Positions 1-64,000 of a stretch of 64,000 nucleotides of DNA are shown in pieces. Each line of letters opens with the position of its first letter. The first letter of the stretch is position 1. Below the pieces are notes generated by a model. It searched no databases, was not told where the DNA came from, and saw nothing but the letters and a program-made list of their open reading frames with translations. The DNA is from Branchipolynoe longqiensis (Eukaryota > Annelida > Polychaeta > Phyllodocida > Polynoidae): positions 146,507,810-146,571,809 of the forward strand of contig CM059186.1 in the NCBI GenBank assembly GCA_030323885.1. The letters run 5' to 3'. The translations under genes were made by a program, and so were the position numbers.

Positions 1-150
1 TCATTATGGAACGGTCACACACAGGGGTGCTGATGGGAAACATATGGTAGTGGTGGTGGTGGGGAGACGCTTGCCGCTTACCGCGTAGAAGGAATCCTCC
101 CATTCGCATACCGCATACCGCATACCGCGTATAAGGAATCTTAGGTTAAG
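1..150. other. Unassigned sequence with short CATACCGC repeats
   Basis: Between about 80 and 130 the motif CATACCGC recurs several times as a small tandem array. The rest is unremarkable. No coding frame or transposon end was recognised. Confidence 0.5.
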
Positions 151-316
151 CTGTCAGAGTTTTGGCATGCTTAATTAATGCGTTCAAATATTTCAGAAGT
201 TAGCCATTTGAAATAAACGCTACTTCAAACTAAATTCAGGTAGATTATAGCGTTCAACCTAATATATTTATCTCAGAAAGTGACAGACTCAAAACCATCA
301 GAATATGCAACTTTAA
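151..316 (-). repeat. Partial copy of the TTAA-flanked MITE (reference copy 38912-39265)
   Basis: The order of landmarks matches the reference copy in reverse: the TTTTGGCATGC segment, the ACTTCAAACTAAA segment, the CTCAGAAAGTGACAG segment, and the terminal GCAACTTTAA at 308-316. Only the half next to that terminus is present. It is one of about ten copies in this window. Confidence 0.75.
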
Positions 317-325
317 TCAAACACA

Positions 326-580
326 TCGAGACCTTACTATAAAAAGGTTCCATCTGACAAAATGGTGCTTTCGAGATAATGAGGACTGAAGCTGTGTAAC
401 TGCATGATAGCAAAGCAGATTGAACAATATTATTTTTAATATATCCCAGTGAAAAATATCAGTTGAGAAACAGTTGTGTAACTAACTGCATGATAGCCTT
501 TCATAGATAGAACATTTTTACATCCATAACACCAATTCGGTCACTTTGTCAGATAGAATCTTTTTATAGTAAGGTCTCGA
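326..580. repeat. Palindromic MITE with 39-bp inverted arms
   Basis: The left arm (326-364) and the right arm (542-580) are reverse complements with three mismatches in 39 bases; both start TCGAGACCTTACTATAAAAA. The interior of about 180 bp has no coding capacity. It adjoins the MITE terminus ending at 316. The transposase family is unknown. Confidence 0.7.
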
Positions 581-654
581 AATGTAGTCGCCAGAACCCT
601 AATAGAATAAATATAATAGTATAATAACATAATAAGTGATGTTAATAACCATAA

Positions 655-930
655 TAAGTGGTTGTGTGGGTGGGTGTGGTGGTTGAGTGGGTGTAAGAAT
701 GTGTGTGGCTGTGTGTCGTTGTGGATGTGTGTGTGTGAGGGTGGGTTGACCATGAAACCCACCCTCCCACCAGCCTCGTCACCTGGTGGGAGGGTGTGTG
801 AGGGTGTGGATGTGGGTGTAGGTGTGGGTAAGCGTGTGTGTGAGCATGTGTGGGAGGGTGTGCATGTGTGTAGTTGTGGGTGTGAGAATGTGGGTGTGTG
901 GGTGTGTGGGTGTGTCGGGGGAGAGGGAGA
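655..930. repeat. GT-rich degenerate minisatellite
   Basis: This is runs of GTGTGGGTG, GAGGGTGTG and similar words. It shares whole phrases with the larger array at 8340-9040, for example GGGAGGGTGTGCATGTGTG, so the two probably have a common origin. Open frames here on both strands are compositional. Confidence 0.85.
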
Positions 931-1743
931 GATGAGATAATATATATAGTGATTCTGATTTCTTCTTGTGTTTGTACTTGCTATTTTTCTTCCCCCCCCC
1001 CTCCCTCCTTCCCCTTCTTGTTCATCTTTTAATGAAAAAGAGGCCAAGATTTTCTTTATGAAAATTAAATCAATCAATAAATACTTTAGGCGCCCCAACC
1101 CCAAATCTAGACCAATATCCCAAGTTGGAAAACCTTACGGCATCGCACCCCGTAATTAACGCAGATCAAGTACCACCGGGAGTAAGGCAGAGTGTGTGTG
1201 TGTGTGTGCGTTTATGTGTGTATGTGTGGGTGGGTGGTAGCTTAGTGGGTGAGTGGGGAGGGGGGGGGGGGTAATAGCACTAAATGTGGCACAAACAAGA
1301 TAAAGCACTGCTGCCGTACAGCGCCGCCCTATTAGAAGCCCTACCGGCGATGGATCCCGGCTTACGGCGCAGACTTCACCCCCCCACCCCCCACCGGGGC
1401 CTGCAGCGCGCTAAATGCCCGCAGCTCCCCCTAACGGAGCCCGCCTGCACAACAGCCGAGATACTGCCATATACTGACTACGTAATCGACTGCTATAGGG
1501 TCTGCTGTTGTCACCTACTGCTGCGACTGTAATATCATATATGTATAATTAAAGATATATAGCAATATGACATTACATATATATCCATAGAGATATGGAT
1601 AGTGATAAGACTGTTATCGCGTGTAATAATATCTGTAGTGTCCTGCTCCTACGCGCCCCCCCTTCCTGGTTGGGGTGGGGGGAGGGGTACCGGCATGCTT
1701 CACTCCGCACCCCCCCCCCCCCCCCCCATGTTCGGGGATTTCG
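931..1743. other. No gene seen; poly-C, GT and GC-rich patches
   Basis: The stretch contains a C/T-rich run near 990-1015, a GT and poly-G run at 1186-1272, a GC-rich stretch at 1310-1480 and a poly-C run near 1713-1728. An 82-residue frame at 1284-1532 has no recognisable domain and I do not call it. Confidence 0.5.
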
Positions 1744-2420
1744 CATCATATAGCAATAAATCGAAGACGGTACTATTTGGTACCAGGTTAACCAGTAACA
1801 ATAAAATAAAGTGTCTCCTGGGAAACAGCGAACTAGTGCAGGTAGACAGCTACCGATATCTGGGAGTGGACCTCGACAGGCACCTAAATTATGACCTTTG
1901 CATAACAAACACTATCAAAAAAGCAAACCCCAAAATATGGCTAAAGGCAAAACTGAGATACTACTTGACTGAGAACATGGCAATTGAAATATATAAAGGC
2001 ATGATCCTCCCCTACTTCGACTATGGTGATGTGGTATACATGGGAGGAAATACCAAACTACTAAACAAGCTACAGGTACTGCAAAATAAAGCCCTTAAAA
2101 TATGTCTCCAAGTACACAAAAGATATCCTACAATACACAACAAATGCAATGCAACACTATTAACAAGTAGAGGGGAAACACACCTGAAAATACTAGCACA
2201 CCACGAAACCACGAAACCAGGTTACCCAGTAACCCCCTGCAGGGACACTAGGCACATGGCGGCCCTAATACTACTAACAGAAATGAGTAACACACAAATC
2301 GATGAGAGAAGTGTACTGGCCATGGCAGCACATGCCTGGAATAAACAAAACACAAAACAATGGGCAATCCGAAATCTTGACCACTACAAAAAATTCCTAA
2401 AGAAAACAACTACTTACTGA
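1744..2420 (+). pseudogene. Non-LTR retrotransposon reverse transcriptase, C-terminal fragment (CR1/Jockey-like)
   Basis: About 225 residues are open to a stop at 2418-2420. The visible landmarks are the SKTVLFG segment, YRYLGVDLD (the YLG motif after the catalytic core), then PYFDYGDVVY and LLNKLQVLQNKALKIC. These are the thumb and post-RT features of CR1/Jockey/I-group LINE proteins. The catalytic FADD/YADD box and everything upstream are missing. The upstream open frame (from 1602) is poly-C and low-complexity, so homology starts near 1744. This is a 5'-truncated copy, as LINEs usually leave. The RT assignment is firm; the clade is not. Confidence 0.75.
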
Positions 2421-2731
2421 TTCAGCAAAATCACACCTGCCCCTGAGCACAGTTGCTGCTTGCTGTGTACCGGCACAAAAAGCAAAAGAAAGGCCAGAGA
2501 AAATGGTAAGTATTAAAAATAGGACAATTAGCCCTCCTAAGTACAAATCAGGAAAGCTATCACCACATGGCACAGTCCACCTGGGTATGTGTAATGGCAC
2601 AAACCAACACAGAAATGGACAGGCCATGGTCATGCATCTGATCCACCCTGAAATACAAAATGGCTAAGCAAACAACACAACCATCCCACCTGGTCGCAGT
2701 CCTAAAGAGTCTGAGTGGGTTCTGGCACACT
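2421..2731 (+). other. Probable 3' flank or 3' UTR of the LINE fragment
   Basis: The sequence is A-rich and non-coding in all frames, and runs from the LINE stop codon to the microsatellite-tailed repeat at 2732. No poly(A) tail or target-site duplication was recognised, so the LINE end is uncertain. Confidence 0.35.
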
Positions 2732-2908
2732 CATCATCATCATCATGCTGTCGGTCGCGATGCGACAAAGACTGCTTTCATTACTTGACTGCCGCTCTCC
2801 ATTTAGCTCACACCGGCAAGAACATGTCCAGACAGGTGCAAAACTATTTGTCCCTGCAGTGGCTGGTCGGGAGATGTTGGGAGTTCCATACATCAATCGC
2901 CCTTAATG
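2732..2908 (-). repeat. SINE-like repeat with LINE-derived 3' tail, 3' half (split by the YR element)
   Basis: On the minus strand this is the 3' part of the repeat seen whole at 58763-59221 and 63262-63714. A (CAT)n tail lies at 2732-2746, followed by GCTGTCGGTCGCGATGCGAC. About 125 bp present in the whole copies is deleted after CATTTAGCTC. The repeat resumes at 7374 beyond the YR element. CACACT at 2726-2731 and at 7529-7534 is a candidate target-site duplication. Confidence 0.85.
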
Positions 2909-3124
2909 GGGTTAAATGACCAAGGAGTTGGTCATTTGCTGTCATTGCTGGGGGCGGGGAGGGAGCCGGGTAGCTGACACCTCCTCCTCGCACACTCATA
3001 TGTCTGACAGGGGGCTCGCCCACTCTCAGCAAATCAGAGGGACGCCCATTCTTCCTCGGCCGTGCCGATACACTACCGCCTCACTCTTCTACTGACACCC
3101 GTCAGCTGCACATCTCTTCGAAAA
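2909..3124 (+). repeat. A1: left split direct repeat of the YR element
   Basis: 216 bp starting GGGTTAAATGACC directly after the TAATG core and ending at CTTCGAAAA, 11 bp before the ORF1 start. It matches A2 (6632-6848) except for about five substitutions and one indel confined to 3031-3052. It probably carries the promoter and leader for ORF1. The CCAAT motif seen in A2 reads CAAAT here (3030-3034). Confidence 0.9.
2914..2937. promoter_or_regulatory. Perfect 10-bp hairpin beside the TAATG core
   Basis: AAATGACCAA and TTGGTCATTT form a perfect inverted repeat around a GGAG loop, five bases inside the element end. An identical hairpin occurs at 6637-6660 in A2. Inverted repeats flanking a short core are typical recombinase-binding sites, so this may be one arm of the recombination site. 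That role is inferred. Confidence 0.6.
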
Positions 3125-3135
3125 CAACCATCGAG

Positions 3136-4467
3136 ATGCCTAGGCACGCTAACACATCATCGAAAAAGAGAACCCGGGGACGGCCAGCGGCACCGGCACG
3201 CTCGTCCGGAGCCTCGGCCACCCTCCCCATACAACGGGGCAACAGCCGGGAGATCACGAGCAGCACCCCCAGGCTTAATGCATCCTCGGCAGGGGACTCC
3301 CATGGGGAGCCCAACAACATAATCGACAGCGGATCGGAGACCGACCTATACTATCCGAGGCCAGCCCAACCGCCACAGACGCCAACCGACGACCACATCA
3401 AGACCAAGATGGCAGCCATGGAGCAACAGATGGCCACCGTCCAGGCCACCCTCAGCCAGTTGCTGATACAGACTGCCCCGAGGGAGACGGCCCCCACAGC
3501 GCCTCCACCCAAGCACGCACCGGCCCACCACAGACAACGAGAAGCGACACGCCAGCGCTCGCCCTCACCCCCACCGCTTCCTCCCCCCAGGACGACCCGG
3601 AGGAGGGCCATATCAACATCGGAGGACGAGGCGGCCGAGCCCAAGGCGCGCCCGCGCCGGCAGGACGCACCATGCAACTGCGGGAAAAACACCCCCTACA
3701 CGGCGCCCTCGGCGGACCCATCACCGCACAGGAACGCGAGACAAACCCATCACAAGCACCACCAGGAGCAGACTGAGACCCTCGACGACGAGATGGACCG
3801 CAGGAGGGCCCTCTACCGCCGCATGGAAGGTAGGAAGGCTATACTCCATGATATGTTCATCAAGAACCCGATAGCAAAACCATTTATGTATCTAGACAGG
3901 CATAACTGCGTCTCCCTAGCCCAAAAAATCGCTGCTAGGCACACCATGATGGAGAGGGAATATATAGCCGCATATCTCACAATGCTCGATGATAAGGAGG
4001 TCTATGACCCTAATGATTTTGAGGCCATGCTCGACCACCTGCGGATAATCGCGGAGGACACGATAATCAGCCCGTGGCACGCGATCAGGGCATGGAGCCA
4101 GAAAGTATTCGACAAAATAGAGAAGAACAAACTATCATGGGCGAACGAGCAGGGACTCCACAACGAGAGGGCAAGGTTCGGATTCAGCAACAATGATCAC
4201 AATACCACAAACACAAGGGATGAGCGAGCCTCTACACAGTATGTCGATAATAAGAATGGCAGGGCACGGCTGGAGGCCGAGCCGCACGAGAGGCCGTGCC
4301 AGCTGTATAACTCAGGCAAGAGGTGCGCCCAGCCACAGCACCACCATGATGGCCCAAATGACGTGGTGCACGCATGCGCATATTGCTTTCGCACCACACA
4401 ATCATACTATGAACACACCGAAGAACAATGTAGGAAAAAGAACAGGGCCAATGTGCCAACAAACTAA
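3136..4467 (+). CDS. ORF1, gag-like nucleic-acid-binding protein of the YR element
   Basis: 443 residues, intact. The ATG at 3136 is the first in frame after A1. Residues 1-220 are basic, Pro/Ala/Thr-rich and low-complexity, as in many retroelement ORF1 proteins. Residues about 221-360 form a non-repetitive, mixed-charge segment with an aromatic-rich patch (FMYLDRHNCVSLAQKI) and are probably folded. Near the C-terminus Cys388, Cys397, Cys414, Cys417, His427 and Cys432 make a zinc-finger-like cluster; the surrounding text (PCQLYNSGKRC, then VHACAYCF) resembles finger regions I recall in DIRS/Ngaro-type ORF1 proteins. The likely role is binding element RNA or DNA. It is followed by a proline-rich spacer and the recombinase. 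The link to the element rests on position and this cluster; no fold is recognised. Confidence 0.72.
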   Translation: MPRHANTSSKKRTRGRPAAPARSSGASATLPIQRGNSREITSSTPRLNASSAGDSHGEPNNIIDSGSETDLYYPRPAQPPQTPTDDHIKTKMAAMEQQMATVQATLSQLLIQTAPRETAPTAPPPKHAPAHHRQREATRQRSPSPPPLPPPRTTRRRAISTSEDEAAEPKARPRRQDAPCNCGKNTPYTAPSADPSPHRNARQTHHKHHQEQTETLDDEMDRRRALYRRMEGRKAILHDMFIKNPIAKPFMYLDRHNCVSLAQKIAARHTMMEREYIAAYLTMLDDKEVYDPNDFEAMLDHLRIIAEDTIISPWHAIRAWSQKVFDKIEKNKLSWANEQGLHNERARFGFSNNDHNTTNTRDERASTQYVDNKNGRARLEAEPHERPCQLYNSGKRCAQPQHHHDGPNDVVHACAYCFRTTQSYYEHTEEQCRKKNRANVPTN

Positions 4468-5125
4468 GAAGGGGGGCCGGACCGCCGAAACAGCACATAC
4501 GAAAAAGCGATCACGCCCACGCCCCCCTCAGACACGCGACAACTTTATTACAAAACCCAACCAAAAAGCCCATCAAACTCCAGCCGGCAGACAAAACCGG
4601 CTCCAAACAAGACCACCACCCACAATCCAAGATGGCACTCGCTCTCATCACACCTCAGGGGCTCGCCCGAGACGACGGCTCGGTACACACGGGGAAACAA
4701 AGCCAACCCCCCCACACACAACACGCCACAGGCAGTAACAACAATGCAGAAGTCGCAAGCGACACCCCCCCGCATGGCACCTCCAGCTCACATAGGAGGA
4801 TCACAAGCAGGCTATACAAGCATGAGCGGACACACACCACAAACCCCCAACACAAGCACCCACACCCACCACCACGCGGTGCACAAAACAGACAATGGAG
4901 ATAAACATGACAGAAGCCCCGGCACCAGCAGCGATGGCCAAGCCACCGCCCAACCCGGAACAGCTCAAATCACACACAGGGGCCTGCCCACTCTCGACTG
5001 CCACAAAGCCCCCCCAACTTCAAGAGCCCCCGTGAACAGACAGTCGGCCCGGCCCATCAGACGCCATCGACTTTAACAAAACCGCCTAATACCTGTCCAG
5101 CCTTGCCTCCTAGCATATAGACAAC
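4468..5125 (+). other. Spacer between ORF1 and recombinase where RT-RNase H would be expected
   Basis: The spacer is rich in CCA and ACA codons and low in complexity. It has overlapping open frames, the longest being 4744-5076 (110 residues, Pro/His/Thr-rich). None shows reverse transcriptase or RNase H motifs. It may be scar sequence from an internal deletion or an unconstrained linker. I do not call a gene here. Confidence 0.55.
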
Positions 5126-6101
5126 ATGACTGTCTTATCTCCTCCAGATCCGACATGCGCACGACTGAGGGCAGCGGCGGAGACGAGGCAGACACAGGCC
5201 CGGGCACCGGGCACATGGGCCAACCAACGGGTAGCGGTGAGAGCATACAGACAACACTGCAACACGTTCGGGGTCAAAGATGGAGCCCACCCCACACGAG
5301 ATCCGATGCTGGATAGAAGACGTGGCGGCCCGACAGTGCCCATCATCCGTGGCCAACACAGTAGCACACATTCGCATGCACTTCCGCCTCAACAGAGCCC
5401 CCCTCGACCCATTCGACGACATCAGGGTCAGACTGGCCATGGATGCACTGAAGAGATCGAAGGACCACAAGCCGAGATCCACCCCCTACGCACCGATCAA
5501 CACAATAAAGGCCGTGGTGAACAAGTTGCAGGACAACCAGACACACAGGGTGGCGGCATTCGCCATCCTAGTAATGTACTATGCAGGAGTGAGGCAGTCG
5601 GAGGTGGCACCCAGAGCAGCAAACGCATTTGACCACACACGCCATACGACAAGAGACGACGTGAGGATGGCAGTGCCCAACCTCGAGATACGACAGAAAT
5701 GGGCAAAGAACCTCCAAGGCAATGCCCAGTCGAGGACACTCATAATGGCCCCAGCACCCAACCCGATACTATGTCCAGTCACAGCGTACACACGCATGAT
5801 AAGGGACGACCCCACACGACGGCACAACCAGCCGCTCCTGGTGTACCCAAAAGACGGACACACCATGACGATACCATACATAGCCAGAGTATGGAAAGAC
5901 ACCCAAGCGGCACTGGGAGTCACCAACCCCACCACCCTGCACGCCATAAGGAGAACAGCGGCCACGGTGGCATACGCATCAGGCAGCACTGAACTAGAAG
6001 TGCAGAGGTTCGGCGGATGGGCCTCGCAGGCCTACCGAACATACATCAGCACAGCAGACTCAAAGAAGGTCAACAAAACCTTAATAACGGCCATGAACTA
6101 A
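5126..6101 (+). pseudogene. Tyrosine recombinase of the YR element, with one frame break
   Basis: The main open frame (273 residues from 5280) carries a complete tyrosine-recombinase catalytic set: Arg105 in YYAGVRQSEVA, a candidate beta-strand Lys at 140 or 143 (QKWAKN), His221 and Arg224 in LHAIRRTAA, Trp247 in FGGWAS (the H/W position), and nucleophile Tyr255 in YRTYIS. The N-terminal SAM-like part, ending near CNTFGV, lies in the frame opening at 5126. The switch between frames around 5262-5282 implies a one-base indel or a programmed shift. Such enzymes integrate the circular cDNA of DIRS/Ngaro/PAT elements by site-specific strand exchange. The catalytic core aligns well with the decayed copy at 24941-25530. 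Whether the break abolishes function is not known. Confidence 0.88.
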
Positions 6102-6125
6102 CAAAACACACACAACTTGGCCTTG

Positions 6126-6631
6126 GCACTGTCTCGATAAAAAATGAACAATAACGAGACAAAAAATTAAACCAAAAAATGATTATTACTCAAAAAACTT
6201 ATAACTCTTAACATATGATGAGATGAGTATATCTGCAATTAGGAGCTAATAACACATTAGATAACGCACTCCGAGCATATCAATACTCCATCACTACTCA
6301 GATATGGAATGATCAAACGAATCTCCAATTGACTGACAATTAACCCTCACCACACAATATGAGGTAATCATCAAAAAACTCCTGTTTGACTTATCTCACT
6401 ACTGTATTGAATTGTATTTGAATTCTCCGTTCATAAAAACCAATGTACATATGTTGATGATCGATTTACCATTGTGACATAACTTCATGCTCATGTCAGA
6501 CATTGCCGGCGGGCGACCGCAACCGTGTGTAACCATAAGCCGAAAGACCTGTTGACGACGATTGACCTAAGAATAAAGATATGTTATTCCCACTCATGCT
6601 TCCGTGTTCCTCCCTGCCCGAGCCAGTAATG
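6126..6631 (+). repeat. B1: inner copy of the B split repeat
   Basis: 506 bp starting GCACTGTCTCG, 25 bases after the recombinase stop, and ending CGAGCCAGTAATG. It is AT-rich and non-coding. Near its start TGTCTCG (6130-6136) and CGAGACA (6155-6161) form a 7-bp stem that could act in transcript termination or processing. It is about 99% identical to B2 by eye. Confidence 0.9.
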
Positions 6632-6848
6632 GGGTTAAATGACCAAGGAGTTGGTCATTTGCTGTCATTGCTGGGGGCGGGGAGGGAGCCGGGTAGCTGA
6701 CACCTCCTCCTCGCACACTCATATGTCTGACAGGGGGCTCGCCCACTCTCAGCCAATCAGAGGCCCTGCCCACTCTTCCTCGGCCGTGCCGATACACTAC
6801 CGCCTCACTCTTCTACTGACACCCGTCAGCTGCACATCTCTTCGAAAA
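6632..6848 (+). repeat. A2: inner copy of the A split repeat
   Basis: 217 bp that directly abut B1 at the TAATG junction (6627-6631). It repeats the hairpin seen in A1 (6637-6660) and ends at TTCGAAAA, then runs through a short CCCA-rich linker (6849-6867) to B2. The B1/A2 boundary is identical in sequence to the outer ends brought together, as expected if replication passes through a circular or terminally redundant form. Confidence 0.9.
6751..6760 (+). promoter_or_regulatory. CCAAT-box-like motif in A2
   Basis: AGCCAATCAG matches the consensus bound by NF-Y. In A1 the same place reads AGCAAATCAG, which breaks the CCAAT core. If A drives element transcription, A2 keeps a motif that the copy ahead of ORF1 has lost. 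This is inferred from sequence alone. Confidence 0.35.
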
Positions 6849-6867
6849 ACCCACCCACCCACTGCCT

Positions 6868-7373
6868 GCACTGTCTCGATAAAAAATGAACAATAACGAG
6901 ACAAAAATTAAACCAAAAAATGATTATTACTCAAAAAACTTATAACTCTTAACATATGATGAGATGAGTATATCTGCAATTAGGAGCTAATAACACATTA
7001 GATAACGCACTCCGAGCATATCAATACTCCATCACTACTCAGATATGGAATGATCAAAGCGAATCTCCAATTGACTGACAATTAACCCTCACCACACGAT
7101 ATGAGGTAATCATAAAAAAACTCCTGTTTGACTTATCTCACTACTGTATTGAATTGTATTTGAATTCTCCGTTCATAAAAACCAATGTACATATGTTGAT
7201 GATCGATTTACCATTGTGACATAACTTCATGCTCATGTCAGACATTGCCGGCGGGCGACCGCAACCGCGTGTAACCATAAGCCGAAAGACCTGTTGACGA
7301 CGATTGACCTAAGAATAAAGATATGTTATTCCCACTCATGCTTCCGTGTTCCTCCCTGCCCGAGCCAGTAATG
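6868..7373 (+). repeat. B2: right terminal copy of the B split repeat
   Basis: 506 bp ending CAGTAATG at 7373, after which the interrupted target repeat resumes with CTGCCA. Compared with B1 it has one A fewer near 6905, one extra G near 7060 and about three substitutions. It carries the same stem-loop near its start. Confidence 0.9.
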
Positions 7374-7528
7374 CTGCCAAGGTGACATAGTTTTCTGTTT
7401 AGGGTTTGCTCCCTTAGCCTTCGGTTCTGTCAAGAACCTGTACCACAAGGTAGTGGTTTACAACTCTGCAGGGCAGGGGCGTCAAACTCCCTGAGGTATT
7501 GCAATACCTGCAATACCTGCATACCATA
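7374..7528 (-). repeat. SINE-like repeat, 5' half (beyond the YR element)
   Basis: This continues the repeat interrupted at 2908. CTGCCAAGGTGACATAG through GGTATTGCAATACCTGCATACC parallels 59077-59220. On the minus strand it is the 5' end of the repeat. Confidence 0.85.
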
Positions 7529-7665
7529 CACACTGGTGCACTAGCTAAGGACAGGGCTTGAGTGAAAAGATGCTGTAACAAATCAAAATGGGATGGGATC
7601 CTCTCCCACAAGCCTGCATGACACCCAAGTAGATGTACATAGTAGGCTAAGGTATCATACTCAGA
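7529..7665. other. Unassigned
   Basis: No coding frame or recognised repeat is visible. Confidence 0.4.
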
Positions 7666-7885
7666 CTAGACAAAACGCTGGGGAAAAAAACAAAAACTAA
7701 CATAGGCTACCAACACCCAAAATCGCAAAAGGCTGGCGTGAGCAGAAACAGGTAAACACTCCTGAGCAAGGGACCAGACCAAGACAGCACCATAGCTGTC
7801 CAGCATTGGAAACAAGCACCCTCCTGGGAGCTTATACGTTATGGGCAGAGTAAATACCTTGTCAATAAACAAATAAAATTGAAAA
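7666..7885 (+). repeat. Interspersed repeat, partial copy (family also at 18995-19495 and 54168-54545)
   Basis: It shares AACTAACATAGGCTA, CCAGCATTGGAAACAAGC and the GCTTATACGTTATGG segment with the fuller copies. It is more diverged than the other two, and its interior matches poorly. Confidence 0.6.
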
Positions 7886-8149
7886 AAATATACCTTTAAA
7901 TAAGGTCTTGTAATGGATATAACCTGTGCGGGTAATAATATATCCTTGTATATATATATTTCCAAGATTTCATTATAGAGCGTATATAAACATGTACATA
8001 CTACCAACCCCCCTCCCTGTTTTCCCGCTAACGATGCGCGTTAGACAGAAGGAAGTCGCGATATAAACTTCCCGGCGGAGATGGCTCCTTCCTCCGTGAC
8101 GAACCCAATAAATCCCCGCCGGCCACGTGGGGATTGGCGCGGGAGGCAC

Positions 8150-8280
8150 TGGGCGGCGGGCGGCGGGCGGCGGGCGGCGGGCGGCGGGCGGCGGGCGGCG
8201 GGGCGGCGGGCGGCGGGGCGGCGGGCGGCGGGCGGCGGGCGGCGGGCGGCGGGCGGGCGGCGGGCGGCGGGCGGCGGGCC
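8150..8280. repeat. GGCGGGC tandem array, strong G-quadruplex potential
   Basis: An almost pure array of CGG/CGGG words (GGCGGGCGGCGGGC and so on) covers about 130 bp, with many closely spaced G-runs on the plus strand. The Arg/Ala/Gly-rich and Pro-rich frames across it are artefacts. Confidence 0.9.
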
Positions 8281-8289
8281 AAATTAGGG

Positions 8290-9045
8290 CCGGGTTATGG
8301 GTGAGCGTGCAGTCCAGGCAGGATGTGGGCACAATGGTCAGTGATGGTGTATGGGTGTGAGTGGGTGAGTCTGGGTGGGAGGGTGTGTGAGGGTGTGGAT
8401 GTGGGTGTGGGTGTGGGTATGCGTGTGTGTGAGCATGTGTGGGAGGGTGTGCATGTGTGTAGTTGTGGGTGTGAGAATGTGGGTGTGTGGGTGTGTGGAT
8501 GTGTGGGTGGGTGGGTGGGTGTGTGGGTGTGGTTGTGTCCGCCGGTAGGGGGGGTCTGGGTGTGTGTGGTTGTGTGGGTGGGTGTGAGAATGTGTGTGGC
8601 TGTGTGTGGTTGTGGATGTGGGTGTGGATTTGGGTGTGAGAGTGTGTGTGTGAGAGTGTGTGTGTGAGTGTGTGTGGTTGTGTGGGTGGGTGGGAGAGTG
8701 TGTGTGGCAGGGTGGGTGTGGATGTGGGTGTGAATGTGGGTGTGAGAGTGTGGGTGTGTGTGAGAGTGTGTGTGTGAGAGAGTGTGTGTGTGGTTGTGTG
8801 TGTGGGTGGGAGAGTGTGGGTGGCATGGTGGGTGTGGATGTGGGTGTGAGAGTGTGTGTGAGTGTGTGTGTGAGTGTGTGTGGTTGTGTGGGTGTGGGTG
8901 TGAGAGTGTGTGTGTGAGTGTGTGTGTGTGAGTGTGTGTGGTTATGTTGATGTGGGTGTGAGAGTGTGGGTGTGTGTGAGAGTGTGTGTGAGTGTGTGTG
9001 GTGGTGTGTGTGTGGGTGTTAGACAGTGTGTGTGCTTGGCGGGGT
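8290..9045. repeat. GT-rich minisatellite, about 0.75 kb
   Basis: Degenerate GTGTGTGAG, GTGGGTGTG and GTGTGTGGTTG units alternate in blocks of about 30-60 bp. The 255-residue His/Thr/Pro frame on the minus strand (8295-9062) is purely compositional. Alternating purine-pyrimidine sequence like this can adopt Z-DNA. Confidence 0.9.
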
Positions 9046-9297
9046 GTTAGAGTGGCGAACACGGGCGGTGCGCTGTCTGTAATGGCCCGGCGCGGTACCT
9101 AATCTACGCCGCCTCAGCCATCCCCGGCGCGCCAAATGCCTCACTCACCATCAAAACTACAGCAACAAAAACCACAGCCGCTCACTCCCTGCTGCACGCC
9201 CTTCTCCCTGCCCTCCACCCCCACCCCCACCCCGCCTTCCCTGCGTGCCTCCCCGCCAGCCTGCCTCCGGGCCCACCCACTGCTCTTCCCTTTCTCC
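9046..9297. other. GC-rich then C-rich flank
   Basis: A CpG-containing stretch (9050-9135) is followed by a CCCCCACCC-rich tract. No gene was recognised. Confidence 0.45.
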
Positions 9298-9506
9298 CTG
9301 AAAATTGATACTTGCCGCTTACTAGCCAGGCGCTCGGCATTGTTAGGATATGAGAAGGACTAGCTGGCTCAGTGTCAGGATAATGTGACTGAGTGGTCTC
9401 CCAGCGGAGCACAACTATAAAGTCTGTCACAAGTCGGTACCCTACCCGTCCTGATATGATCTTAGATGTTGCCAGGACGTAAAACTCCAACAACCAACCA
9501 ACCCTC
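9298..9506 (+). repeat. tRNA-derived SINE (family 1), 5'-truncated body
   Basis: It begins in AAATTGATACTTGCCGCTTA and ends GCCAGGACGTAAAACTCCAAC. The landmarks CCAGGCGCTCGGCATT, GTGTCAGGATAATGTGACTG and CAAGTCGGTACC are shared with the full copies at 23310-23601, 48333-48656 and 60622-60939. The tRNA-like head is missing. Confidence 0.8.
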
Positions 9507-10365
9507 CCCCCCCCCCGCCTTCCCCGGCTGCCTCCCGGCCCGCCCCCTTTCCCTCTCTTCCCGCCCTTCCCTTCGACAACACACGTCAGCCTCCATTTAC
9601 TCCCGACGTCAGGCATTTTGTATTCGAGGACAATTTAATTGCAAAACTGTGAAGCAAGTTGTGGTGTGCGATGGATGTGTGTGTGTGTGTGTAATTATGA
9701 TTGTCGGTATGGTTGTGGATGTGGTTCGAGTTGTGGACTTTGTGGAGATTGTGGAGGTTTTGGGTGGGTGGGGGGGGGGGGCTGGGTGGATAGGGGGCGC
9801 TGCGAGACGCGGGGAAGTTTAATATCGGTCCGGGGACCCTGCTCACCGGGCAACGTCGGCGTGAATGGCCTGGCACGCTGGTAAACCCCCGCCCACACTC
9901 CCCCCCCCCCACACACACCCCTCACCACCCCACTCCCTCACACCGCCCTCCGCCCCCAGCCCACTGCCTGGTCGGTGGTTGGACTTGAACCACAAGAGGT
10001 TCGCCGCCCGCAACACCCGCCTGCGCAGGCGCACACAACCCAAGCCCATGCATAGGTTGCGAGTCTCACATGTTTTTAGGGGGCGGATATGAGGGTGAGG
10101 GAGGGCGGGGAAGGGGCTGACAATGGCCCTTGAGGGCAAGTACATCGCTCTAACTCAACTATACAACTTTTTCTTTAATTAATTGTGTTTTTTTTCTGTT
10201 TTTCTGGGTGCGCTTTTGATGTTACGGCATGGATATGTTTATGTTGCAGCGTTTGATTGTTCTTTACATGTTGTTTCCACATCCACGGATCCTAGCTTTC
10301 TCATCTGCATAAAATCAATTGAATCCTATCCACGAACCAAGCACATGTTGCTTCTAATTAAGTGG
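9507..10365. other. Low-complexity C-rich, GT and T-rich sequence, no gene
   Basis: C-rich stretches lie at 9505-9560 and 9880-9960. GT/TGTGGA words run from 9655 to 9760, poly-G at 9766-9781, and T-rich sequence near 10165-10205. Short frames here have no recognisable domain. Confidence 0.5.
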
Positions 10366-10690
10366 GGAGCGGGCTGTACCTCAGGTGGTAGCATGTGTCG
10401 ATCCAGTCCTGTGTCGATCCTGCTCAGTGGACCCATTTGCAGTTTGGCCTATTTTCCATTCCAACCAGTGGTCCACAACTGGTTCATCAAAGGCTATGGT
10501 ATGTGCTGTTCTGTCTGTGGGAAAGTGCATATAAAAGACCTTGCTGCTTATCGGAAAGAGTAGCCTGTGTGATGGCAGTAGGTTTCCTCCAAAGAAATAT
10601 GTCAGAATAACCATATGTTTGACATCCAATAGCCGATGTTGTGAACATCAATGTGCTCCAGAGGCGTCGTTAAATAAAACAAGCTTTACT
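10366..10690 (+). repeat. SINE with conserved 3' domain, mollusc type (Nin-DC-like)
   Basis: About 325 bp, starting GAGCGGGCTGTACCTCAG and running through GTGGGAAAGTGCATATAAAAG, TAGGTTTCCTCC, GACATCCAATAGCCGATG and CAATGTGCTC to GTCGTTAAATAAAACAAG. From memory, these central and 3' phrases are those of the widespread SINE with a deeply conserved domain in gastropods and bivalves. The head has weak tRNA-like character. This is the best single clue to a molluscan source. Confidence 0.75.
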
Positions 10691-10925
10691 GATTAACTGT
10701 TGCTGTTCGCTAATTTGGAAATTATCTTTTAAGCGAAGCTAAACTAATCACTCACTAGACTCATTCTTTCCGCCATTATTACCATTGTTAGGATTATTAT
10801 TATTATTAATATTATTATTATTATTGTTATCGTTCTTGTTATTAAAACTAAATTAAAATTCATGCAGAATGGGGAACCACCAAAAGAAAACAATAAGATT
10901 TCAACAAATGTTTGTTAGTTGGGGC
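10691..10925. other. AT-rich sequence with an ATT microsatellite
   Basis: An imperfect (ATT)n run lies near 10790-10835. Nothing else was recognised. Confidence 0.5.
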
Positions 10926-11045
10926 TTTATACCCTAACAACATCTAAGGTCATGTCAGAACGAGTACCAACTTTATAGTGCTGCCTCGATGGGAGACAGG
11001 GCTGTGGGCACCGTGAGCCAACATCCATGACACACTTTACTGCCC
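10926..11045 (-). repeat. tRNA-derived SINE (family 1), 3' fragment
   Basis: CAACATCTAAGGTCATGTCAG, CGAGTACCAACTTTATAG and CTGCCTCGATGGGAGAC correspond in reverse to the 3' half of family 1. Confidence 0.7.
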
Positions 11046-11061
11046 AGTTTGAGATAATGTC

Positions 11062-11063
<2 letters not shown>

Positions 11064-11108
<45 letters not shown>

Positions 11109-11114
11109 TATATA
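11064..11114. repeat. (TA)n microsatellite
   Basis: About 50 bp of TA dinucleotides directly abut the left end of the MITE at 11115. Confidence 0.9.
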
Positions 11115-11290
11115 CAGTAAAACCCATCTAACCGATCACCCACAGATCGACCACTCCCCTATATCGATCCCTTTATTTGGGTCACAACAATACCATTGTA
11201 TCCATATTCTAACTCCGTAAACTGACCACCTCCCTAAATACACCACTTAAAGTCAGTCCCAAGGTCGTTCTAATTAGAGAGGTTTTACTG
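11115..11290. repeat. pogo/Tigger-like MITE (CAGTAAAACC ends, TA flanks)
   Basis: 176 bp. The left end CAGTAAAACCCATCTAA and the right end TTAGAGAGGTTTTACTG are inverted repeats flanked by TA (11113-11114, 11291-11292). CAGTA-type ends with a TA target are typical of the pogo branch of Tc1/mariner. There is no coding capacity. Related copies lie at 57472-57641 and 61957-62126. Confidence 0.75.
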
Positions 11291-11299
11291 TATGTATAT

Positions 11300-11400
11300 A
11301 TATATATGAGATGTGCAGCGCATTATACAAGTATAATTCCTCCATCGGCGCATTGGTGGAGTGCCCCCCCCCCCAGCTGCTGGGGAGTTGTATACGGGTG
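11300..11400 (-). repeat. GGCGCC-core interspersed repeat, partial copy
   Basis: GCGCATTATACAAGTATAAT, then TCCATCGGCGC and TGGTGGAGTGCC, mirror the other copies (12062-12200, 17095-17250, 23640-23830, 24130-24312, 33781-33925), which end in a TATACTTGTATAATGCGGTATACATCACATA-type border. The family is unknown. Confidence 0.55.
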
Positions 11401-11654
11401 GTCCTCCTCGCGCCACACACACTGGATGGAGAATTTTGCGCGCCCTCTCTGACCCTCCGCCGCCTCCTGCCGTCGGTGTACGGCGCCCGTCGGGTTAATT
11501 ACGGCGCCAGATTTGGAGAAGCCCTCCGCTCCGCCCCCCGGCCCCCTCCCCCCCCCCCCCATCCCCGTCTCCGTCTGCCCGCCGGCGATGCGATCCTTAA
11601 AGACGCCCCCTAAAGATCCCACCTCTCACTCCGGGCCGGCTTCCCAGTCAGTCT
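11401..11654. other. GC-rich, CpG-containing segment
   Basis: The stretch is CpG-rich with a long C-run near 11545-11562. It could be single-copy DNA, but no exon can be recognised. Confidence 0.4.
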
Positions 11655-11880
11655 ACGTCTTCCATCATACTTAACCGGGAGCAGGGGGGCGGGAGGCCGG
11701 GGGGTGGGGGGTGGGGTGTTGGGGTGTCGCCGTCTGGGGGTCGCCGTCTCAGGGTGGGAGGAGGATGAGCGGGGAGGTGGGGAGTAAATTGTGCATTTAG
11801 AAAATACTCGCTGCTTTTGGTGGGGGGAGGGGGTTGTGGGGGTGGGGGTGGGGGTGGGGGGGTTGTATTAGAACTTGTGC
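11655..11880. repeat. G-rich low-complexity tract
   Basis: GGGGGTGGGG-type words dominate and there are many G-runs. Proline-rich frames on the minus strand are artefacts. Confidence 0.8.
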
Positions 11881-12061
11881 GACAGTCTAATAAAAATAGC
11901 ACATGTTGTTGCAAATTTTGATGTTTTTATCGGACAATCCAACTTCAAGGCAAGACTTCGTGTTGGCTGATTCTGACCACAATCACATGTGTGTCAACAA
12001 TAGGCTTTTCTTTAACCAGCAGATTACTAGTACATACAGGTAACCATGGGTTGTAAATATA
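11881..12061. other. Unassigned
   Basis: No feature was recognised. Confidence 0.4.
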
Positions 12062-12200
12062 TATGATGTATAACGCATCATACAAGTATAAATGCTAGGG
12101 GAACATTAAAATTCTCACTATATTCTTCCATAGGCGCCTGCGGGAGTGCCCCCGCCCACACCAAACCCACTGTCGGGGTAATGTATATGTGTGCCGCCCT
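12062..12200 (-). repeat. GGCGCC-core interspersed repeat
   Basis: It begins GATGTATAACGCATCATAC and runs through TTCTTCCATAGGCGCCTG and GGGAGTGCCCCC. It is the reverse of the 33781-33925 copy, which has CCACGGCGCCTATGG. Confidence 0.55.
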
Positions 12201-12465
12201 ACCTCGCGCCGCTCACACTGGAGGAATTCTTTCAGTCTATATATTATATATTGCATGTAAAAGTCCCACCAAACCCACTTACGACATCACACAGTAAAGC
12301 AGTAGTTTAGTGAGTGTTAGTTGCTTCAAAGCCTTCGACATCTAGTACCTAGCAGAAGGGCTGGCCACCTTAACCCCACACTTCAACGTTGTTAGGAATC
12401 ATACACATACCGTGCCACGTAGGAGATCCACACAGCTATTCAATAAGCAGGCCCATTGGGGACAG
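12201..12465. other. Unassigned
   Basis: No coding frame or recognised repeat. Confidence 0.4.
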
Positions 12466-12685
12466 GGTGGTGGTGGTTGGGGGGGGGGGGGGGTGCTTAG
12501 GGAATGGATAGAAGGGGAGAGGGAGGTGGCATAGGGAATAGAAGGGCAGAGAGTGGTTGGTGGGGGTGGGGTGATCCAGCATCCACCTCAACACAAAAAA
12601 TAATAATAACTTAGCAGAGGGAGGTGGGGTGGGTGAGGTGGGTGCGGGGGTGAGAGGGACCGGGGTGGGGGGGGGGGGGGGTAAT
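12466..12685. repeat. G-rich low-complexity tract
   Basis: Poly-G runs near 12479-12493 and 12664-12681 flank GGGAGAGGGAGGTGG-type sequence. It is non-coding. Confidence 0.8.
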
Positions 12686-12944
12686 GTTGCTATGACCTGG
12701 GTTGCTATGCAAATGAACACGACATGGACACAGATCACTTCGCCTTAGCGCACAACTTCACCCGGAAGCTTCTGGTCTTTTGCCGGCCGGGCCCGGCAGG
12801 CCTTTGGGGAGCTCTTATTGCCGGATACTGGCGACAGGAAGCCCGGCAGATTACACGCCGCGAATACAAGTGGCGCCTCCTATAGCTTGGCGGCTGATAT
12901 TACCACTCTATATGTATACGCGCTGCTGTGATCGCGTAGGTGCA
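12686..12944. other. GC-rich unassigned segment
   Basis: It contains GCCGGCCGGGCCCGGCAGG and similar CpG-rich words, and separates two purine tracts. A similar CpG-rich edge adjoins the tract at 21020. No gene was recognised. Confidence 0.4.
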
Positions 12945-13705
12945 GTCGGTGGTGGGGGGTGGGGAGAGGAGGTGGTGGGCAGAGGAAGGGCAGGGGAGGG
13001 GTGAGTGGAATGGGTGGGAGGGGAGGGGTGACTGGAAGGGGGAGGTCAAAGGGGAGAGGTAGGGGATGGCGAAGGGGGGCGAGAGGGGTTGGAGGGGGAG
13101 GGGAAGGGGGGGGGGGGGGGCAAGGAGGACGGGGAACGGGGAATGGGGGAGGGAGGTGTAGGGTGCAGTCTGTAGTTGGGTGTGGGGAGAAGAAGGGGTG
13201 GGAGGAGGAGGGGAGCGGAGGGGTACGCGTAGGGGTGGGAGGGAAAGGGCTGAGTGGAAGGGGGGGGGAGGGAGAGGGGAGAAGGAGGGGGAGGGTGACG
13301 GACGGGCGATATGGGGTTGGAGGGGAGGGGGTAGGTAAGGGAGAGGGGAGGGTGAGGGGAAGGAGGACGGGGAACGGGGAAGGGGGGGAGGGAGGGGAGA
13401 GCGGAGGAGAAGGGGGGGTGAAAGGGAGGGGAGAGGGGATGGGGAGAGGGGAGTGGAGAGGTGAGGGGAAGGGAGAGTCGAGGGGAGGGGGAATGGAGGA
13501 GCTTTGAAGGGGGGGTGAAGGGTGAAGGGAGGGCGAAGGGAGGGATGAGGAAGGGAGGGGAGAACAGGCGAACCGGGGAGGGGAGGAGGGAGTGGAGAGG
13601 GGAAGGGGAGAAGGGGTTATGGGAGATGGGGGAGAGGTGGCCATCGGGGAGTGGAGAGGGGGGAGAGGAGGGCTATGGGATTCAGGGAGAGGGGGCGATG
13701 GTGAG
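12945..13705. repeat. Polypurine tract, about 760 bp
   Basis: Nearly uninterrupted G/A on the plus strand (GGGGAGGGG, GGGAGAGGAG words) with few pyrimidines. The 285-residue Pro/Ser frame on the other strand is a composition artefact. Such tracts favour triplex (H-DNA) formation. Confidence 0.9.
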
Positions 13706-14340
13706 GATATATTGTGCCAGCGGTGATAGCGCCACATGAGTGCCGCTTGTCGTCACCATGGCTATATGTTTGTTTGTTTATTTCCTACCTCGTGGTCTAC
13801 CAAATTTCCTCCTATTATCGCCCCATAACAATTAAAATTACCAGACGTATTTCTAGGCTAGTTATTCAGTTGAATTTCCACAAGGATTGTGATGGCATAA
13901 GCGCAAATTTGACTATTTATTAAGACGTGCATGTGCATAAATATAAGCATCACATTCTGAGATGCTATCTACATACATATGTATATATCACATTCTAAGA
14001 ATACAATATAATTGATATGCAAACTGCAATTGATTTTGAAGGCACTGAAATGTGTATTTCATTGGTCAGACAAGGTCGGAAAATTCTAAGAAATTGAAAG
14101 GTTTGTATATATGTATATACGTAAAACGCGATACCTACCTACATGCATGCATATATACATGCAAATATAGTTCACATACATGTTTGCATTTATACACATG
14201 CATTGATGCACATACATGCATACATACACGCATACAGACATGCATATATATGACGAATTTTGGTGGCCTTTAGGAATCCCAGAGGCAGATTTATTGAGGC
14301 ACGTTAAAATGCACCATAGTCGTTGACTTATTCTCGCACA
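13706..14340. other. Mostly AT-rich; TGCATACATA-type repeats at 14110-14255
   Basis: The second part is an imperfect array of CATACATGCATA/TATATACA words. The 69- and 73-residue frames are not supported as genes. Confidence 0.45.
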
Positions 14341-14575
14341 ATTAAAGCTGCATAATCAAATGAAAACATCAAATTTTCAAAACCAAACCAATTATCTAGA
14401 TTTAATTCTACATATGCAACTTACATACTGGTGTAATTATTGAACATTTGTCACCACATAGAATGGAATATTGAACCAATTGAATAGAAGATATTACTGA
14501 GGAAGACTATTGTGTCAGATATTCGGTTTGCTTGCCAACATTAATTTGGCATCATTGCAGATACTGCACACATGA
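14341..14575 (-). repeat. TTAA-flanked MITE, partial copy
   Basis: It starts TTAAAGCTGCATAATC, the right terminus of the reference in reverse, and continues through ATCTAGATTTAATTCTAC, TTGTCACCACATAGAATGG and GCTTGCCAACATTAATTTGG. The other half is absent. Confidence 0.75.
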
Positions 14576-15262
14576 TGTGGAAGCATGATTGGGGTAACAT
14601 AACTTTATTCTGAGCAGCGCCCGGTGGCATTACATGATATGGTGTGGCCGGACGAGAGCTGATGAGAACGAGGTCATGGTGTAATCGCGGTCAAGTATGG
14701 TAGTGAGATAGATGAGGCGAGGCAAATGAGCAAGGTGAGAATGTGAGGCGAAGTAATAAGGATAGATATAAGTATATGTGTGTTAACTAGCGGGTGGCAT
14801 ATAATTACCTAAATTGATAAGTATAAAGTATATAATAAATGGAAATTAGGTTAAATGTTAATTAGATAGGTATAATTAATAATATATGATGATATGATAT
14901 ATTTGATGTTATATAATATCTGGATTAACTCGCGGATTGGGTGGGTGGGTAAAAAGGTTGTTGTGGTCAGTCCGGTGGATGGGAGTGGAATGACCAGGCT
15001 TGTTGTGGAGGGGAGGAGCTCTAGTGATGGAGGAATGTGATTGGCTGAGAGGGGGTGAGCAGGTTGGAGTGAGGAGAGGGAGGAGGGACCAGCTTTTCAT
15101 TGGCAGGGGGTGTTGTGAGGTGACCCCCCGTCCCCCCTGCCCCCCCGGCCCGGAGGGGGGTGGAGCGGTCGAGGTAGGGGGGAGGAGCGGGGAGGGGGGG
15201 CAAGGGGGGGCACCTCAATGCCCCTGCAATGACACTGAATGAGTTTATACTCATTCAACACG
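14576..15262. other. Unassigned; AT-rich then G-rich
   Basis: A GAGGCGAGG-type stretch at 14640-14760 leads into AT-rich sequence, then G-rich sequence from 14935, including poly-G and poly-C runs at 15120-15215. No gene was recognised. Confidence 0.4.
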
Positions 15263-15402
15263 TTTGCACTTCAAATATCTCAACGGTTAGCCATTTAAAA
15301 TAAAAGTTACTTCAAACTAAAGTAATGTAGATTATAACGATCAACCTAATATCATTTCCTCAGAAATGACAGAAACACAAAAATAATCGGAGTATGCAAC
15401 TA
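15263..15402 (-). repeat. TTAA-flanked MITE, partial copy
   Basis: CACTTCAAATATCTCAACGG, GTTACTTCAAACTAAAG, then TCAGAAATGACAGAAAC to TATGCAACTATA match the left half of the reference in reverse. Confidence 0.75.
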
Positions 15403-15547
15403 TAAGTATACATCACATATGTATATATAATATGAAGGGTTCAAGTGCCTAAACCGACAAACACTATTCGGGCTGAAATGAAACCACGTTTAAACTGAAG
15501 CTGTCATCATTTCAATAATCAAGTCCATTTTGTTTCGCAGAAGCTGC

Positions 15548-15632
15548 CTCTCCTCTATATAATACCTCTATATCATACCTCTATATAATACCTCTATATA
15601 ATACCTCTACATAATACCTCTATATAATACCG
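15548..15632. repeat. 13-bp tandem repeat, about 6-7 copies
   Basis: The unit is close to CTCTATATAATAC, repeated head to tail with one or two changes. Confidence 0.85.
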
Positions 15633-15756
15633 TATTCAATATGAAATTGATCAAATTTAACTGGAAAGCACAATACATTTTATTTTACAGAAAGCAACTG
15701 AAATGGATTTTTCGGTTTTTGCACCTGAACCATTCAGATTCTATATATGTCATCAT

Positions 15757-15852
15757 CATCATTCTGCTGTCGGTTGCGATGCGACAACGACAAAGACTGC
15801 TTTCATTACTTAACAGCCCCTCTCGATTTAGCTCTCTGCTGTGAGAGTGATG
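15757..15852 (-). repeat. LINE 3' tail shared with the small repeats at 2732, 58763 and 63262
   Basis: From the (CAT)n tail through TGCTGTCGGTTGCGATGCGAC to CTCTCTGCTGTGAGAG, this LINE end matches the 3' ends of the SINE-like copies. It includes the last dozen codons and the stop of the LINE frame. A shared tail implies the LINE machinery mobilises the small repeat. Confidence 0.8.
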
Positions 15853-16905
15853 TCCATGAGTCGGTCTTAATGTCTCTCAGATTCAGGTTTCTCTTGATGG
15901 TATCCTTGAACTGGAGATGAGGGCGCCCTCTCTTTCTGTAACCAGAAGACAGTTTAGAGTAGAGGATCTGCTTTGGTAGCCTGTCTGATGACATCCTCAT
16001 GAGGTGTCCAGTCCACCAGAGATTCTTTTCGACCAGAAGATCTTCCATAGAAGGAAGCTCTGTCCGTTCGAGTATTTCCTTATTTGTCACTTTGTTCTTC
16101 AAGGTTAGCCTCATGATCGAATGCAGATGCCTCATCATGAAGGCATGCAGCTTTTTCACCTGTCATCTGTACACTGTCCAGGCCTCGGCTCCGTATAGTA
16201 GGGTGGATAGCACGATTGCATGGTAGATCTTGCCTTTGACCCGCATGGACACATGGTGGTTGTTCCAGAGTCTCTGGCGTAGTCGGCCGAAAGATGCGCT
16301 AGCCTTGGCCATCCTCCTCTGTATTTCAGCATCAATGCGTCCATCACTTGATATAGTGCTTCCGAGGTAGGTGAATTCCGGAACAGAGTTCAGCTTGTTT
16401 CCGTCAACCATGATCATCCTCCTCTCTGGGTTCTTGTAGAGTTGGGTTGGTACAGCACCTCCGTCTTCTTGATGTTAATCTTCAGGCCAAACTTCTTTGA
16501 TGCATCGGAGAAAGCGTCCACTATTTTCTGGATCTCATCAGCAGAGTGGGCAACCAGTGCACTGTCATCTGCGAATAGCAGCTCTCTCACCAGTATCCGA
16601 GTAGTCTTGGTCTTCGCTCTGAAGTGTGCGACGTTGAATAGGTCAGCGCTCTGTCTGGACTGTATATAGATGCCATCCCCCATGCCTCGGAAAGCCTCAT
16701 CGAGCATTGCTGATAGGAAGATGGAGAAGAGCCTGGGGGCCAGTACACAACCTTGCTTGCTTGCTTGGTAACCCCAAACGATTCCGAGACTTCCCCTCCA
16801 ACACTAACATTCGCCATCATTCCCATATGTAGAGCCTCGATCATAGTTGTGAACTTCTCTGGGCATTCATTCTTCCTCAGTAGCTGCTAGGTCCTCCCGA
16901 CTATA
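15757..16905 (-). pseudogene. RTE-like non-LTR retrotransposon, C-terminal half, decayed
   Basis: Read on the minus strand, the frames cover the end of the reverse transcriptase and its tail. ANVSVGGEVSESFGVTKQ (16844 side) is followed by LVRELLFADDSALVAHS, whose FADD catalytic box lies at 16564-16575. Next come FTYLGSTISSDGRIDAEIQRR, VLSTLLYGAEAWT, ILERTELPSMEDLLVEKNL and RPHLQFKD. This order (FADD, YLGS, LYGAEAWT, then a WxGH-like and GRP tail) fits RTE-group LINE proteins. There are three lesions: a GCTT-repeat expansion near 16752-16766 shifts the frame, a second shift occurs near 16414, and an in-frame TGA lies at 16163-16165. The element is 5'-truncated near 16905 and ends in a CAT-repeat tail near 15757. 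It is inactive. The clade is inferred. Confidence 0.85.
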
Positions 16906-17060
16906 TATATGTATATGTATGTATATTCGACAAAATATGTAAATGATCCCGACAAATTACATGAAATAATGATAACCTACTTTATATATATGTACTATGA
17001 GAGTTTATAATATATATATATAAGACAACATCTTTGTACATATCATTACATACTATAATT

Positions 17061-17091
<31 letters not shown>

Positions 17092-17094
17092 CTC
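16906..17094. other. AT-rich with (TA)n runs
   Basis: TATATATG-type simple sequence with a TA run at 17063-17090. Confidence 0.7.
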
Positions 17095-17250
17095 ACAATG
17101 TGGCGCGTCCGTTAATGATGAGGAAGCTCAGTGGCGGCGCCACCAGTCACATGAATGGAGTCAAGGAGGGGAATAATAACATATATATAATTACAATAAT
17201 TCCCTTCCGTCCAGTTATACTTGTATAATGCGGTATACATCACATATATA
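17095..17250 (+). repeat. GGCGCC-core interspersed repeat
   Basis: GTGGCGGCGCCACCAGTCAC, AGGGGAATAATAAC and TATACTTGTATAATGCGG followed by TATACATCACATATA define it. It is a near relative of the 23640-23830 copy. Confidence 0.6.
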
Positions 17251-17264
17251 TATATATAATCCAC

Positions 17265-17345
17265 CTTGACCAAGACTGCTCGGCAATCGTCTAGTACAAC
17301 CTGTCTGCAATCGGCTAGTACAACCTTCTCGGCAACCGGCTAGTA
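17265..17345. repeat. 25-bp tandem repeat, three copies
   Basis: The unit is close to CTCGGCAATCGGCTAGTACA plus ACCTG. Confidence 0.8.
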
Positions 17346-17660
17346 CAACCTGCTTGGCGCAGACTCATATGGAACAACATTCAATCTGTTCCTCATTCGC
17401 CGTTCATGACGTATTCCCAGGGCAATCCCCGGGCCGCCCGGCGGTCAGACACTGACTATACCGGGGTGAGCCCAGCCGCCCCGGCGGTGAGTAGACGGGC
17501 GATAGCCGGCTGACATGTCACCGGAGGCTTGCCGCCGTCCTTGGCAGGGTCACTGGGACAGACGGGCCGGGCTGGGTCGGGCCGGGCGGGCCGGGCTGGC
17601 CCGGCGGGCCGAGTCGGCACGGCGCTACGCCCCCATGCGGGAGGTCAAAGCAAAGGCGAG
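17346..17660. other. CpG-rich segment with GGCCGGGC words
   Basis: It has very high GC with repeated GGGCCGGGC/GGGCCGGGCTGG between 17560 and 17615. No frame or RNA gene was recognised. Confidence 0.45.
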
Positions 17661-17671
17661 GGCTTCTTGGC

Positions 17672-17912
17672 AAAATTGATACTTGTCGCTACCTAGCCTG
17701 GGGCTCCGGCCTTAGTAGGATATGGTCGGGGGGTGAGAGGAGATGGGGTTTACACTGAGTGGAATATCGGGTCATGGTGCACCGGCGGCTTGGGCTCTCA
17801 ACGGGGCAGCATCATGAAGTCGCCATAAGTGTGCATTGTTACAAGTCAGTACCCGTCCTGCTGTATTAATAGGTGTTGCTAGGATGTAAAACCTCAACAA
17901 ACAAACAGAGCA
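17672..17912 (+). repeat. tRNA-derived SINE (family 1), head missing
   Basis: It runs from AAAATTGATACTTGTCGCTA to GTTGCTAGGATGTAAAACC and an A/C-rich tail (CAACAAACAAACAG). The body is colinear with the full copies. Confidence 0.8.
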
Positions 17913-18494
17913 AAACACAAATTAATCTGGAATATTTTCACTTCAAATATATCCAACTTTTGCCATTTAAAGTCGTCGGTTATACCTCACCCAGATACAA
18001 ATGAATCCAGCATCAAAAGCTCTCCAAACATACCTTTGCTTAGTTTGTTCAGTTCATGCCACTGAACATGTGGGAGGAGAGTTGAGGTATGTGATGTATG
18101 AATGACATCATAGGTGGGATTCCCTCATCACATGACCTAGAGGGGTTCCCCACACACAGGGGAAGCCATGGCAACCACCAAGATGGCAGCCACAGAAAGC
18201 TCTCAATTCAACTTTTAAAGTCTATTAATCTACATGCTTTAATCAATTATTCACACAAAAAGTAGCTGGTTATGATAAATAGACATTTGAACTTTATATT
18301 TATTATTTTAGATTGCAATTTCTGACATGTATTTCTCTATATGGTTGTCTAAATGTGTCAGTGCTGCTGGACTAAATAAAACACAACAGAAGCAAGCAAT
18401 GTCAGCACTCTCCCCCCACATATGAAGTCGAATAAACTGAAAACAGGCAAATGAATGCTTGGAGAGCATTTGTCAGAGTATGGGTCGTCTCTCA
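17913..18494. other. Unassigned, with a small MITE fragment
   Basis: About 17925-17975 (CACTTCAAATATATCCAAC) resembles a piece of the TTAA-flanked MITE. The rest shows no gene or recognised repeat. Confidence 0.4.
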
Positions 18495-18620
18495 GCGACC
18501 TATAGCTGGTCCCTTTAAAATAAGAGTTACTGCAAACTAATGTGATGTGGCTTATAATGATCAACCTGATACATTTATCTAAAATAAAATGCTAGAAACT
18601 CAAAATCATCGGACTGTGCG
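18495..18620 (-). repeat. TTAA-flanked MITE, partial copy
   Basis: CTTTAAAATAAGAGTTACTG, CAACCTGATACATTTATC and AAACTCAAAATCATCGGAC lead to TGCGACTTTAG. This is the left half of the reference in reverse. Confidence 0.7.
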
Positions 18621-18994
18621 ACTTTAGTATATAAAACTGCCATGTATTCGCTAAATTTCGCACATGTAAAGCTAATTCCCATGGTCATTCAGATGTCGGA
18701 TAAAGCAATTACATTAGAGCACAAACACAATGAACCTTAACTTTAACTACAAACTATAAATAATAAAACATAAAAAGGTTATGGTTGTCACTTCCTGCGA
18801 TAAAAGCAGTCTTTTTAAGTCTGCGCGCACTTTCTCTCCCCACCAAATTAAAGTGACATAGTCCAGTAATCTTTATTTTCTTCCAGGTATATATTTTCAA
18901 TAACTATATCACGCTACTCTCTATAAACACTATTATTTTAATTATGAGTAACATTGATTAAAAATGGATAAATTTGGAGATGCTTTTTTAAATT
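18621..18994. other. Unassigned AT-rich sequence
   Basis: No gene, repeat or RNA was recognised. Confidence 0.4.
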
Positions 18995-19495
18995 TTAATT
19001 CTTTTTATTGAGGCTGTATTTATACTGTCCATAGCATGTAAGCCTGGGTACCCAGGCTTGTTTTCAATGCTGGCCAGCTGTAGTGTTGGTGTTGTCTTAT
19101 CAAACAGTAGCTGCTGATAAGTTATTTGATTGTCTGCATTTCAGTAGCAGATAGATAGTCTGTTAGTACGTTTAGTAGCATATGTTAGTTTTGTTGGGGC
19201 CTCTTGGCATTGTATTTTTGTTCTATTCTTATTACTATTTTAGTTGTTTTCTTAAGGTTCTATGTTAGTGTTTTGGGGTTTTCTTGGGAAGAGTTTTCCA
19301 CTTTTTTCTACTTAATTCTATACTAGCCTATTTTATTTACATGTCCTTAGGCCTGCACGTAATAGGTGGTTGAGTTATGTTTGTTTGAATTTGATTTGAT
19401 TCATATTGTTGTTGGATATGTTATCTGGCTTTTATATTTCTGGTTATCCCACCCTGGGCTGTCCAGTTGGTGGGCCGTGACATATCACCTGCCCC
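18995..19495 (-). repeat. Interspersed repeat, about 0.5 kb, reverse of 54168-54545
   Basis: TTTTTATTGAGGCTGTATTT, AGCCTGGGTACCCAGGCTTG, the CTGGCCAGCTGTAGTGTTGG segment, GCAGATAGATAG and GGTGGGCCGTGACATATCAC mirror the copy at 54168-54545, but with extra sequence in the middle. CCTGGGTACCCAGG is a perfect 14-bp palindrome (CCCGG variant in the other copy). The mobile class is unknown. Confidence 0.7.
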
Positions 19496-19687
19496 CTTGT
19501 GGTGCAGTTCAGTTGGGGTTCCCAGTTTTTTATTTTGCACAGATATATTTTGTACGTTTTTAGGTCAGGGATTTGGTTTAAATTGAAAATATACCAAATT
19601 AAACCAAATTTCGCACTAAAATGCTGGAGCTCACAGGCTTGTACAACCTTCAGCAGTGACAGATTCTGTGAAATTGCGTTAAAGCTT
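19496..19687. other. Unassigned
   Basis: No feature was recognised. Confidence 0.4.
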
Positions 19688-20005
19688 CCAATTTTCAATA
19701 CCAAAGCGATTATCTAAATTTGACTCTACATGTACAACTTAGATACTAAAGCACTTATTAAGGATTTGTTGCCACATAGAAGGGAATGCTGACTCAATTC
19801 GATAGAGCAGGTTCACGCAGAAGCCTATGGTGGCAGAGGTTTGGTATGCTTGCCAACATTAATTTCACATGTTTGCAGTTCAAATATATCAAAATTTAAT
19901 CATTAAAAATAAAAGTTACTTCAATGTAATGTAAGGTCGATTATAACAATCAATTAAATATATTTATCTCAGAAAAAAACAGAAACTCAAAATCATCGGA
20001 ATATG
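19688..20005 (-). repeat. TTAA-flanked MITE, nearly full copy
   Basis: From GTTAAAGCTTCC through GATTATCTAAATTTGACTC, TTGTTGCCACATAGAAGGG, TATGCTTGCCAACATTAATT and GTTACTTCAATGTAATG to CAAAATCATCGGAATATGC, it follows the whole reference order in reverse. Its termini have drifted. Confidence 0.8.
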
Positions 20006-21019
20006 CTAAACTAAAATTACTCCTAAGTTCCCCAATCTAGACATTTGATATGGAGGTGTGTAATTGCTTTAGTTTCAAAAGTTTGATGCGTTCATCGAGC
20101 TATACATCATTTAAAAATACCATCCATGTATTTAAAAAAAAACACGAAAAAAGTATTACCAACAAAACAGGACTATTGGGCAATATTTGTGTATTATGTA
20201 ATTGAAATATGATCATCCTACAGCTATAAGCGCTGGGAAGTACCCAGCCTATCTGGTTGACCTGACAGTTGCGCCAACCCTTCACCGCGTCCAGGGCCAG
20301 CCCTGTGCGGAACCTCTCATAAGCATATTCAGCGCTATACGGAGCGACCCAACCCGCCACGGTTGTGACCCAACCAGCCACGGTTGAACTCATTTGAGCC
20401 CGTTTGAACTTGCTGGAAATCCCAGTGTATGTGTTCCTCCGTGCTACTAGGTATTCGGGGTCAGCGATTGGTTAATAATATATCAAAACAAATGCCCGCT
20501 GCCAAAGAATTTGCTAATATGCGTAGTGCAAAACTGAGATTTTATTCAAAATTAAAAGAAATAAAGAACAATTTGTCATAAAGATGGATGCACAAATACA
20601 ATATTAATAGTTTATTCTGCGGAAATGACGGTCGTCACCCGAGTGGCTAGAATTTCAAATCGAACACCACAAGTGGAGTAACAAAATACACGCGCAATCA
20701 TAAAATACTTTGCTGTAGTTATATCGGGGGGAAAATAAATGGATTAAAGTGTTTGAAGTATATTTGAAATTTATCTACATCAATTTCTGTTTAAATTACA
20801 CAATATCAGTAATTACAGAATGGGAAACTATTCCTGCAAGGGTATGCTCAATATGACCCAGTGGTCACCCGTCTTTGCTCCTTTCCTCGCTGTGGACCCT
20901 TCTCGAACCTCTGGCTGTGACAGCTATATTTAGGCGGAAATGGACCACTTGGAGCCAATTGGTGAGCCCACTGGGAACTCGGCGGCGTTCATTGTGAGCG
21001 CGGCGGCAGGCACAAGATT
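20006..21019. other. Unassigned; no gene seen
   Basis: A short direct repeat (GACCCAACC, GCCACGGTTG twice) lies at 20345-20385. Sequence from 20930 becomes CpG-rich towards the purine tract. No supported frame. Confidence 0.4.
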
Positions 21020-21960
21020 GGCCGGCGCTGATCGGGGGGAGGGCTGGTGGGAGGGGGTCGAGGGAGGTGGGATGCGGGTAAGGGATGGGAGGGGCTGGGA
21101 ATGAGAGAGGAGGGAGAGGGAGGAGGCGGAGAAAGGAGGAGAGTTGAGGGGGGGATAACACGGGGGAAGGATGGAGAGGGAAGGGGTTAGGGAGGATTGG
21201 GAAACGGGAGGAGAGTGGGGAGGTAATGGGGCGGGGAGGTGATGGGACCGGGTATGGAGGGAGAATGGAGGTGGGATATGGGGGACAAGGGAGAAGGGAG
21301 AAGAGTTGAGGGGGATGGGGTGGGATACAGAGGGAGAGGGGGGAAAGGGAGGACTGGGAGAAGGGAGGAGGGCTGGCATGGGTCGATGCGGGGGGAGGGC
21401 GGCAGAGGAGAGCGGAGGAGAAATGGAGGAGGGAGACAACGAAGAAAAGAGAAGATTTGAGAGGCGATGATGCGGGTGAAGGAGGTAGAGGGGAAGCGGA
21501 GATGGAGGAGTCGGAGAAGGGAGTGGGAGGAGGGAGCAGACGGGTGAAGAAGGGAGATGGCAGGGCGATAGGGATGGGTGGGAGCAGGGAGTGGGAGCAG
21601 GGAGTTGGAGCAGGGATGGGAGCAGGGATGGGAGCACGGGATTGGGAGCCGGGAGTGGGATCAGGGAGTGGGAGAACGGAGGAGAACGGGCAGGGGGAGG
21701 GGATGGAGAAAAGAGGGGAAGGGGAGAGGACAGGGACAGAGAAAGGAGGGAGGGGGAGTGGTAGGAAGGGAGATGGTGGCGGTGAGGGGGATGGGAGGAG
21801 GGCACAAAAGGGACGGGGCTGGGGATTTGATGAATATGGCTGGGGCTGGGATGGGGACGGCAGGAAGGAAGGGGCAGGGGAGGGAGGCGGTGGGGAGCAG
21901 TAAATGCGGGAGGGAGAAAGAAGGGCACGCGGAGGAGGGGGGGGGGGGGACTGTGGTGGG
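21020..21960. repeat. Polypurine tract, about 940 bp
   Basis: G/A-dominated plus strand with GGGAGTGGGAGCAGGGAG-type subrepeats at 21580-21680. The 348-residue frame on the minus strand (20930-21976) is Pro/Ser-only and is not a gene. Confidence 0.9.
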
Positions 21961-22300
21961 TGAGTTTATTTCTCATGCCAATCAGCCACCAGCATAGACG
22001 GTGAATTAAACTGACCTGGGGCGAGTCGCGCGGTTGCCGTCGTCGCGCGGGCCAGTCCCCAAAGTAGCCGTGTTTGTAGTCGCGCAGAAACCTGGAGGTG
22101 GTCGTTACGGCGCCTTATCGGCCAGCCGGGCGCGGGCTGACAGATTACCTTCGTTTGCTGCTGCCGGCCAACCACTGGCAATTAATTACCCATTGGTAAT
22201 ACGAGACCGACTCTTGTATTGGAGAGGGCTATGGCTGGCATTGCATAGGTTATACGGCATAGTGAAAGGGCTTCACGTTGATTGGTAATCAAAATAGGAT
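21961..22300. other. GC-rich unassigned segment
   Basis: CpG-rich at 22010-22160. The short frames have no recognised domain. Confidence 0.4.
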
Positions 22301-22859
22301 CGGTCTGAGGGGGAACTCTATTGCAATGAAGTACTTCTGGATTACTTTCTTTATAATTACTGATCCATGGGTCTGCTTGGATCCATGATTATCCGTGATA
22401 TACGTCATTGTAACTGCTGAGAGCGATCATTGGAGCTGAAACACAGCTTGACTGCAACCACCCTCAGCTTTGACTGGACCCTAAATAACTCACAAAGAAT
22501 ATGTTGTTTCAAGATGTCCAAATCATCATTAGTCAAGAAAGACCCTTACCTTTGACTATGCCCTAAATACCTCACAGCGTCATGTTGTCTCAAGATGAAG
22601 ACTTCAGGTGCAAAATAAACCGCAAACAGCAATGCAAGATACATGATTTAAAAATAAAATAAAAGATTTATACCTGAAGGGAATTTTAATTCTCACTAAT
22701 CCCACTTTTCTTGTTATGAAATAGTTGTGGAGCATTGAAACAAAAAATAGGAATGTAAAAAATGAACCTTTTGAAGGTTTATCTCCAAGGCTTATCTCAC
22801 TTTTTGGGTTGGCTTTTACGGGGATTTGCGCCTGATCTCTTCAAATGTACGGATCATGA
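22301..22859. other. Unassigned, with weak internal repetition
   Basis: TTTGACTGGACCCTAAATAA near 22475 and TTTGACTATGCCCTAAATAC near 22555 repeat the opening of the unit at 22860, so this may be two degraded copies of the same small repeat. Confidence 0.45.
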
Positions 22860-23018
22860 ATGGTCAGGAAAGACCATCAGCTTTGATTATGCCCTAAATA
22901 ACAAATAACTCACAAAGGATATGTTTTCTCAAGATGTACAAATAACGATTAGTCATATTCGGTGGCGATAATCGTGAATAAAGTAAAGTGTGTTGGTCAT
23001 GTTACTGCCCCTTTAGGA
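22860..23018 (+). repeat. Small interspersed repeat ending GTTACTGCCCCTTTA
   Basis: GCCCTAAATAAC, TTTCTCAAGATG, ATTCGGTGGCGATAATCGTG and GTCATGTTACTGCCCCTTTA recur with changes at 47660-47856. The class is unknown. Confidence 0.6.
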
Positions 23019-23309
23019 TACTGATATGACTAAGGTGGACCACGAGTATACATCAGCTCTAACACAGAGCCTGGCCACTTCCTAATAACCAATGATTAGA
23101 GCTATCACCAAGGGTAATGCTTATATGACTCTGCTTCGGTTTCTGTTCACATGGGTCCTCCAGTTTCTTGCCAATATCGTTTTCACTTTATTTCCCCCAC
23201 AATACCACTGATGGCATTTTAACCAGTTCTGTCCACATATCTCTATTCCCTATAGCCCTCTGGGAGTTAACAAACTCCAGCCTCGTCCTTTCATTGATGT
23301 GGACCACAG
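23019..23309. other. Unassigned
   Basis: No feature was recognised. Confidence 0.4.
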
Positions 23310-23601
23310 ACGGGATGGCCGAATGAGTTAGAGCGTCCGTCTCCCGTGCTGATAGATCGTGGGGTGGCGGGTTCGAACCCTGGTCGAGTAAAACCAATGA
23401 ATTTAAAATTTATACTTGTCACTTCCTAGCCAGGCGCTCGGCATTATTATGACAGGGCAAGGACTGGTGTGCTCAGTGTCAGGATAATGTGACTGAGTGG
23501 GATAGCACTAGAAAGTCACCATGAGTGCGCACTGTCACAAGTCGGTACCCGTCCTGGTATGACATTAGATGTTCCTAGGACGTAAAACAACAACAAACAA
23601 A
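23310..23601 (+). repeat. tRNA-derived SINE (family 1), full length
   Basis: The head has an A-box-like TGGCCGAATGAGTTAGAGCG and a B box GGTTCGAACCC (23370-23380), as in RNA polymerase III promoters. The body continues with TTATACTTGTCACTTCCTAG, CAGTGTCAGGATAATGTGAC, TCACAAGTCGGTACCCGTCC and CTAGGACGTAAAAC. It ends in a CAACAACAAACAAAC tail. The tRNA acceptor arms do not pair, so this is a SINE and not a tRNA gene. Confidence 0.88.
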
Positions 23602-23639
23602 CTTGCATTGATGTTGTCTTCGCATGCCAATATCCCAGT

Positions 23640-23830
23640 ATGTGATGTATTATATACATATACTTATCTCGGGCGCAAGTGACAATGTAGCGCCACCGGT
23701 CACGTGGTTGGAGGGTGGCCAAACATCAAGTAAGCCACCCCATCAGTAATAAGGTAGGAAATAAATATAATATATAATCCCTTTCGCGCCTTTATACTCG
23801 CATAATGCTTATACATCACATATACATATA
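23640..23830 (+). repeat. GGCGCC-core interspersed repeat (core altered)
   Basis: GTAGCGCCACCGGTCACGTG, the TAAGGTAGGAAATAA segment and TTATACTCGCATAATGC followed by TTATACATCACATA match 17095-17250. The core reads AGCGCC here. Confidence 0.55.
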
Positions 23831-24129
23831 CGGAGTGACTATTGCCATGGTACCGTGTCCCTAACGTGAGATTATATAGTCATAGTGCCGTGACGACAGT
23901 ACATTATTCTACAATCACGGTTCTGCGCAGGGTTAGGGTTAGGGTTAGGGTTAGGGTTATATATTTTGGATAGGTATTGACTGTAGACTTCGGATCTAAA
24001 ACAATGGTACTGTGATGCTAGATTGCCGATCTATATCAACGGTACTGTGATGCCAGACTCTCGCATTGCTGCCATGGTACCATGATTTTAGAATATCCTT
24101 CTGCCACCACAAACCACGACAATAGAGGC
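23831..24129. other. Unassigned, with ATGGTACTGTGAT-type repeats
   Basis: CAATGGTACTGTGATGCTAGA and related words recur three or four times between 23850 and 24090, a decayed tandem repeat that surrounds the telomeric block. Confidence 0.5.
23930..23959. repeat. Interstitial telomeric repeat, about five TTAGGG units
   Basis: There are five uninterrupted GGGTTA units. TTAGGG is the usual telomeric repeat of molluscs and many other animals. The block lies inside a repeat-rich, non-terminal context. Confidence 0.92.
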
Positions 24130-24312
24130 GGCCATATATTCTCGGCGTTAAGTGAGTAGGACAGTGAGGAGGCGAGCGGTGGCGCCACCGTCGGAGTTGA
24201 AGCCTGAGCAGTAGATGAGTAGTCCGAGGCTCAACCACCCGATTACTGATAGGTGGGTGTTAGGATAGTATAGAATTCTGGGTTATTATACTCATATAAT
24301 TCTTATACATAC
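24130..24312 (+). repeat. GGCGCC-core interspersed repeat abutting the YR fragment
   Basis: GCGGTGGCGCCACCGTC and the border TATACTCATATAATTC followed by TTATACAT are present. The YR-element fragment begins right after it, at about 24313. Confidence 0.55.
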
Positions 24313-25530
24313 TGGACCCAGTTCTATGGCACACGCGAAATATTCGCAAGCATCGGATTGCCCGAGGCAACTGAGAAAACCCAGCGCCTAGCTAGGTCCA
24401 TCAGGTGGCTCGGCATATATATTGATGCACCAACAATGACACTCACCATCCCACGCGACGAGATTGAAAGTACCATTAAGCTGGTCCGCACCACTGCAGA
24501 TCGGGATCATGTCACCCAAAAGCAGCCCCAGTCGCTGCTGGGCAAGCTCCTACATCTAGCAAAGTGTATGCCACCAACCAGGCTGTTTGTCAGCAGGCTG
24601 CTGGCTGCCCTCCGTGGTATGGACACTGACCGCACCCCCGTGACCAACGAGATAAGGAGGGACCTCGCATGGTTCCCCTGCATGGAACGGTACATCTATC
24701 ATACCGCCCATCAAACCCATGGGCGAGATAGCTGTCGATGCATGCATTGGCGGAGTGGGCGGGGCCGACAGAAAATGTGCATACTCCACCCAGCTTGCAG
24801 ACCATGGCCTACACCAATTGAGATATGGTGTTGGATAGAGGAGCAGACGACCCGGATGTACCCATCCTCCGTCGCCAACTCAGCCTCTCACCTGCGCCTG
24901 TTCCTATGCATGAGTAAAAAAACACAAGTAAAAAAAAGCGGTGGCCAGGCACCTGCAGGCCACACCGCAGGGACGGGTGGTCGCGACGGCCGTCATAATA
25001 ATGTTCCTTACCGGGACACGGCAGTCGGAGGTGGCGTCATGGTCGGCTGGCACCTTTGACCCAACCCGCCACACGACACAGGCGGATGTGGAAATATGGG
25101 GAGGCAGGCTGCATATACATTCGAAGTGGGCTAAGAATATGCAGGCTGGACACCAGTCGCGGGACAGGTGGCTGGCCCCATCCATGGACGCGCAATTCTT
25201 CCCAGTGACCGCATACCATGCCATGATCGCTGAGGCGCCCACCACCACTTGTGAACAGCCCCTCCTCACATTTCCATCCCCTACCTAGCTAGGGAGTGGC
25301 GCGACACTCAAATCGCCATCGGGGTCTCCCCTCCATACACACTCCACGCAATACGCAAGTCAGCAGCAATGGTGGGCCTTGCCTCAGGCAGCTACAAGCT
25401 GGAGGTCCAAAGGTTCGGGGGATGGGCATCAAATGCTCACCAGATATACATCAGTACCAGAGACTCCAATAAGGTTAACCACGCGCTAATCCATGCGACA
25501 AAATCAAACGAACGCAACTATGGATTGGCT
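24313..25530 (+). pseudogene. Decayed DIRS/Ngaro-type retroelement: RT thumb, RNase H stub and tyrosine recombinase
   Basis: From about 24313 the frame holds the post-catalytic RT region: RSIRWLGIYIDAPTMTLTIP (the LGI-D motif), then LLGKLLHLAKCMPPTRLFVSRLL. Near 24722 the frame shifts into a short RNase-H-like start (IAVDACIGGVGGA), which ends abruptly. At about 24808 sequence related to the recombinase N-terminus follows (PTPIEIWCWIEE; compare PTPHEIRCWIED in the element at 2904-7373), so most of RNase H is deleted. The recombinase core continues in another frame (24941-25288, with TGTRQSEVAS and KWAKNM) and a third (to about 25530, with LHAIRKSAA, FGGWAS and YIS). Catalytic Arg, His-x-x-Arg, Trp and Tyr positions can all be located. 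Frameshifts make it inactive. It shows the RT-then-YR order expected of an autonomous relative. Confidence 0.85.
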
Positions 25531-25539
25531 GAATGATTG

Positions 25540-25975
25540 GCACAGCCAATCAAACATAAAAATAAATAAACCATAGATACAACAAAAAACTAAACATAAA
25601 TAACACAAACAATTAAACAAAATCACCAGCCAATTGACACCCGAGTAATTGACCTATCAACAATTGTGCATCATCATTGTTATATGTAATTGAGGTTTCT
25701 ATTGCCCTTCTTAAATTTGTAACATGTCGATATAACTTGGTGTCTAGGTTATATCATCACTGAACCATATTTGTCATATGTGCCATCCACCATACCACAC
25801 CCATCCATGATCAAATTACATGACATGATGTCAGTTGTGACTGCCCTACATGCATGAAAGATACAATCAAAGCTGTATATGCCGCCGGGGGGGGGCACGC
25901 CCAAGTAAATTGTCATGTTTTTTTCCCAACATCAGCCTCCTCATTCATCTTATGTGCCCATGAGCAAGGATGCAA
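25540..25975 (+). repeat. 3' non-coding tail of the decayed YR element
   Basis: AT-rich sequence follows the recombinase. Its end (CAACATCAGCCTCCT, then GTGCCCATGAGCAAGGATG) closely parallels 50460-50510, and more distantly the B-repeat end of the element at 2904-7373 (CTGCCCGAGCCAGTAATG). It is probably the B-type end of a related family. Confidence 0.6.
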
Positions 25976-26261
25976 GTATAAATCCGCGTAAGGGATTTTC
26001 TATATATTTATTATATTATATTATTTCGATATTATATTATTAGCCAATGGGCTCTCTGCATGTATTTGCTCCTTACTCATACGGGTACTGGTGGCTCCAC
26101 CACCGCCCGATCATACTTCGGGTGCTAACATTGTCACATTGTGGCATCAGTGACAGTAAGCGCTGGCTGATGGGTGGTGTGTGATGCAGAGTGTAGCAAT
26201 AACAGAGGAGAAAAAGTTGAGTCCAGTTTGTGGGAATTCTGATGGTATACAGCCAGATGGG
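25976..26261. other. Unassigned
   Basis: A short TTATATTATA run lies near 26005-26045. Nothing else was recognised. Confidence 0.4.
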
Positions 26262-26410
26262 AAATCGAGGGAGGGAGGGAGGCAGGGAGGGAGGCAGGGA
26301 GGCGGGGAGTGCGGGAGGCTTGGGAGGTAAGGAGGGAGATCGGGAGGGGGGCCAGGAGGGGGGCGTGGCTGCCCCCTCCATCCCCCCCCTCCCATCACCT
26401 CCTCCCCACC
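26262..26410. repeat. Purine-rich GGGAGGGAGGCA repeats with a C-rich edge
   Basis: It is G/A-rich to 26370, then C-rich. Non-coding. Confidence 0.75.
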
Positions 26411-26617
26411 TCTCACGAATAGTTGGCAGTATGCGGTCCCATTATCGGCGCGGTGAGTGTACCCGGGGTGCGCACGCATCCTATCTCAGCGTGTGCCCGG
26501 ATGCCAGCATTGACATGCGCCTGGCCACCTGCTGACCGGTAAAACAATATGGCCACTGTCTAGCAGGGGGCTGGAAGGGCACAGCAAGTCTGACTGCAAT
26601 TCCGCTGTAGGGGTGCT
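26411..26617. other. GC-rich unassigned
   Basis: No feature was recognised. Confidence 0.4.
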
Positions 26618-27180
26618 GGTGTACCAGGAAATCGCAACCCCCTGGAGATCGCACACCCCGGGATTTGCAATTTCCTAGGAAATCACAAACCCCCCTGGAA
26701 ATCGCAAACCCTCAGTGCTTTGTAGCATTTTGTATTATTCCACTAATACACTAGTAAATAAAGGTTTAAATAATGTATAAATAAGAATTTGGAATATTAA
26801 AATTGTTCTATTTACTGTATGCAGTGACTGAAGTTGGAACTAAAAAGGCCATTTTGCTAATGACATTGTTTACATTGCTGATCCTGAAACTGAGTGATTA
26901 TACAAGGATATTGCCACACCTCTTTACCTGGCCTTTTTATGGCCACAGTGGCGTCATTTGTGAATAAAGGCCGTTTTCAGTGCATGTGCGGTCGGAGTTA
27001 CGAACTGGACTATCGCAAAGATGTTTACATTAGGATAAAGACTGCCAAACATGGGGGCTTTGCGATGTCCAGGGGGGATATGTCATTTCTTAGGAAATAT
27101 GGGCATGGGGGTTTGCGATTTCCTAGGAAATCACAAGTGGGGGTTTGCGATTTAAAGGGTTTGCGATTTCCTGCTACACC
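26618..27180. repeat. Foldback element with GGTGTA ends and GAAATCGCAAACCC subrepeats
   Basis: The left end GGTGTACCAGGAAATCGCAA and the right end TTGCGATTTCCTGCTACACC are inverted repeats with one mismatch. Each arm holds several copies of a CCTAGGAAATCACAAACCCC-type unit, inverted between arms. The middle (about 26730-27040) is not repetitive. The 114-residue frame here is not a gene. Confidence 0.8.
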
Positions 27181-27543
27181 TGGCTTGCGTTGTATTCGCC
27201 GGTATCCACTATTGACCGGCCCAGCAGGGAGAGGCTAGGGGTGGGTGTAGGAGTGGGCGGGGTAAGGGGACAGGCAGGATGATGTACGACTGACCATCGC
27301 AAACAATGGCCTTTTTCATTTGATTTCTCTTCTTTTTTTTTCATTCTTTTTTTTTCATGTGGAGGGGGGGGGTGGGGTGCGGGGGGCGATGGACGTGATT
27401 TAGTATATCAGCTGCTAAAGGTTGACCATTTGCTCCTCTGGCCGGCAGATTGTCGTCTGTCTCCTCTTTCATTTTCTGCTCAGCAGACGACACTTGGAGC
27501 TCTCCTCTGACGAAAAGCGCAGGAAAACGATTGTGCCCTCTAA
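27181..27543. other. Unassigned; T-rich and G-rich runs
   Basis: A T-rich run lies at 27330-27357 and a G-rich run at 27362-27390. No gene was recognised. Confidence 0.4.
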
Positions 27544-27544
27544 A

Positions 27545-28266
27545 GCCCTGGTCACATACACGTTAGTGAACGTAGTTGAACGTAGTTGAACGTAGGATAG
27601 ATTAACGTGGGTCAAACGTGATATCACTACGTTAAACTACGTTAAAGTATGGCAGGTTTTGGTGGATCACCCACCTAATAGTGTAGAGATGTCGATTATC
27701 AACGTTGAGTAAGATATAAGTTTGCACCGTGGAGAGCGGTCATGCGTAATTGCAGAGAATCGACTGTAGCGAAGACGTCTTAGTATCAAGTGTTTATTTC
27801 CGTCTCCTTCCCATGCGCTGGTACCGGCGCGGTAGGTCATTTCCCGCCAGTGACCAGCGGTACATACATACATTACAATAGTACGGATAAATACATTACG
27901 GTATGGATTCCGGTACGTTACAGTACGGATCCCGGTAGGGATCGCGGTATGCATCCCAGTACGTCCAACTACATTGAACTATGTTGAACTACGTCGAACT
28001 ACATTGAACTATGTTACACTCCACTACGTTCAACTACGTTCAACTTCGTCCACTAATGGCCATGTGACCATGGCAGAACGGCCAAGGTCCCTCTTTTTTG
28101 AAGATGTCCGAAGCTTAAATCAGAACTTACGGTCCACACACGTTCTTATCACGTTCTCATCTCGGAGAAGTATGGATGCCGGTTTGTTGCACTACGTTGA
28201 ACTACATTGAACTATGTTAGCCTCCATTACATTCAACTAAGTCCACTAACGTGTATGTGACCGAGC
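27545..28266. repeat. Foldback element, ACGTTAGTGGACGTAGTTGA type
   Basis: The left end CCCTGGTCACATACACGTTA is mirrored by TAACGTGTATGTGACC at the right end. Arms consist of tandem ACGTAGTTGA units on the left and TCAACTACGT units on the right, so the whole can fold back. The centre has (TACGGTATGGATCCCGG)-like repeats near 27895-27960. Related copies lie at 31872-32075 and 32187-32473. Confidence 0.8.
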
Positions 28267-28305
28267 ATTTAGCTAAGATAAAATAACTACTGCAATGACG
28301 GCGAA

Positions 28306-28794
28306 CCGGTGTAAAGATTTCAAATTCCCCCCTGATTCAAGTTCCCCCTGGGAACTTGAAAACGTTTTCAAATTCATCCCAGGGGAATTTGAACACTTTT
28401 TCAAGTTCCCTCCCTCGTTTTAACTTTCCCTCCCCCCATTTTTGGGGAATTTTCTTTATTTTTGTTATTTTTTGTTATTTACAAAAATTGTTCATGACAA
28501 ATATAATAATACACAGAGAATAGCATAATGGAATTATTACTAGTACAAAAAAACATAATTCACCCCAAATGACACAAAAACTCTCCAAGATGGCTAAGAA
28601 AATATTATAGATCTGAATTTTAAAATGTTTTTTAAAGTTTTTTAAGCAATTTTAAATTCCTGGAGGGGGGAATTTGAAAATAGGGGGAGGAATCTGAAAA
28701 CTGTTTTTAATTCCCCCCCCCCCAGGAATCTGAAAACGTTTTCAGATTCCCCGGGGGAACTTGAAAAGGGGGGAAATTGAAATTGTTACACTGG
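28306..28794. repeat. Foldback element with GGTGTA ends and TTTCAAATTCCCCC subrepeats
   Basis: The left end CCGGTGTAAAGATTTCAAAT pairs with the reverse complement of the right end (ATTTGAAAT-like, ending TTACACTGG). Inverted arms contain repeated AAGTTCCCCCTGGGAACTTG and GAAAACGTTTTCA words, themselves palindromic. It shares its terminal GGTGTA and its subrepeat-filled arms with 26618-27180, so both may belong to one superfamily. Confidence 0.75.
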
Positions 28795-29119
28795 GGCGCG
28801 ACACCGGGAGAGGGGCGTGTGTGCAGGGTGTGTGGTGGTGTTGGTGGGGTGGGGTGGGGTGGGTGGGGTGGGGTGGGATGGGGTAGGGTGTGTGGGTGTG
28901 GTGGGAGGATATTTACACAGCTCTGGGATTGTTGTCTGAAGTCGAAATCTCGTCTGCTCTCTCTCTCTCTCCCGAGAGAGAGAGAGAGTACTCGCGGGGA
29001 ATTGTGGCGGGCGGTTAGTTACAAATCTCAGGGATGAGGCCAGTGTACAACTGGACAGCGCTTCCCGAGGGCATGCGCATTCCAGACGAGGGTGCAGATC
29101 GCCCAGCGTGATGCTCCAT
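28795..29119. other. GT/G-rich sequence with a (CT)7-CCCG-(AG)7 hairpin
   Basis: GGGTGGGGTGGGG words lie at 28835-28890. At 28957-28988 a 14-base CT run and a 14-base AG run flank CCCG, a perfect 14-bp stem. Confidence 0.7.
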
Positions 29120-29550
29120 GTTCTATCGACGACGATTCAAAGAGAGAGAGAGAAGAGAGAGGAGATAGACGAGAGGGGGGAGAGAGGGGGTGAGGAGAGA
29201 GTGGAAGAGCAGAGAGTGGGAGAGGAGGACGATGGAGTTGGGAGAGAGAAGGGTAGAGAGAGGGTGAGAGAGGAGAGAGGCAGTAGAGAGGGAGAAAGGG
29301 AGAGAGAATGAGAGAGGGGAGAGCTGGGGTAGAAGGGGTAGAGGAAGTTTGGAGATAGAGATGGAGAAAGAGGGGGAAAGAGGAGGAGAGAGGGGGTAGA
29401 GAGAGGGGGAGAGGAGGACAGGAGGACAGGAGGGAGAGAGTCGGGAGAGAAAGGAGGAGAGAGGTGGAGAGAGGAAGAGAGAGGGGGATAGCGAGAGGGG
29501 GATAGGAGGGAGATGGAGTTGGGAGAGAAAGGTGGAGAGCGGGGGGAAGG
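29120..29550. repeat. Polypurine tract, GAGAGAGGGAGA type
   Basis: Near-continuous G/A on the plus strand. Three long overlapping Ser/Pro/Leu frames on the minus strand are artefacts. Confidence 0.9.
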
Positions 29551-29989
29551 CAACAACAACAAAATATGCAAAAGATGCAGTTACAGCCACTCCCTTCAGG
29601 GATGGAGTGTGCGGAGTAGAGGTCAGAGGTCGGGTGTGGGGTGGGCGTAATGGGGTAAGGGAGGGGGGGGGGGTAAGCCCCCCAGTCTCCAAGCTTAAAC
29701 ATCGCTAGTAGTATTCGACCTGGAACCCGATGTTTCAGAATGTCCGGAAGGTTAACTGTCGACGATAAGTCAGGGCTGCGTCTGGGGAACCGAGTTGTCG
29801 TTTGCATATTCTAAAGCGTCCACACTAGTAGCGGCGCCGCAGTTAACATGGCGATTTACGAGGCACCCGCATACCCGGCACTTAGTCGGCCATTAAGGAG
29901 CCATAGCTCCGCGCAGGCGCACGGCGCAGTCAGTGACGGATGAGCTGCTCACACCCCAATGAGCCGTGCATGTCCGGCACGGGCACTGT
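29551..29989. other. Unassigned; part CpG-rich
   Basis: A poly-G run lies near 29663-29672, and the stretch at 29830-29975 is CpG-containing. No gene was recognised. Confidence 0.4.
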
Positions 29990-30485
29990 ATCATTGGGGG
30001 GTCGGGGTGTGGGGAGGGGGGTGGGGGGCGGAAGGGTGAGAGGGGAAGGGAGGGGATAAGCGGCAGCTACCCGGACCAAGATGGGTGGAGTGTGTGGGTG
30101 GGGTAAGCGAACCTCACCAGCAGGGAGGGGGCTGGAGGGTCGGGGTGGTGGGGGGGGTAATCTACAACTTCCCTTACCTGTAAGGTGGGGGGTAGGGGTA
30201 AGCTATAGCTACCCTCACCAATAGGGGTAGGGGTGGAGGGTGTGGGATAGAGGTGGGGGGGGGGGGGGGCTACAGCTACCCTCAACAGTAAGGGTTAGGG
30301 GGGAGGGTGTGGTGTGGAGGGTAAGCGACACCCAGTAGGGCTCAAGGGTGGGGGTAGGGATGGGGTAAACTACTGATACACTCAACAGTGGGGGGGGGGG
30401 GATGGAGGGGGTGGGGGGTAAGCTACAGTTACCCTTACCAGTGGGGGCGGGGTGCCGGGGGGTGGGTGGTGCTACATCTACTAAT
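29990..30485. repeat. G-rich minisatellite with GTAAGCTACAGCTACCCT units
   Basis: Segments near TAAGCTACAGCTACCCTCAC recur about every 40-60 bp (30056, 30105, 30158, 30189, 30265, 30320, 30366, 30418), separated by variable GGGGTGGGGG runs. Confidence 0.8.
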
Positions 30486-31264
30486 AGGAGCAGGGGGTAG
30501 GAACAGACCTATTCTCCTCGGACAGCCGTCAATTGAATTTCCTTCAAGGCCCACCCACCCAAAATCCCACCCGCACACCCACCCACCCACACCCTCACGC
30601 ACCCACACATCCATCCCCACACCCATACACACACCAGGACAGCAACTCAATAATAGAGTCAATAAACTAGGCACTGGCAAAACAGATGATTTAAAGCAAA
30701 TATGGGAATGTCTTTAAAAATATATATAAATCTTTTTTAAAGTAATTTGTTTTAAGTGATTTCAAACACTAATTAAAAAAGTAATTAAAACGGCATATTT
30801 GAAAACGTCCCTCCGGATGCTAGTCTCTGTTACACAAGGCACTAGCAACAAAGATGTTTAAAGTGAACGCGGAGAATGTCTATAAATAAATCTCTTTTTA
30901 AACCGCCGCCCCCACCCCCTGCTACTCCCGCCGCCACCCCCACCCCACCACACACACACAAAATGCCCTTCAGATGCTCCTCCCCTCTCTTACTTTATTG
31001 GATGAATAGAGGTTGTTTTGCGCATGCCTGAACTATATTACTTCCGGTTGTGAATTTAATATCCAGCTAATGTCCTCCAGTGTTCCGGTCTTCCGGTGTT
31101 TTTGAGACTCGGGGTGCAATAATGGCCTGTGCGTGGGGCGGGGCTTAGGGGTGGAGGTTGAGGGGGGGGATAACTACATCACAGTAGATGGTGTCACTCA
31201 GAAGGTGTCTAGGGAATGCATGCACCACTCTAGTCTCTGCTTCCTGCGCGGGGCCTCGCTCTCC
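30486..31264. other. Unassigned; C-rich and AT-rich patches
   Basis: CCCACACCCACCC words at 30550-30640 and C-rich sequence at 30903-30960. No gene was recognised. Confidence 0.4.
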
Positions 31265-31871
31265 ACTCGGAGGATACTACATACACATACTACATACACA
31301 CTCTATATATATATTTACGTACACCTAATGCACTACATAATTTATTAGGTGTATATAAATTAAGAATGCCTCCTGATGTTTCTGGTCGGTGTCCTTCTGA
31401 CACTTACCAAACTAACTCGATATACTGATAGTCGGTCATTCTCTGCATCCCACCGACTCTGACTCTTGACCAACTGACCTCCACGGTCACTCGCTTTCAA
31501 ATATCTTCTCACTTTCAAATATATATATATTCACAATGCTTGAGAAGCATTGGGCAGGCACACACAGGGAGTTGAGACTCATTGCATTCAGTGTGTTTGC
31601 AAATCTGTCAAAAATGTGTTTTTCCTGATCTGCTGGTGTTTATTCTCCTCTGAAAATGTCAGGAGTCAAATAATATATAAGAGAAATGTGACTTCAAATT
31701 AAGCAGTTAATGCTATTAGCATTTCTTTCATCTATTTTGAATCAGTAATGTCATAGACCGCTTTGTGATTGGGTCATAGTTAGGGTTCAGTGGTCTGTAT
31801 TCATTCCTATATTTCCAATGGTTTGAAAGCATCCGATTAGTACAACAGTGACGAAACAACAAGATGCCTAT
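31265..31871. other. Unassigned; CATACTACATA repeats at 31275-31320
   Basis: Apart from short ACATAC and TA runs no feature was recognised. Confidence 0.4.
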
Positions 31872-32075
31872 GCCCCGGTCACATACATGTTAGTGGACGT
31901 AGTTGAACGTAGTGGAGGGTAACGTAGTTGAAAGTAGTTGAACGTACCGGCATCTGTACTTGTCCGTGATGTTAACTTGGTAATAACGTGGTTGAGCCCT
32001 GATGCCCAATTTAATGTTTGGATATGTTAAAAAGAGCGCTATGTTAGAGGCTGAATTTGCATCCATAATGCTAAC
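31872..32075. repeat. Truncated foldback element, ACGTAGTTGA type (left arm only)
   Basis: CCCCGGTCACATACATGTTA and tandem ACGTAGTTGAACGTA units match the left arm of 27545-28266, but no right terminus follows before the next copy at 32187. Confidence 0.7.
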
Positions 32076-32078
32076 ATA

Positions 32079-32175
32079 CTCTAGCATACTCTAGCATAGT
32101 CTAGCATACTCTAGCATACTCTCATACTCTAGCATACTCTAGTGTACTCTAGCATGCTCTAGCATACTCTAGTGT
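32079..32175. repeat. 10-bp tandem repeat (TCTAGCATAC)
   Basis: About nine imperfect units between two foldback copies. Confidence 0.88.
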
Positions 32176-32186
32176 ACATGGATGAA

Positions 32187-32473
32187 GCCCTGGTCACATA
32201 GCCATTAGTGGACATAGGTGAACATAGTGGAGGGTAACATAGTTGAACGTAGTTGAACGTAGTTGAATGTACCAGCATCCATACAGTAATGTATTTATCT
32301 GTACCATAGCGTATTTATCCATACCGTAACGTATTTATCCATACCAAAAACTGACATACCTTAACGTATTTCAACTTGGTTTAACACACTTACACCACGT
32401 TTGACCCACGTTAGCCTCCACTACGTTCACCTACGTTCAACTACGTCCACTAACTTGTATGTGACCAGGGTTT
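32187..32473. repeat. Foldback element, short copy
   Basis: GCCCTGGTCACATAGCCATT at the left pairs with AACTTGTATGTGACCAGGG at the right. Arms contain GTAGTTGAACGTAG units and their inverse. The centre repeats CCATAC(C)GTAACGTATTTAT words. Confidence 0.8.
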
Positions 32474-32690
32474 CAGATCCAATGTGTTCTGCAAGTTTGA
32501 ACATTGTAAACATGATCAATTTGATTGAAGTATTGTTCTGCTGCGTTATATTCAAAACAACACCAGTCTGCTCAGTTTGCCAACCAGATAGGACTAGTCC
32601 CTAAGTGCAGTCACGTGACTGTGACGTCACTGGTCAGCGTTCCTACAGCACTGTGTGTCTAAGTCTACAGGGACTGTGCTGCTTCGTAAA
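32474..32690. repeat. Segment containing a dispersed GCAGTCACGTGAC repeat (also 36485-36582)
   Basis: 32595-32688 (CCTAAGTGCAGTCACGTGAC, CACTGGTCAGCGTT, CTACAGGGACT) matches 36494-36575 closely. The opening GTCCCTAAG-like and closing CTACAGGGAC words are inverted, suggesting a small MITE of about 90 bp. Confidence 0.6.
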
Positions 32691-33377
32691 GGCCCTGTCA
32701 CACTACGATATAATGACGTCAACATAGAGAGAACGTGAAGAACGTTGAACTTCTCGGCGTAGTATGCAAATTTGGGCATAAGTTGAACGTGGATGCAGCG
32801 TAGTGGATGAGATTGTAATGTCGGTAAAGCGTAGTGATACCGTCATTCAACGAGAGAGGACAACTTCATTACGTTCACGGAATGTTATGAACGTTATTCC
32901 ATCGCCAGAACTACGTTACCTGATGGCGAAACGTTGAATGTATGTTCTCCTGACGTTCTCCTGATATTATCCTGACGTTTTCCTGATGTTATCCTGACAT
33001 TCCCTTTACGCCGCGTGGACGTTTCCACTGGGTTTAATGTGGGTCAACATAGTGCAACGTAGTGCAATGTAGTGCAACGTAGTTGAACCTAGTGACTAAC
33101 GTTTTAATAACGTCCGTTTAACATCATTGATGTTCACTGAACGTGAACAGAACGTACGGCGAACGTAAACCCTTACGTTCAAGCTACGTCGAAAGTTTTG
33201 AACATGTCCAAAACCTTGACGTAACTCGACGTACCACGACATAATGTGACGTAACTCGACGTCATTCTAACGTCATTCTGACGTCATCATAACGTAACCC
33301 AACGTATGTCAATGTAATGACGAAAAATTACCACGTTAGGCTCACGTTGGCTCGTTACGTCGTAGTGTGACAGGGGT
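32691..33377. repeat. Foldback element with CCCTGTCACACTACG ends
   Basis: GGCCCTGTCACACTACGA is mirrored by CGTAGTGTGACAGGGG. The interior is dense in GACGT/ACGTT/ACGTC words in opposite orientations in the two halves. It resembles the ACGTAGTTGA family in design but has distinct termini. Confidence 0.8.
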
Positions 33378-33780
33378 ATAAACACCATATCTGGCAAATG
33401 TCACAACTGGCATCTTTGAACACATTGCTTTAAAAGAGAGTGAAATAGTTTTGGGATCTGAGAAGCAGCAGTGGTTTATAACACACTTCAACAAGGGGAG
33501 AAGCCGGAGTGTGAGTGTGCTACTGGAAGGATTGAGGTTATGCAGACAGATGGATGATTCACTTGGGGAGAAGGGGGGGATAGAGATGGAACTGGAAAAA
33601 CATTCAAAATGCATTGGATTAAATCTGATGAAGACCAACTTTAATAGAATTCGACTGGATATCTAGGATAACTATATATATGCGATACGAAAAATAATCA
33701 AATATCTCAAAGACATAATATAATGAAAATAATATATCGAAGGAAAAACCCTCCTGTGCTTGAGGCGAGAGGGCGGGGGC
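33378..33780. other. Unassigned
   Basis: Two overlapping frames on opposite strands (33342-33638 minus, 33451-33666 plus) lack recognisable domains. No gene is called. Confidence 0.4.
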
Positions 33781-33925
33781 ACCCAAATACATTACCCCAA
33801 CAGTGGGGGGGGGGGAGGGGGTGTCACTCCACCACGGCGCCTATGGATGAATAATAATACAGTACATGTTCCCCTACAATCTACACTCGCATAATGCGGT
33901 ATATATCAGATATATACTATATACA
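33781..33925 (+). repeat. GGCGCC-core interspersed repeat
   Basis: CACTCCACCACGGCGCCTATGG and the border ACACTCGCATAATGCGG plus TATATATCAGATATA are present. Confidence 0.6.
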
Positions 33926-34644
33926 TATATATGCTGCATATTGGCTCATGATAACGTAAATAGTAGAAGGATTTAATTAGTTTTCTTGATAATAGTCGCG
34001 TTTTTGTCAATCTGAATATACTGCGGGCCCATGCTTAAAGGCCCGTTTATACTTTTGACGGCAACACGGCACAAGCCAAAGTTCCCATTTAGACTTTACG
34101 TCAACGCTTGATGCTGTTAGACGGCGCAACACAGCACAAGCAGTGACCAGAGTTCAACTATGTTGAACTTTCAAGGTCAGCGTTTCCACACGTCGCGCAC
34201 TCCCCACTTTGCCTAAATTTGGGTTATTTTAAGTGAAAACACGCCAACCTTATTTCAGCATGCCAGTCGAATGTCTGACTCAATAGACTTCAGCAGTGGA
34301 AGGTTCTATTAAATTAACTTAATATTCACTTCTGTGCAGCAACAAAAGCTTAATTAGTGCACCAGTGTTTGCGTTACAAATGTATGATCAAATTTTAATG
34401 AGTGTTATCGCTTGGACAATTTGATGTCTAATTCAATATACAGTGGTGCCATCTACAAAGTGAGCAGAGTGACAGTTGGCTCACGGTGTAGAGGAAGGTG
34501 GGGAGGAGAGAATGCCTGCTCCGCAGTGAATAAGATGGAAGTTAACGTGGTTAGAGAGGTATTAAGGGGCTGCCGTTATTTATATCCAAATAATACATTA
34601 TATAGTACATATATGTACATATACATGTTTTTAGTTTTTTTCTC
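33926..34644. other. Unassigned; possible foldback arm at 34038-34200
   Basis: CCCGTTTATACTTTTGACGG and the following CATTTAGACTTTACGTCAAC look like two copies of a subrepeat in one arm of another foldback family. No inverted partner is visible. The rest is unassigned. Confidence 0.4.
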
Positions 34645-34948
34645 TTGAAGATTTATACTGCCTATTATGGATAAGCCTGAATAGACTTGTTTTCACCATC
34701 AGACAGTTTGTCGATAGAAAGCCCGAGCCTACACTTTTACCGACCCAAGGGATTTTTAACCTCCCACACCACATAGACATGGCATGAGAGCAACTGGCCT
34801 TTGATGACACTGTAAGTTATCCACAGCGGTGGAAATCCAAATTGGCAGAGGTGGGGGCATGGGGAATCGAACCACCGACCTTCAGATTAGGAGTCTGACC
34901 TAGAAAAAAGTCAGACACTCTAACCACTCCGCCACAGAGAACGCCACA
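34645..34948 (-). repeat. tRNA-derived SINE (family 2)
   Basis: On the minus strand the head near 34860-34945 holds GCGGAGTGGTTAGAGTGTC (A box) and a B-box-like GGTTCGATTCCCC. The body (34648-34860) includes the phrase TTACCGACCCAAGGGATTTT in plus orientation. From memory this body text is common in molluscan genomes. The tRNA arm around the anticodon carries an insertion, so it is not a gene. Confidence 0.7.
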
Positions 34949-34969
34949 ATATACATATATATATATATA

Positions 34970-35226
34970 TGAGCCTGTCTCAAAAGGTGATAACTAATTA
35001 TTTTGTTGTCCATTGTAACGATTGACACAAAACAGCACAGAAACGGTTACACTGAAAACACAAGGACATTTGCTTCAAATCAATATGTATTCTATTGGGG
35101 TTATGAAACACCATGTAAAAGACAAATCAGTTTATCCTGAGCAAATGCATAAGCAGATAGTATGTTGATCGTTACAATGGACAAAGTTTTGTCCCATATT
35201 ACTTATCACCTTTTGAGACAGTCTCA
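34970..35226. repeat. MITE with TGAGNCTGTCTCAAAAGGTG ends, copy 1
   Basis: 257 bp. The left end TGAGCCTGTCTCAAAAGGTG and the inverted right end CACCTTTTGAGACAGTCTCA extend as imperfect inverted repeats for about 60 bp, including GTCCATTGTAACGAT and ATCGTTACAATGGAC. Copy 2 is at 43083-43334. There is no coding capacity. Confidence 0.85.
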
Positions 35227-35914
35227 TATATATCATGTGATGTACATGATGCACATGCATGCTACTAATATGTTGAATTAGGCCCAAATGTGTGACCTTA
35301 TCTTTCTTTATACACAAGATGTTTAGAGTGCATTAGTCATGTTGTTCGGCAACATGGGTAATTTTGGCGCGACAAGGAACCGATCCCCATACCCACAGAT
35401 CACTGAATTACAACACCACGACCATCTGCCGTGTTCTTATGACACTTTCAACCACTTCCGGTAGGCGATATTGCAACTCCCTGTCCCTATGTTAGGCGGC
35501 GTCACCATCACGACCCACCGACTGGCGAGTACTCAGTGAACTCAATAACACCTCCGGTAGGCTCACCCAGCTACCAGCACTTCTCCACCAAACGCTGGAC
35601 CACCAACACCTCCACGCCTTTTGAACCACATTGACTTGTTCTGCTCTTCACAATTGATGCCAATTTATTATGTTAATAAATTACCATACTATATATAGTT
35701 CCTTGTCGTGTTGTCAAATTACCTGTGTCTGAGCGGGAAGTAGTATAGAGAAACGGACTCGTGTGCATGGCAACGGTGCAGTCTATACTGAGTAGTATAC
35801 ACAAGCTGACCTATACGCATGGCAACGTTGTGTACAACAAGTCCTAACTAGTACGCACGCGCCGTCAGTTGCAAGCTTCGCATTTTGACTGTCAAGATGA
35901 ATGGTGATGGTTTA
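35227..35914. other. Unassigned
   Basis: No coding frame, RNA or repeat was recognised. Confidence 0.4.
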
Positions 35915-36085
35915 GGAAGTTTGGTTTAGTTTATTGGGGTTTTACTTCCTATCAGCACATACACTCATATCAGGTCAGGCACAGTCTCATGATTGCGTGC
36001 ACTCATGGTATCAATCCGGACAACTGTGTCGCGATACCCTACTCAGTCACATTATCTAGACACTGAGCCGACCGGTAGGTTTAGG
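35915..36085 (-). repeat. tRNA-derived SINE (family 1), 3' fragment
   Basis: GGGGTTTTACTTCCTATCAG, CATATCAGGTCAGGCACAG and CTCAGTCACATTATCTAGAC match the 3' half of family 1 in reverse, with an insertion near the end. Confidence 0.65.
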
Positions 36086-36484
36086 AAGAGAGCGAAGCCA
36101 GCACAGATACACAACAACAAGCATCAACTGGAGAACAGTTCTAGTGACCTACATCTTCTTACTTCCCATTTCCCAATGTCTCACTGCGCTTTAAATAACC
36201 ATGTGTTCTAACTACCCGTACTATATTAGAAGAGTCTGTCGTCTGTCACAACTGCCTGTAATTACCGTCACATGTCTATAACTTCAAGACCAGCGTCCGC
36301 ATGCTTATAAGGAAAGTTCTATAGAATATATCATACACATCCAAAAGAGAAAGAGACAGAAATCTAGAGTTAATGCATTGGTTTAACTACATCATATTAA
36401 TCGGTAGCAATTTAGTTAAGATGGGAACGCTAACATAGTAACAAGGAAAGCTATTCTTTGAGCGTTATCAAAGCCAAAAAAAGA
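36086..36484. other. Unassigned
   Basis: No feature was recognised. Confidence 0.4.
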
Positions 36485-36582
36485 CAAGACCATTCCCTAA
36501 GCGCAGTCACGTGACAGTGGCATCACTGGTCAGCGTTTCTACTGCACTTAGTGTCCTCGTCTACAGGGACTACGCTTTGTGT
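36485..36582. repeat. Dispersed GCAGTCACGTGAC repeat, second copy
   Basis: CCCTAAGCGCAGTCACGTGAC, TCACTGGTCAGCGTTTC and CTACAGGGACTACGC match 32595-32688. Confidence 0.7.
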
Positions 36583-36929
36583 ATAAGCCATATCTGCTTC
36601 ATTTATTTGTTACATAGAAGCTCAATAAACATTCCCACAAAAGAACAACACAAAAACTAAACAAAGATAAATAAAAAGAAGTAAGCCGCGCTGCAATTCC
36701 CCCGGGGTGCTGTCCCGTCTGTCAGTAAACACACACCGCGCTGTGAGCATCTCACTGCATTGCCTTAGTAACGGGCCGATTACCGGCAGCAACCCGTCGC
36801 CAAGGTCTGCATTTCATCAACAACACCCTCCTTCGGCCCCGGCGGGACGTAGGGCCGGCACTAATCCTGTCCGAAAAGAACAGAACGGGCGAGGCTGTCC
36901 TGGCCACTTCATCACGTGACCCGCCCCCC
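36583..36929. other. Unassigned; GC-rich at 36690-36900
   Basis: The CpG-containing stretch has no supported frame. Confidence 0.4.
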
Positions 36930-37985
36930 TCACACACACACTCCGCGCACCCTACCTTTATGGTGCCCCATACATCCCCCTCACTCACAAACACACTCCC
37001 CCCTCTCCCGTTATAGTGCCCCAGACCCCCCCCCCTCCCTCGCCAAACAGACACTCCCTTCCTCTCATGCTATATTGTCCTACAAACATCCCCCCATCAC
37101 ACACACACAGACGTCCTCCATCACACACACTCCCACCTCATGCTATCTTGTCCCGCACGCGCGCCCATATCACACACACACTCCCACCTCATGCCATATT
37201 GTCCTACATGCACCCCGCATCACAAACACACTCAGTCCTCCCGCCCCCCCCCCCCCCATCACAGACACACTCCCCCCTCATGCCATATTGTCCTATATGC
37301 CCTCCCCATCACAGATACACTCTGTCCCCTACATCGCAAAACACCCCCCCCCCCCTCATGCTATATTGTCCTACATGCCACCCAGATCACAGACACATTC
37401 TCCATCATGATATATTGACCCCCACATCCCCCCATCACACACACTCCCACCTCATGCTATATTGTCCGACACATCCCCCATCACACAATTCCACCTCATG
37501 CTATGTTGCCCCACACACATCCCCCCCCATCCAACACACACACTCCCACCTCATGCAATATTGTCCCAACCATCCCCACATCACACACACTCCCACCTCA
37601 TGCTGCATTGTCCTATATGCCACCCCATCACACACACTCCCACCTCATGCTATATTGTCCCACACATCCCCCCATCACACACACACTCCCACCTCATGCT
37701 ATATTACCCCACACATCCCCCATCACACACACTCTCCGTCTCATGCTATATTACCCCACACATCTCACCCCCATCACACACACACACTCCCACCTCATCC
37801 TATATTGTCCACACATCCCCCCATCACACACACTCTCTGTCTCATGCTATATTGTCCCAAACACACTCCTCCCCACCTCACAACCCACCCACTCACCAAC
37901 CCACTCCTCCACCCTTCCAGCCACCCCTCCACCAACCCCCCCCCACCCATCCACCCCCCACCCACCAACCAACCCTCCCGGCTTT
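36930..37985. repeat. AC/C-rich minisatellite, unit about 45-50 bp
   Basis: The phrase CTCCCACCTCATGCTATATT, followed by GTCCCACACATCCCCC and ATCACACACA, repeats about 15-18 times with variation. All three plus-strand frames stay open for 160-330 residues because unit lengths vary, giving Pro/His/Ser/Thr-rich artefacts. Confidence 0.9.
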
Positions 37986-38374
37986 CTGGACACTGACTAT
38001 GTTTAGACCAGCTTGAATTACTCATTTCCTTGATAACATTAAACAGAGATGGTGGCTGTGGTGGTGTTGGGAGGAGGGTGTGCACGTGCGTGTGAGTGTG
38101 TGCGCGTGTGAGTGTGTGTGTACGTGTGTTCACCGCGTTCTTTCCACATCTGCCGGACCCAAGGAGCCGAGGACGGAAGCATTGTCTTAGGTAATGGCGA
38201 GCAGCAGCAGTGTTAGTTAGTGCATAACAAGATGACGCCACGGTTCTGATCTGAAATAATGCATGGGTTAGGGAGATGGAAGAATTCCGGGAGTGAATTT
38301 TATATAACTTCAATAAGGCAGGAAGTGTCCACATGGAGTTGTTATTATGGTTGGAGAGCGGAACAAGGTATATA
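37986..38374. other. Unassigned; GT run at 38075-38130
   Basis: The GTGTGTGCGCGTGTGAGTG run is simple sequence. No gene was recognised. Confidence 0.5.
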
Positions 38375-38408
38375 TATTTATGTATATATATATATATATA
38401 TATATATA
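38375..38408. repeat. (TA)n microsatellite
   Basis: It abuts the left end of the MITE at 38409, as the TA run does at 11115. Confidence 0.85.
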
Positions 38409-38680
38409 CAGTACAACCCCGTTAAACCAAGTTCGGTTAAACCAAACCAAAAAAGTTGGTTAAACGAAAGTCGGTTAATCCACATTATCAGTTTATCCAA
38501 ACGAAATTGTTGGGCACCAGGCCACTTCCGGTACGGTTAAACCAAACTTTCATTTGGTTATAAGGTCATCTGAGACTTTTTTTATATGATAAATGGTAGT
38601 ATTTTGCTGGGCAGCCGAAAAAAAGTTTGGATTAACCGACCGTTTGGTTTAACCAAGCTTGGTTTAACAGGACTATACTG
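38409..38680. repeat. pogo/Tigger-like MITE, GGTTAAACCAA type
   Basis: 272 bp with TA on both sides. The left end CAGTACAACCCCGTTAAACC and the right end GGTTTAACAGGACTATACTG are inverted repeats with a few mismatches. Inner GGTTAAACCAAA words also repeat in both orientations. Confidence 0.75.
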
Positions 38681-38736
38681 TATATTCATAGAAAACAATA
38701 TTCCTCGGTAACACATAGAAATGCAATGCAATACAA

Positions 38737-38853
38737 GACTGACTAACATCACGTGTGTAACACCGGCTCTCGTCCAATCACGGCAGTTAAGCCCCTTTAA
38801 GCCTGGCCAGTACTTGGGTGTGTGACCACCTGAGAACAGCAGGTGCCATAGAC
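38737..38853 (+). repeat. 5S-rRNA-like sequence (pseudogene or 5S-derived SINE head)
   Basis: ACACCGGCTCTCGTCCAATC, AGTTAAGC, GCCTGGCCAGTACTTGGGTG, GTGACCACCTGAGAACA and CAGGTGCCATAGAC follow the whole order of animal 5S rRNA at about 117 bp. Several conserved bases differ from the consensus I remember, so a functional gene is unlikely. The following 60 bp are unrelated to 5S; 5S-headed (SINE3-type) elements are one explanation. Only one copy is seen. Confidence 0.8.
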
Positions 38854-38911
38854 ATCGTCCAACAGGCTTACCTACTTCAGTAGTGGATAAGGCATACAAT
38901 ATGGAACAATA

Positions 38912-39265
38912 TTAAAGTTGCATAGTCCGATGGTTTTGAGCTTCTGTCATTTTCTCAGATGAATATATCAGGTTGATTGTTATAATCTATCTTACTTTAG
39001 TTTGAAGCAACTTTTATTTTAATGGCTAACTTTTGAGATATTTGAAGTGCAAACATGCCAAATAAATTTTGGCAAGCATGCCAAAACTCTGACACTATAG
39101 GAATCTGCAGTAACATGTTATATTAAATTGACTCAGCATTCCCTTCTATGTGGCAACAAATGCTTAATAAGTGCACCAGTATCTAAGCTAGATGTGTATA
39201 ATTAAATCTAGATAATTGCTTTGGTTGTGAAAATTAGATTTTTGTATTGGACTATGCAGCTTTAA
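38912..39265 (+). repeat. TTAA-flanked MITE, full reference copy (Kolobok-like)
   Basis: About 354 bp. The left end TTAAAGTTGCATAGTCC and the right end GGACTATGCAGCTTTAA are inverted repeats with a single mismatch. TTAA at both outer edges suggests a TTAA target; ends of AG...CT then fit the Kolobok superfamily better than piggyBac, which usually has CC ends. That is inference from ends only. It has no coding capacity. Confidence 0.8.
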
Positions 39266-39584
39266 GGCGCTTACGGCATAAATGGCTGCTTTCTGATTTT
39301 ATTCTCGGCCGACATCTTGGGTGATTCCTGCAGCATGCGCGTCCCGTGGAAGCGGGACGGTGTAGATTAGACCTGGTCCGCTGTCCTAGAAGGTTGCTAC
39401 TCCACAAGTGAGATAAGCAAAATCCTGTTTACGAGCCCATTCTCTGCATGTGGTGGCGAGCAGTCAGTCGGGGAGAAGGTGGCCGGTCGGTGCCTGCTAA
39501 GCCACTGTACTGTTGGGCCAAGGCCCCCCCCCCCCCCCCATTCGTCCCTCCTCATTCACCCACACGGCCATCTCTACTAGAACC
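39266..39584. other. Unassigned; poly-C near 39523-39539
   Basis: No supported gene. Confidence 0.4.
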
Positions 39585-40860
39585 ATCACTATCATCACCA
39601 CCATCACCACCACACCACCACACCACCACACTACCACCACATCGCTGCCACTACTAGAACCACCACTACCACCACCACTACCATCACCACTACCACCACC
39701 ACTACCACCACCACCACCATCACCACCACACCACCACACCACCACACTACCACCACATCGCTGCCACTACTAGAACCACCACTACCATCACCACCCCACC
39801 ACCACACTACCACCACATCGCTGCCACTACTAGAACTACTACTACCAGCACCACTACCATCACCACTACCACCACCACTACCACCATCACCACCACACTA
39901 CCACCACATCGCTGCCACTACTAGAACCACCACTACCACCACCACTACCACCACCACTACCACCACCACTACCATCACCACCACACCACCACACTACCAC
40001 CACATCGCTGCCACTACTAGAACCACCACTACCACCACCACTACCATCACCACTACCACCACCACTACCACCAACACCACCATCACCACCACACCACCAC
40101 ACTACCACCACTACCAGCACGACTACCATCACCACTACCACCACCACTACCACCACCACTACCATCATCACCACACCACCACCATCACCACTATCATCAA
40201 AATACTACTGCAACTACCGCCACCATCATCACCACAGCGCGGCCACTAGTACAACCACCATTGTCATCACTGCTATCATCACCATCACAGTACCACCATC
40301 ACCACCACACAGCCACCACTACGAGAACCAGCACTATCACTACCACACCGCTGCCACTATTACAACCACCACTACCATCACTACTACCATCACCACTACC
40401 CCCACTACTATCACCACCATTACAATTACGACCACCACACCATATCAACCGCCACTACCATCAAAAATATCATCACCACCACAACTAGCAATATTACCAT
40501 CACCACCATTACTACCACTACCACCATCACCACCACCATTACAACAACCACGACGACTACAACTACCACCACACCACTACAACCACCACACCACTACAAC
40601 CACCACACCACTACAACAACCACACCACTACAACCACCACACCACTACAACAACCACACCACCAGTACCACCCCCACAACCCCATTATGACCACCACCAC
40701 CGCCACCACCACCATCACTACCCTCCACCACTATCACCATCACTACTACCACACTACCACCCTCAACTACCACCACCACACCACCACTACAAGTTACAAC
40801 CACCAGTACCACAACCCCATCATCACTGCCGCCCCACCCAGCACTACTCCCACAGTTGCC
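39585..40860. repeat. CCA-type trinucleotide satellite with higher-order units, about 1.28 kb
   Basis: Mostly CCA/ACC/CAC triplets. The phrase ATCGCTGCCACTACTAGAAC recurs at 39641, 39757, 39817, 39908 and 40004, defining higher-order units of about 60-116 bp. From 40560 the pattern shifts to CACCACTACAACCA units. Gly/Val/Ser frames on the minus strand are artefacts. Confidence 0.92.
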
Positions 40861-41260
40861 CTATCCGCCATCACACAGCCTACCCCAGCCTACCCCAGGC
40901 AACACTTCAGTGCCATAATCATCCGTAGGCATCATCAAGTTATGGCCAGCTAACATAAATCCAGTAAGCAGGCAATGTCACCCTCCCTTTCCCCGCCCAC
41001 CTCGTCTACTCCCCGCCCCCACCCCCGCACCTCCCGCCCCGGGCCCGGCGTGGCTGGCGCCCGGGTCTGCCGGGGGCCGTGAGCCGGTTATCGGGCCCAC
41101 CCAGCCCGTCGCCCAGGCCTGCCCGGGCCGTGGCGCCCGCTACTTTACTGCGCTCGTACAACTTCATATACAAAACGAACGCCACCCGCGACCGGACGTC
41201 GTCAACAGCGCATCCCGACCCCCCCCCCCCCCACCACGTCCTCGCCATCCACGACCCTCT
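40861..41260. other. GC-rich unassigned
   Basis: CpG-rich at 41030-41160 (CCCGGGCCCGGCGTGGC). No gene was recognised. Confidence 0.4.
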
Positions 41261-41765
41261 ACACCTCCGAAACCCCATCTCACTGCCACTCCCACCCCAC
41301 GGACGACCCCCATCCTAACCCCCACGACCCCCCCCCATTCTGACGCCCACCCCTCACCCCCGCCTGTCACCCCCTCTCCCCCTCTGACTCCCGCCCCCAC
41401 CCAGCCCCCATACCCCCGCCCTATCCCCCTTACCCCCTCTAACTCACACCCCCACCCACACCCCCACCCCACCCCCACCCCCACACCCACCCCCACACCC
41501 ACCCCACACCCACCCCCACCCCCACACCCACACCCACACCACAGATCCGAAGCCTATACCCCCGTGATCCCTTCTGACTGCGACCCCCATCCAGACCCCC
41601 AAGCCTATCCACCTGACCCCCTCTGACTCCCACCCCCAACCCGACCCCCGACCCCCGCCCTATCCCTCCCGACCCCCAACCCTTATCCATCGGACCCTCC
41701 TATGATTCCCATCCCAACACCGCGAACCCACCCACCCCCGACCCCGACCCCAACCCGCTCGCCCC
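41261..41765. repeat. C-rich degenerate tract
   Basis: CCCACCCCCACACCC and GACCCCC words, on average one CCCC run per 10-15 bp. Its Gly-rich minus-strand frames are artefacts. Confidence 0.85.
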
Positions 41766-42037
41766 GGCGACTGGTTTATTATGCCGGGGCCACTTGGCGG
41801 GCAGGGCGGGGTGGCTGCATGATACTGGCGCACGTGATGAGCCGGCAGGAAAACCTGCAGAGAAGATGGGTGTTTGTGTGTTTGTGAACCGGGAGTTTGT
41901 GTGTGTGTGTGATAGTGGCGGTTGTGGAGAAAGGACCATGTGTGCCTTGGGATTGTTATGGCTGTGGTTAGAGGGGAGGGAGGGTCAGAGAGGGGAGGTT
42001 GCAGATGAGAGTGGGGGGAGGTCTGGAGTGTAGGAGA
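41766..42037. other. Unassigned; GT and G-rich patches
   Basis: No supported gene. Confidence 0.4.
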
Positions 42038-42097
42038 GATCGTTGGTTGATTGTTGGAGTTTTACGTCCTGGCAACAGTTAATGTCATGTCAGGACG
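42038..42097 (-). repeat. tRNA-derived SINE (family 1), 3' end only
   Basis: GTTGGAGTTTTACGTCCTGGCAAC, split here as TTGGAGTTTTACG and TCCTGGCAAC, then TGTCATGTCAGGACGG, is the extreme 3' end in reverse. Confidence 0.7.
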
Positions 42098-42830
42098 GAG
42101 GAGAGATGGTGAGGGGGGTTGTTAGGGGTGTGGTTAGAGGTGAGGGTCAGAGGGGGTGGGGGATGGAGATGAGAGGGCTGTCTGGAGTGGAGGAGAGATG
42201 GTGAGGGGGGTTGTTAGGGGTGCGGTTAGAGGTGAGGGTCGGGGGGGTTGAGATGAGAGGGCGGAGGGGGTCCGGAGTGGAGGAGAGATAGTTGAGGGAG
42301 AGTCTGAGGTAGAGGAGCGTGCTGAGGTAGTGTTGGAGGGGCGTGTTTGCCGGTGTGTGTGAGGGGTGGGGGTGGCGGGAGAGGTTAGAGGGGTGTGAGG
42401 TGTGGGAGGTGGTGGTTCGGGTGGGAGGTGGTAGGGGTATGGTAGGGGTGGGGGTGTGGAGGTATGGTAGGGGGGGAGGTGGTGGTAGGGGTGGGAGGGT
42501 GGGAGGTGGTGAGGGGTGGAGGTGGTGGGAGGTACTGGTAGGGGTGAGAGGGTGTGGGAGGTAGTGGTAGGGTGGGGGGTGGGAGTGTGGTAGGGGTGGG
42601 AGGGTGAGGGAGTAGTGGTAGGGTGAGAGGGTGTGGGAGGTAGTGGTAGGGGTGGGAGGGGTGGGAGGTAGTGGATAGGGGTGAGAGGGTTTGGGAGGTA
42701 GTGGTAGGGGTGAGAGGGTGTGGGATGTAGTGGTAGGGGTGGGAGTAGTGGTAGGGGTGGGAGGGTGTGGGAGTAGTGGTAGAGGTGGGAGGTGTGGAAG
42801 GGTGTGGGACGGGTAGGAGGGGGTTCAGAC
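42098..42830. repeat. G-rich minisatellite, GGGAGGTAGTGGTAGGGGT type
   Basis: GGTGAGGGGGGTTGTTAGGG units (42105-42240) give way to GGGAGGTAGTGGTAGGGGTG units of about 25-45 bp. The 251- and 164-residue minus-strand frames are artefacts. Confidence 0.88.
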
Positions 42831-43002
42831 CAGAAGAAGGGGCGAGGGTCGGAGTAGGGTGTATGGGAGATAAACACAAGGTAAAACAATTTGCCGGTAA
42901 TCTCAGTAAGATGGAGAATTTTATATCGTCAATCTAGTTGGACAGCATGCATGACATACGTCACATTTACACGTCACTACTACCATGAAAACGTCTTGGC
43001 AT
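42831..43002. other. Unassigned
   Basis: No feature was recognised. Confidence 0.4.
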
Positions 43003-43595
43003 TTAAAGCCGCATAATCGATGAAATCCTCAATTACAAAAAAAGCCACTTACCTGGATCTCTCCCTATGTTTTCAACGTAGATGAGCTTGTCTCAAAAGG
43101 TGATAACTCTTCTTTTTTCTGTCCATTGCAACGATTGACACAAAAGAGCACAGAAACGGTTACACTGAAAACACATTTGCTTCAAATCAATATGTATTCT
43201 ATTGGGATTATGAACCACCATGTAAAAAAACAAATCAGTTTATCCTGAGCAAACACATAGGTAGATAGTATGTTGATCGTTACAATGGACAAAGTTTTGT
43301 CCCATATTGCTTAGCACCTTTTGAGACAGTCTCAGACGCCAATGCATTCAGTAAGCTCATTGGTGCAATTTGGTGCTCTTGTACTACTCTGCTACACACG
43401 AAAATGGGTAAAGAAAACCTATATCTAGCAGGTCGATGTGCATCCCTTAATTACTTTGACATGTTTGCCATTTCAACTATCTCCAAAAGTAACGCGTTAA
43501 AATAAGTTACTTCAAATTAAAGTTATACATATTATACCGATCAGGGTAACATATGACAGAAACTCGAACCATCTGATTATGTTATATTACCTAAT
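43003..43595 (-). repeat. TTAA-flanked MITE interrupted by another MITE
   Basis: 43003-43082 starts at the reference right terminus in reverse (TTTAAAGCCGCATAATCGAT). 43440-43595 has the left half (TTTGACATGTTTGCC, GTTACTTCAAATTAAAG). Between them lies the TGAG...CTCA MITE at 43083-43334, a later insertion. Confidence 0.7.
43083..43334. repeat. MITE with TGAGNCTGTCTCAAAAGGTG ends, copy 2
   Basis: 252 bp, closely similar to 34970-35226 throughout. It has TGAGCTTGTCTCAAAAGGTG at the left and CACCTTTTGAGACAGTCTCA at the right. Confidence 0.85.
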
Positions 43596-43734
43596 GATAT
43601 GCAAAATAATGTTTACTTAACTTTCTTTAACTTCTTTTTGGCATTCATTGATTAAGCTGGTGAAATTTCAAATGCGGACAATTGGTCTTCCGCCTTCCAC
43701 TGCTGCTTGTCCTATATTAGTGTCACAGGGGAGG

Positions 43735-43915
43735 GTGATGAAAATGGGGAAATATATCGCCTCTAGCGGGATTCGAACACACGTCGCTTTGCATTCCAGG
43801 CCAGTGTGCTAACCATTACACCACATAGGTTCCCTGATGTCACCACACTACCTACGCCTACCTGTCTATGCGGCTCTTTACCTGAGAGGTCAGTGCAGAC
43901 TATTGCATTACTGAT
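43735..43915 (-). repeat. tRNA-derived SINE (family 3)
   Basis: On the minus strand a tRNA-like head holds TGGTGTAATGGTTAGCAC (A box) and GTGTTCGAATCCC (B box). About 80 bp upstream of the head on that strand is shared with 56055-56220, so the repeat extends on both sides of the tRNA-like part. Confidence 0.7.
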
Positions 43916-44984
43916 GCCAAGAACCAGCCAAGGTAGCGACATGCATTAATTTGTGTAAGGCTTTTACGTTTGTGCAAGGCTTTGACCCGGCCGGGACTCG
44001 AACCTACCGATTTCCACACTGGAATATGGTGCTGTCCTCATTTCTCCATCTATTCCTGTTGTTTACCATGAACTGTCTCTTTTCTAAACAACTTCGATGT
44101 GGGCCTTATTTATTTATTTATTTATTTATTTACTTCAGTCCTTTAAATGTCCGTGTGCTATATTGGTCAGTAAAGCATGCTCTTGCTGCCTTTCCCAAAA
44201 GCTGCCTACTAATAATAACCAGCGCCGTCACTATGAGTAGGAAATCGATCCAGTAAATTCGCCAGCTGCCACCCTTCCACCCATCCACACACTACCGTGT
44301 TCATTGTCAGATCGTGTTCGCTTCTTCCCCCCCCCCCCCCCCACCCCCCGCACTTCGCTTTTCTTATTTTCATTTTAAATTCCCTTTTCCCTTTTCACCT
44401 TTTTTTTTTATATGGATGGACATCATCCTACATTACCAACGATACTTAGTTCCCTATCTCCTGCTCACTACACTTCAGATTCGAAAAGAAAGGTTTAAGC
44501 AGCGTAAACGAAAATAACAGAAGAAGAAAAATTTTAAGATTTAAAAGAAAGAAAAATAGTGCAAACAGTTCAAAATAAAACCAGGGCCTCTCGTTTAACA
44601 TCTCACTGAAGCACTAATTGAAGCATGGCGGTTTCTGTCTTCTTGTTTCATAATTTGTTGTTGTCGGTTTTCACATGGATGCAGCGTTACAAGCTTAATA
44701 CGGTGGAGTTCTGTGACCCACTTCTTAACACTGGTCCCCCTCCTTTAATCCAATGGCATTCAAGTAGCTTTGAGAAGGGGAGAGGGTGGGTTGGGGTGGG
44801 TTGTTTCGGATTAAACTCAATACCGACTGCTTCAACGGCGAGGAAGACATTGTTTCCTACTTTAATTCAGGCGCGGATAATTTAGCAAACAGGCGTTTAA
44901 GATGTAACGAGCCAACGGTGTTAAACATTAGGGAGAAGTTAGAGGGATGTAATCTACAGGTTTTAACACGCATTCTTCACATCA
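43916..44984. other. Unassigned; second tRNA-like B box, TTTA run and poly-C
   Basis: GGGACTCGAACC near 43993 is an isolated B-box-like word. (TTTA)n lies at 44108-44132 and poly-C at 44327-44348. Short frames lack domains. Confidence 0.45.
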
Positions 44985-46220
44985 ATATTCAGTGTATATT
45001 AAAGTTGCATTTTTTACCTGAATATTCCCTATATATTAAAGTTGTATTCTTTAGATGAATATTCAGTGTATATTAAAGTTGCATTCTTCACATGAATATT
45101 CGGTGTATATTAAAGTTGCATTCTTTACGTGAATATTCTGTGTATATTAAAGTTGCATTCTTTACCTGAATATTCAGTGTATATTAAAGTTGTATTCTTT
45201 ACATGAATATTCGGTGTATATTAAAGTTGCATTCTTTACCTGAATATTCGGTATATATTAAAGTTGTATTCTTTACATGAATATTCAGTGTATATTAAAG
45301 TTGCATTCTTCACATGAATATTCAGTGTATATTAAGGTTGCATTCTTTACCTGAATATTCGGTGTATATTAAAGTTGCATTCTTCACATGAATATTCACT
45401 GTATATTAAAGTTGCATTCTTCACATCAATATTCGGTGTATATTAAAGTTGCATTCTTTACATGAATATTCGGTGTATATTAAAGTTGCATTCTTTACCT
45501 GAATATTCGGTGTATATTAAAGTTGCATTCTTTACATGAATATTCGGTGTATATTAAAGTTGCATTCTTCACATGAATATTCACTGTATATTAAAGTTGC
45601 ATTCTTCACATCAATATTTGGTGTATATTAAAGTTGCATTCTTCACATGAATATTCAGTGTATATTAAAGTTGCATTCTTCACATGAATATTCAGTGTAT
45701 ATTAAAGTTGCATTCTTTACATGAATATTCGGTGTATATTAAAGTTGCATTCTTCACATGAATATTCGGTGTATATTAAAGTTGCATTCTTTCACATGAA
45801 TATTCAGTGTATATTAAAGTTGCATTCTTCACATGAATATTCAGTGTATATTAAAGTTGCATTCTTCACATGAATATTCAGTGTATATTAAAGTTGCATT
45901 CTTCACATGAATATTCGGTGTATATTAAAGTTGCATTCTTCACATGAATATTCAGTGTATATTAAGGTTGCATTCTTTACCTGAATATTCGGTGTATATT
46001 AAAGTTGCATTCTTCACATCAATATTCACTGTATATTAAAGTTGTATTCTTCACATCATTAACCGGTGTATATTAAAGTTGCATTCTTCACATCAATATT
46101 TGGTGTATATTAAAGTTGCATTCTTTACCTGAATATTCGGTGTATATTAAAGTTGCATTCTTCACATGAATATTCAGTGTATATTAAAGTTGCATTCTTT
46201 ACATGAATATTCGGTGTATG
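44985..46220. repeat. 37-bp minisatellite built from the MITE terminus, about 33 copies
   Basis: The unit is close to GTGTATATTAAAGTTGCATT followed by CTTCACATGAATATTCA. The variants TTTACCTGAATATTCGG and CACATCAATATT mix along the array. The word TTAAAGTTGCAT in each unit equals the left terminus of the TTAA-flanked MITE, and the array runs straight into such a MITE at 46221. Confidence 0.95.
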
Positions 46221-46535
46221 TTAAAGTTGGCTAGTCCGATGATTTTGAGTTTCTGTCATTTTTCAGAGATAAATATATTAAGCTGATTGTCATAATCTAC
46301 TTTACTTTCGCTTGAAGTAACTTTTATCTTAAATGGCTACCTTTTGAGATATTTAAAGTTCAAACATTTCAAATTAATTTTGATAAGCTCGCCAAAACTC
46401 TATTAGTAATAGGTTCTATTAATTTGACTTAAGCATTCATTTCTATGTCGCAAAACATGCTTAATAAGTACATCAGTATCTAAGTCAGATATGTAGAATC
46501 AAATCTAGATAATTATTTGAACTATTCAGCTTTAA
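46221..46535 (+). repeat. TTAA-flanked MITE, full copy at the array edge
   Basis: TTAAAGTTGGCTAGTCCGAT at the left, AACTATTCAGCTTTAA at the right, and the reference order between (TTTGAGTTTCTGTCATTTTT, AAGTAACTTTTATCTTAAAT, CTCGCCAAAACTCTA). Confidence 0.85.
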
Positions 46536-47659
46536 CATAATTGTCAAATGATTAAGATAGTAAACTGCATTGCAATTAAATTGACCCAAAATAGCACTGG
46601 GGTACTTAGTGTAATAATGGTCCTGGGCAAATCATTCCCTCCCTGCTGGGATGGAGCTCAAGGGAGGGATTGGTGGAAGTATATATATATAGGTATAAAT
46701 GCACAGGGAAAGGAATCCAATTTCATCCAAAATCAAGGCAGAACTTGTAATAATTTCCCAGGGAAAGAATATGGCAGTGAACTTTTCTGTTTTCTTTTAT
46801 TTATACTTTTCCGATTATATTTAGGCATAATAGCCTGTTAAACGATTTGGCCTGTCTATATAGTCTATGACCTGTCATAATTCACAACACGAGACACCAT
46901 TAGGTACAATGGACTTTATTTGATCAGATATGTTATTAGTACAGTGTATGAACCAGAACTGTCATTGATCTGCTTCTTCGGGACCCATGCTGGTGGTTTA
47001 AATCATGTGGGACTCGAACCCTCAACCCTATCAAGTCAACTTGTATCTACCGGTGTGGGTGGGTGGGCGAAGAAAGCTCGATGGTGTGAAGATGGTGGTG
47101 GTTGCGGCGGTTGTGTGGGGAGTTCAAACGGCCGTCAGGTCACGTGACCGTATTGGCGGGAAATTTGAGATGGTTTTCGCCACCTATCGTGTGCGTGAGT
47201 AATGTCCCCGGCTTCCTCCAGGTGGCACCCCCATAGTAGTGGTGGCCGCTGGGAGTCATACTTAGTTCAGGTTGGAGCTGCATGGTGGCGCCACAGTGTC
47301 ACTTCATGCGTGTTATCGGGCTGTCCAGTCTCCGAGTGTGAATTACCCATGTTAATTATAACATGTACAATTATAGTGGTCATGCGGTGAGGACTGACTA
47401 TACTGATACTGATCAATTTATCAAGTCTGTTCATCGATGCATTTAGTGACGGAGTTTCGACTATTCCAGGTCAAACTGTATTCCATGTGTTTGGCGCTCT
47501 GTCAAGGAAAAAGCTTTTCCTCATTCTGCCAGTTGGTTAAACCTTCTCTATAATTAATCACCGATGAGTGAAGAAAGGTTTCTATTATAGTATTTCACAG
47601 AGAAAGCCTATTCAATTGTGTAAGCATTTCCTTGTCTGTGTCACTCTAACAACTGGTAA
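46536..47659. other. Unassigned
   Basis: GTGGGACTCGAACCCTCAAC at 47009-47028 is a B-box-like word, and GGTGGCGCCACAG near 47284 recalls the GGCGCC-core repeat. No gene is supported; the 97- and 75-residue frames show no domain. Confidence 0.4.
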
Positions 47660-47856
47660 GTGTCATTAGGGCTGAATGACCCAAATACTCACATCTTGAC
47701 CTCAGAGACCATTAATTTCGAGTGCATGGGCCCTAAATAACTCCAATAGAATAGATGTTGTTTCAAGATGAACTACAGGCAATGACTATTCATCTTCGGT
47801 CATGATAATTGTAGATATGTAAAGTAGCTTTGGTCACGTTACTGCCCCTTTAATTG
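47660..47856 (+). repeat. Small interspersed repeat ending GTTACTGCCCCTTTA, second copy
   Basis: GGGCCCTAAATAACTCCAAT, GTTGTTTCAAGATGAAC, CATCTTCGGTCATGATAATTG and GGTCACGTTACTGCCCCTTT parallel 22860-23018. A very decayed relative may lie at 57000-57130. Confidence 0.65.
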
Positions 47857-48332
47857 TGGTACTCGTCTGAATTAAATCTATTACACCCGACTAGATCCAC
47901 TGCATAAATATATCATAATATATAAAGCCTTTTAATCCTTTGGGGGAATTAAGGCAATGCTGGGACAGCGTCTATTGGGTTTCGCGGGTCTTTCCACTAA
48001 GCGTCTAATAAATGGGACAGCTGATAACATTTTTATCGCTGACGAAAATTGTGCAAATCGACAGCTGGCAGTAATAGTTGTGACATTTCCGCTAATTTCA
48101 ATGCGGCCGGCGGCAAGCATTTGGTAGTTGGGCGGTGGGAGCAATTAGACTCTGATGGTGAAATTGCTCACGAATGCCAACCGTGCTTGCTACTAATCAT
48201 ACTCTAATCTGTGAGGCAGTGACTAGATCTAAGGCCACGCTCCGCTGCACACCCAATAAACCATGCCTAACGACTGTGAGTTTGACTGGTAGTGGTGGTG
48301 CTGGTGTGCTGTGCAGGTGGGGGTGTTGGTTA
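47857..48332. other. Unassigned
   Basis: No feature was recognised. Confidence 0.4.
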
Positions 48333-48656
48333 GGTTGTTGGAGTTTTACGTCCTGGCAACATCTACGGTCATATCAGGCCGGGCACCGACTTGTGACAGT
48401 GTGCACTTATGGCAATTTGATATTGCTGCCCCAAAGGGGAGACCAGGCCACCAGCACCATGACCTGATATCCCACCCAGTCACATTATCCTGACACTCAG
48501 CCAACCAATCCTTGCCCAATCCTAATAATGTCGAGCGCCTGGCTAGTAAGCGACAAGTATCAATTTTGTAAGTCATCGCTTTGACTCGACTGGGAATCGA
48601 ACTCCCGATCTTCCGCACGGGAAGCCTGCGCTCTACCGATTGAGCCACCGCGCTCG
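48333..48656 (-). repeat. tRNA-derived SINE (family 1), full length
   Basis: On the minus strand the head holds GTGGCTCAATCGGTAGAGCG (A box) and GGGAGTTCGATTCCCAG (B box). The body follows through ACAAAATTGATACTTGTCGC, the GAGTGTCAGGATAATGTGAC segment and TCACAAGTCGGTGCCCGG, ending CAGGACGTAAAACTCCAAC. This is the cleanest tRNA-like head of the family here. It is not a tRNA gene because the acceptor stem does not close. Confidence 0.88.
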
Positions 48657-49121
48657 GTAGGTTGGGTTGTATATAGCTAGCTGACCAGGAAGGATGCATC
48701 CAGTGTGACTCTGGCATAGTTAAATGCAAGGCCAGGTTGCACACCATAATGTCATTGAGGGTGACGATTGCGCACTGCATGATTATGGACACACACACAC
48801 GCCATGCTCCGGACGCGGACACTCAATCAAACACAGTGTTGTTGGAATTGCAAGCCGCTATAAACACTATCCTGCGATATTGGGGTTGTATTTTATGTTG
48901 GTTAAGATGTTTGGGGTTTTACATCCTGGCACCATCTCCTGCATATACATATAATATTCAAAAATACATACAGTCTACTGCTTTTTCCTGAAACCTCCAC
49001 AGAACACCTCCACACAAGCAATGCAGGCACGTTTTGCTAATTGTTGTTCCTGTGGATCTGTTCCTGCTTCGTGAAATGTTCCTCTATGCATTCAAAAAGA
49101 ATGCAATTGGAGAAAAAGGAC

Positions 49122-49129
<8 letters not shown>
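48657..49129. other. Unassigned, with a SINE 3' scrap at 48898-48942
   Basis: GGTTTTACATCCTGGCACCATC is a short minus-strand piece of family 1. The rest is unassigned. Confidence 0.5.

Positions 49130-49161
<32 letters not shown>
49130..49161. repeat. (TA)n microsatellite
   Basis: About 30 bp of TA dinucleotides. Confidence 0.9.
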
Positions 49162-49164
<3 letters not shown>

Positions 49165-50099
49165 AACTGTCTACAAGTACCTGTTACTACCAGACCTATG
49201 GCCAAGCACACCAGCCATACCACATTCCTTAGGACCACACCCTGCAGGCTGGGTTGGGTGGCAACTCCCCATATTAGGACATTGCACTGACCAGTCTGTA
49301 GGGGGGTGTCTGATTGGCTGGCTGTGGGAGGTCCAGTCACCTGACCCCCTTGGCCTATCATGACCACACTAGTCTCATTCTAATTAATTATTCAAGAAAC
49401 TTCTCCAGACACACTGGAGAGATCACTCTACTCCTGGCTCTTGAGTGAGACACACCTACTCCAGAGCAGGACCCCAGACACTCTGACTGATGCTACCAAA
49501 ATCCATATATAAAAATTGAGTTGAATGTAACAACCAAGGGACTCCGGTTCAATGGGCTGTAGGCACTGACTCCTAGATCTAAGAGAGGCAATGAGACTAT
49601 GTGTAGGCAACAGGTAAGGAGTGGAGGTGATAGGTCACTAGTATGTGAACAGGAGTTGATGCCAATAAAGCACAACTTCTTCACTGTTAATCTTGTGTGA
49701 CTTGTCTTACCTTTCTTCCTCATGAGTATGCTACGATGGGTTTGATTAAGGGTTGATTAGGGGAGGCCTCACAGGTGATATGAAGGGGAAGAGTTTTATG
49801 GTATTCTCTGGAGCTCTGAGCGGCCGAGTAACCAAGTAATACTATACCCCGTCGCCGCCGCCCCTCACCCGCATCGGCGTAGGGGGCGGGGAGGGGGGTG
49901 AGCACCAGCATGCAAGGCTCACAGCCTAACACTGCACTCAACTCCCCCGACCAATCAAAATCCAATAAACATCTACCAATCACATCACACTCCGATCCGC
50001 AGACCTCCATGCTGCCCATCCAAATGTCAGTCCGCAACAGCGCCTCCGATTGACAACTACTACACCACCCTCTTTTCACCCACCCACCCACACCTGCCG
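49162..50099. other. Unassigned
   Basis: It includes a CCGCCGCCGCCCC-like stretch at 49850-49890. No supported gene or recognised repeat. Confidence 0.4.
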
Positions 50100-50510
50100 A
50101 TTAATTGGCGAGCCAATCAAACAATCTATTAAATTAAACGTTAAAATTAAAATATAAGTTAATTAACAGAGTTAATTAACCACATAATTAATAATAGCCA
50201 CATGACAACCGAGCAAATGGCAGATCACCTTTATTTGTTAAATGTAGACCATACACTCATTTAACCCTGTACAAATTCATTCCTGCGTATTATCTTGTTG
50301 TTCATCATTCTTTTTCCGCCCTTATCCATATGTTGCACTTATCATCTCATGCCCATATGTCATCACCTTACATGACCTTAGGTCGGCCGCAGCTTCCCTG
50401 CTAAACAATAACATGTACCATGACTTGCTGCCGAGGGGCCACGCACAAATAAATGCCATGTTTTCCAACCTCAGCCTCCTTGTCTTCTGTGCCAGTGAGC
50501 AATGGATGCG
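50100..50510 (+). repeat. YR-element-like 3' tail (orphan B-type end)
   Basis: It starts near GAGCCAATCAAACAATC (compare CAGCCAATCAAACATAA at 25543). It ends with the CACAAATAAATGCCATG segment, CAACCTCAGCCTCCTTGTC and TGCCAGTGAGCAATGGATG. The last 70 bp align well with 25905-25975, and the arrangement recalls the end of B1/B2. No recombinase frame lies upstream, so it is an isolated or solo end. Confidence 0.55.
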
Positions 50511-50514
50511 TTGG

Positions 50515-51350
50515 GGAAGTGTGGATGGGAGTGAGGAGTGCGGGGAAGTGGGGAGGGGGAGTGGGGAGAGGAGGATGGAAGGTGGGGAAGGAAGGATCGG
50601 GGAGAGGGGGAGGGAAGGATGGGACGGAAGGAGGGGAGGGGTGGAAGTGGAAGTGGAAGCAGAAGTAAAAGCAGAAGCGGAAGAGGAAGCGAAAGTGGAA
50701 GCGGAAGCAGAAGCAGAAGCGGAAGCGGAAGCGGGAGCGGAAGCGTAAGCGGAAGCAAAAGCGGAAGCGGAAGCGGAAGCGGTAGTGGAAGCAGAAGGGA
50801 GATAAGGAGGGTATGGGGGACAGAGAAGGGAAGAAGGAGAGGGGGAAAGATGAGGAGAGGGAATGTAAGGGAATGAATGGAGGGGGAGGTGTAACGGAGG
50901 GGTAAGGGTGGGGATAGGACCGGAAGGAAGAAGGATAAGGGTGGAGGGGAAGGAGGAGATGGAGGGAAGGAGGGGGGGGAAGGGAAGGCGGGAGGGCAAG
51001 GCGGGATGGGGGTAGGGCAGGGAAACAGTGGAGGGGATGAGAGTAGGGGAAGGAGGGGAGGTGGGAAGGGGGGAAGGAGAGAAAGGCATAGATAGGGGAG
51101 GGAATGAGGAAGGAATGAGGAGAAGGGAGAAGGAAGGAACGAATGAGGAGAAGAGGTGTGGGTAGAGGGGATGGGGAGACAAGGGCAGGTGGAAGGGAGG
51201 GTGGTGGCACATGGGGACGGACGGTGCTGGAAGGAGGGGAAGAAAGGTGGTAGAAGGAGGGGAGAGACGGGAGGGAGGGGAGGAAGAGGAAGGAGGGGGA
51301 ATAAGAAGGAGGGTGAAGGGAAGATGAAGGGGAAGGGGAGAGGGAGGGCC
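50515..51350. repeat. Polypurine tract with a GGAAGC hexamer array at 50645-50800
   Basis: G/A-rich throughout. The section 50645-50800 repeats GAAGCGGAAGC/GAAGCAGAAGC with a 6-bp period. The overlapping 296-326-residue minus-strand frames are Pro/Ser/Leu or Phe/Arg artefacts. Confidence 0.9.
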
Positions 51351-52512
51351 TGTACCACAAGTAAATTATAAATGCACTTCACACTATGGAAATCCAGGCT
51401 GTGATAATGTATCAGCTGAAAAGGGTGTAGCCGATTCAGTTGATTGTGCACACGGGGTCCGAACAGATAAGAGACTCCTCTAGCATAGAAGTGGGATCAT
51501 AACACAAGGTCAACTCGACTAATATCTTACACTGAATGTAACGACAGGCAAACTTTTAAATAAATACTTCTATAAAGTAATTTTCGTTCAAACATTTCCG
51601 AAAAGTAAATTGATACAATTCACAAATTGCATGAATTGCACAAATTGAACAGATTGCACAAATTGTACAAACTGCACAAATTCCACAAATGACAAAATTA
51701 TAATATAAAGAAACAGAAAAAAGGAATGAGATTTATTCTTTTTCGGGCTGTGAACAGGAAGTTAGTGTCTGTCTCCATAGTTATTATAAATTATTATTAG
51801 CAACGGTATTTATAAGGGATAATAACAAAAAGACATCAAAAGGAAAATAAAATTGATGGACTTAGATTTTGAAATCACGTGGGAATCTGACCGCTACTTT
51901 GTTAGTAACGTGACTCACCATCACAGAGAGCGGTGGATCATTTTACACGGGGGCTCCGAGTCTCTCTCCACGCCGGGCTATCATGTGCACATTCCCCCAC
52001 CCCCACACACACCTCCACACACGCCCCCGCGCCCACCATACACACACCACACACACACACACACACACACTACTTCACTCATGGCCCACACCACACCGGG
52101 TGCGCCGGGGAAACACATCAATATCGTCACAGTGAATTTATTCACGGGGAAACTTTTGCCGGGCCGGCCTGCCCATGGTGGCATGCTGCCTATCAGCATA
52201 ACGCGAGTGAGTACAGATTGGTGGACTCCAATTTCTTCATCCTCATTTGTTATATACAAATATCCTCCGTTTGGGTAGATGTATGGTGTGGATAGGCACA
52301 TTTTCATATATGCACTTTAGCACAAAATCATATAAGCATTTTTCAGATTCATTGTGTGCGATAGTTTAAATACATGTAGTCTTGTTAACATATTTAATAA
52401 ACAGAGTCAACGCTAACTATTTTACTTACTACCCACCAAAAATAAGGCAGAATCATTATCAATGTAATGTGGTCACCAAAAATGTGGTACACAGTTTCTA
52501 AGAACGACCCAA

Positions 52513-52514
<2 letters not shown>
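51351..52514. other. Unassigned; CACAAATTG repeats at 51610-51700
   Basis: CACAAATTG(C/T/A)A words repeat about eight times with a 9-11 bp spacing. A CACACACAC run lies near 52050-52068. The 141-residue frame (51853-52278) spans that run and has no recognised domain. Confidence 0.45.
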
Positions 52515-52550
<36 letters not shown>

Positions 52551-52632
52551 TGTGTGTATATACACACATATTGTATATATATATATATCTATATATATAT
52601 ATATATATACAATATGTGTGTATATACACACA

Positions 52633-52683
<51 letters not shown>

Positions 52684-52706
52684 TATATATATATATATAT
52701 ATATAT
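52515..52706. repeat. (TA)n array with inverted ACACAATATGTG words
   Basis: TA dinucleotides are interrupted by CACATATTGTGTG and its inverse, giving a long self-complementary stretch. Confidence 0.88.
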
Positions 52707-53959
52707 GCGATAGTCACACAGCGGTCGCAGTGAGCTTTGAGCATCCGCCCGTGTGCGCTAGTCTCGCGCATGCGCATCAACTTCCTTTAAAGCATTATGA
52801 CAGTTTGAATAATTAGAAGCTGGGCGGAAGGATTCGGTGCAGCCTTGGCTTATCGGTGAAAGGGTGCTGTTCCCGGAGATGCATTCAGCTTAGGCGGCGT
52901 CGTGAAATCAATTGAGCTGGTGATGACAGCAACAAAATAATAAAAAAAGAAAAAGAAAATAATAGATTTTAAAAAGGAGGCGGTAGTCTCCGCATTCAAT
53001 AGGGGCTTGCACTGCGGCCTCATCCACCTTCCTCCAATGAAATATTCAGAGGTTGAATGAAAAGCGCAGCTGTTTGGAATAACGCCTTCATATGAGGACC
53101 TCCTCACCCCCACCTCCACCCTTGCTCGCAGGAGAAGTGTTGATGTCAGTGGCAGGGAAGCACGGAATTCTGGGAGGAGATCATAGGGTACACCTCGGTG
53201 GAGATTTGTGATTGTCGGGTGTAGGCCCTGGAGGAGAGAGACCAGTGGGGGGGGGGGAGGTGGAAGGCTGTTGATGTGTCCTTCCCCCCCCCCCCACCAC
53301 CCTCACAAATCAGACACAATTCTTATAGTACATGTATTACACCCCAATTCAGAAATAGATTACGTTTATGCCGCGTGTACGGTTCAACACAGCCAGCCGG
53401 GTTTCAACAATCAATAATTATTGACAGAACTCTATTAGGCTCTTATCTCCTCAAATACAAAGTCTGTTTGTGATGATCTTATCTGATCACAAATCATGTT
53501 TAGTGAGGCCTCGCCGTGAATATTGCCTATGCTGCCGACACGGCGTAAAGCATCCACCAATCAATCAAGCAATCAATGTTTAGCCGATTCACAGAAGAGG
53601 GTCCCCCTACCAATCAGATCACCACTCTATATTGGTATTAAATCACAAGCGGATTGCGAATTAATGACTGTCTCTTGCACGGTGTTGAGTGCTGGTGTAA
53701 GGCAAAGGAGCGGGGGGCGGGGGCGAACAAGATTTTTCCGATTTAATCATGAAGAATATGTCTTCTGAGATTAGATTACACGATTGTTGGAACTGACAAG
53801 GCGTCGTGTGGTACCCATGCCTAATCCCCGCCCCCACTATTACACTGTGCGCCAGCATCCAACTCGTTCACAGGCCTAATATACTGCACATGCCCTGGAG
53901 AGAGATGGCTGATTATTCCCCATGTCCCTGAGTACTCATAGTTAATTACGCCACACATC
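52707..53959. other. Unassigned; poly-G and poly-C runs near 53248-53295
   Basis: No gene or recognised repeat. Confidence 0.4.
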
Positions 53960-54110
53960 CAGACAAGATGGCTGAATGAGTTGAGCGTCCGCTTCCTCTG
54001 GGATTCGAACCCTGGGTTCCAAATCCGATCAATTCAAACCTATGACTTTAATATTAATTCTTGCCACTATCCAGACTGGTAGCATTGTTCGATAATTGCT
54101 AGGATAATAA
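53960..54110 (+). repeat. tRNA-derived SINE (family 1), head and start of body
   Basis: AAGATGGCTGAATGAGTTGAGCG (A-box region), GGATTCGAACCCTGG (B box) and ATTCTTGCCACTATCCAGAC match the 5' half of family 1. Confidence 0.7.
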
Positions 54111-54167
54111 CTTACAAAAAATATCTGTGCAAAATAAGGCTAGGAAACCCCCACTAAGCTGCACTGC

Positions 54168-54545
54168 AAAGGGTCATGTGATATGTCACGGCCCACCAGC
54201 GGGACGCCCAATGGAAGGTAACCATGCCAAAAGTAGCCAGATAACACACCACACAGCTACGTACAAGCCTATGATATGTAAATAGGAGTAGGCTAGTCTA
54301 GTAATAAGAGTAGAAAAATAAATACATATATACCAAGAAAATCAAAAAAAACTAACATAGGCTATTAACCATACCAACCAATTATCTATCTGCTGCTGAA
54401 ATGCAGGCAATCAAATAACTTATCAGCAGCTACTGTGTGGTAAGATAACGCCAACACTACAACTGGCCAGCATTGAAAACAAGCCTGGGTACCCGGGCTT
54501 ATATGCTATGGACAGTATAAATACAGCCTCAATAAAAAAGATATT
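54168..54545 (+). repeat. Interspersed repeat, about 0.38 kb (family at 18995-19495)
   Basis: GTGATATGTCACGGCCCACC, AACTAACATAGGCTATTAAC, ATCTATCTGCTGCTGAAATG and CTGGGTACCCGGGCTTATAT to GCCTCAATAAAAAAG. Confidence 0.75.
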
Positions 54546-54608
54546 TAAAAAAATAAAAAGGCAGTGAAATGCGGAAGACTATTTGTTCATGATTGAAATC
54601 TCTCCTGC

Positions 54609-54970
54609 TTAAAGCTGCATAGTCTGATGACAGAATCATATTTTCAAAACCAAAACACTGAACTAGATTTGACCCTACATATCCGAGTTTGGTATTGGTG
54701 CACTTGTTATACAGCTAGAGCTGCATAAACAGAATATCAAGCCAATATAACAGAACCTAGCACTCCTGAAGGCCTAGGATATCCAGCGTTTCAATGCAGA
54801 CGCCAACATTAATTTAGCATATTTCTAAAGTTAACCCTTTAAAATACAACTTACTTCAGATGAAAGTAAAGTAGATTGTAGCCGTACCATACCAAGTTCA
54901 ATTGTTAAATAACAACTAAATCAAATGAAACAATCATGCTAATATATTTATTTAAAAATATAATAGAAAG
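54609..54970 (-). repeat. TTAA-flanked MITE, diverged full-length copy
   Basis: TTAAAGCTGCATAGTCTGAT, CTAGATTTGACCCTACATAT, GACGCCAACATTAATTTAGC and ACTTACTTCAGATGAAAG follow the reference in reverse. The far end carries a foreign stretch (CAATTGTTAAATAACAAC). Confidence 0.75.
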
Positions 54971-55835
54971 ATTTCCTGGCTGAGGCATGGGGTAACTGGG
55001 GAGAACCGGTTGAAATTGTAGTTTTGTGGGGTGTTACATCTTAGCAACTTCTAAGCTCAGATCAGGATGGATATCGACTTGTAGCAGTGCACATTCATTG
55101 CGACTTTATAGTGTTGTCCAACTGGGAGACCACGCCGCTGGCACCATGGCCGTATAATTTAAACTCACTGTGCACCTGATGAACAAACTTGGTAAGGGTT
55201 CTTGCCATAAATTCTAATGGCGATTACAGTGAAATTGTCTCAGGAAATATTCATGTTAGATAAAATACCACATCCAGTATGTTTATCCCCCAACTCCTCC
55301 AATGACTGAATCTGCGACCTGGCGTGTTTACATGCTGGGCCGCAGCTTCAGTTCTTCCTGACGGACCAGCAGAGTATTGGTGGTGCGTGACGTGTAAGTA
55401 GGCTACTGAAACGGGCCTTTGTTAATGGGGACTTTGCATGCGGTGGCTGCTCAGCAAGTTTGTGGGGTGTACCATTTAACTAAGCTAAGATGCATGAGGG
55501 GTAACGAAGACGTCCCCATTTTAAACAGGCCCTAATCAGATGAACAAAACCACAGTGAAAGGGGGAAGAAAAAACAAGGCAGACACATGAAGAGGTGGGA
55601 AGACAATGTCAGGGAATGGACAGGACTGGAGTTTGGCAAATCCCAGGGGGCAATGGAGAATAGGGAAAACTGACGAAAACCGGTTGCAAAGTCATCTGTG
55701 GTGCCCCAATGATCCTCATAGTTAACAGATGATGATGATGATGATGATGATGATAAATCAGATGTTGATCAAATGTGTATGCGGTATTCACTTTGCTATA
55801 ATTGGCCTGGTTAATTAGATTATTTATATTCACAT
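54971..55835. other. SINE 3' piece at 55018-55165, otherwise unassigned
   Basis: 55018-55165 (GTTACATCTTAGCAACTTC, TATCGACTTGTAGCAGTGC, CCAACTGGGAGACCACGC) is family 1 in reverse. A (GAT)n microsatellite sits at 55730-55752. The rest is unassigned. Confidence 0.55.
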
Positions 55836-55837
55836 AA

Positions 55838-55897
55838 GTTTGTTTGTTTGTTGGAGTTTTAAGTCCTGGCAATATCTAAGGTTATATCAGGAAAACT
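55838..55897 (-). repeat. tRNA-derived SINE (family 1), 3' end only
   Basis: GTTTGTTTGTTTGTTGGAG and AAGTCCTGGCAATATC are the tail and end of family 1 in reverse. Confidence 0.75.
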
Positions 55898-56054
55898 CTC
55901 ACATAAGTACATGGCGATGACGGAACAATACAATATGCCAAGTTCCTCCCATACTTATATATTTATAAGTAGTCTGTTCAGCAGTAACGTCCGTAACTGA
56001 AAATAGCAATATCATCACCCATTGAAAGGCTGACAGCATAATTGGTTGGCTATG

Positions 56055-56220
56055 TCGTACAACCCTTATTGGATTCGAACCTATATATCTGCCATTTCAG
56101 GGTGACCGCCCTAACCATTGGACTACCTCGGTTCTCTGACACCATTATCTACCGTGGAGATGACGATGCGGCTCCTTGTCTGGTGAGGTGAGTGCATCCT
56201 ATCACGATAATAAATGTCAA
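56055..56220 (-). repeat. tRNA-derived SINE (family 3), second copy
   Basis: Minus-strand AGTCCAATGGTTAGGGCG and AGGTTCGAATCCAAT form the tRNA-like head. The upstream part shares GATGCGGCTCCTTGTCTGGT-type text with 43735-43915. Confidence 0.65.
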
Positions 56221-56364
56221 ATGTAACTTCAAACACAGCCTACACTGCACAGGTAAACTGACAAAATAGAGGTGTAGAGAAGGGGGACCTGCTTGCATAA
56301 CACCACAGTGCCAGCATGGAGATATATCACAGCTTCCCACACCCTTTGAACCTGGCACAGAGAA

Positions 56365-56695
56365 CTCTCTATAACACCCCATTTATCGCTCACCCTTTCT
56401 ACACACGATGCATTGTTTTTTCTACCGAACGCCCTACTTTAAAATATGGTCACGTGACTTTACATGAATAGTCTCCGTATCATAATGAAATAGCACACAT
56501 AGAATGGTCTATTGCACCTGGCATAGCTAACTGACTATAGCACCCCATTTATCGCTCAACCTACCTACACACAATGCGTGGTATTTCTGACACCGGATGC
56601 CCTACTTTAAGATCTGGTCACGTGACTTTACATGAATATTCTCGGTGTCATAATTAAAGACCACACATAGAATGGTTTATTTGAGCTCAAGTCAA
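56365..56695. repeat. 166-bp tandem duplication, two diverged copies
   Basis: CACCCCATTTATCGCTCA at 56375 and 56541; GGTCACGTGACTTTACATGA and CACACATAGAATGGT recur at the same offset. The copies differ at many sites, so the duplication is old. Confidence 0.85.
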
Positions 56696-57214
56696 ATAGG
56701 TCAGGTATGTCCGGTACCATATTAGACTCTGAGAAACCCATGGTTATTAGTAGTAGTTCTGTGACATCACATAGGGAAAGGGAGGGTGGACTTAGTATTT
56801 AGGCTGTAAGGCGTATTTAAAAACCTTCAAATTTACTTTAAGTGATAATAGGGTTTGCACTTCCCAATATTTGATATTCCCTAGCCTACATGACTAAGGA
56901 CATTCAGTAGGGCTGAATGAGTAGGCTTTGCACTACTTTGCAAGTAAATAATATGCCCAAAGCTTGTATAAATACATGACCCTAATAGTCACGGCTTGAC
57001 TACAGAGAACCCTAGCCCTACATACCTGTCATATAATAGATTGTTTCGGGCTATGTAAATTATGCCTAGACATATTTTATGATAATAATTGTGAACAAGT
57101 AAGGTTGTGTTGATCGCGTCACAGGCCCTTTAAACGTTCGTTGATATCAAGATTATCCAGGGAGATACGCCTTTTGCGCGAGATACTCTAGTACAGTGCA
57201 GTTCTTGAGCAGAA
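56696..57214. other. Unassigned
   Basis: Possibly a decayed relative of the GTTACTGCCCCTTTA repeat at 57000-57130. No gene. Confidence 0.4.
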
Positions 57215-57326
57215 GCCATAACACATTAGTAGCTACTACAAATAAATAAAGGTTTTTTCAGTTAAATGTTCCCCTCCACTAGGATACATTGGCTTCGCTG
57301 ATTTAGCTGATATAGATCTATATAAT

Positions 57327-57364
<38 letters not shown>

Positions 57365-57471
57365 TACAGTAAAACCTCTCTAAATCAACCGACCACGGGA
57401 CCGACTTTAAATGTAGCCCTCTACTCCCATACATTGTCTTCGCTGCTTTAGCTGATATAGATCTATATATA
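57215..57471. repeat. Left part of the unit, with a duplicated MITE left end
   Basis: GATTTAGCTGATATAGATC at 57299 and GCTTTAGCTGATATAGATC at 57444 show a local tandem duplication. It carried 54 bases of the MITE left end (57367-57420) with its flank. Confidence 0.75.
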
Positions 57472-57641
57472 CAGTAAAATCTCTCTAAATCGACCGACCA
57501 TGGGACCGACTTTAAATGGGAGTTTTTCATTTCGCTATGTACAATGGTACTTGCCTGGACGATCGTTTGGGACCCAAATAAGGCGATTGATATAGGGAAT
57601 TGGTCGAACTGTGGAGGTGATCGGTTAGAGAGGTTTTACTG
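57472..57641. repeat. pogo/Tigger-like MITE, 170 bp
   Basis: CAGTAAAATCTCTCTAAATC and GGTTAGAGAGGTTTTACTG are inverted ends flanked by TA. It is related to 11115-11290. Inside lies GGGACCGACTTTAAATGG. Confidence 0.8.
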
Positions 57642-58529
57642 TATATATATGAATCTTCTCCGTTGCTGTCTCCTACTAATGAGCATGCGAGCATCAACAT
57701 TCCATATCTCCAAACTGACAGCTGGGCTCCTTTCTAATTATGAGCGCCTGAAGTGATGGAAGTTGGGAAAAAATGTAGCTATCTGGCCACTGCTCTCTAT
57801 ATGGCCTTCAGTCAGTCAGATGAAAATTTCTACTAATTACACGCTGTAGTCCAAGTAGCATACCATCACCAGACTCGCTAAATAGAGAGGAAATATAAAA
57901 TGGACTTGCATAGTGTCCTTTTATATCATTAAATGGCATGTGTCTACATCGGTCCGTAATGGATTTTCAAACATGATGGTGTGTATGAATTATGATTCAA
58001 AATAAACAAAAGGAATCTCAAGCTAATACAAAGAAATCTCGAACTGATAAATTTAGCATAAATTGTAGGTGAATCTCTAATAAAGGTAGGTCACATAGGG
58101 TTCTTTTACTATGAGTTGTATTTAATTTATCATCGGTTCCAACGAAAACAGCCATTAACATTGATATTGCACTTAGAGACCATTACAGCTGGTAACAGTT
58201 CCAGAGAAAGAGATCTACGAGAAAAATCTATTGAACTGAAATTGATAATCATTCGGTTAGAAATGAAAATCTGAAGTCAGAAAATAAGCCTCATCCAGTG
58301 ACAACCTGCTTATTTCAGCCCATTTCTACAAGAGTAGCTATGTGTGGCAAGGTCCAGCCCCCAGGTGGCACTGCTGGAGGGCTATTAATTAATGCTGTCA
58401 ATCCAGGATGATCCCATCACCTATACTCATCAGTGATATTCCACGGATGAGTATTCCGTAGGAGAATTTGTGACAGTTCCAAGGTCTTGTCACAGTCAGT
58501 CCAAAGCAGCAGGAGTCGATCATATTCAG
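57642..58529. other. Unassigned unique-looking part of the duplicated unit
   Basis: Present in both copies (second at 62127-63020). No coding frame: the open frames in the two copies are short and differ by substitutions and indels without a coding pattern. Confidence 0.5.
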
Positions 58530-58762
58530 AGTCCTATCTCCTTCATCCATGGTATTGGTACCGTAATCTATGGTGGCGATGTCTCCATGGATATTAGTAC
58601 GGTAGTCTAATGTATCTCCATGGAAATGTAACCAACTCTGTTGTAGCCTTATTTCCATGGGAATGGTACAGTAGTTTATTGTAGCCCCATCTCCAAGGAA
58701 ATGGTACCACAGTCTATTTATTGTAGCCTTATCTCCATGGAAATGGTACCGTAGTATAATGT
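58530..58762. repeat. 38-bp CCATGG minisatellite, left part
   Basis: Units near TATCTCCATGGAAATGGTAC alternate with GTAGTCTATTGTAGCC. The array is interrupted at 58763 by the SINE-like repeat, with AGTATAATGT (58753-58762) as the duplicated target. Confidence 0.85.
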
Positions 58763-59221
58763 CATCATCATCATCATCATCATCATCATGCTGTCGGTCG
58801 CGATGCGACAAAGACTGCTTTCATTACTTGACTGCCGCTCTCCATTTAGCTCTCTGCTGTGAGAGTTGCGGTTTGTGCGGTTGTACATTTCATGAAAGCT
58901 GCCTGCAAAAGTGTTGAAGTGCTGCTGGCTTTTGCAAGTTACCAGCGGCACTCTCTCGGGGAGCAAATAGAGGTTTCACACCGGCAAGAACATGTCAAGA
59001 CAGGCGCAAAACTATTTGTCCCTGCAGTGGCTGGTCGGGAGATGTTGGGAGTTCCATACATCAACCACCCTTAATGCTGCCACAGTGATATGGTTTTCTG
59101 CTTAGGGTTTGCTCCCTTAGCCTTCGGTTCTGTCAAGGACCTGTACCACAAGGCAGTGGTTTAGAACTCTGCAAGGCAGGGGCGTCAAACTCCCTGAGGT
59201 ATTGCTATACCTGCATACCCA
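58763..59221 (-). repeat. SINE-like repeat with LINE-derived tail, intact copy with 10-bp TSD
   Basis: 459 bp between AGTATAATGT at 58753-58762 and at 59222-59231. On the minus strand it starts TTGGGTATGCAGGTATAGC and ends in (ATG)n. The last 100 bases match the end of the RTE-like LINE at 15757-16905, including its final codons and stop. No clear tRNA A and B boxes were found in the head, so it may be a SINE or an internally deleted LINE. It is an empty version of the site occupied by the YR element at 2904-7373 (TAATG at 59072-59076). Confidence 0.85.
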
Positions 59222-59231
59222 AGTATAATGT

Positions 59232-59985
59232 AAGTTGTAACCATATAGCCATGGACACGGTGCGATAGTCTATCATTGCACTATTTCCATGAAAATGAAA
59301 CCACAGTCTATTGTAGCTTTATCTCCATAGGAATGGTACCATAAGCTACCTCCAAGGAAATGGTAACATAGTCTATTATATACCTATCTACATGGAAATG
59401 GTACCATATTCTACAGAAACACTATTTCCATGGAAATAGTACCGTCGTCTATTGTAGTCCTACCTCCATAGAAATGGAACGATAGTCTATTGTAGTCCTA
59501 TCTCCATGGAAATCGAATGATAGACTACTGCAGCGCTATCTCCGTGGAAATGGAAAGATAGTCTACTGCAGCCTTATCTCCATGGAAATGGAATGATAGT
59601 CTACTGCAGCCTTATCTGCATGGAAATGGAATGATAGTCTACTGCAGCCATATCTCCATGGAAATGGAACAATAGTCACCTGCAGCCTTATCTCATGGAA
59701 ATGGAATGATAGTGTACTGCAGCCCTATCTCCATGGAAATGGAATGATAGTCTCCTGCAGTGCTATCTCCATGGAGATGGAATGATAGTCTACGGCAGTG
59801 CTATCTCCATGGAACTGGAACGATAGTCTCCTGCAGTGGTATCTCCATGGAGATGGAACGATAGTCGGCAGCAGCCCTATCTCCATGGAAATGGAATGAA
59901 AACCTACTGCAGCCCTATGTCCATGGAAATGGCGCAGTAGTCTATTATACCTCCATTTCCATCTCCATACTGACATATTCAACTG
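59232..59985. repeat. 38-bp CCATGG minisatellite, right part, about 18-20 units
   Basis: The unit is close to TCTACTGCAGCCTTATCTCC followed by ATGGAAATGGAATGATAG. Each carries the palindrome CCATGG, and many a CTGCAG palindrome. The 89-residue minus-strand frame is a read-through of the repeat. Confidence 0.9.
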
Positions 59986-60371
59986 ACATCCCAACAGCCA
60001 CTGACAGCAGCATACTTTCCCGGCCTGTCAGCCAAAGACACACCACCAACAAACAAGGGTTGAAATACTACAACGACAGGCCTGCGAGCCCGGGTAGATG
60101 CTGATATTGGAATAAAGTATGTTTTGACCAAAACTTATGCCTATGTGTCTGAAGCTCCGTGTCAGAGAAGCAATGATATCTAATTAGAATAGAGTGTTTT
60201 GATTAATTGGATATTCGGTAATCTGTGAAATTGAGTGCAGTGATTCGTTGATAAAAGGGGTCAGTTGCTCATTTGCTCTGGTTTGATGGTTTAGCAATAG
60301 CCCACTTTGAAGCACCATCTGCCTACTTATTTCGGTCCCTACTTCTAGGGTACAAGATGCAAGTGAGATGA
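59986..60371. other. Unassigned
   Basis: No feature was recognised. Confidence 0.4.
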
Positions 60372-60531
60372 TTAAAGCTGCATATTGTGATTAAAACATA
60401 AACTCTCAAAAGTTACCCATTTAAAATAAAAGTTACTTCGAACTAAAGTAAGGTAGACTGCAACCATCAATCTCATATATTTATCTCAGAAAATGACAGA
60501 AACTCAGAACCATCAGACTATGCAACTTTAA
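60372..60531 (-). repeat. TTAA-flanked MITE, internally deleted copy with both ends
   Basis: TTAAAGCTGCATATTGTG at one end and ACTATGCAACTTTAAG at the other lie only 160 bp apart. The middle half of the reference is missing. Confidence 0.8.
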
Positions 60532-60621
60532 GTAAATATGGGAGTGAAATAAACACCAGGAGATGTATCAATATCAGACCGTGATGAAATTATTTATGGG
60601 AATGCAGCGTACCTCTTTAGA
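60532..60621. other. Unassigned
   Basis: No feature was recognised. Confidence 0.4.
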
Positions 60622-60939
60622 GAACATGGTGGCCGAATCGGTTAGACTGGCTGGCTTCCCATTCAGGAAGTGGTGGTTTCAATCTCCGACTGACTAAAAA
60701 CAATGGCTTATAAAATTGATACTTGTCGCTACCTATCCTGCCACTCAATATTAATATGATAGGGAAAGGACTGGTTTGCTCAGTATCTGGATACTATCAC
60801 TGAGTGGGATATCCGGTCATTGTGCTAGCACTTTGGTTTCCCAGTGAGGCAGCACTATAATGCTGGCATGGATGTGCACTATCACAAGTCGATACTCATC
60901 CTGGCATGGCCTTAGAAGTTGCTAGTAAACAAACAAAGC
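60622..60939 (+). repeat. tRNA-derived SINE (family 1), full length
   Basis: Head GGTGGCCGAATCGGTTAGAC with a decayed B box (GGTTTCAATCTCC). The body runs from AAAATTGATACTTGTCGCTA through ACTGAGTGGGATATCCGGTC to CTGGCATGGCCTTAGAAGTT, with a TAAACAAACAAAGC tail. Confidence 0.85.
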
Positions 60940-61424
60940 ATAGCTTTTCAGCAAGACAATTCTGACAAGTAATCTATTTTAAGCCTTAGTTGTGAATAAT
61001 AGGGCTCTCTAGAAACTGACAAGAGAACAAATTAATGTTGTTGTCACAAGATCCATCCTGCTTCACATCATGACCAGAGAACAACCAGCATTAGCCTTTT
61101 ACCACACAGGTAATCTATGTTCATGGTGATCCTGATGACAAATCACGTTTAGCTGTGTCACAGAAAAAGTGCCCCCCAAACGATCTTATTACGAGTCTAA
61201 TGTGACATTAAATCACGAATGGATTGTGGCTTAATGCTCGCCTTGATGTCTCAGAGGACCTATCCGACGTGAAGTGAAGGCACTAACAGGGTTTCCTCAG
61301 ATACACTTAGGATGGGGATGCCTTAACCAATAGAAGCACCCACAAATGTCAAATTGTTCTCTATCCGGATTATACCTGTTCATTCACCTCGTGGTACTGC
61401 TCCTGGATTTACTCTCTCTATATA
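60940..61424. other. Unassigned
   Basis: No feature was recognised. Confidence 0.4.
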
Positions 61425-61640
61425 TATATATTTGCTCCTACATTTATTAATATATATATATATAAGTATATCCATAAATATATAAAAATGTATAAAAATA
61501 TATAAAAATATGTATAAATATATATATATATATAAATATATATAAATATACATGTCAATATATGAATACTATAGCATATATATAATAAATATAAATATAT
61601 ATAAATATACATAAATATCCATAAATACATAGATATATCA
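61425..61640. repeat. AT-rich (TATAAATA)n simple sequence
   Basis: TATAAATATATA-type words fill about 215 bp. The Tyr/Ile-rich frame on the minus strand is an artefact. Confidence 0.85.
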
Positions 61641-61956
61641 ATCCTCCGGCGTGACTCACACTGGTCTACATCCGGTGGAGTCCTGGAGGAGAAGGTGGAG
61701 CCATAACACATTAGTAGCTACTACAAATAAATAAAGGTTTTTTCAGTTAAATGTTCCCCTCCACTAGGATACATTGGCTTCGCTGATTTAGCTGATATAG
61801 ATCTATATAATTATGTCTATATATATATATATAAATATATATATATATAGAGTAAAACCTCTCTAAATCAACCGACCACGGGACCGACTTTAAATGTAGC
61901 CCTGTACTCCCATACATTGTCTTCGCTGATTTAGCTGATATAGATCTATATATATA

Positions 61957-62126
61957 CAGTAAAACCTCTCTAAATCGACCGACCATGGGACCGACTTTAA
62001 ATGGGAGTTTTTCATTTCGCTATGTACAATGGTATTTGTCTGGGCGATCGTTTGGGACCCAAATAAGGCGATTGATATAGGGAATTGGTCGATCTGTGGA
62101 GGTGATCGGTTAGAGAGGTTTTACTG
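61957..62126. repeat. pogo/Tigger-like MITE, second-copy counterpart
   Basis: 170 bp, equal in length to 57472-57641. A preceding partial left end near 61848 reads AGAGTAAAACC instead of CAGTAAAACC. Confidence 0.8.
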
Positions 62127-63021
62127 TATATATATGAATCTTCTCCGTTGCTCTCTCCTACTAATGAGCATGCGAGCATCAAGATTCCATATCTCCAAAC
62201 TGACAGCTGGGCTCCTTTCTAATTATGAGCGCCTGAGGTGATGGAAGTTGGGAAAAAATGTAGCTATCTGGCCACTGCTCTCTATATGGCCTTCAGTCAG
62301 TCAGATGAAAATTTCTACTAATTACACGCTGTAGTCCAAGTAGCATACCATCACCAGACTCGCTAAATAGAGAGGAAATATAAAATGGACTTGCATAGTG
62401 TCCTTTTATATCATTAAATGGCATGTGTCTACATCGGTGCGTAATGGATTTTAAAGCATGATGGTGTGTATGAATTATGATTCAAAATAAACAAAAGGAA
62501 TCTCAAGCTAATACAAAGAAATCTCGAATTGATAATTTTAGCATAAATTGTAGGTGAATCTCTAATAAAGGTAGGTCACATAGGGTTCTTTTACTATGAG
62601 TTGTATTTAATGTATCATCGGTTCCAACGAAAACAGCCATTAAACAGCCATATTGCACTTAAAGACCATTACAGCTGGTAACAGTTCCAGAGAAAGGAAT
62701 CTACGAGACAAATCTATTGAACTGAAATTGATAATCATTCGGTTAGAAATGTTTAGAAATGAAAATCTGAAGTGTTTCACTAGGAAGCCTCATCCAGTGA
62801 CAACCTGCTTATTGCAGCCCATTTCTACAGGAGTAGCTATGTGTGGCAAGGTCCAGCCCCCAGGTGGCACTGCTGGAGGGCTATTAATTAATGCTGTCAA
62901 TCCAGGATGATCCTATCACCTATACTCATCAGTGATATTCCACGGATGAGTATTCCGTTGGAGAATTTGTGACAGTTCCAAGGTCTTGTCACAGTCAGTC
63001 CAAAGCAGCAGGAGTCGATCA

Positions 63022-63261
63022 TATTCAGAGTCCTATCTCCTTCATCCATGGTATTGGTACCGTAATCTATGGTGGCGATGTCTCCATGGATATTAGTACG
63101 GTAGTCTAATGTATCTCCATGGAAATGTAACCAACTCTGTTGTAGCCTTATTTCCATGGGAATGGTACAGTAGTTTATTGTAGCCCCATCTCCAAGGAAA
63201 TGGTACCACAGTCTATTTATTGTAGCCTTATCTCCATGGAAATGGTACCGTAGTATAATGT
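63022..63261. repeat. 38-bp CCATGG minisatellite, left part, second copy
   Basis: Colinear with 58530-58762. The target duplication AGTATAATGT is at 63252-63261. Confidence 0.85.
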
Positions 63262-63714
63262 CATCATCATCATCATCATCATGCTGTCGGTCGCGATGCG
63301 ACAAAGACTGCTTTCATTACTTGACTGCCGCTCTCCATTTAGCTCTCTGCTGTGAGAGTTGCGGTTTGTGCGGTTGTACATTTCATGAAAGCTGCCTGCA
63401 AAAGTGTTGAAGTGCTGCTGGCTTTTGCAAGTTACCAGCGGCACTCTCTCGAGGAGCAAATAGAGGTTTCACACCGGCAAGAACATGTCAAGACAGGCGC
63501 AAAACTATTTGTCCCTGCAGTGGCTGGTCGGGAGATGTTGGGAGTTCCATACATCAACCGCCCTTAATGCTGCCACAGTGACATGGTTTTCTGCTTAGGG
63601 TTTGCTCCCTTAGCCTTCGGTTCTGTCAAGGACCTGTACCACAAGGCAGTGGTTTAGAACTCTGCAAGGCAGGGGCGTCAAACTCCCTGAGGTATTGCTA
63701 TACCTGCATACCCA
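63262..63714 (-). repeat. SINE-like repeat with LINE-derived tail, second copy
   Basis: It matches 58763-59221 apart from a shorter CAT tail and a few substitutions. AGTATAATGT recurs at 63715-63724. The unoccupied YR target core TAATG is at 63565-63569. Confidence 0.85.
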
Positions 63715-63724
63715 AGTATAATGT

Positions 63725-64000
63725 AAGTTGTAACCATATAGCCATGGACACGGTGCGATAGTCTATCATTGCACTATTTCCATGAAAATGAAACCACAGT
63801 CTTTTGTAGCTTTATCTCCATAGGAATGGTACGTTAAGCTACCTCCAAGGAAATGGTAGCATAGTCTATTGTATACCTATCTACATGGAAATGGTACCAT
63901 ATTCTACAGAAACACTATTTCCATGGAAATAGTACCGTAGTCTATTGTAGTCATATCTCCATAGAAATGGAACGATATTCTATTGTAGTCCTATCTCCAT
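63725..64000. repeat. 38-bp CCATGG minisatellite, right part, truncated by the window
   Basis: Colinear with the start of 59232-59985. Confidence 0.85.

Follow-up and report, generated by a model that had tools for sequence, protein, structure and literature searches.

Organization of the element

In the window, by which we mean the whole analysed stretch of 64,000 nucleotides from the polychaete Branchipolynoe longqiensis, positions 2904-7373 are occupied by an element in the order A1-gag-YR-B1-A2-B2 (YR, tyrosine recombinase), that is, with split direct repeats (Table 1). A1 (2904-3124) and A2 (6627-6848) are 97.7% identical over 222 columns, B1 (6126-6631) and B2 (6868-7373) 99.0% over 507 columns, and these alignments bear out the order read in the initial annotation. 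The pentamer TAATG, of which there are 87 in the whole window, starts exactly at 2904, 6627 and 7369, i.e. at both outer joints and at the internal one, while CAGTAATGGGG occurs in the window only once, at 6624. Two uninserted paralogues of the target, at 59068 and 63561, have the sequence CCCTTAATGCTGCCA with a single TAATG (59072 and 63565), as had also been noticed. The joined flanks of the window copy align with both of them over 245 columns at 94-95% identity and without a gap at the joint. Together with the encoded recombinase, this agrees with the earlier view of a split-direct-repeat YR retroelement inserted without classical target duplication.

Table 1. Coordinates of the element and of its uninserted target paralogues in the window
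Feature	Position	Strand	Basis
Left 5-mer TAATG	2904..2908	+	Single copy at the equivalent place in uninserted paralogues; varies among sisters
A1 repeat, first letters GGGTTAAATGACC	2909..3124	+	97.7% identity with A2
Inner hairpin of A, AAATGACCAA-GGAG-TTGGTCATTT	2914..2937	+	Stable fold; compensatory change in other subfamilies (pair 57-62)
gag-like ORF, 443 aa	3136..4467	+	Two relatives; position
Deletion joint, ~1.7 kb with reverse transcriptase gone	5073..5081	+	Sister alignments
Recombinase N-terminal homology, other frame than the remainder (frame broken)	5165..5287	+	P0001 match
Tyrosine recombinase ORF, 273 aa	5280..6101	+	Phage_integrase match just under cut-off; relatives; invariant residues
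B1 repeat, final letters CCAG	6126..6626	+	Repeat alignment
Junction hairpin around the core; DNA-fold stem ends at TAATG/GGG	6609..6685	+	RNA z −5.2, ssDNA z −3.8
Internal core TAATG, B1/A2 joint; proposed circle-junction template	6627..6631	+	TAATG in 9/9 internal joints
A2 repeat	6632..6848	+	Repeat alignment
Short linker, A2 to B2	6849..6867	+	Repeat alignment, paralogue alignment
B2 repeat	6868..7368	+	Repeat alignment
Right core TAATG, element-borne in the proposed reading	7369..7373	+	TAATG in 33/33 right ends
TAATG in uninserted paralogue of the target	59072..59076	+	Flank alignment
TAATG in the other uninserted paralogue, part of the same duplication	63565..63569	+	Flank alignment

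The first ORF, which we take to be gag from its position and zinc-finger-like end, has two relatives (56% identity over 53% of the query) and no Pfam match. The recombinase ORF matches Phage_integrase with E 9e-6 and 26 bits, just below the Pfam cut-off of 27.1; it has 13 relatives (best 73%), none being found in viral and bacterial collections, and its profile matches Cre in PDB (best E 2e-4). In the alignment R105, K143, H221, W247 and Y255 are invariant and R224 nearly so; presumably they correspond to the R, K, HxxR, W and Y residues of tyrosine recombinases. The recombinase frame of the window copy is broken, with 71% identity to residues 5-45 of P0001 lying in frame +2. The gag ORF and the recombinase homology are spaced by ~700 bp, which is too short to leave room for a reverse transcriptase, and the frames between them gave nothing by Pfam. 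Sister copies align to 4868-5081 and 5073-5320 with ~1.7 kb in between. The window copy lacks the reverse transcriptase through a deletion peculiar to it among the copies examined, which would most simply have arisen after insertion or in the cDNA from which this copy came. A mobile family devoid of reverse transcriptase is unsupported, since among 29 matches the deletion joint is crossed by the window copy alone, more diverged copies being possibly missed. RVT_1 scored above cut-off in all three sister pol frames scanned (L011, L012, L025), and RVT_3 (RNase H-like) was detected in L025 below cut-off. For L025, neither the 1125-aa pol frame nor its final 375 aa matched a methyltransferase in Pfam, an absence which is weak proof. 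Thus the description of the element as “nearly pristine” holds for the repeats, but not for the missing reverse transcriptase and the broken recombinase frame.

Classification

The Ngaro superfamily of the DIRS order, known for example from Cafeteria burkhardae and Xenopus, is described in the available portions of PMC8547959 and PMC9210276 as A1-[ORFs]-B1A2B2 with reverse transcriptase/RNase H, YR and no methyltransferase. Split direct repeats are present here, as is a recombinase with R, K, HxxR, W and Y, its frame being interrupted in the window copy; sisters have reverse transcriptase and RNase H (RVT_3 below cut-off), which are missing from the window copy, and the L025 pol frame is without a methyltransferase match, with the same caution. 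The element therefore appears to be of Ngaro type by its split direct repeats and the lack of a methyltransferase match, though this assignment is made from structural features, which are said to be homoplasious (PMC4157794, part of the text). Of the PAT features, split direct repeats are likewise present and the methyltransferase is unmatched in that frame. Inverted terminal repeats and internal complementary regions of DIRS1-like elements are absent, the repeats being direct, and so is the target-site duplication typical of LTR elements with a DDE integrase. What distinguishes our element from Ngaro is the one-sided core rule and the junction hairpin described below, not given in the available portions of PMC8547959 and PMC9210276, as well as the loss of reverse transcriptase from the window copy. 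Only 24 bp separate the YR stop (6101) from B1 (6126), which leaves no room for the SGNH ORF of amphibian Ngaro.

Pentamers at the joints

Sister copies were taken from the same 1.85-Gb genome and are mostly close relatives; the window copy is included in the counts of left and right 5-mers. Of 40 matches in the copy search, C1:86065279, without the A start, was never used, and four were either the two matches from the window itself or A2 repeats of elements that had been counted before. Right ends were not obtained from L020, L022, L024, L029 and L041, those of L018 and L038 came from separate loci, no left end was available for L035, and L053 and L056 had no B match. For L021, L025, L026 and L027 the B match was lengthened by 2-7 letters to reach the right end; L018 and L020 deviate in the first letter of A.

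The right-end 5-mer was TAATG in all 33 copies (29/29 and 4/4), and so was the internal B1/A2 joint in 9/9, in line with the earlier proposal that the internal TAATG is the key clue and represents a circle-junction core. At the left end TAATG was found in only 4 of 35 copies (window copy, L014, L021, L041). The remaining 31 are insertions lacking the matching core, which the initial annotation had named as evidence against itself. Identity of the 5-base core is therefore not required; its likeness to the left 5-mers is nonetheless far above chance (3.17 matches of 5 versus 1.41 expected, z 10.5), and TAATG ranks 2nd among 1024 5-mers in this respect. Information at positions −5 to −1 amounts to 0.26, 0.73, 1.06, 0.79 and 0.44 bits (≤0.26 at the other 30 scored positions), the middle letters AAT being preferred. 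Both ends were available within one locus for 28 copies: in 25 the left 5-mer was not TAATG, and the right one was TAATG in all 25. Two more copies, each read from two loci (L018+L035, L038+L058), follow the same one-sided pattern, giving 27/27 informative copies (sign test 1.5e-8). Single-unit (A1-ORFs-B) and solo A-B copies were also present among the sister loci; isolated AB repeats are known for Ngaro (PMC8547959, part of the text).

Uninserted paralogues point to the host origin of the left 5-mer. Two further uninserted relatives of the window target hold TAATG (L020; 246 columns, 94.3%) or TGATG (L013; 189 columns, 94.2%). For L025 the left 5-mer CAATG is present in a single copy in 36 of 39 satellite alignments; for L039 one of two paralogues contains its CAATG once, the other having CACTG (73%). 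Thus the TAATG of the element, which does match the target in the window copy, does not always do so. Paralogues of L036 (TGATG versus TGATT), L012 and L031 carry a different 5-mer at the place of the left joint, and those of the L013 (68-72%) and L030 (gapped) insertion sites gave no clean reading. Exact correspondence, suggesting that the left 5-mer is the host's own, is confined to L025 and L039. The first paralogue comparison did not include L009 and L026 (simple repeats) or L017 (self match only); the second was made without WIN, L014, L025, L026 and L009. Wherever the copies examined have uninserted paralogues, the left 5-mer or its close variant is there once, so nothing was duplicated or lost.

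Junction hairpin

An offset inverted repeat between the end of B and the interior of A surrounds the internal core. Folded as DNA, the junction has a stem whose end coincides exactly with the crossover edge; the whole core lies within this stem, and the other arm belongs to A. Judging by the aligned junctions, this hairpin is conserved among the copies examined. The fold is less striking in L023 (ssDNA z −2.7; 2 of 200 shuffles equally good). Covariation supports two pairs only, and neither “pairs changed on both sides” nor “further pair types” did better than shuffling (400 and 499 of 500). Among 25 distinct junctions, 6, including one entire subfamily, lack an intact outermost pair 20-96, and three one-sided subfamily-level changes (pairs 26-90, 38-81 and 54-65) are all wobble-compatible. 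Several pairs are broken in the joined row of L015, because its left A1 lacks some letters.

Possible mode of insertion

To our knowledge, the entry of YR retrotransposon cDNA into chromosomes is poorly worked out. Based on the joints, one can assume that TAATG is an element-borne core recombining with a similar host 5-mer, and we consider it probable that the window contains an integrated, now crippled Ngaro-type YR retrotransposon which inserted by single-strand exchange, the last step being deduced. The internal B1/A2 joint would serve as a template for the cDNA junction, which the recombinase would join to the target via one exchanged strand at the 3′ edge of the core (TAATG/GGG to X/right flank). 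During exchange the junction would probably be folded as a long hairpin, and replication would complete insertion. In the window copy the host target would simply have happened to be TAATG itself. The one-sidedness is unlike unbiased two-strand exchange and may hint at insertion of folded single-strand DNA. Its more specific version, resembling the route of integron cassettes, is offered tentatively: a folded single-strand cDNA junction would rebuild the site, one strand would be exchanged with a loosely matching host 5-mer, host replication would finish the process, and the one-sided core would persist as a permanent scar. Fixed insertions are the source of the strand bias deduced here, and the same pattern could result from directed repair of a heteroduplex core. 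The hairpin could also act in reverse transcription or packaging, or as a double-stranded palindrome.

One such alternative, in which the hairpin is a fold of the RNA that serves reverse transcription (a template jump at B1/A2) and plays no role in integration, seems to us rather unlikely but deserves attention: the RNA fold is strong (z −5.2) and the one-sided changes stay wobble-compatible, although the position of the DNA stem end, core and second arm would then be a coincidence. Somewhat doubtful too is ordinary two-strand recombination between the target and a double-stranded circle, staggered by 5 bp, repair or replication always keeping the top-strand outcome. Two-strand exchange is the usual YR chemistry, core similarity is expected since strands must pair, and the inverted repeat may serve as a binding site in double-stranded form; without bias, however, both outcomes should be about equal, whereas a single one was registered throughout. 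Movement as DNA, with the recombinase excising a circle between two ends and reinserting it, as in Cryptons and bacterial integrative elements, and with reverse transcription of little weight, we regard as improbable. Single-unit and solo copies are expected from circle exchange, and the window copy has no reverse transcriptase; but ordinary recombination between A or B repeats can yield the same forms, sisters kept their reverse transcriptase frames, and the form without it was seen once, with no sign of onward movement. The strict demand for an identical TAATG in the target suits the window copy, L014, L021 and L041 and, refuted by the left 5-mers of the other 31 copies, retains hardly any credibility. 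Plain 5-bp target duplication by a DDE-type integrase, already found inadequate in the initial annotation, has the least: equal 5-mers flank the window copy, but the two flanking 5-mers agree in only 3 of 28 copies (TAATG in each case), the right one does not vary and the element encodes a YR, so the sister joints refute it.

Relation to known systems

In integron attC recombination a tyrosine recombinase acts on the folded bottom strand, which gives a single orientation (PMC8876359, part of the text); a tyrosine recombinase and a foldable junction are shared with our element, for which folded use is only proposed, while attC cassettes are bacterial and do without reverse transcription. SE elements (strand-biased circularizing integrative elements of Gammaproteobacteria) carry a host 6-mer at one end and a donor-borne 6-mer at the other (PMC9345347, part of the text). 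They are similar in the rule for which end keeps the host spacer and in being YR elements with strand-biased circularization, but they are DNA elements, their 6-bp spacer is brought along from the previous donor site rather than copied from an internal template, and the strand bias is demonstrated for circularization. In DIRS1-like elements the circle-junction core recombines with matching host sequence without target duplication, as proposed here, and the commonest core in Table 3 of PMC3266345, AAT, is the middle of TAATG; they differ in inverted terminal repeats, internal complementary regions and a 3-bp core. As we read that table (28 rows; part of the source), the two ends differ in 8 rows with a 3-nt junction; of these, the junction equals the start in 7 and the end in 1, which would put the element side on the left, unlike the right one here. 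The papers listed in our literature searches offered no link between single-strand or hairpin sites and YR retrotransposons, and the junction pattern was not found in viral contigs.

The signature itself, with the element core on the right, a host-like 5-mer on the left and similarity rather than identity between them, lends itself to scoring in any genome and helps to tell one-strand exchange from unbiased exchange of two strands. Should the folded-strand reading prove true, it would join eukaryotic retrotransposons to integron-like single-strand recombination.

Elsewhere in the window, at 24274-25518, there is a second relic with recombinase pieces that follow a stretch which we read as pol-like. 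Pfam returned nothing for this stretch, and A/B-type repeats were not listed around the relic.

Anatomy of the element and loss of the reverse transcriptase

Split-direct-repeat anatomy is complete in the window copy, and the coordinates of its repeats and ORFs, including that of the tyrosine recombinase (YR), confirm the order A1-ORFs-B1-A2-B2 proposed in the initial annotation. As was also read there, TAATG occupies all three joints of this copy (left, internal and right) and is found once in each of two uninserted paralogues within the window.

Components of the window copy
Feature	Position	Remark
A1 repeat	2904-3124	
gag-like ORF		443 aa; between A1 and the YR ORF
Tyrosine recombinase ORF	5280-6101	Phage_integrase match
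B1 repeat	6126-6631	
A2 repeat	6627-6848	
B2 repeat	6868-7373	

The Phage_integrase match of the YR ORF (E 9e-6) is slightly below the Pfam cut-off. A protein search gave 13 relatives (E ≤ 0.001), alignment with them showed retention of conserved residues that we take to be of catalytic type, and the family profile matched Cre in the PDB. By its features, rather than by a tree, the element was placed as Ngaro-type. In sister copies L025, L026 and L027 the pol frame runs without a stop over the full length of the recombinase gene, which is read in a different frame; this long overlap is like that described for DIRS1-like elements. A decayed relative of the same type lies at 24274-25518 of the window, where a stretch read as pol-like precedes fragments of a recombinase that are spread over several frames. 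Sister L018 has a nested insertion of ~4.5 kb in gag (~1203 to 5766 of L018), the two halves overlapping by 4 bp.

The description of the window copy as nearly pristine had to be abandoned, since its YR frame is broken and there is no space for a reverse transcriptase. Homology to the YR N-terminus (5165-5287) is out of frame with the remaining YR, and continues in one frame with it in L010 and L025, the sisters that were translated. Six of the seven sisters compared match the window up to ~5078-5081 and resume from 5073, with ~1.7 kb between; the seventh, L011, has only the left side of the deletion joint. Frames of L011, L012 and L025 that include this ~1.7-kb stretch score above the cut-off for RVT_1. 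A query spanning the joint had 29 matches in the genome, of which 28 cover one side only and that to the window copy itself is continuous; the loss was therefore found in no other copy, as far as that search reaches.

One-sided occurrence of the core

The assembly that contains the window comprises 1.85 Gb, and 40 of 440 candidates from the first search were scored, so that the counts are lower bounds. Fetched were 19 further A1 copies, 16 A-only matches and 6 more recombinase-side places, among them full A1-ORFs-B1-A2-B2 copies, single A1-ORFs-B units and solo A-B units; the window copy is included in all 5-mer counts.

TAATG was found at 29/29 right ends, at 4/4 more in places fetched later and at 9/9 internal joints. 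Left ends carried it in 4/35 cases and displayed 23 different 5-mers altogether. Thus the supposition that the target always matches TAATG stood as similarity of the host site to the core and fell as identity. Left 5-mers agree with TAATG at 3.17 of 5 positions, against 1.41 (sd 0.17) for random 5-mers from the same flanks, none of 100,000 random draws exceeding 2.2; among all 1024 5-mers TAATG ranks second in this similarity, after TAATT. Information at positions −4 to −1 amounts to 0.73, 1.06, 0.79 and 0.44 bits, the middle letter being A in 30/35. Position −5 (0.26 bits) is not above the strongest of 30 other positions scored, with T in excess there (18/35, p 0.007). The preference is loose, since poorly matching CACAC, TCGAT and ACCAC are also present.

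Both ends were read in one locus for 28 copies; in the 25 of them that are informative (left end other than TAATG) the right end was TAATG without exception. Two copies, each read from two loci, agree with the rule and bring the count to 27/27. Two-strand exchange with a 5-bp stagger, the standard chemistry of YRs, leaves mixed duplex at both joints, and the daughter strands give opposite outcomes. Such one-sidedness therefore implies either that one strand alone is exchanged or that repair is strictly directed.

Empty sites

Both window paralogues lie within a host stretch that is present twice (57214-59507 and 61699-64000, 96.8% identical, ~4.5 kb apart) and are therefore not independent. 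Further relatives of this target have TAATG in L020 and TGATG in L013. Around the insertion, at 2808, the host repeat is without ~125 bp found in both window paralogues.

The satellite array hosting L025 has CAATG at the insertion point in 36/39 alignments, and L025 itself kept CAATG on the left and has TAATG on the right. A paralogue of the L039 locus, ungapped at the joint (83.6% over 73 columns), has CAATG, and a second one, of 73% identity, CACTG. For L036 (TGATT) a paralogue ungapped at the joint, 87% over 78 columns, reads TGATG; two for L012 (ACATT), also ungapped there, read TAATT and TCATT. Most L031 paralogues are ungapped at the joint, with different 5-mers, while those of L030 are gapped and those of L013 very distant. 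Where it can be read, the net gain is the element plus one TAATG with no duplication, in agreement with the claim that classical target duplication is absent.

The insertion target of sister L014 is a dispersed repeat with four copies in the window (9322-9498, 23425-23600, 48333-48546 and 60732-60920), three having TAATG at the insertion place and the fourth TACTA.

Hairpin at the internal joint

The internal joint (6609-6685) folds as one long hairpin, ranking first of 145 windows along the element. Its predicted energy is −68.4 kcal/mol as RNA (z −5.2) and −30 as single-stranded DNA (z −3.8), with 0/200 shuffles as good in each case; the opposite strand folds less well (z −2.6, 1/200). The start of A1 alone folds (z −3.5), the B end alone does not (z 0.9). 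Junctions of sisters gave z −4.0 (L025) and only −2.7 (L023, 2/200). All five core letters pair with letters inside A, in the DNA fold the stem stops exactly at TAATG|GGG, and a single arm has a 3-nt bulge. Among the next most structured windows is a second short inverted repeat near the B start (6130-6161, TGTCTCG ... CGAGACA).

Conservation was scored on 25 distinct real or joined junctions, from 36 rows. Most pairs hold; 3 junctions have G-C in place of A36-T83 and 7 have C-G in place of A57-T62. Subfamily changes on one side only, at pairs 26-90, 38-81 and 54-65, remain G-T compatible, but the outermost pair, 20-96, fails in 6/25. For the eight real joints the paired fraction of cells was 98.3%, and slid partners gave 33-61%; the covariation score exceeded 500/500 shuffles, while counts of varying pairs and of pair types did not exceed them. 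Between the window copy and L025, identity per 40 columns is 85-90% in the junction stretch, 58-75% immediately ahead of it and 42-70% immediately behind it; it attains 80-88% in other parts of B as well.

Possible mechanism and known systems

According to the model proposed for DIRS1 (PMC3266345) the internal joint serves as template of the cDNA junction. By this model the joint described here would template the junction of the cDNA. One strand may then be exchanged, at the core's 3' edge, and would presumably be folded. The constant core fits templating; it would likewise be preserved by top-strand-only excision, so that the core by itself does not exclude movement at the DNA level. As for the hairpin, a role of RNA in reverse transcription or a double-stranded palindrome would likewise account for it.

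A similar rule is seen in SE elements, strand-biased circularizing integrative elements of Gammaproteobacteria, which have the host 6-mer at attL and the donor 6-mer at attR (PMC9345347); strand bias is demonstrated there for the circularization step, and its authors do not decide on the order of exchange during integration. In the mainly open-access literature, as far as its accessible text goes, no statement of a one-sided core rule for YR retrotransposons was found. Table 3 of PMC3266345, on DIRS1-like elements, has 28 rows. By our count 8 of them combine unlike ends with a junction of 3 nt (two others with unlike ends, whose junction is 2 nt long, were left out); the junction agrees with the start in 7 of the 8 and with the end in the remaining one (two-sided 0.07). 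As a weak lead from this table, the rule may be wider, with sides swapped in DIRS1-like elements.

Elsewhere in the window there are a tandem array with a unit of ~74 bp (44970-46229) and a 5S rRNA-like match (38741-38854) of 44 bits, which exceeds the Rfam gathering score.
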